DNA of 21,058 nucleotides, from IMG/VR virus record IMGVR_UViG_3300034073_000544, positions 1 to 21,058 of that record, one strand, 5' to 3'. Below, piece by piece: positions 1 through 21,058 of this stretch. The first letter of the stretch is position 1; each line of letters starts with the position of its first letter. A program made the position numbers and the translations under genes. Source of the stretch: a virus. Below the pieces are notes generated by a model. It searched no databases and was not told the DNA's origin. It saw only the letters and a program-made list of their open reading frames with translations.

Positions 1-402
1 CTCCAATGCGGCAAAGCTCTTGCTGCTGTGCGTCTTGAACTCGGCCACATGGCGCTTCTTTGGCGCGGCTGGCACGCCAGACTCGATGATGGCGTCGATG
101 CTGCCGGAAACGTGGGCACCGAAGTCCACGCGCTCCTGCTGGCGGCTGGTGCGCACATCCATGCCGATGGCGCGCAAGTCCGACACGATGGTGGCCTCTT
201 CCATCTGGCCACGCCTGAACAGGCGCAGGATGCGGCCAGGGAATTGGGGCTGGACGGCCCAGCGGAAGGACAGCCACAGCCACCGATCACATGCGTGGCC
301 CAACTGGCTGCAGCCCATGTGCGGCCTGGGAGGCTCGGCCTGGGCCTCGTGGTGTTTGTCGATCAGCCCTTGGATGCTATGCTCTGGCTCAGGAATCTTC
401 AT
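1..402 (-). CDS. PD-(D/E)XK (RecB/Cas4-like) phage exonuclease, N-terminal part
   Basis: Read leftward, this frame stays open to the window edge and gives 134 residues of a longer protein. The N-terminal block MGCSQLGHACDRWLWLSFRW (29-48) is typical of phage exonucleases of the PD-(D/E)XK superfamily: a Cys-containing patch followed by an aromatic helix. RRGQMEEATIV (63-73) matches the conserved RG..EE helix. The catalytic core appears as GSIDAII (D103) and AEFKTH (E121, K123). By family knowledge it would resect DNA ends to make single strands for the Sak4-like protein encoded in the same operon. I chose the ATG at 402-400 because AAGGAG lies 6 bases upstream; an in-frame ATG at 417 lies before that site. 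The C-terminal half is not visible, so a helicase-fused or Cas4-type iron-sulphur variant cannot be excluded. Confidence 0.8.
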   Translation of the reverse strand, partial: MKIPEPEHSIQGLIDKHHEAQAEPPRPHMGCSQLGHACDRWLWLSFRWAVQPQFPGRILRLFRRGQMEEATIVSDLRAIGMDVRTSRQQERVDFGAHVSGSIDAIIESGVPAAPKKRHVAEFKTHSSKSFAALE

Positions 403-427
403 CAGGTTCTCCTTCATGCAGTTGTCA

Positions 428-459
428 GCCCGGTCCTCTTGCGAGGCCGGGCATTTTTT
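428..459 (+). terminator. Intrinsic terminator, rightward polarity, inside the leftward operon
   Basis: A hairpin of six G/C-rich pairs (428-433 with 447-452), an unpaired T434 and four more pairs (435-438 with 443-446) closes a TTGC loop. It is followed directly by A and six T (454-459). The T-run is on the plus strand, so it would stop rightward transcription, although both flanking genes are read leftward. In the leftward RNA the hairpin lies about 15 bases upstream of the exonuclease ribosome binding site. Confidence 0.75.
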
Positions 460-463
460 CGCC

Positions 464-970
464 TTACTTCTTGGCCCAGGGCGGTGCGGCTTTGCCGCTT
501 GCCGCAGGCGCGGAGGCCGCGGCCGGTGCGGAGGCTGCAGGTGCTGCGAAGGTCGGCGCGCTGCCGGTGATCGCTTTAAAGCCCTTGACCTCGTTCTGTG
601 CCGAGTATTGCTCGGTTGCGGCGCGCACATCAAGTTTGATCTGCAGGTCGCCACCGATCAGTTGGTCAGTATCGGTGACCTTGGCCAGGCCAATGCTGCG
701 CATCAACTCGCCAAGCTGCTGGCGGCCGATCTCTTCGGCCTTGGCGCTGGCGTTCTTGATGTTGAGGTTGCCGAACACCACGCGGCCTTGGTGGCTCGGC
801 CCGGTAATGTCGTAGCGGACCTTGATGTACTGGCCCGAACCGTCCTTGGTCGGCTGCAGGTCAGCCTTGGTGATCTTGGCCGTGTACCAGCCGGGCGGCA
901 GCGGATCGTAGTTGCCACCAGTGCCCTGGGGCAGTTCATTTGCGTCAAAGGTTCGTCCGAGGAATGCCAT
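464..970 (-). CDS. DUF669-family phage protein (probable ssDNA-associated recombination accessory)
   Basis: This 168-aa protein starts MAFLGRTFDA and carries the block LPPGWYTAKITKADLQPT (24-41), then KVRYDITG and RVVFGNLNIKN, which is the DUF669 family pattern. DUF669 genes usually sit beside phage annealing or RecA-like genes and are thought to act with single-stranded DNA; their biochemistry is poorly known. Residues 137-162 form an Ala/Pro/Ser-rich, probably disordered linker ending in PPWAKK, an arrangement that recalls the flexible tail of SSB with a terminal binding motif (inference). AAGGAG lies 8 bases before the ATG. It follows the 135-aa gene with a 2-base gap and precedes the exonuclease gene by 61 bases that contain a hairpin. 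The family call is firm and the role is inferred from context. Confidence 0.8.
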   Translation of the reverse strand: MAFLGRTFDANELPQGTGGNYDPLPPGWYTAKITKADLQPTKDGSGQYIKVRYDITGPSHQGRVVFGNLNIKNASAKAEEIGRQQLGELMRSIGLAKVTDTDQLIGGDLQIKLDVRAATEQYSAQNEVKGFKAITGSAPTFAAPAASAPAAASAPAASGKAAPPWAKK

Positions 971-972
971 GG

Positions 973-1380
973 TTATTTCTCCTTGCGAGTGATGGTGAAT
1001 GAAGGGCGGCCAGGCTTGGCCGTGATTGCTGCTGCCAGCGGCTTGGTGATGGCCTCGTCCGCTGCTTTCCAGACGGCCATGTTGATCTCCGGCTTCCACC
1101 GGAAGAGGCTGGCCAGGTGCTCGGTCAGGCCGAACTCGGCGGCCAGTTCCTGCACCTTGTCGCCATCGACCTTGCGGTCAATGCGGCCGACGATCTTGAT
1201 GGTGAACTGGTCCGGGTCGACCGTCTCCGTGCCTTCCAGGTTCTCGGCCACCCCGACCAAGGACTTGATGCGGTCCTCGATCTTGCGGCGGTCTGCCGTG
1301 GCGTCGGCCTCGGCCTGTTTGGCGGCCAGCCACAACTGCGACAGTTCGTTGAGGTCGCTGGTTTTGTGTTCTTCGGTCAT
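973..1380 (-). CDS. Conserved phage protein of the recombination operon (135 aa)
   Basis: The protein is 135 residues, highly charged. An N-terminal helix of probable coiled-coil character (about 15-45, with AKQAEADATADRRKIEDRI) is followed by a small alpha/beta region containing IKIVGRIDRKVDGDKVQELA and a basic tail ending SFTITRKEK. I recognise this as a protein often found beside Sak4/DUF669 genes in phage genomes, but I know no biochemical function for it. The GRIDRKVDGDKV segment looks like a short beta-hairpin followed by a helix. GAGG lies upstream of the ATG, and the start codon overlaps the stop of the preceding 65-aa gene as ATGA, implying coupled translation. A helper role in single-strand annealing or nuclease loading is possible but is inferred only from position. 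Confidence 0.7.
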   Translation of the reverse strand: MTEEHKTSDLNELSQLWLAAKQAEADATADRRKIEDRIKSLVGVAENLEGTETVDPDQFTIKIVGRIDRKVDGDKVQELAAEFGLTEHLASLFRWKPEINMAVWKAADEAITKPLAAAITAKPGRPSFTITRKEK

Positions 1381-1574
1381 TTGATCCTCGCTTTCAGCAT
1401 GTCATCAGCCATCGCATACGCTGCCGCTGCAATCTCTGGCATTGGCATCGCGGCGTCCATCAATCCTTGCATCGCCTTGGCTGCGAAGTAGTCGCGCAGG
1501 GTCATGCCATCTTGGATGGCCTGGCCGTGCACATCGGAAGGTGCCCAAGTCGGAAAGGCTTGTCCTCCGTCCAT
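1377..1574 (-). CDS. Small phage protein with GMTLRDYFAAKAM motif (65 aa)
   Basis: A 65-residue protein starting MDGGQAFPTW and carrying GMTLRDYFAAKAMQGLMD (23-40), followed by an Ala/Met-rich helix. The GMTLRDYFAAKAM signature recurs in small proteins of unknown function in many proteobacterial phages and prophages. No catalytic or metal-binding residues are evident. The ATG shares one base with the upstream stop (TGATG) and the gene ends in an ATGA overlap with the 135-aa gene, so it is embedded in a translationally coupled operon. An in-frame ATG lies further upstream at 1679, inside the Sak4-like gene; the coupled start is preferred because the added residues would be a frame-shifted copy of that gene. 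Confidence 0.75.
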   Translation of the reverse strand: MDGGQAFPTWAPSDVHGQAIQDGMTLRDYFAAKAMQGLMDAAMPMPEIAAAAYAMADDMLKARIK

Positions 1575-2248
1575 CACTTGCCTCCCATCTTTGCGATGAT
1601 CGCGCCCAGGTCCGGCGCTTCCCAGGCCTCCAGCTTGCCGCTGCGGTCCTTGGCCAGCCAGAGGCCGTCCGAGTCGCACATCAGGGCGCGTTGCGTCACG
1701 CCTTCGCCATCCTTCTCAACCCGCAGCGCCAGCACCTCGTCAAAGAAGTAGGGCAGAGCCTGACCGGTCTTGTTGCCTGGCATTGATGGCGCATACAGCA
1801 CGCGGCCCATCTCGTCCTGCGTCTTTTCCAGTTTTGCGCTCATGTACACATGGCGGCCTGGCAGGTCGCGGAAGGCGCGGATGATGTCGGCCATCTGTTC
1901 TTGCATCGCACCGTAAGCCTGGCGTGGGTCTTTGGTCGCCTTCTTCTCGGCGTTGAGAACCACCTCCGCGATCTCGCTGATGCTGTCCAGCGCCACCGAC
2001 TCAAAGCCTTTGGCATCGTCCGATTGCGTCAGCCAGGTGTAAGCCTCGCGCAGGGTCTCCATGTCGCTGATCTCGATGAATGGCAGGTCCGCGTCCTGGA
2101 TGGACAGCAGACCACCTTCAGCCGAAAGAACGATGGGCTTGGGCAGGGTCTTGACCAGGCTGGTCTTACCCGCACCGGCTTGCCCATACACGAGCACCTT
2201 CACACCGTTGGCAGCCAAGCTGCCGGTCGTTTTTACGTTGATTGCCAT
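1574..2248 (-). CDS. Sak4-like RecA-fold ATPase (phage recombinase, AAA_24 type)
   Basis: A 224-aa single-domain P-loop protein. Walker A is GQAGAGKTSL (22-31) and Walker B is SVALDSISE (84-92). SAKLEKTQDEMGRVLYAP (137-154) and GNKTGQALPYFFDEVLAL (158-175) complete the RecA-core pattern of phage AAA_24/Sak4 proteins. Sak4 proteins are reduced RecA/UvsX-like recombinases that anneal or pair DNA strands, usually with a single-strand-binding partner. It is the first gene of the leftward operon, so it is probably made earliest and most strongly. AAGGAG sits 7 bases before the chosen ATG; an upstream in-frame ATG at 2308 lacks such a site and falls on the predicted promoter -10. An adaptor ATPase without recombinase activity is the main alternative. 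Confidence 0.85.
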   Translation of the reverse strand: MAINVKTTGSLAANGVKVLVYGQAGAGKTSLVKTLPKPIVLSAEGGLLSIQDADLPFIEISDMETLREAYTWLTQSDDAKGFESVALDSISEIAEVVLNAEKKATKDPRQAYGAMQEQMADIIRAFRDLPGRHVYMSAKLEKTQDEMGRVLYAPSMPGNKTGQALPYFFDEVLALRVEKDGEGVTQRALMCDSDGLWLAKDRSGKLEAWEAPDLGAIIAKMGGK

Positions 2249-2302
2249 CAGGCATCTCCTTCGTTGTTGCTGCGCCTTCGGCCAATTCCGTTCGCGCAGT
2301 GG

Positions 2303-2332
2303 TTGCAACTGTACCTGTTTTCCGGGTAAGAT
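2303..2332 (+). promoter_or_regulatory. Candidate rightward promoter for the Cro-like gene
   Basis: TTGCAA (2303-2308), an 18-base spacer and TAAGAT (2327-2332) give four of six matches in each element. It faces the leftward promoter and overlaps it almost completely. Some promoter is needed ahead of the Cro-like gene and this is the best match I find, but it is weak, and a repressor or phage activator may adjust it. Confidence 0.4.
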
Positions 2333-2337
2333 GTCAA
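2308..2337 (-). promoter_or_regulatory. Leftward sigma70 promoter for the recombination operon
   Basis: Read on the minus strand, TTGACA (2337-2332) is separated by 18 bases from TACAGT (2313-2308). The -35 is a perfect consensus and the -10 matches four of six bases. Initiation would fall near base 2301, leaving a leader of about 50 bases before the Sak4-like gene. The 17-bp palindrome at 2312-2328 lies inside the spacer, where a bound repressor would block polymerase. Confidence 0.7.
2312..2328. promoter_or_regulatory. Candidate 17-bp operator for the Cro-like protein
   Basis: The sequence TACCTGTTTTCCGGGTA is an imperfect palindrome with TACC/GGTA arms and one inner G/C pair. Its length equals that of lambda-type operators. 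It lies within the spacers of both divergent promoters and 42 bases upstream of the Cro-like gene. A related GGTT half-site begins at 2301. Binding is inferred. Confidence 0.45.
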
Positions 2338-2369
2338 CACCGCATGAAAATTATTTTGGAAGGACCACG

Positions 2370-2543
2370 ATGAAGACCCAGGAAGCCATCGACTACTATG
2401 GCAGCACCAAGAAGCTGGCAGACGCTCTTGGCATCTGGCCACAGGTCATCTACACATGGGGTGACAAGCCTCCAATGGCCAGGCAGTACGAACTGGAGGT
2501 GAAAACAGAAGGCACGCTTAAAGCAGACAGGGAGGACAAATGA
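2370..2543 (+). CDS. Cro-like HTH transcriptional repressor
   Basis: A 57-aa protein matching the Cro/YdaS pattern: AIDYYGSTKKLADALGIWPQ (6-25), with the helix-turn-helix over about 12-32 and recognition helix PQVIYTWG. It is followed by the usual PPMARQYELEVKTEGTLKA strand-turn that closes the fold. Cro proteins bind as dimers to short palindromes and repress early divergent promoters; a suitable palindrome lies 42 bases upstream. GGAAGGA (2358-2364) is placed 5 bases before the chosen ATG; the in-frame ATG at 2331 has no such site and lies in the promoter. The stop codon overlaps the next start (ATGA). No CI-type partner repressor is visible next to it, unlike in lambda or P22. Confidence 0.85.
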   Translation: MKTQEAIDYYGSTKKLADALGIWPQVIYTWGDKPPMARQYELEVKTEGTLKADREDK

Positions 2544-3013
2544 AGTCATCCAGTCTCTATGTTTTGCAATGTCAGGACTTTTTCAAAGTCGGCATATCGA
2601 AGTTTTTTGACCACAGGTTGAGCACGATTTCAAACGCCACGCCTTTTGATGTTGATGTTGTGCACGTGATTGAATTCGAGTCGCATTCGGACACAAAAAC
2701 AGCAGAAAGGATTGCTCATCAACATCTTTTCGACATGGGCCATCATGCTAAGCTGGAGTGGTTCAAAGGCCCAAAAGGAATTGTGCTTCAGGTGTGCGCA
2801 CAGGCGGCAGAAATTGCCAAGCACAAAGGCAGGCTGAGGAAGTCAACGATAGAAGCCAAGGCCAGGCACATGCTTTCGATCTGCAAGCCTGACATTGTTG
2901 AGGAGTTGACTGGAGTCTCACAAGGTCGAATCATTGAGGTTTTGGGCGGCTCAAAGTTGCAAGAACATGAGTTGCTGAAGATCAACACACTGTGGGGACC
3001 AATCAATGGCTGA
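2540..3013 (+). CDS. GIY-YIG (T5orf172/MUG113-like) nuclease-fold protein with C-terminal HTH
   Basis: A 157-aa protein. The N-terminus fits the GIY-YIG fold of the T5orf172/MUG113 type: LYVLQC (6-11), KVGIS (16-20), conserved Arg in DHRL (R26), NATPFDVDVV (32-41), catalytic Glu in AERIAHQHL (E56), and EWF (73-75). R26 and E56 are the residues expected for metal-dependent DNA cleavage. The C-terminal third contains DIVEELTGVSQGRIIEVLGG, a probable helix-turn-helix. It sits between the regulator and the replicase, overlapping both by a few bases. Its base composition stands out: about 96 G+C in the first 220 bases (roughly 44%), against about 60% nearby, suggesting separate acquisition. Homing, host-DNA attack or anti-phage nuclease roles are all possible; the target is unknown. 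Confidence 0.75.
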   Translation: MKSSSLYVLQCQDFFKVGISKFFDHRLSTISNATPFDVDVVHVIEFESHSDTKTAERIAHQHLFDMGHHAKLEWFKGPKGIVLQVCAQAAEIAKHKGRLRKSTIEAKARHMLSICKPDIVEELTGVSQGRIIEVLGGSKLQEHELLKINTLWGPING

Positions 3014-5060
3014 CTTGTCCCAGGTGCTCGGTGGGCCTTGGTCACCACCGCAAGAGAGGCGCATTGCCCCGCCAGAAGAACAACTCATCGATGCCATCAG
3101 GAATGCCGGGCTGGAGCCACCAGAGCACGTGGTGCTTGACGGCAAGCTGCATCGGTTCCGATCGGGCACCAAGGGCAGCGCCAAGGCAGGAGACAAGTCG
3201 GGCTGGTATGTCGTGTTTGGGGACGGCATCCCGGCTGGCAGGTTCGGATGCTGGCGCATGGGGCTGGAATCGCCTTGGCGTGCCGATGTGGGCAGGCAGT
3301 TTTCACCGGCAGAGGAAATGGCGCACGTGCGGCGCATGGCCGAGGCCAAGGCACTGCGCGATGCGGCCCTGGAGAAGCAGCACGAGGTGGCCGAGACCAC
3401 GGTGGCAGCAATCTGGAGCCAGGCATCGACAGCCAATGCCGAGCACCCATACCTCAAGCGCAAGGGCGTGCAGCCACACGGCGCACGGATCACAGGCGAC
3501 GGTCGGCTGATGCTGCCACTCTTCGGCCAGGACGGCACCTTGTGCTCGCTGCAGTACATCGACAACGAAGGTGGGAAGCTCTACCACCCAGGCGCGGAGG
3601 CCGGTGGGAAGTTTTGGATGGTCGGGACAATGGACGAACCCGGTACCATCTACGTGGCAGAGGGGTTTGCCACAGCGGCCACGATTCACGAGACGACAGG
3701 CAGGCCGTGCATTGTCTCCTACAGCGCCAGCAGCCTTGTCCCGGTGACCGCCAGCCTGCGCGAGATGTACGGCAACGCACAGGACATCGTCATCGTGGCC
3801 GACCACGACAAGCACGGCGTGGGCCAGAAGTATGCCGACCAGGCCAGTGCCAAGTATGGCGTGCGCGTGGTGATGCCTCCGATCGAAGGCATGGATGCGA
3901 ATGATTATGCTCAGGCAGGCCACGACCTGACAAGCCTACTGGTGCAGCAGACTGGCACTGCAGTGATCGACAAGCTGAAGGTGGTCTTCGGTGACCAGCT
4001 TGGCGAGGACTACGAGGCACCAGACGAACTGGTCGAAGGCCTAATGACCATCGGAAGTTCGGTGGTGGTCTACGGCGACAGCAACTCAGGCAAGACCTTC
4101 TGGGCGCTGTCAGTGGCCACGGCGATCGCCACCGGCAGCGACTGCTACGGCCGCAAGACAGATCCAGGCCTGGTGGTCTACCTGGCCAGCGAGGCACCAG
4201 CCAGCATCCGATCGCGCATGCAGGCCATCAAGAAGTTCTACGGCTGCAACCTGGAGAACCTGGCCATGGTGCCGGTTCCGATGAACTTCTACGCTGGTGC
4301 ACAAGACGCCCATGACGTCATCGAGATGGTCCGGGCGATCGAGCAGATCAAAGGCAAGCCAGTGCGCCTGATCATTGGCGACACGCTGGCCAGGATGAGC
4401 GCAGGTGCCAACGAGAACAGCGGCGAGGACATGGGGCCAGTCATGGCCAGATTCGACCAGGTGGCCACTGCCACCGGCGCTGCCATGATGATCATTCACC
4501 ACAACGGCAAGGACGCAGCCAGAGGCGCACGAGGCTGGTCTGGCATCCGTGCCCACATCGACACCGAGATCGAGGTCAGCGAGAAGGACGGCGTGCGATC
4601 GGTCTCGGTGACCAAGCAGCGCGAGTTGCCAAGCAAGGGCGAGACGATCTACTTCCGGCTGGAGGTGATCGAGATGGGCACAACCAAGTTCGGCGGCGCA
4701 GCCACCACCTGCGTGGCCGTTCCAGACGAGGAGGCAAGCACCACAAAACCACACAAAAAACCAACAAAGCACGACGAGAACGTGCGCACGGTCGAGCGTG
4801 CCTGGTGGGCATCTGGCGCTGAAGAGCGTGAGGGTTCACCCTACATCAGCCGGTCGGCGCTGCGCGATCTGCTGGTCAAGGATGGCATGTCGGAGCGCAC
4901 GGCCAAGAACAAAACCGAGGCCAGCAGGCCGGACGGAATCATCGCGCAACTGCTCAACGCAGGCACGCTGGAGACGTTCGAACACGGCTGGATTTTCGTC
5001 AACGAGACGCACGCGAGCGCACTTTTGATGCAGAAAAACGCCCCCAAAAATCGCCCCTAA
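3006..5060 (+). CDS. Bifunctional TOPRIM primase / RepA-like hexameric helicase
   Basis: A 684-aa replication protein. The N-terminal region (41-92, HVVLDGKLHRFRSG...GWYVVFGDG) resembles the leader of phage toprim primases. The TOPRIM domain follows, with VAEGFATA (E219) and IVIVADHDKHG (D266, D268). A RepA/DnaB-type ATPase domain has Walker A GDSNSGKT (357-364), Walker B RLIIGDT (454-460) and a sensor-like IIHHNGKDAARG (496-507). The C-terminus (about 600-665, SRSALRDLLVKDGMSERTAK) looks like a winged helix suited to DNA or origin binding. It would prime and unwind phage DNA. The start overlaps the previous gene by 8 bases. The last codons lie within the iteron-like repeats, placing the gene directly at the presumed origin. 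Close parallels are phage primase-helicases of the P4-alpha/RepA mosaic type. Confidence 0.9.
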   Translation: MADLSQVLGGPWSPPQERRIAPPEEQLIDAIRNAGLEPPEHVVLDGKLHRFRSGTKGSAKAGDKSGWYVVFGDGIPAGRFGCWRMGLESPWRADVGRQFSPAEEMAHVRRMAEAKALRDAALEKQHEVAETTVAAIWSQASTANAEHPYLKRKGVQPHGARITGDGRLMLPLFGQDGTLCSLQYIDNEGGKLYHPGAEAGGKFWMVGTMDEPGTIYVAEGFATAATIHETTGRPCIVSYSASSLVPVTASLREMYGNAQDIVIVADHDKHGVGQKYADQASAKYGVRVVMPPIEGMDANDYAQAGHDLTSLLVQQTGTAVIDKLKVVFGDQLGEDYEAPDELVEGLMTIGSSVVVYGDSNSGKTFWALSVATAIATGSDCYGRKTDPGLVVYLASEAPASIRSRMQAIKKFYGCNLENLAMVPVPMNFYAGAQDAHDVIEMVRAIEQIKGKPVRLIIGDTLARMSAGANENSGEDMGPVMARFDQVATATGAAMMIIHHNGKDAARGARGWSGIRAHIDTEIEVSEKDGVRSVSVTKQRELPSKGETIYFRLEVIEMGTTKFGGAATTCVAVPDEEASTTKPHKKPTKHDENVRTVERAWWASGAEEREGSPYISRSALRDLLVKDGMSERTAKNKTEASRPDGIIAQLLNAGTLETFEHGWIFVNETHASALLMQKNAPKNRP

Positions 5061-5163
5061 ACGCCCCTGACCGCCCCTAGGGGTTTTTAGGGGTTAGGGG
5101 CAAAAGCCCGGAAAAACGCCCCGCCCCGCCCCTAAAACGTATACGTTAGGGGCAGGTAGGGGC
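5052..5163. repeat. Iteron-like GCCCCTAA/TTAGGGGC repeat cluster
   Basis: Forward copies of CGCCCCTRA or close variants begin at 5052, 5062 and 5072, exactly 10 bases apart, and again at 5127; degenerate copies start at 5039 and 5117. Inverted copies lie at 5087-5093, 5094-5101, 5146-5153 and 5156-5163 (the last with one change). A 10-base period puts the forward sites on one face of the helix, as seen for iterons bound by replication initiators. Confidence 0.8.
5128..5153. repeat. 26-bp palindrome built from two inverted iterons
   Basis: GCCCCTAA at the left arm and TTAGGGGC at the right arm enclose a central ACGTATACGT core. The whole is a palindrome apart from two extra A bases in the left arm. 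The A/T-containing alternating core could be a dimer binding site or a cruciform. Confidence 0.75.
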
Positions 5164-5190
5164 ACCGGGATGCGGAAAAACAGGGAAAAG

Positions 5191-5199
5191 TTATCCACA
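5191..5199 (+). promoter_or_regulatory. Consensus DnaA box
   Basis: TTATCCACA is an exact match to the strict bacterial DnaA box consensus. It lies 28 bases after the last iteron-like repeat and 21 bases before the next start codon. It suggests that host DnaA helps open the phage origin. One chance match in a phage genome is possible, but the position next to the repeats argues against it. Confidence 0.65.
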
Positions 5200-5220
5200 G
5201 GAAAGTTAGGAAGCACTGAC

Positions 5221-5502
5221 ATGACACAAACCAACGTGAACGAGATGCTGACCGGGCGCGAGAAGCGTTACGGTAGCTTCACCAACCACGCCAGCATCAG
5301 CCAGGCACTCAAGGCAGTGATGCTGGAACGGTCTGGATGGGATGTGCTGGCCACAGATCAAAAAGAAGCCCTGGAGATGATCCAGCACAAGGTCGCCCGC
5401 ATCCTCAACGGCGATCCGACCTATGCGGACAACTGGATCGATATCGCTGGCTACGCCATCCTGGTGGCGAACCGGCTCGAAAAAGAGGACAATGCAGCAT
5501 GA
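5221..5502 (+). CDS. DUF6378-family phage protein
   Basis: A 93-aa protein whose core matches DUF6378: REKRYGSFTNHASISQALK (10-28), WDVLATDQKEALEMIQHKVA (38-57), then RILNGDPTYADNWIDIAGYA (58-77). The helical, Asp/Glu-rich pattern, especially YADNWIDIAGY, resembles all-alpha nucleotide-pyrophosphohydrolase-like proteins (MazG-type). This is an impression, since the family is officially uncharacterised. It sits just downstream of the replicase and candidate origin, which would suit a nucleotide-pool or replication-linked role. AGGAAG lies 7 bases before the chosen ATG; an earlier in-frame ATG at 5170 would place the DnaA box inside the coding region and lacks a site. The stop overlaps the next start as ATGA. 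Confidence 0.8.
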   Translation: MTQTNVNEMLTGREKRYGSFTNHASISQALKAVMLERSGWDVLATDQKEALEMIQHKVARILNGDPTYADNWIDIAGYAILVANRLEKEDNAA

Positions 5503-5624
5503 CCACAATTTCACACAAAACCAACCTGATCGGCACGATGATGATCGGTGTGGTGATCGGAATGAACGGCTGGTGGATGGCTGCCGCAGCATTGGCACTG
5601 GCGATTGCCTGGAGGGGCGAATGA
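5499..5624 (+). CDS. Small single-span membrane protein (41 aa)
   Basis: A 41-residue frame coupled at both ends (ATGA overlap before, TGATG overlap after). A short polar N-terminus, MTTISHKTN, is followed by hydrophobic residues from about 10 to 38 with a WW pair (24-25), and then RGE at the end. One long or two short transmembrane segments around the GMNGWW turn are possible. No family is recognised. Its place between early genes and TerS could suit a holin or membrane-tethering function, but it is shorter than most holins and no endolysin gene is adjacent. The existence of the gene rests on the tight coupling and its hydrophobic pattern. Confidence 0.6.
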   Translation: MTTISHKTNLIGTMMIGVVIGMNGWWMAAAALALAIAWRGE

Positions 5625-6136
5625 TGGTTACCAAGAAGCCAAAGAAAGTAGGTCGTCCTCCTGAAGCAGTGCCGTCCGACAAGGCTGATGAAATCTGTGC
5701 CTGGATTTCCCAAGGAAAAACGCTGCGCGAATGGTGCAGAGACAACAAAATCCACTACTCGACTGTGTATCTGTGGATGGAGAAAGACCAGGAGTTCGCT
5801 CAACGCTTCGCGCGCGCGCGTGACATTGGCGCTGATTGCATTGCCGACGAGACGCTGGAGATCATCGACACGCAACCGGACATGGCGGTCACGACCAGCG
5901 AGAACAGTTCAAGTGAGCGCATTGACTCAGCCCACGTGGCGTGGCTGAAGAATCGAGCAGAACAACGCATGAAGCTGTTGGCTAAGTGGAACCCGAAAAA
6001 GTATGGCGACCGGCTGGCGCTGGCTGGCGACAAGGAAAACCCGTTGGAGGTAAAACAGACGATTGATGCCAGCAAGCTGTCGACGGATGTGCTGGCGCAG
6101 ATCATGGCGGCGAAAGATTTATCACAACAGGAGTAA
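5624..6136 (+). CDS. terS: Terminase small subunit (Sf6 gp1-like)
   Basis: A 170-aa protein with a basic N-terminus (KKPKKVGRPPEAVP) and a helix-turn-helix over about 20-52 (ADEICAWISQGKTLREWCRD, then STVYLWMEKD). Next comes FAQRFARARDIGADCIADET (58-77), a characteristic stretch of Sf6-type small terminases, a central oligomerisation region, and the KWNPKKYGDR segment (121-130). The small subunit forms a ring that recognises the packaging start site and regulates the large subunit. GGAGGGG lies upstream and the start shares one base with the preceding stop. TerL follows after one interposed gene. The pac site often lies inside or near terS in P22-like phages but I cannot identify it here. Confidence 0.88.
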   Translation: MVTKKPKKVGRPPEAVPSDKADEICAWISQGKTLREWCRDNKIHYSTVYLWMEKDQEFAQRFARARDIGADCIADETLEIIDTQPDMAVTTSENSSSERIDSAHVAWLKNRAEQRMKLLAKWNPKKYGDRLALAGDKENPLEVKQTIDASKLSTDVLAQIMAAKDLSQQE

Positions 6137-6141
6137 ATGAA

Positions 6142-6525
6142 ATGAAATGCGACGAAATCGAAACCGAAATCCAGGCCAAGCGTCTGACCGCGCCGCGCAT
6201 CACGCCTGCGGACATCGAGGCGAACATCACCAGCGAGCACTACTTCACCGCCTCGGCGGGGGTCGTAGCTTCGCTGCCGAAAGGTTCTACCGACGCCGAC
6301 CTCAACGCAATCCCGCTCGCACTCGGCCTCCTGACCTTCTGCGTCCTGGTCCTGCGCAACGGCTTCACCGTCACTGGCGAATCGGCCTGCGCATCACCGG
6401 AGAACTTCGACGCTGAGATCGGCCGCAAGATTGCTCGTGAGAACGCGGTCAACAAAATCTGGCCGCTCATGGGCTACGAATTGCGCAGCAAGCTGTCGGA
6501 GAAAAATGCAACTGACCCAAGCTGA
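6142..6525 (+). CDS. Gp49-family phage protein
   Basis: A 127-aa protein matching the Gp49 family (PF13876 type): TPADIEANITSEHYFTAS (21-38), LTFCVLVLRNGFTVTGESAC (64-83), SPENFDAEIGRKIAREN (85-101) and KIWPLMGYELRSKL (105-118). It is widespread in phages, often near terminase or lysis genes, and its function is unknown. Two further ATGs in other frames flank the start; AGGAG at 6129-6133 selects 6142. The gene overlaps the TerL start by 20 bases, so its translation is probably coupled to TerL. Confidence 0.85.
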   Translation: MKCDEIETEIQAKRLTAPRITPADIEANITSEHYFTASAGVVASLPKGSTDADLNAIPLALGLLTFCVLVLRNGFTVTGESACASPENFDAEIGRKIARENAVNKIWPLMGYELRSKLSEKNATDPS

Positions 6526-7972
6526 CCTGCTGGCCATAGAGCGCGAGTTGTGCAGGCGCAGCCTGGCCGAGTTTGCCAAGCGCGCCTGGCGCGTGCTCGA
6601 ACCGGCTGCCGAACTGAAGTGGGGCTGGGCGCTGGACGCCATCTGCCTGCACTTGGAGGCCGTGACCAAGGGCGAGATCACCCGGCTGCTGATGAACGTG
6701 CCACCCGGCTCGATGAAGTCGCTTCTGACCGGCGTCATCTGGCCAGCCTGGGAGTGGGGACCACGCGGCCTGCCCGAGATGCGCTTCGTCGGCACGGCCC
6801 ACGAAGAGCAACTGGCCATTCGAGACAGCAGGCGCTGCCGCGACCTGATCAAGTCTGATTGGTACCAACGGCTCTGGCCCATCGAACTGCTGGCCGACCT
6901 GGACGGCAAGCGCGAGTTCGGCAACACGAAGAAGGGCGTGCGCCAGGCACGCGCATTCACCTCCATGACCGGCGTGCGAGGCGACAGGGTCATCCTGGAC
7001 GACCCGATCAGCGCGGACAACGCCAACAGTCAGGCCAAGCTGGAGGCCGCACGCATTGCCTTCACCGAGACGCTGCCGACCCGGATCAACTCGGACAAGT
7101 CGGCCATCGTGGTCATCATGCAGCGCCTGAACGAGAAGGACATCTCCGGCGTCATCTTGGAGATGGGCCTGCCCTACGTCCACCTGTGCATCCCCATGCG
7201 CTTCGAGCCGGAGCGACGCAGCACCACGGCAATCGGCTGGTCCGACCCACGGACCGAGGAAGGCGAGTTGATGTTTCCCGAGCGCTTTGGCGAGGAACAG
7301 GTGACCGAGTTGGAAAAGACCCTTGGCACCTACGGCGCGGCCGGGCAACTGCAGCAGCGGCCAGCCCCACGAGGTGGCGGCATCATCAACACCGAGTGGT
7401 TCACCTACTGGAAGGCCGTGCCGCAGTTGGAGTTCCGCTTCATCACGGTGGACACGGCCCAGAAGACGGCCGAGCAGAACGACTGGTCGGTCATGCAAGC
7501 CTGGGCACGGTCCAGCACCGGCAAGGCCATCAAGCTGGACCAGGTGCGCGGCAAGTGGGAGGCTCCCGAGTTGCTGGTGCAGGCGCGCGCCTTCTGGATG
7601 AAGCACCTGGGCGACCAGCGACCCCTGTGCCAGAAGGCGGCGCTGCGCGGCATGTACGTCGAGGACAAGGTGTCCGGCACCGGCTTGATCCAGACATTGC
7701 GGCGCGAGGGAATTCCGGTGGTTCCGGTGCAGCGCAGCAAGGACAAGATCAGCCGTGGCTACGATGCGGCTCCGTTCATCGAGTCCGGAAACGTGGCGCT
7801 GCCAGAGGACGCGCCTTGGCTGTCAGACTTCCTGGCCGAGGTTGCCAGCTTCCCGGCTGGCGCGCACGACGACCAGCTTGACCCCATGTTCGACGCCATC
7901 AATCTGGTACAGCGTTTGCCTGCGGTCAAGTCCCACAACTTCACACCATTGCCAGTCATGCACAAATGGTGA
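6506..7972 (+). CDS. terL: Terminase large subunit (packaging ATPase and nuclease)
   Basis: A 488-aa protein. The ATPase domain has the phage-type Walker A VPPGSMKS (65-72), where the usual GxGK is altered as in many TerL proteins, and Walker B RVILDDP (161-167). IMQRLNEKDISG (204-215) is the coupling region. The RNase H-like nuclease domain shows VDTAQKT (D316), EDKVSGTGLIQTL (386-398) and AGAHDDQLD (D455/D456). It drives DNA into the procapsid through the portal ring and cuts the concatemer. GGAG is placed 4 bases before the ATG at 6506; an in-frame upstream ATG at 6431 lies deep in the preceding gene. Given the P22-like head proteins, headful packaging is expected. Confidence 0.95.
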   Translation: MQLTQADLLAIERELCRRSLAEFAKRAWRVLEPAAELKWGWALDAICLHLEAVTKGEITRLLMNVPPGSMKSLLTGVIWPAWEWGPRGLPEMRFVGTAHEEQLAIRDSRRCRDLIKSDWYQRLWPIELLADLDGKREFGNTKKGVRQARAFTSMTGVRGDRVILDDPISADNANSQAKLEAARIAFTETLPTRINSDKSAIVVIMQRLNEKDISGVILEMGLPYVHLCIPMRFEPERRSTTAIGWSDPRTEEGELMFPERFGEEQVTELEKTLGTYGAAGQLQQRPAPRGGGIINTEWFTYWKAVPQLEFRFITVDTAQKTAEQNDWSVMQAWARSSTGKAIKLDQVRGKWEAPELLVQARAFWMKHLGDQRPLCQKAALRGMYVEDKVSGTGLIQTLRREGIPVVPVQRSKDKISRGYDAAPFIESGNVALPEDAPWLSDFLAEVASFPAGAHDDQLDPMFDAINLVQRLPAVKSHNFTPLPVMHKW

Positions 7973-7978
7973 GACAAT
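7949..7978 (+). promoter_or_regulatory. Weak candidate promoter ahead of the portal gene
   Basis: TTGCCA (7949-7954), an 18-base spacer and GACAAT (7973-7978) match five and four of six consensus bases. It lies at the only gap between TerL and the portal gene and would let the virion genes be transcribed separately. A chance match is quite possible. Confidence 0.25.
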
Positions 7979-7999
7979 ATTGCAAAGTGAGGACCGCCC

Positions 8000-10066
8000 A
8001 TGGCCAGAATTTCCAGAGATCAGCAGCTTGCCAATCTGCACGCGGAAGCGCTGGCTGAGTTCGACAACATCCAGACTGCGCTGCGCGACGAACGTCTGCA
8101 GTGCTTGCAGGATCGTCGCTTTTACAGCCTGGCAGGCAGCCAGTGGGAAGGCCCACTCTGGGACCAGTACGCCAACAAGCCCAAGTTCGAGGTGAACAAG
8201 GTTCACCTGGCCGTCATCCGCATCATCAACGAGTACCGCAACAACCGGATCACTGTTGACTTCACCAGCAAGGACGGCGAGGCACGCGACGATCTTGCCG
8301 ACACCTGCGACGGTCTGTACCGCGCTGACGAGCAGGACAGCGTGGCCGACGAGGCCTACGACAACGCATTCGAGGAAGCAGTCGGCGGCGGCTTCGGTGC
8401 CTGGCGTCTGCGCACCGTCTACGAGGACGAGGAAGATCCAGACAACGACAAGCAGCGCATCCGCATCGAGCCGATCTTCGATGCGGACTCGTCCGTCTTT
8501 TTCGACCTGGAGGCCAAGCGCCAGGACAAGGCTGACGCAAAGCGCTGCTTCGTGATCACGGCCATGACCCGCGAGGCCTACAAGGACACGTGGGGCGACG
8601 ACCCGACAAGCTGGCCCAAGATCGTCCACCAGTACGAGTTCGACTGGTGCACGCCTGATGTGGTCTACGTGGCCGAGTACTACCGCGTCGAGGAAAAGAC
8701 AGAGACGGTCCGCATCTTCCGCACCATCGCTGGCGAGGAAGAACGCTACACCCAGGCCGACTTCGACAAGGACGAGACCCTGGAGGAAACGCTGGAGGCC
8801 GTTGGCACGGTCGAGGTCCGGCGCAAGAAGTTCAAGACCCGGCGCGTGCACAAGTACATCATGTCTGGCGGCAAGATTCTGGAGGACGCTGGCTACATCG
8901 CAGGCAAGTGCATCCCAATCGTGCCGGTCTACGGCAAGCGCTGGTTCGTCGACAACGTCGAGCGCTGCATGGGTCACGTGCGCCTGGCCAAGGATGCGCA
9001 GCGCCTGAAGAACATGCAACTGTCCAAGCTGGGCGAAATAAGCGCGCTGTCCAGCGTCGAGAAGCCAATCCTCACGCCTGAGCAGGTCGCTGGCCACCAG
9101 GTCATGTGGGCAGAGGACAACCTCAAGGACTACCCGTACCTGCTGATCAACCCGATCACGGACCAGAACGGAAACCAGGCTGTCAGCGGCCCGGTGGCCT
9201 ATACCCGCAGCCCGGCCATCCCTCCGGCCATGGCGGCACTGCTCCAGATCACCGAGCAGGACATGCAGGACATCCTGGGCAACGCGCAGCAGGCCGACAA
9301 GATGGTCAGCAACATCTCCGGCAAGGCCGTCGAGATGATCCAGAGCCGTCTAGACATGCAGACCTTCATCTACATGAGCAACTTCGCCAAGGGCATGAAG
9401 CGTTGTGGCGAAATCTGGCTCTCGATGGCACGCGAGGTCTACAGCGAGGACGGCCGCAAGATGAAGGCCATCACCGCCAGCGGCGATGTGCAGGCCGTCG
9501 AGTTGCTCAAGCCGATGGTCGATCAGGAGACGGGCGAGATCGTCTTGCAGAACGACCTGAGTTCGGCCAGCTTCGATGTGGACGTCGAGGTCGGACCCTC
9601 CAGCAGCAGCAAGCGCGCTGCCACCGTCCGCGCCTTGACTGGCATGCTGGCGATCAGCGACGATCCGGAGACCAAGCAGGTGCTGCAGGCCATGGCCATG
9701 ATGAACATGGAGGGCGAGGGCATCAGCGATGTGCGCGACTTCTTCCGCAAGAAGCTGGTGCGCATGGGTGTGGTCGAGCCGACCGAGGCCGAGGCCGAAG
9801 AACTGGCGGCCATGCTACAAGGACAGCAAGACCCGAACGCGATCTTCCTGCAGGCAGCGGCCGAGGAGGCCATTGCAAAGGCAGCCAGGGCACGTGCCGA
9901 CACAGTCAAGACCGTGGCCGATGCAGAACTGTCGCGCGCGCGCACAGTCGAGACGCTGGCCAAGGTCGACATGGATTCTCAAGACCACGCGCTGAATCTG
10001 GCGCGTGAGATTGGCGGCGTGGTGGTGGATCAGGCGCAGCCTGCCACCGGCCAGCAGCCAATGTGA
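8000..10066 (+). CDS. Portal protein (P22 gp1-like)
   Basis: A 688-aa protein, close to the 725 aa of P22 portal. Diagnostic features include EVNKVHLAVIRIINEYRNNR (residues about 64-83), an acidic TYEDEEDP-like segment near 140-150, the KYIMSGGKILEDAGYIAGKC stretch, and the wing/crown pattern RSPAIPPAMAALLQITEQDM. These match the P22 portal family. The C-terminal region (about 600-670, with AAAEEAIAKAARARADTVK) is a long Ala/Arg/Glu-rich helix like the portal barrel. Twelve copies would form the DNA channel at one vertex and bind TerL during packaging and the gp4-like adaptor afterwards. TGAGGA is 6 bases upstream. The order TerL-portal-scaffold-coat supports the call. Confidence 0.95.
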   Translation: MARISRDQQLANLHAEALAEFDNIQTALRDERLQCLQDRRFYSLAGSQWEGPLWDQYANKPKFEVNKVHLAVIRIINEYRNNRITVDFTSKDGEARDDLADTCDGLYRADEQDSVADEAYDNAFEEAVGGGFGAWRLRTVYEDEEDPDNDKQRIRIEPIFDADSSVFFDLEAKRQDKADAKRCFVITAMTREAYKDTWGDDPTSWPKIVHQYEFDWCTPDVVYVAEYYRVEEKTETVRIFRTIAGEEERYTQADFDKDETLEETLEAVGTVEVRRKKFKTRRVHKYIMSGGKILEDAGYIAGKCIPIVPVYGKRWFVDNVERCMGHVRLAKDAQRLKNMQLSKLGEISALSSVEKPILTPEQVAGHQVMWAEDNLKDYPYLLINPITDQNGNQAVSGPVAYTRSPAIPPAMAALLQITEQDMQDILGNAQQADKMVSNISGKAVEMIQSRLDMQTFIYMSNFAKGMKRCGEIWLSMAREVYSEDGRKMKAITASGDVQAVELLKPMVDQETGEIVLQNDLSSASFDVDVEVGPSSSSKRAATVRALTGMLAISDDPETKQVLQAMAMMNMEGEGISDVRDFFRKKLVRMGVVEPTEAEAEELAAMLQGQQDPNAIFLQAAAEEAIAKAARARADTVKTVADAELSRARTVETLAKVDMDSQDHALNLAREIGGVVVDQAQPATGQQPM

Positions 10067-10122
10067 CGAATATGCGGTATCCACCCAGCCGCTTCAGTGG
10101 GTGAGTTTGATGGGGTAAGACG

Positions 10123-11019
10123 ATGGGAAAAAAGGCAGAAGACGGAGACCAGATCGAGATCGACGACGTTGAAGTGCTCGACGACGAGGATGGCCAGACT
10201 GAGAACGTGGGTGATGAGGACAATTCCATCACCGACCAGGACGGCGAATCTGACGACGGCGAGAACACTGAAGGCGACGACGACGAGGTCGTGGTATCCA
10301 TTGGTGAGGAAGCGCCACCTCCCGAAGAGACGACTCGTGCGCCCGAGTGGGTTCGTGAGTTGCGTAAGGCAGACAGAGAGAAAGCACGTCGAATCAAGGA
10401 ACTCGAAGCCAAGCTGAACGCTGCTGCAGCGACTGAGACCAAGCCGGTCGCGCTGGGAGCGAAGCCCAAGCTGGAGGACCACGACTACGACACGGAGAAG
10501 TTCGAAGCAGCACTGGCCGATTGGTACGAGCGCAAGCGCGTGGCCGATCAGCAAGTCGAGCAGCAACGCCAGGCCGAGAAGGCCCAGCAGGATGCTTGGC
10601 AAGCGAGGCTTGAATCCTACGGCAAGGCGCGAGCCGAGTTGAAGGTGCGCGACTTTGAGGACGCTGAGGCCGTTGCCCAGGAAGTTCTCGACGTCACGCA
10701 GCAAGGCATCGTAGTGCAAGGCGCGGACAACCCGGCTCTCGTGATTTACGCACTCGGAAAGAATCCGAAGAAGGCCAAGGAAATCTCGAGCATCAAAGAC
10801 CCCGTAAAGTTTGCCTTTGCGGTAGCGAAACTGGAGAAGGAATTGAAAGTGACGAACCGTAAGGCAGCCCCACCGCCTGAGCGCACGATCCAGGGAACTG
10901 GTCGCGTGTCTGGCGCAGTGGACTCAACCCTTGAACGGCTGCGAGCCGAAGCTGAAAAGACTGGCAACTACACGAAAGTGATCCAGTACAAACAGCAGAA
11001 GCGGACAGCGAAAGCCTAA
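10123..11019 (+). CDS. Scaffolding protein (P22 gp8-like)
   Basis: A 298-aa protein (P22 gp8 is 303 aa). The first 65 residues are extremely acidic, with runs such as DDVEVLDDEDG and EGDDDEVVV. A charged helical region follows (78-100, and about 125-175 with QQVEQQRQAEKAQQDAWQAR). The C-terminus is basic (NYTKVIQYKQQKRTAKA), matching the positively charged helix-turn-helix by which P22 scaffold binds the coat protein. It directs procapsid assembly and leaves before DNA packaging. It lies between portal and coat, as in P22, preceded by GGGG and a 56-base gap that holds a short inverted repeat. Confidence 0.9.
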   Translation: MGKKAEDGDQIEIDDVEVLDDEDGQTENVGDEDNSITDQDGESDDGENTEGDDDEVVVSIGEEAPPPEETTRAPEWVRELRKADREKARRIKELEAKLNAAAATETKPVALGAKPKLEDHDYDTEKFEAALADWYERKRVADQQVEQQRQAEKAQQDAWQARLESYGKARAELKVRDFEDAEAVAQEVLDVTQQGIVVQGADNPALVIYALGKNPKKAKEISSIKDPVKFAFAVAKLEKELKVTNRKAAPPPERTIQGTGRVSGAVDSTLERLRAEAEKTGNYTKVIQYKQQKRTAKA

Positions 11020-11039
11020 AACCCTGAAAGGAAAGAATC

Positions 11040-12323
11040 ATGGCTAACGCATTTTCCAAAGAAGAACGCGTCGCGTTTGAAGACCTGCTCGAAGGCTTCC
11101 ACGACGCATTGGTGCTCTCGCGCAACGTGGGCATCTACAACACCGACCAGACGATGATGGCTCGTACCAACGACGTCATCTGGCGTCCGATGCCATACAT
11201 CGCTCAGTCGATCTCGTCCACTCCTGGCGTTGCCATCGGCGGCTACCAGGACATGACGCAGTTGTCTGTTCCTGCCACCATCGGCTTCAGCCGCACGGTG
11301 CCATGGACCATGACCACGCTCGACCTGCGCGATGCACTGCAGGAAGGCCGTCTGGGCGAAGCTGCCAAGCAGAAGCTGGCCAGCGACATCAACCTGGCGA
11401 TCATGAACGCTGCTGCGAACCTCGGCTCGCTGGTGGTGGACATTGGTGCTGCTGCCGGTACTTATGACGACGTTGCCCTGTGCGACTCGATCATGAACGA
11501 GCAGGGTGTGGCCGACTACGACCGCTTCCTGGCCTTGTCCAGCCGTGACTACAACGGCCTGGCTGGCAACATCGCTGGTGCTGCGGCTGCTGCTACCCGT
11601 TCGTTCGGTGGCAACAAGTCCAACACCGCCTTCGAGCGTTCGTTTGTCGGCATGGTGGCTGGTTTTGAGACCTTCAAGTTCGACTACGCCAACCGCCTGA
11701 CTGGTGCTGCTGGTGGCGCAACCCTGATTGACACTCAGGCTGCTGCCAACAACTACTACGTCCCGGCCGCCACCTCGACCGCACCGTCTGGCGAGACCCA
11801 GAACGTGGACAACCGCTTCCAGACCATCACCGTGGACAACACGGTCGGTGTTGTGGCTGGCGATGCGTTCACCATCTCTGGCGTCGAAGCCGTGCACCAC
11901 ATCACCAAGCAAGGTACTGGCCAGCCCAAGACCTTCCGCGTGGTGCAAGTGGTCAACGGTACCGACCTGGTCATCACCCCGCCGATCATCTCGGCCCAGG
12001 GTGGTTCCGATGCTGAACTGCAGTACCAGAACTGCATCGTGACGCCTGCTGCTGCTGCTCCGTTCACCTGGCTGAACGTCAACACCGCAGCCGTCAACGT
12101 GTTCTGGCAGCGCGATGCTCTGGAACTCCTGCCCGGCCGCTACGCTGTCCCGACCGATGCTGGCACCGCAGTGATGCGCGCCACCACCGACCAGGGCATC
12201 GAAGTGGTGATGCAGAAGTTCTACGACATCGACTCGATGACGATCAAGTACCGTCTCGACACGCTGTTCGGTGTGGTGAACAAGCAGCCTGAGATGTCCG
12301 GCATCCTGCTGTTCAACCAGTAA
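11040..12323 (+). CDS. Major coat protein (P22 gp5-like, HK97 fold)
   Basis: A 427-aa protein, nearly the length of P22 gp5 (430 aa). The N-terminus (MANAFSKEERVAFEDLLEGF, then VLSRNVGIYNT) and VIWRPMPYIAQSISS match the P22 coat family. The inserted Ig-like domain typical of this family probably spans about 225-345 (with AGDAFTISGVEAVHHITKQG and LVITPPIISAQGG). The C-terminus includes ALELLPGRYAVPTDAG and KYRLDTLFGVVNKQPEM. It builds the T=7-type capsid shell. AGGAAAG lies before the ATG. A strong hairpin follows the stop codon, so the message may be stabilised or attenuated there to raise coat levels over downstream genes. Confidence 0.95.
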   Translation: MANAFSKEERVAFEDLLEGFHDALVLSRNVGIYNTDQTMMARTNDVIWRPMPYIAQSISSTPGVAIGGYQDMTQLSVPATIGFSRTVPWTMTTLDLRDALQEGRLGEAAKQKLASDINLAIMNAAANLGSLVVDIGAAAGTYDDVALCDSIMNEQGVADYDRFLALSSRDYNGLAGNIAGAAAAATRSFGGNKSNTAFERSFVGMVAGFETFKFDYANRLTGAAGGATLIDTQAAANNYYVPAATSTAPSGETQNVDNRFQTITVDNTVGVVAGDAFTISGVEAVHHITKQGTGQPKTFRVVQVVNGTDLVITPPIISAQGGSDAELQYQNCIVTPAAAAPFTWLNVNTAAVNVFWQRDALELLPGRYAVPTDAGTAVMRATTDQGIEVVMQKFYDIDSMTIKYRLDTLFGVVNKQPEMSGILLFNQ

Positions 12324-12336
12324 GCTGAGTAGGACA

Positions 12337-12360
12337 ATGGAGGGGCTTCGGCCCCTCCAT
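12337..12360 (+). terminator. UUCG-loop hairpin after the coat gene (partial terminator or stabiliser)
   Basis: A perfect 10-bp stem (12337-12346 with 12351-12360) is closed by the very stable TTCG tetraloop, 13 bases after the coat stop codon. The following CCTTAA has no T-run, so full termination is unlikely. Partial termination, an RNase-blocking 3' end or a processing site are possible. Confidence 0.6.
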
Positions 12361-12376
12361 CCTTAAGGAGAACACC

Positions 12377-12550
12377 ATGCCACTGACCAAAGGTTATTCG
12401 AGCAAGTCCATCGGCAAGAACATTGCCAAGGAAATGAAATCCGGCATGCCGCAGAAGCAAGCCGTGGCCGTCGCGCTGAACGTCGCGCGCAAGGCTGCGA
12501 AGGCTGCAGGCAAGCCAAGCAAAGCACCGGCGAAGAAGGCCAAGAAATGA
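12377..12550 (+). CDS. Small Lys/Ala-rich basic phage protein (57 aa)
   Basis: A 57-residue protein. An N-terminal part, KGYSSKSIGKNIAKEMKSG, is followed by MPQKQAVAVALNVARKAAKA and a Lys/Ala/Pro tail (AGKPSKAPAKKAKK). The QAVAVALNVARKA helix is like that of the small DUF6496-type proteins found in phages and bacteria; nothing is known of their function. The strong positive charge would allow DNA or RNA binding. AAGGAG is 6 bases upstream, directly after the post-coat hairpin, and the stop overlaps the next ATG (ATGA). A minor head protein or DNA-condensing protein are possibilities without direct support. Confidence 0.75.
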   Translation: MPLTKGYSSKSIGKNIAKEMKSGMPQKQAVAVALNVARKAAKAAGKPSKAPAKKAKK

Positions 12551-12996
12551 GCGCGTTGCCCTGCTCCATCTACCGCGCGCCTGGCTCCATCCGGCGTGCC
12601 CGTTACAGCTACGACACCATGCTGGCGACCACGCAACAGCAACTGGACGCACGCATTGCGTCTGGTTGGCATTTGACGCTGGAGCAGGCTCTCGATGCAG
12701 CAGGGGAAAGCGCTTCTCGCCACCTGGCCAATCGCAAGGTCCGCACGCGCAAGGTCCGAGTGGCAGCGCCACCTGCCGAGCGTCGCGCGTCTTTCAAGCG
12801 TGCCGCAATGGCCACTTCTGTTGCCGTGGTTGTCGATGCGCCTGTTGAAGAACAGACAGCCGTGCCAAGCGACGACTCTGCACCGACCCGCATCGAGATG
12901 GTGGCCAAGGCCACTGAACTCGGCCTGAAGTTCAGCAAGCGCACCAGCGATGAGAAGCTGCTGGCCATGATCAACGAAGCACTCAAGGAGGTGTGA
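12547..12996 (+). CDS. Hypothetical virion-module protein with C-terminal SAP/HeH-like helices (149 aa)
   Basis: A 149-aa protein. Residues 1-55 (MSALPCSIYRAPGSIRRARY, then WHLTLEQALDAAGE) form an ordered-looking part. A basic segment (RKVRTRKVRVAAPPAERRA) and an Ala/Val/Asp linker follow. The last 35 residues (RIEMVAKATELGLKFSKRTSDEKLLAMINEAL) resemble the two short helices of HeH/LEM/SAP-type motifs that often bind DNA or cap phage structural proteins. It is coupled to the small basic gene by ATGA and its stop is next to the gp4-like start. P22 has no counterpart here. The function is unknown. Confidence 0.65.
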   Translation: MSALPCSIYRAPGSIRRARYSYDTMLATTQQQLDARIASGWHLTLEQALDAAGESASRHLANRKVRTRKVRVAAPPAERRASFKRAAMATSVAVVVDAPVEEQTAVPSDDSAPTRIEMVAKATELGLKFSKRTSDEKLLAMINEALKEV

Positions 12997-12997
12997 C

Positions 12998-13480
12998 ATG
13001 GGCTACAGCAAGCGCCAATTTGTCGCGGCCGCATTCGAGGAAATTGGCCTGGCCTCCTACGCATTCGACCTGCAACCGCAACAGTTCGAGTCTGCCTTGC
13101 GCAGGCTCGACGCCATGATGGCATCCTGGAACGCGCTGGGCATTCGCCTGGGCTACCCGCTTCCATCCAGTCCGCAGTTCAGCGACATTGATGCCGAGTC
13201 CGAGGTTCCAGACAGCGCCAACGAGGCCATCATCACGAATCTGGCGGTCAAGATCGCGCCTGGCTACGGCAAGCAGGTCATGCCGGACACCAAGGCCACG
13301 GCCAAGGAGACCTACAACACGCTGCTGTCGCGCGCTGCTGCACCGCTGGAGCAGCAACTGCCAGGCACCATGCCATCCGGCGCTGGCAACAAGCCGTGGC
13401 GCGTCTACGACGACCCATTCCTGCGTCCTCCTGTCGATCCGGTTCTGGCCGGGCAGGACGGACCCATCGAGTTCAACTGA
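12998..13480 (+). CDS. Tail accessory factor / head-to-tail adaptor (P22 gp4-like)
   Basis: A 160-aa protein (P22 gp4 is 166 aa). Helical N-terminus YSKRQFVAAAFEEIGLASYA (3-22), then ESALRRLDAMMASWNALGIR and LGYPLPSSP, the typical gp4 pattern. NEAIITNLAVKIAPGYGK follows, and the C-terminal tail DPFLRPPVDPVL extends as an arm. In P22, gp4 rings bind below the portal after packaging and close the head; P22 gp4 also has cell-wall-degrading activity, which I cannot judge here. AAGGAGGT lies 5 bases before the ATG, the strongest ribosome site in this block. Confidence 0.88.
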   Translation: MGYSKRQFVAAAFEEIGLASYAFDLQPQQFESALRRLDAMMASWNALGIRLGYPLPSSPQFSDIDAESEVPDSANEAIITNLAVKIAPGYGKQVMPDTKATAKETYNTLLSRAAAPLEQQLPGTMPSGAGNKPWRVYDDPFLRPPVDPVLAGQDGPIEFN

Positions 13481-13492
13481 AAGGATTGACCC

Positions 13493-13948
13493 ATGCCAAC
13501 CATCAACCAACTCCCGCTGCTGGCCCAGGTCTCTCCTGGCGACCAGGTGCCCGTCTACAGCCCGAACAACGGCGACGCGCGTCGTCTGCCGATCAGTTCG
13601 CTGCTGCAGTATTTCCAGCAGACCTTCGCCAGCCCCACGCTGGCCACCAACGTCTACACGCCTGGCACCGGCTTCAACTTGGCCGTGCCCACGCCTGTGG
13701 CTGCCCAGCAGTGGATGCTGATCCAGCCTGCAGGCACGCTGGCCACAGGCACCGTCACGCTTCCGCTGAACACCGGAACGCCTGACGGAACCGAGGTGTT
13801 GATCACGACCACGCAACAGATCACGGCCTTCACGCTGGCACCGAATGGCGCGGCCAACGTCTACGGCGCACCTGGCACGCTGTCTGCAGAGGACTTCTTC
13901 CGCATGCGCTACGTGCTGGCCACCAACTCCTGGTACCGGATCGCCTAA
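13493..13948 (+). CDS. Putative virion decoration or fibre-base protein (151 aa)
   Basis: A 151-aa protein with N-terminus MPTINQLPLLAQVSPGDQVP then VYSPNNGDARRLPISSLLQY, a block I recognise from phage structural proteins (often at the start of tail fibre or decoration proteins). The rest is beta-rich with repeated Thr/Gly turns (TLATGTVTLPLNTGTPDGTE) and ends SWYRIA. No enzymatic motif is visible. It lies between the adaptor gene and the small conserved gene, where P22 has none. AAGGA precedes the ATG by 8 bases. A virion role is inferred from composition and place. Confidence 0.6.
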   Translation: MPTINQLPLLAQVSPGDQVPVYSPNNGDARRLPISSLLQYFQQTFASPTLATNVYTPGTGFNLAVPTPVAAQQWMLIQPAGTLATGTVTLPLNTGTPDGTEVLITTTQQITAFTLAPNGAANVYGAPGTLSAEDFFRMRYVLATNSWYRIA

Positions 13949-13950
13949 CC

Positions 13951-14238
13951 ATGGCAACCAAGAAAGACCCGCGTCTGGCTCGCGTCGGTGTGGAGGGCTT
14001 CAACAAGCCCAAGCGCACGCCTTCGCACCCCACAAAGTCGCACGTTGTGGTGGCCAAGGCTGGCGACCAGGTCAAGACCATCAGGTTCGGCCAGCAGGGT
14101 GTGTCCGGGTCTCCGAAGCGCGAAGGCGAGTCCAAGGCAGACAAAGCCAGGCGCGAGTCCTTCAAGGCACGCCACGCCAGCAACATCGCCAAGGGCAAGA
14201 TGAGTGCAGCGTATTGGGCAGACAAAGTGAAGTGGTGA
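13951..14238 (+). CDS. Conserved small phage protein ending AAYWADKVKW (95 aa)
   Basis: A 95-aa, very basic protein. Features: GVEGFNKPKRTPSHPTKSHV (14-33), VKTIRFGQQGVSGSP (41-55), then a Lys/Arg-rich helix (KADKARRESFKARHASNI, 63-80) and AKGKMSAAYWADKVKW at the end. I know close variants of the TPSHPTKSHVVVAK and KGKMSAAYWADKVKW blocks from many phage genomes, but no function. The compact, conserved, Arg/Lys-rich sequence suggests nucleic-acid binding. It starts 2 bases after the previous stop and lacks a good ribosome site, so it likely depends on coupled translation. Confidence 0.75.
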   Translation: MATKKDPRLARVGVEGFNKPKRTPSHPTKSHVVVAKAGDQVKTIRFGQQGVSGSPKREGESKADKARRESFKARHASNIAKGKMSAAYWADKVKW

Positions 14239-14243
14239 CCTGA

Positions 14244-15647
14244 ATGCAGATTCCAGTCCTCAACGGCATCTACACGGACAACGGTCCGGACATTCGCACG
14301 TCCTACCCGGTCAACCTTGTGCCGGTGCCGAAGAAGTCTGGCATCAGCAACGGGTTTCTCCGGCCCGGCGACGGCCTGGTGGCCAACGGCACTGGCCCAG
14401 GCATCGACCGTGGCGGCGTCAACTGGAACGGCACCTGCTACCGCGTCATGGGCACCAAGCTCGTGACCGTGGCCAGCAACGGCGTTGTGACCGTGCTGGG
14501 CGATGTGGGCGGCCCGGTCAACACGCTGGTGTCCTTCGACTACAGCTTTGACCGACTGGCCATTGCCTCTGGTGGCAGGCTCTACTACTGGAACGGCGTC
14601 CTAACGCAGGTGACGGACCCGGACCTTGGTGTGGTGCTCGATGTGGTGTGGGTGGACGGCTACTTTATGACCACCGATGGCGAGTTCCTGGTGGTGACAG
14701 AACTGACCGACCCGACCCAGGTCAATCCGCTGAAGTATGGCTCCAGCGAGGTCGATCCTGATCCAGTGGTGGCGCTGCTCAAACTGCGCAACGAGGTCTA
14801 TGCACTGAACCGAAACACCATCGAAGTGTTCGACAACGTGGGCGGCGACTTTTTCCCGTTCCAACGTATCGACGGCGCGCAGATTCAAAAGGGTGTCATC
14901 GGCACGTTTGGCTGCTGCGTCTACCTGGAGACGGTGGCATTCCTGGGCAGCGGCCGCAACGAGCAGCCAGGCATCTACCTTGGAGCAAACGCGCAGGCGC
15001 AGAAGATCAGCACGCAAGAGATCGACATGCTGCTGCTGAACTACACCGAGGCGCAACTGGCCACGGTGAAGCTGGAGGCGCGCAACGACAAGAACCACCA
15101 GCACCTGTATGTGCATCTTCCGGACCGCACCGTCGTCTATGACGCGGCGGCCAGCGAGGCGCTTGGTGAGCAGGTTTGGTTCACGCTGACCACCAGTCAG
15201 GTCGGCTTCAGCCAGTACCGTGCGCGCAACCTGGTGTGGGCCTACGACAAGTGGCTTGTGGGCGATCCTCAGTCCAGCACCATCGGCTACATGGTCGATG
15301 ACATTGGCAGCCATTGGGGACAGATCGTGCGCTGGGAGTTCGGCACGCTGATTGCCTACAACGAAGGCAACGGCGCGATCTTCAACGAACTGGAACTGGT
15401 GGCGCTGACCGGCCGCGTGGAACTTGGCGTCGACCCGATCATCAGCACCAGCTACTCGGTGGACGGCATGGCCTGGAGTCAGGACCGGCCCATCCGAGTT
15501 GGCACCACCGGCAGCACCAAGAAGCGCCTGGCCTGGTTTCAGCAAGGCCACATGCTGAACTGGCGCATCCAGCGCTTCCGTGGCGACACGCAAGCGCACC
15601 TGTCGTTCGCCAGGCTTGAGGCACAAATCGAGGCGCTTGCGTACTGA
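14244..15647 (+). CDS. Packaged-DNA stabilisation protein (P22 gp10-like tail hub)
   Basis: A 467-aa protein (P22 gp10 is 472 aa). The N-terminus MQIPVLNGIYTDNGPDIRTS and YPVNLVPVPKKSGISNGFL match the family. A repeated beta pattern runs through the centre (VSFDYSFDRLAIASGGRLYY, VLDVVWVDGYFMTTDGEFLV), consistent with a propeller-like fold, and the C-terminus carries RRLAWFQ-like and FRGDTQAHLSFARLEAQIEA segments. In P22, gp10 forms the hexameric hub below gp4, closes the DNA channel and carries the tailspikes. It follows the gp4-like gene with two interposed small genes. The start codon has a weak ribosome site, so coupling is likely. Confidence 0.9.
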   Translation: MQIPVLNGIYTDNGPDIRTSYPVNLVPVPKKSGISNGFLRPGDGLVANGTGPGIDRGGVNWNGTCYRVMGTKLVTVASNGVVTVLGDVGGPVNTLVSFDYSFDRLAIASGGRLYYWNGVLTQVTDPDLGVVLDVVWVDGYFMTTDGEFLVVTELTDPTQVNPLKYGSSEVDPDPVVALLKLRNEVYALNRNTIEVFDNVGGDFFPFQRIDGAQIQKGVIGTFGCCVYLETVAFLGSGRNEQPGIYLGANAQAQKISTQEIDMLLLNYTEAQLATVKLEARNDKNHQHLYVHLPDRTVVYDAAASEALGEQVWFTLTTSQVGFSQYRARNLVWAYDKWLVGDPQSSTIGYMVDDIGSHWGQIVRWEFGTLIAYNEGNGAIFNELELVALTGRVELGVDPIISTSYSVDGMAWSQDRPIRVGTTGSTKKRLAWFQQGHMLNWRIQRFRGDTQAHLSFARLEAQIEALAY

Positions 15648-15649
15648 CC

Positions 15650-16711
15650 ATGGCAACGCAAAAACTCAACCTCACCCGCGACCAGCTTGCCACGTTCCTG
15701 AAGAACCACGAGCAGATCAAGCAGTTCGAGGCACTGTTTCAGCTTGCGGACGCCATCGCTCCTGACGTCGTCAACGAGGTCAAGATCGAGGCAGGAACGG
15801 CGCAGGCCACGGCAAACGAGGCGCTGGCGCAGTTGCAGCGCATCGCCAACGCACTGGAGTTGCTGGCTGCTGCGCCTGTGATCCAGAACAACAACTCTGT
15901 GGTGACGGACTACATCGATCTTCCTGAGAACGGTCCTCATGTGACGCAAGCGCGACGCGTGCAGTGGAACCGAGACGACGGCACGATGGACGTTGGCCTG
16001 TACGGTGGCAGCGTGCTGCAAGTTGGCCAGGAGATTCACTACTACGCCAAGAACACCAGCGGCGCACTGATCGCCAACGGCACGCCAGTGATGTTCACTG
16101 GAACCGTTGGCGCATCAGGCAAGCTGATGTTTGGTCTAGCGATTGCTGATGGCTCTGTGCCTGCTGAGTACATGATGGGCGTGGCCACGCAGGACATTGA
16201 CGACAACGCCTTTGGCTATGTCACCAGCTTCGGTCTGGTGCGAGGATTCGACACCACCGGCACTTCATATGGCGAGGTCTGGGCAGACGGAGACCTGCTG
16301 TACTTTGACCCGGCAACGCCTGGCACATGGACCAACGTCAAGCCAGCAGCGCCGAACATCGCTGTGCCTGTGGCCGTCGTCGTCAACGCTGGAAGCGGTG
16401 GTTCTGGATCGATCTTCGTGCGCATGGAGTTGAGCGAGTCGCTTAATAACCTGCAGGACGTCTACATCAACGGCGGAGGTCCATCGGCTGGCCAAGTGCT
16501 GATCTACGACGCAGCGCAGCAGCGGTGGGAAAACCATTTCCTGACGCCAGGCGCAAACATCAGCATCACCAACGCATCCGGCTCGATCACGATTGCTGTG
16601 ACTGGCCTTGGCACGATGGCGTTCGAGAACACCGGCGCTTCTGGGTCGTTCACCGCAGCCAGTGGCGAGGTGATCACTGTCGTCAACGGCGTCATCACCA
16701 GCATCGTATAA
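15650..16711 (+). CDS. Tail fibre/needle-like protein: N-terminal coiled coil plus beta-rich body
   Basis: A 353-aa protein. Residues about 10-76 are helical and heptad-like (FLKNHEQIKQFEALFQLADA, then ATANEALAQLQRIANALELL). From 85 on it is beta-rich with Gly/Thr turns: MDVGLYGGSVLQVGQEIHYY (113-132), GTPVMFTGTVGASGKL, DGDLLYFDPATPGTWTNV. A fibre-type end follows (SLNNLQDVYINGGGPSAGQV, then TFTAASGE-like GSFTAASGEVITVVNGVITS). This modular pattern matches phage tail fibre or tail-tip proteins. It holds the place of the P22 tail needle gene 26, directly after gp10. No receptor-binding or glycosidase motif is visible. The start lacks a clear ribosome site but lies 2 bases after the previous stop. 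Confidence 0.65.
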   Translation: MATQKLNLTRDQLATFLKNHEQIKQFEALFQLADAIAPDVVNEVKIEAGTAQATANEALAQLQRIANALELLAAAPVIQNNNSVVTDYIDLPENGPHVTQARRVQWNRDDGTMDVGLYGGSVLQVGQEIHYYAKNTSGALIANGTPVMFTGTVGASGKLMFGLAIADGSVPAEYMMGVATQDIDDNAFGYVTSFGLVRGFDTTGTSYGEVWADGDLLYFDPATPGTWTNVKPAAPNIAVPVAVVVNAGSGGSGSIFVRMELSESLNNLQDVYINGGGPSAGQVLIYDAAQQRWENHFLTPGANISITNASGSITIAVTGLGTMAFENTGASGSFTAASGEVITVVNGVITSIV

Positions 16712-16720
16712 GGAGAAACC

Positions 16721-17056
16721 ATGACCGTCACAGTCAAAGTTCTGATCCCGGCCAAGCAAGCCGAGAACGCTCAAACCACACAGTACACGGCGGTCAACGC
16801 CAAAGCCATCATTGACAAGTTCACAGCCACCAACACCAGCGCAGGCAACGTGACCATCAGCGTCAATTTGGTGACCAACGGCGGAAGTCCTGGTGTCAGC
16901 AACCTGGTGGTGGATGCGCGATCCATAGCACCCGATGAGACCTACACTTTCCCCGAGTTGGTCGGCCAGGTGCTGGATGCTGGCGGCTTCATTTCAACCA
17001 TCGCCAGCGCTGCCACGTCGCTGACCATTCGCGCCAGTGGCCGCGAGATCACTTGA
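16721..17056 (+). CDS. Hypothetical beta-rich virion-module protein (111 aa)
   Basis: A 111-aa protein with an alternating hydrophobic pattern: VTVKVLIPAKQAENAQTTQY (3-22), KAIIDKFTATNTSAGNVTIS, VNLVTNGGSPG, SIAPDETYTFPELVGQVLDA (68-87), and SLTIRASGREIT at the end. This looks like an Ig-like or jelly-roll beta sandwich such as small capsid or fibre decoration proteins, which is inferred from pattern only. AAGGAG overlaps the preceding stop and is 6 bases from the ATG, giving strong translation. It is flanked by the tail protein and the Cys-rich gene. Confidence 0.6.
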   Translation: MTVTVKVLIPAKQAENAQTTQYTAVNAKAIIDKFTATNTSAGNVTISVNLVTNGGSPGVSNLVVDARSIAPDETYTFPELVGQVLDAGGFISTIASAATSLTIRASGREIT

Positions 17057-17067
17057 AGGAGAAAACC

Positions 17068-17469
17068 ATGGACATGCCTAAGATCATGATGGCTGGCTTC
17101 ACCGGCTTGCCAGAGGCCATGCCGTTTATCACGGCTGCCGAGAACAAGAAGAACACCCAGGTGGTGATTGACGACTGGATGCTCGGCCCTGAAAACCCGT
17201 CCAACGAACCTGGCGCGAACAAGCCCTACTGGATGAAGCTGGCCAAGGCCATGCAAGTCGACGAGAAAGAGGCGCGTCGTCGTCGGTGCTCGAACTGCGA
17301 GTACTACGACAACAGCACCATGATGCAGGCCAAGATGGAGCGAATCCCGCAAAACCAATGGGACACCAATGCAGGCTTTCGTGGCTACTGCCACAAGTTC
17401 GACTTCATCTGTCACGACCTCCGTTCTTGCCAAGCATGGGAAGAACGCGAGTTCGAGATGGAAGATTGA
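17068..17469 (+). CDS. Cys-rich, probable metal-binding phage protein (133 aa)
   Basis: A 133-aa protein with ordered Cys residues confined to the C-terminal half: C74 and C77 (RRCSNCEYYD), then C108, C115 and C121 (YCHKFDFICHDLRSCQAW). The C-x2-C pair plus C-x6-C-x5-C could hold zinc or an iron-sulphur cluster. H109 and H116 add further ligands. N-terminal AENKKNTQVVIDDWMLGPEN has no known domain. I recall variants of the CxxC...YCxK...CHxxxxC pattern in other phages, always unassigned. AAGGAG is 6 bases before the chosen ATG; an in-frame ATG at 17053 lies upstream of that site. It may be a virion component or a redox or regulatory protein. Confidence 0.7.
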   Translation: MDMPKIMMAGFTGLPEAMPFITAAENKKNTQVVIDDWMLGPENPSNEPGANKPYWMKLAKAMQVDEKEARRRRCSNCEYYDNSTMMQAKMERIPQNQWDTNAGFRGYCHKFDFICHDLRSCQAWEEREFEMED

Positions 17470-17493
17470 CAGGTCATGGGAATGTGGGAAAAT
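17466..17493 (+). promoter_or_regulatory. Candidate internal promoter ahead of the cupin and ejection genes
   Basis: TTGACA (17466-17471), a 16-base spacer and GAAAAT (17488-17493) give a perfect -35 and a four-of-six -10. The -35 overlaps the stop codon of the Cys-rich gene. The following leader to 17550 is the longest gap in the late block (81 bases), which fits a separate transcription start. Confidence 0.4.
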
Positions 17494-17550
17494 AGCACCA
17501 CTGAGCCGTTCGAGCAGCCAGTAGCTCACAGCCCCAAGCAGGAGGATTCG

Positions 17551-18015
17551 ATGAGCGATGTCGCGGTTCAGGAAGTTGCCAAGCAGGCCGGTGTGCCTGC
17601 GGAGCACTTGCCGATCTACCGCCTGGAGGCTGAACTGCTCAAGTTGCCCCAGGTCGACATGCCTGTCGATCACGACTTCTGCAACGGCCTCTACGCTCGG
17701 ACCATGCACATCCCAGCAGGCACCGTCCTGACTGGTGCGGTTCACAAAGACGAGTCCTTCTTCGTGGTTCGCAAAGGCCACCTGATCGTCACCACAGACG
17801 ATGGTTCGGCCCAGGTCGGTCCTGGCTTTATGAGCGTCACCAAGCCCAACACCAAGCGCGCTGGCGTAGCGCTGACGGACGTTGAGGTCACCACCTTCCA
17901 CGCCAACCCGACGAACGAGACAGACCCGCAGGCCATCTGGGACATGTACACCGTCCCGGCTCCTGCTCCTGTCCTTGAGGCCGTCCAACACCCGAATTTG
18001 GAGGGCAAACAATGA
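17551..18015 (+). CDS. Cupin-fold phage protein (154 aa)
   Basis: A 154-aa protein. A helical N-terminus (1-35) precedes a small beta-barrel with the cupin pattern: YARTMHIPAGTVLTGAVHKD (48-67), then ESFFVVRKGHLIVTTDDG (68-85), and VGPGFMSVTKPNTKRAG (89-105). The first cupin motif keeps a single His (H65) and an acidic pair (D67, E68) in place of the usual HxH; H117 in FHANP could be another ligand. Metal binding is therefore uncertain. An Ala/Pro tail follows. AGGAGG precedes the ATG by 5 bases; an earlier in-frame ATG at 17476 has no such site. Cupin-like proteins occur in many phage structural regions with unknown roles; a small structural barrel is as likely as an enzyme. Confidence 0.75.
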   Translation: MSDVAVQEVAKQAGVPAEHLPIYRLEAELLKLPQVDMPVDHDFCNGLYARTMHIPAGTVLTGAVHKDESFFVVRKGHLIVTTDDGSAQVGPGFMSVTKPNTKRAGVALTDVEVTTFHANPTNETDPQAIWDMYTVPAPAPVLEAVQHPNLEGKQ

Positions 18016-18734
18016 GTTTCGGTCTATCTGGAGCAGCGCTGGCAGGCATTGCTGTTGGCGGCGCAACGCTCGTATCTGGCCTGGCACAGGCCGACGCAGC
18101 CGGTGACGCGGCTGCAGCACAAACCCAAGCATCCGAGGCTGGCATCGCTGAACAGCGTCGCCAGTTCGACAAGGTCCAAGAACTGCTCAAGCCTTACGTC
18201 GAAGCCGGTACCGGCGCGATTGAAGGGCTGGAACCGTTCGCACAGGCTGGCGCACCTGCCCTGCAGGCCCAGCAGGCATTGCTTGGTCTGGCTGGCCCCG
18301 AAGCACAGCGCAAGGCCATTGCCGATCTGGCGGCCGGTCCGCAGATGCAGGCGCTGGTCCAGCAAGGCGAGAACGCACTGCTGCAGCAGGCATCGGCCAC
18401 TGGTGGGCTGCGTGGCGGCAATATCCAAGCGGCCCTGGCACAGTTCCGTCCGCAGGTGCTGTCCGAGTTGATCGGCCAACAGTACAGCCGTCTTGGCGGC
18501 CTGACTGCACTCGGTCAAGAAACCACTTCGAACCTAGCGCGTCTTGGCCAAGCATCGGCTGCTGGCACCGGCGCTGCTGCGCAGGAAAGCGGCGCAAACA
18601 TCGCCAGCCTTCTGGCCCAGCAAGGCGCTGCACAAGCTGGCGCACAGATGGCCCAAGGCCGTGCGTTCGCATCCATTCCCGCAGCCATCTCTGGCGGCCT
18701 GGGCATCTTCTCTGGCCTGGGAGGTAAATTCTGA
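18012..18734 (+). CDS. Ejection (DNA transfer) protein, P22 gp7-like
   Basis: A 240-aa Ala/Gly/Gln-rich protein (P22 gp7 is 229 aa). A hydrophobic N-terminus (LSGAALAGIAVGGATLVSGL, 5-24) is followed by a helical stretch (EQRRQFDKVQELLKPYVEAG) that is typical of phage DNA transfer proteins. Further Gln/Ala-rich helices follow, and a glycine-rich tail (PAAISGGLGIFSGLGGKF) ends the protein. Such proteins are packed in the virion and leave with the DNA to form a channel across the cell envelope. The ATG overlaps the cupin stop (ATGA). It is the first of three consecutive ejection-type genes in P22 order. Confidence 0.8.
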   Translation: MSFGLSGAALAGIAVGGATLVSGLAQADAAGDAAAAQTQASEAGIAEQRRQFDKVQELLKPYVEAGTGAIEGLEPFAQAGAPALQAQQALLGLAGPEAQRKAIADLAAGPQMQALVQQGENALLQQASATGGLRGGNIQAALAQFRPQVLSELIGQQYSRLGGLTALGQETTSNLARLGQASAAGTGAAAQESGANIASLLAQQGAAQAGAQMAQGRAFASIPAAISGGLGIFSGLGGKF

Positions 18735-20077
18735 TGGCACTTCAACTACCATCCGGCCCAATCAACTACGGCGTTGACATTCCTGATCCGTCGCAGGCTT
18801 TCCTGTCGGCGTTCAAAACTGGCACGGCCATCACAGAAACCCGCATGGCGCAGGAGCAAGCCCAGCGCCAGGCAGAGCAGCAGAAGCTGATTTCGCAAGC
18901 ATTCCAGCGTCTGCGCCAGCCCGGCGCAACTGCCAAGGACTATGCCGATCTGGCAATGATGCTGCCTGAGACGCAGGCCAAGGCCGTGCGCGAGAGTTTC
19001 AGCATGATCAACGCTGACCAACAGCAGAATGCACTTGGCCAAGCTGGCCAGGTGTTTTCAGCCTTCAAAGCTGGAAAGCCTGAGATTGCCATCGGCCTGA
19101 TTGAGCGCCAGATCGAAGCCAAGCGCAACAGTGGCGACGAAGAGGGCGCGAAGTTTTTGGAGACCTGGCGCGATGTGGCCAAAGAAAACCCGAAGGCCAC
19201 CGAGGATTACTTCGGCTTCACCATCTCGCAGATGCCCGGCGGCGACAAGGTCATCGAAGGCGCTGTGAAGCTGGAGACTGATCGTCGCGCTGCACAACTG
19301 CAGCCGTTCACGCTGCGCAAAGAAACTGCTGACGCCATCATCAAAGAAGCTGAAGCAAAGTTCGCACCGCAGAAGTTCGGTCTGGAGATCAATCTCACAC
19401 AGTCACAGATCGAGCAGGCGAAAGCGGCGCGTCGTGCATCTGATGCTGCTGCTGCCAAGTCCGGCGCAGAGGCACAGCGTGCGCGCGCAGAGGCAGACCA
19501 GATGGCTGCGGGCATCATCCCGGTGGAAAAGCGACCCGAGGCCGAGGGCAAGTTCCGCAAGGAATACAGCGACCAGACTAAGGGCTACCAGGAAGTCAAG
19601 TCGGCCTACGGCCGCGTGCTTGCTTCGCAAGAGACGGCCGCTGGCGACCTGGCTCTGATCTTCAACTACATGAAGATGCTGGACCCCGGCTCTGTGGTGC
19701 GCGAGGGCGAGTTTGCAACGGCACAGAACGCCACCGGCGTGCCTGAGCGCATCCAGAACCTGTACAACAACCTGGTGAAAGGTGAGCGCCTGAATCCCGA
19801 CCAGCGCAAGATGTTCGGCAAGCAGGCCGAAGGCCTGTACAAGCAGGCCCAGACCCAAGAAGCCACCGTGCGCACCGGCATCGAGCGAATCGCAAAAGGC
19901 TACGGTCTGAACACGGCAAACATCTTCTACACACCGACCGAAGTTGCGCCAACGGCACCAGAGGCACCACGCCAGCCTGGCGCGCCTGTGTCGGTGACGG
20001 CCCCCAACGGCCAGGTGCTGACCTTCCCGTCGCAGCAAGCGGCTGACGACTTCAAGAAAGCAGCAGGAATCCGCTGA
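18734..20077 (+). CDS. Ejection (DNA transfer) protein, P22 gp20-like position
   Basis: A 447-aa protein, comparable to P22 gp20 (471 aa). The N-terminus (GVDIPDPSQAFLSAFKTGTA) leads into Gln/Ala-rich helices. The central part (about 195-265) is probably coiled coil (ADAIIKEAEAKF, AKAARRASDAAAAKSGAEAQ). A conserved C-terminal block reads LALIFNYMKMLDPGSVVREG, then EFATAQNATGVPERIQNLYN; it recurs in phage internal or injection proteins. The tail (APNGQVLTFPSQQAADDFKK) resembles a short C-terminal module also seen in other phage proteins. It is coupled by TGATG to the next gene. Assignment is by motif, composition and gene order. Confidence 0.75.
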   Translation: MALQLPSGPINYGVDIPDPSQAFLSAFKTGTAITETRMAQEQAQRQAEQQKLISQAFQRLRQPGATAKDYADLAMMLPETQAKAVRESFSMINADQQQNALGQAGQVFSAFKAGKPEIAIGLIERQIEAKRNSGDEEGAKFLETWRDVAKENPKATEDYFGFTISQMPGGDKVIEGAVKLETDRRAAQLQPFTLRKETADAIIKEAEAKFAPQKFGLEINLTQSQIEQAKAARRASDAAAAKSGAEAQRARAEADQMAAGIIPVEKRPEAEGKFRKEYSDQTKGYQEVKSAYGRVLASQETAAGDLALIFNYMKMLDPGSVVREGEFATAQNATGVPERIQNLYNNLVKGERLNPDQRKMFGKQAEGLYKQAQTQEATVRTGIERIAKGYGLNTANIFYTPTEVAPTAPEAPRQPGAPVSVTAPNGQVLTFPSQQAADDFKKAAGIR

Positions 20078-21058
20078 TGGCAACCGACTACGAAGCACTC
20101 GCACGACAGTTCGGCGGCACGGTGGCAGGCCCGGCTCCAGCCCCTGCGCCTGCTCCGGCAGCAGCCCCTGCGCCAGCACCGCTGCCTGTCACGCCAAGAA
20201 CTCCTGCAGCAGTGCAGCAGCCTCTGCCTGTGACGCCACAGACGCAGCCTGCGCAGGTGGTCGACTACGCTGCCATGGCCACGCAGTTTGGCGGCCAGGC
20301 TGCACCGGCAGAACCTCCCAAGATGGGGTTTTTCGAGTCCTTGGGCGAGATGGTCACCGGATCGCGGCGCGCGACCACCGAGACCCAGACATTGCCCGAG
20401 TGGACCTCGATGCCGGAACTCAACCAGATGAGCGTGGCGTCCCTCAAGACGGCTCTGGGCACGCTGCTGTCCAACCCGCAGGAGACGGTCCAGATTCTGC
20501 AGGCCAACTTCCCTGGCGCGCAGGTTCGCCAGGACGCCAAGGGCAACTTCATCATCCGATCATCCGTTGACCAGCGCGAGTACGCCATTCCTCCTGGCCT
20601 GTCCGTTGGCGACATTCCACGCGTCATTGGCGGCCTGCTGGCATTCACCCCTGCCGGGCGTGCCACCACAATTCCTGGTGCCGTGGCCGCTGGCGCTGGC
20701 ACTCAGGCTGTGATCGAGGCCACACAGGCAGGAACTGGCGGCCGCTTCGACACTGGCGAGGTGGTCACGGCTGGCGCAGCCGGTGGGGCTGGCCAGGTGG
20801 TGCAGCGCGGCGTGCAAGCGGCTGTCCCTGCCGTCAAGCGCACCGTGCAGCGCGTCACAGGCCGTGCGTCTGCGCCAGCAGCACCGGCAGCAGCAGCCCC
20901 AGCGGCGCGTCCTGCGGCCCCTGGCGCGCGAATTGAGCCGACGCTTGAGCCGATGCCTGCCCAGCCTGCTGCGGCGGCTCCTGCGGCCGTTCAGGCCGTC
21001 CCTGAGCAGCCAATCGTCCAGGCGGCCGTGCAGGCGGTGCCAGAGCAGTCTGCCATCC
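20077..21058 (+). CDS. Large ejection/internal virion protein, P22 gp16-like position (C-terminus beyond window)
   Basis: An open frame runs from an ATG coupled to the previous stop (TGATG) to the window end, giving at least 327 residues. It begins with DYEALARQFGG (4-14), then a Pro/Ala-rich linker, and a second copy, DYAAMATQFGG. GFFESLGEMVTGSRR and EYAIPPGLSVGDIPRVIGGL follow, then a Gly/Ala-rich stretch (about 189-250) that may insert in membranes, and another Ala/Pro-rich linker. Large phage internal proteins of this kind may carry a peptidoglycan-degrading domain further on; none is visible in the part seen. Placement after the gp7- and gp20-like genes matches P22 gp16. Confidence 0.75.
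   Translation, partial: MATDYEALARQFGGTVAGPAPAPAPAPAAAPAPAPLPVTPRTPAAVQQPLPVTPQTQPAQVVDYAAMATQFGGQAAPAEPPKMGFFESLGEMVTGSRRATTETQTLPEWTSMPELNQMSVASLKTALGTLLSNPQETVQILQANFPGAQVRQDAKGNFIIRSSVDQREYAIPPGLSVGDIPRVIGGLLAFTPAGRATTIPGAVAAGAGTQAVIEATQAGTGGRFDTGEVVTAGAAGGAGQVVQRGVQAAVPAVKRTVQRVTGRASAPAAPAAAAPAARPAAPGARIEPTLEPMPAQPAAAAPAAVQAVPEQPIVQAAVQAVPEQSAI

Follow-up and report, generated by a model that had tools for sequence, protein, structure and literature searches.

In SaPI/PICI elements, rep is followed immediately on its 3' side by the replication origin, whose iterons are read by the C-terminus of the helicase (PMC7581432, PMC6092414). This origin layout has been reported as unique to PICIs. 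Plasmid pRN1 requires a DNA stem-loop 3' of its replication gene, and such a stem-loop has been proposed for Bordetella phage BIP-1 (PMC4234260). Here we describe an array of short repeats at the 3' end of a replicase gene in a 21,058-base stretch of an IMG/VR virus record, hereafter the window. Comparison with relatives indicates that the array is very probably a phage replication origin, a cis-acting replicator directly 3' of its initiator gene, for which the replicase would be its own origin binder. We found no description of such a phage replicator in the open-access literature that was searched.

Results

The replicase and the array behind it

The replicase gene (3006..5060, plus strand) encodes a protein of 684 aa, in which Pfam places a Toprim_3 primase domain at residues 215-304 and a RepA-like AAA_25 helicase domain at residues 326-504. 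By PDB profile match, RSF1010 RepA (1g8y) is the only solved relative of the AAA_25 domain (E 2e-15). The protein carries an EGFATA motif, the P4 alpha family having a Toprim motif of the EGYATA type. Its C-terminal domain (residues ~588-677) has no Pfam name and is predicted from AlphaFold2 models to be a winged-helix-like DNA-binding domain. With high confidence there, the models give a helix, a strand, a helix, a helix (630-637), a helix (645-651), a two-strand wing, and a final helix. PDB neighbours of the C-terminal model in Foldseek are mostly winged-helix DNA-binding proteins, all at weak scores (E > 0.02), and a PDB sequence search with the C-terminal profile gave no significant match. 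Weak matches to RepA_N of Pfam were seen in 12 of 109 family members (best E 0.0021), with none in the window protein nor in the RepA_N search of its own record.

Ten GCCCC cores, of the repeat form GCCCC(T)(A/G), lie at 5040-5163 in both orientations, seven on the plus strand (5040, 5053, 5063, 5073, 5118, 5123, and 5128) and three on the minus strand (5097-5101, 5149-5153, and 5159-5163). The copies at 5053, 5063, and 5073 follow one another in exact 10 bp steps. The array starts inside the end of the replicase gene, and the stop codon TAA (5058-5060) falls within the repeat copy at 5053-5060. A preliminary description of this DNA had reported at least eight copies of one motif in both orientations within 125 bases, three forward copies exactly 10 bases apart, and repeats beginning in the end of the replicase gene, all of which we find as described. 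Allowing at most one mismatch, GCCCCTAA has 9 matches within 5040-5163 and just 2 in the remaining 20.9 kb of the window. Eight copies of one 6-mer within 5001-5200 appeared in 2 of 500 dinucleotide shuffles, and six copies of one 7-mer per 125 bp appeared in 4 of 60 shuffles when the whole GC-rich window was searched. Because the raw copy number is no more than moderately improbable in so GC-rich a window, our case is built on conservation and not on copy number.

The cores fall into two iteron sets. The left set (5040..5101) overlaps the replicase stop codon and consists of four GCCCC(T)A copies on the plus strand, at the first four positions given above, and inverted copies on the minus strand at 5087-5094 (degenerate) and 5094-5101. 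The right set (5118..5163) has its three GCCCC copies on the plus strand and GCCCCTA at 5147-5153 and 5157-5163 on the minus strand, as inverted arms. Between the two sets lies the A-rich spacer AAAAGCCCGGAAAAAC (5102..5117), a possible melting region. The CCCGG within it is the left arm of an outer stem that covaries in relatives. The next gene, assigned to DUF6378 by Pfam (5221..5502, plus strand; ORF from 5170 or 5221), is placed outside the origin because unrelated genes take its place in relatives.

Upstream, a small P22_Cro-like regulator (2370-2543) stands between the replicase and the divergent genes for recombination (Sak4-like, 1574-2308, minus strand). It is conserved in several relatives and is YdaS-like in an Alteromonas phage. 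A T5orf172/MUG113 (GIY-YIG-like) gene (2540-3013) sits between cro and the replicase; the named relatives have no such gene here.

Conservation of the array in relatives

Viral contig scans yielded several hundred related loci and a genome scan 80 more; tblastn added named phages. An HMM of the C-terminal domain was used to extract 308 non-redundant viral downstream regions, and an array was called where a stretch of 270 bp had at least 5 occurrences of one GGNNN word, a number exceeding that in 98% of dinucleotide shuffles. Such an array lies directly behind the replicase stop in 249 of the 308 loci. All 249 have repeats in both orientations, the commonest iteron spacings are 10, 9, and 8 bp, and the first iteron is at most 15 nt from the stop codon in 191. 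The spacer is richer in AT than the array in 198 of 248 cases (0.62 vs 0.38 in the GGGGC class), a difference that is weak in some classes. Each of nine relatives of 37-40 kb has the array as the sole such cluster in its genome, and the named phages 1N2-2, XX1924, PB15, and CGphi29 have arrays with motifs unlike that of the window. The proposal of an iteron-type origin beside a Toprim primase-helicase, made from the window by itself, is strongly supported by this conservation; what it missed is that the motif is lineage-specific, that the right half holds a covarying stem-loop, and that there is a parallel in P4 crr and the SaPI/PICI origins.

About 45-59 loci are without an array within 350 nt, and mostly have divergent helices such as SNAGSRRNLIDG. 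Some loci outside the 249 carry arrays of other words, namely CGTAAC, CGCAAC, and CGATACA; given these classes, GG is not quite a universal repeat core. In one group (L330, L324, L331, L349, and similar), whose helices include SNAGSRRNLIDG and TKDSLRAQIPAD, the C-terminus is homologous and no array lies within 350 nt; its origin must be elsewhere or of another kind. Five loci with TTAGGGGC arrays (L016, L026, L265, L286, and L023) have a different right half, with a long CCCCTTTTAGG hairpin and no DnaA box, which apparently arose by recombination behind the left iteron set. The module is also found in a few bacterial MAG contigs (L455-L462; Paenalcaligenes, Comamonadaceae, Methylomonas, and others), several of them with arrays, which is a hint that the hosts are among the beta- and gammaproteobacteria.

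In one locus (L087, 2122-4014), the same C-terminal reader domain and RepA-like AAA_25 helicase are fused to an archaeo-eukaryotic Prim-Pol/PriCT_1 and not to Toprim. TGGGACA arrays are found in this locus and in its relatives L174, L175, and L397-L442, the Prim-Pol fusion being shown for L087. Because this primase stands in the place of Toprim, the primase type appears exchangeable while reader and array are retained.

Stem-loop and DnaA box

Within the right set, GCCCCTAA-AACGTATACGTT-AGGGGC (5128..5153) makes up the 26-bp near-palindrome of inverted copies that had been noted before, and its stem letters covary in relatives (ACCCTATAGGGT, AGCGTATACGCT, CACCTATAGGTG, and others). This half of the array could form an extended stem-loop (5106..5172), in which an outer stem, GCCCGG/CCGGGaTGC, surrounds the iteron arms and the inner hairpin. 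Compensatory changes in the outer stem were found in 18 distinct relatives, and none of 5000 permutations matched the observed pairing. Covariation is also seen in the inner palindrome around TATA (0 of 20000 permutations). In the TTAGGGGC class, the non-iteron arms flanking the right half stay complementary, with the arm pairs CCCGG/CCGGG, CCCGTT/AACGGG, CCAGTT/AACTGG, CCCATT/AATGGG, ATCCCTC/GAGGGAT, AATCAACAA/TTGTTGATT, and AAATCCAC/GTGGATTT. The mean pairing score of the outer stem is 6.3 for own arms and 2.3 for swapped arms. For the window sequence, the lowest-energy fold of the single strand includes the inner stems, with a local hairpin preferred over the outer stem. Similar hairpins centred on TATA or TTTA occur in most other motif classes.

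The strict DnaA box said to follow the repeats is present as TTATCCACA (5191..5199, plus strand), the sole TTWTNCACA in the window. Such a box occurs in 118 of the 249 arrays vs 3 in a reversed-sequence control, and the CGGTAAC and CGGAAC groups often have two or more. It is missing from more than half of the 249 arrays and from several whole classes. DnaA is probably a helper in some lineages, and optional at most. Cumulative GC skew, which had been suggested as a check on the origin, reaches its minimum close to the array in only about 4 of the 9 near-full relatives; it is confounded by divergent transcription and did not help to place the origin.

The repeat word switches with replicase residues 628-647

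Across lineages, the position of the array is constant and the word is not. We count about 20 repeat kinds, among them TTAGGGGC (the group of the window), TTAGGGGG, TTAGGGTCA, TTAGGTGA, TGGGACA, TGGACAA, CGGTAAC, CGGAAC, CGGTAC, CGGACC, CGGTTT, and TGGTTCA. Within one array every copy switches together, which would be expected from a single binding protein changing its specificity.

In a column test, residue difference was compared with motif difference for pairs with similar C-termini over 517 columns. Residue 635 ranks first of the 517 and residue 641 second, and the test no longer has a clear leader without the CGGTAA/CGGAAC and GGGGC classes. Because omitting these largest classes weakens the single-column ranks, a second, sliding-window test was used. 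The motif of each of 137 representatives, picked blind to motif, was predicted from its nearest distant relative (C-terminal identity <60%) over 14 alignment columns. Prediction was right in 59-62% for windows over residues 628-647; random partners gave 10%, and windows away from this peak all gave at most 36%. Linkage between the array and the gene end was considered as the cause of the covariation and rejected, since windows starting at 647-665, physically closest to the array, have almost no predictive power (0.09-0.19 right). Linkage or shared ancestry alone should not yield a peak at 628-647.

Two natural pairs narrow the difference further. Over 85 C-terminal residues, L064 and L068 show just three differences (Q635V, S641A, and P642T), with CGGTAAC vs CGGAAC repeats. 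L167 and L457 share the same helix and differ at 641-642 (nine domain differences in all), with CGGTAC-type vs CGGACC repeats. The column test, these contrast pairs, the sliding-window prediction, and the structural model converge on the codons of residues 627-647 (4884..4946, plus strand), which would encode a putative recognition helix (SERTAKNKT, 629-637) and the following loop. Taken together, the covariation strongly supports the view that the C-terminus of the replicase reads the repeat, with residues 628-647, and not the remaining protein, tracking the motif. The winged-helix-like C-terminal part had been named a candidate binder in the preliminary description, and the prediction of motif change from residues 628-647 speaks for that choice.

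Other functions of the array

An array bound by the replicase might serve mainly as an operator, through which the replicase autoregulates replication or turns on the late operon downstream. Such an operator should covary with the replicase helix in the same way, and the array does sit between the replicase and the terminase/portal operon. However, it stays in place while the downstream genes vary widely among relatives, and promoter-like or terminator-like elements were looked for at the array and none was found. An array of 100+ bp with an A-rich spacer, DnaA boxes, and a covarying stem-loop also exceeds what an operator needs, and we find this function unlikely.

Terminase sites commonly lie near terS, and in the window the TerS gene (5591-6136) begins about 430 bp downstream of the array. 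A packaging site (pac/cos) read by the small terminase would fit this arrangement, but not that of relatives: the array remains at the replicase stop in CGphi29, where the terminase is ~2 kb off, and in XX1924 and PB15, which have no annotated terminase within 3 kb. We rejected a packaging site on this synteny, and with a motif that follows replicase residues 628-647 it is very improbable.

An equally improbable reading takes the repeats for a terminator or attenuator, a structured RNA in the 3' end of the replicase mRNA, and not for a DNA site. As RNA, the strand forms a better fold than its shuffled versions do (z -3.0), and the stems covary, but the site has no T-run and no Rfam match, and a search for a terminator, promoter, or Rfam element at the array ended in rejection of all three. 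Moreover, an RNA hairpin would not need an 8-bp motif in both orientations that switches together with a protein helix.

Binding of the array by the Cro-like repressor of the upstream gene (2370-2543), a conserved DNA-binding protein of the P22_Cro family, is extremely unlikely and was rejected on a small sample, since no motif copy lies near the cro/sak4 divergent promoter region and, at the only 15 testable loci, the Cro sequence predicts the motif at 0.02-0.13 vs 0.44 for the replicase helix.

Discussion

If the array is a replication origin, the following sequence of events can be proposed. The C-terminal winged-helix domain would bind the 8-bp iterons, in two sets around the A-rich spacer and the palindromic stem-loop, with a specificity indicated by covariation. 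By its domain content and by analogy with P4, SaPI, and RSF1010, iteron binding would load the RepA-like helicase ring at the A-rich spacer or the stem-loop, and the fused Toprim primase would prime the exposed single strands. A polymerase would presumably follow. Host DnaA may assist at the adjoining box in some lineages, a role suggested by the enrichment of the box. Since the repeat and its putative recognition helix change in concert, the outcome should be many origin specificities that are incompatible with one another.

We think it likely that the window represents a class of replicators widespread in tailed phages. In this class, a single protein that joins a Toprim or AEP primase to a RepA-like helicase and a winged helix would read iterons behind its own gene by means of a modular recognition code of 14-20 residues, switched among about 20 DNA specificities. 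If true, the origin sequence would be predictable from the protein, and phage incompatibility groups could be read from genomes. To our knowledge, the origins of most lytic and uncultured phages are not known. Here sequence by itself could place an origin in hundreds of phages, assign its putative reader down to one helix, and predict the specificity of that reader. The natural switches, one of them between two DNA-binding domains with three residue differences, offer a dataset on protein-DNA recognition and on how origin incompatibility evolves. The PICI origin layout would also be extended to phages, with a different helicase class.

Several known systems share parts of this arrangement. As in SaPI/PICI, a short-iteron origin lies directly 3' of an initiator-helicase gene whose C-terminal domain sets specificity (here as read from covariation), two iteron sets flank an AT-rich region, and the primase is fused or adjacent. 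Unlike SaPI/PICI, the helicase here is AAA_25 RepA-like (RecA fold) and not a DUF927 or D5-type initiator helicase, the genomes are those of tailed phages and not of satellites, and a covarying stem-loop and a DnaA box are added. P4 alpha (NC_001609; discussed in PMC4234260) is likewise a single Toprim_3 primase-helicase protein with a C-terminal winged helix, and directly 3' of its gene lies crr, whose 8-bp repeats run in both orientations. It differs in having a zinc ribbon and, where AAA_25 is found here, a D5-type (SF3) helicase. P4 also has a separate ori about 4.5 kb away, whereas each of nine relatives of the window has one cluster. C-terminal homology to P4 alpha was not detectable (hhalign probability 0.2%).

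RSF1010 has a homologous RepA helicase core (1g8y) and, by the account in the discussion of PMC4234260, combines iterons and stem-loops in one origin, oriV. In that account, helicase, primase, and iteron binding are divided among the three proteins RepA, RepB', and RepC, in contrast to the one protein here. The pRN1 and BIP-1 origins resemble the present one in a stem-loop 3' of the replication gene that is kept in structure but not in sequence, and in a C-terminal winged helix; pRN1 differs in having no iterons and an archaeo-eukaryotic primase with an SF3 helicase (PMC4234260). By helicase class or C-terminal homology, the window replicase is outside both the SaPI/PICI and the P4 families. 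By analogy, the best reading is of a self-contained replicator that would work as P4 crr and the SaPI/PICI origins do, with a different class of helicase.
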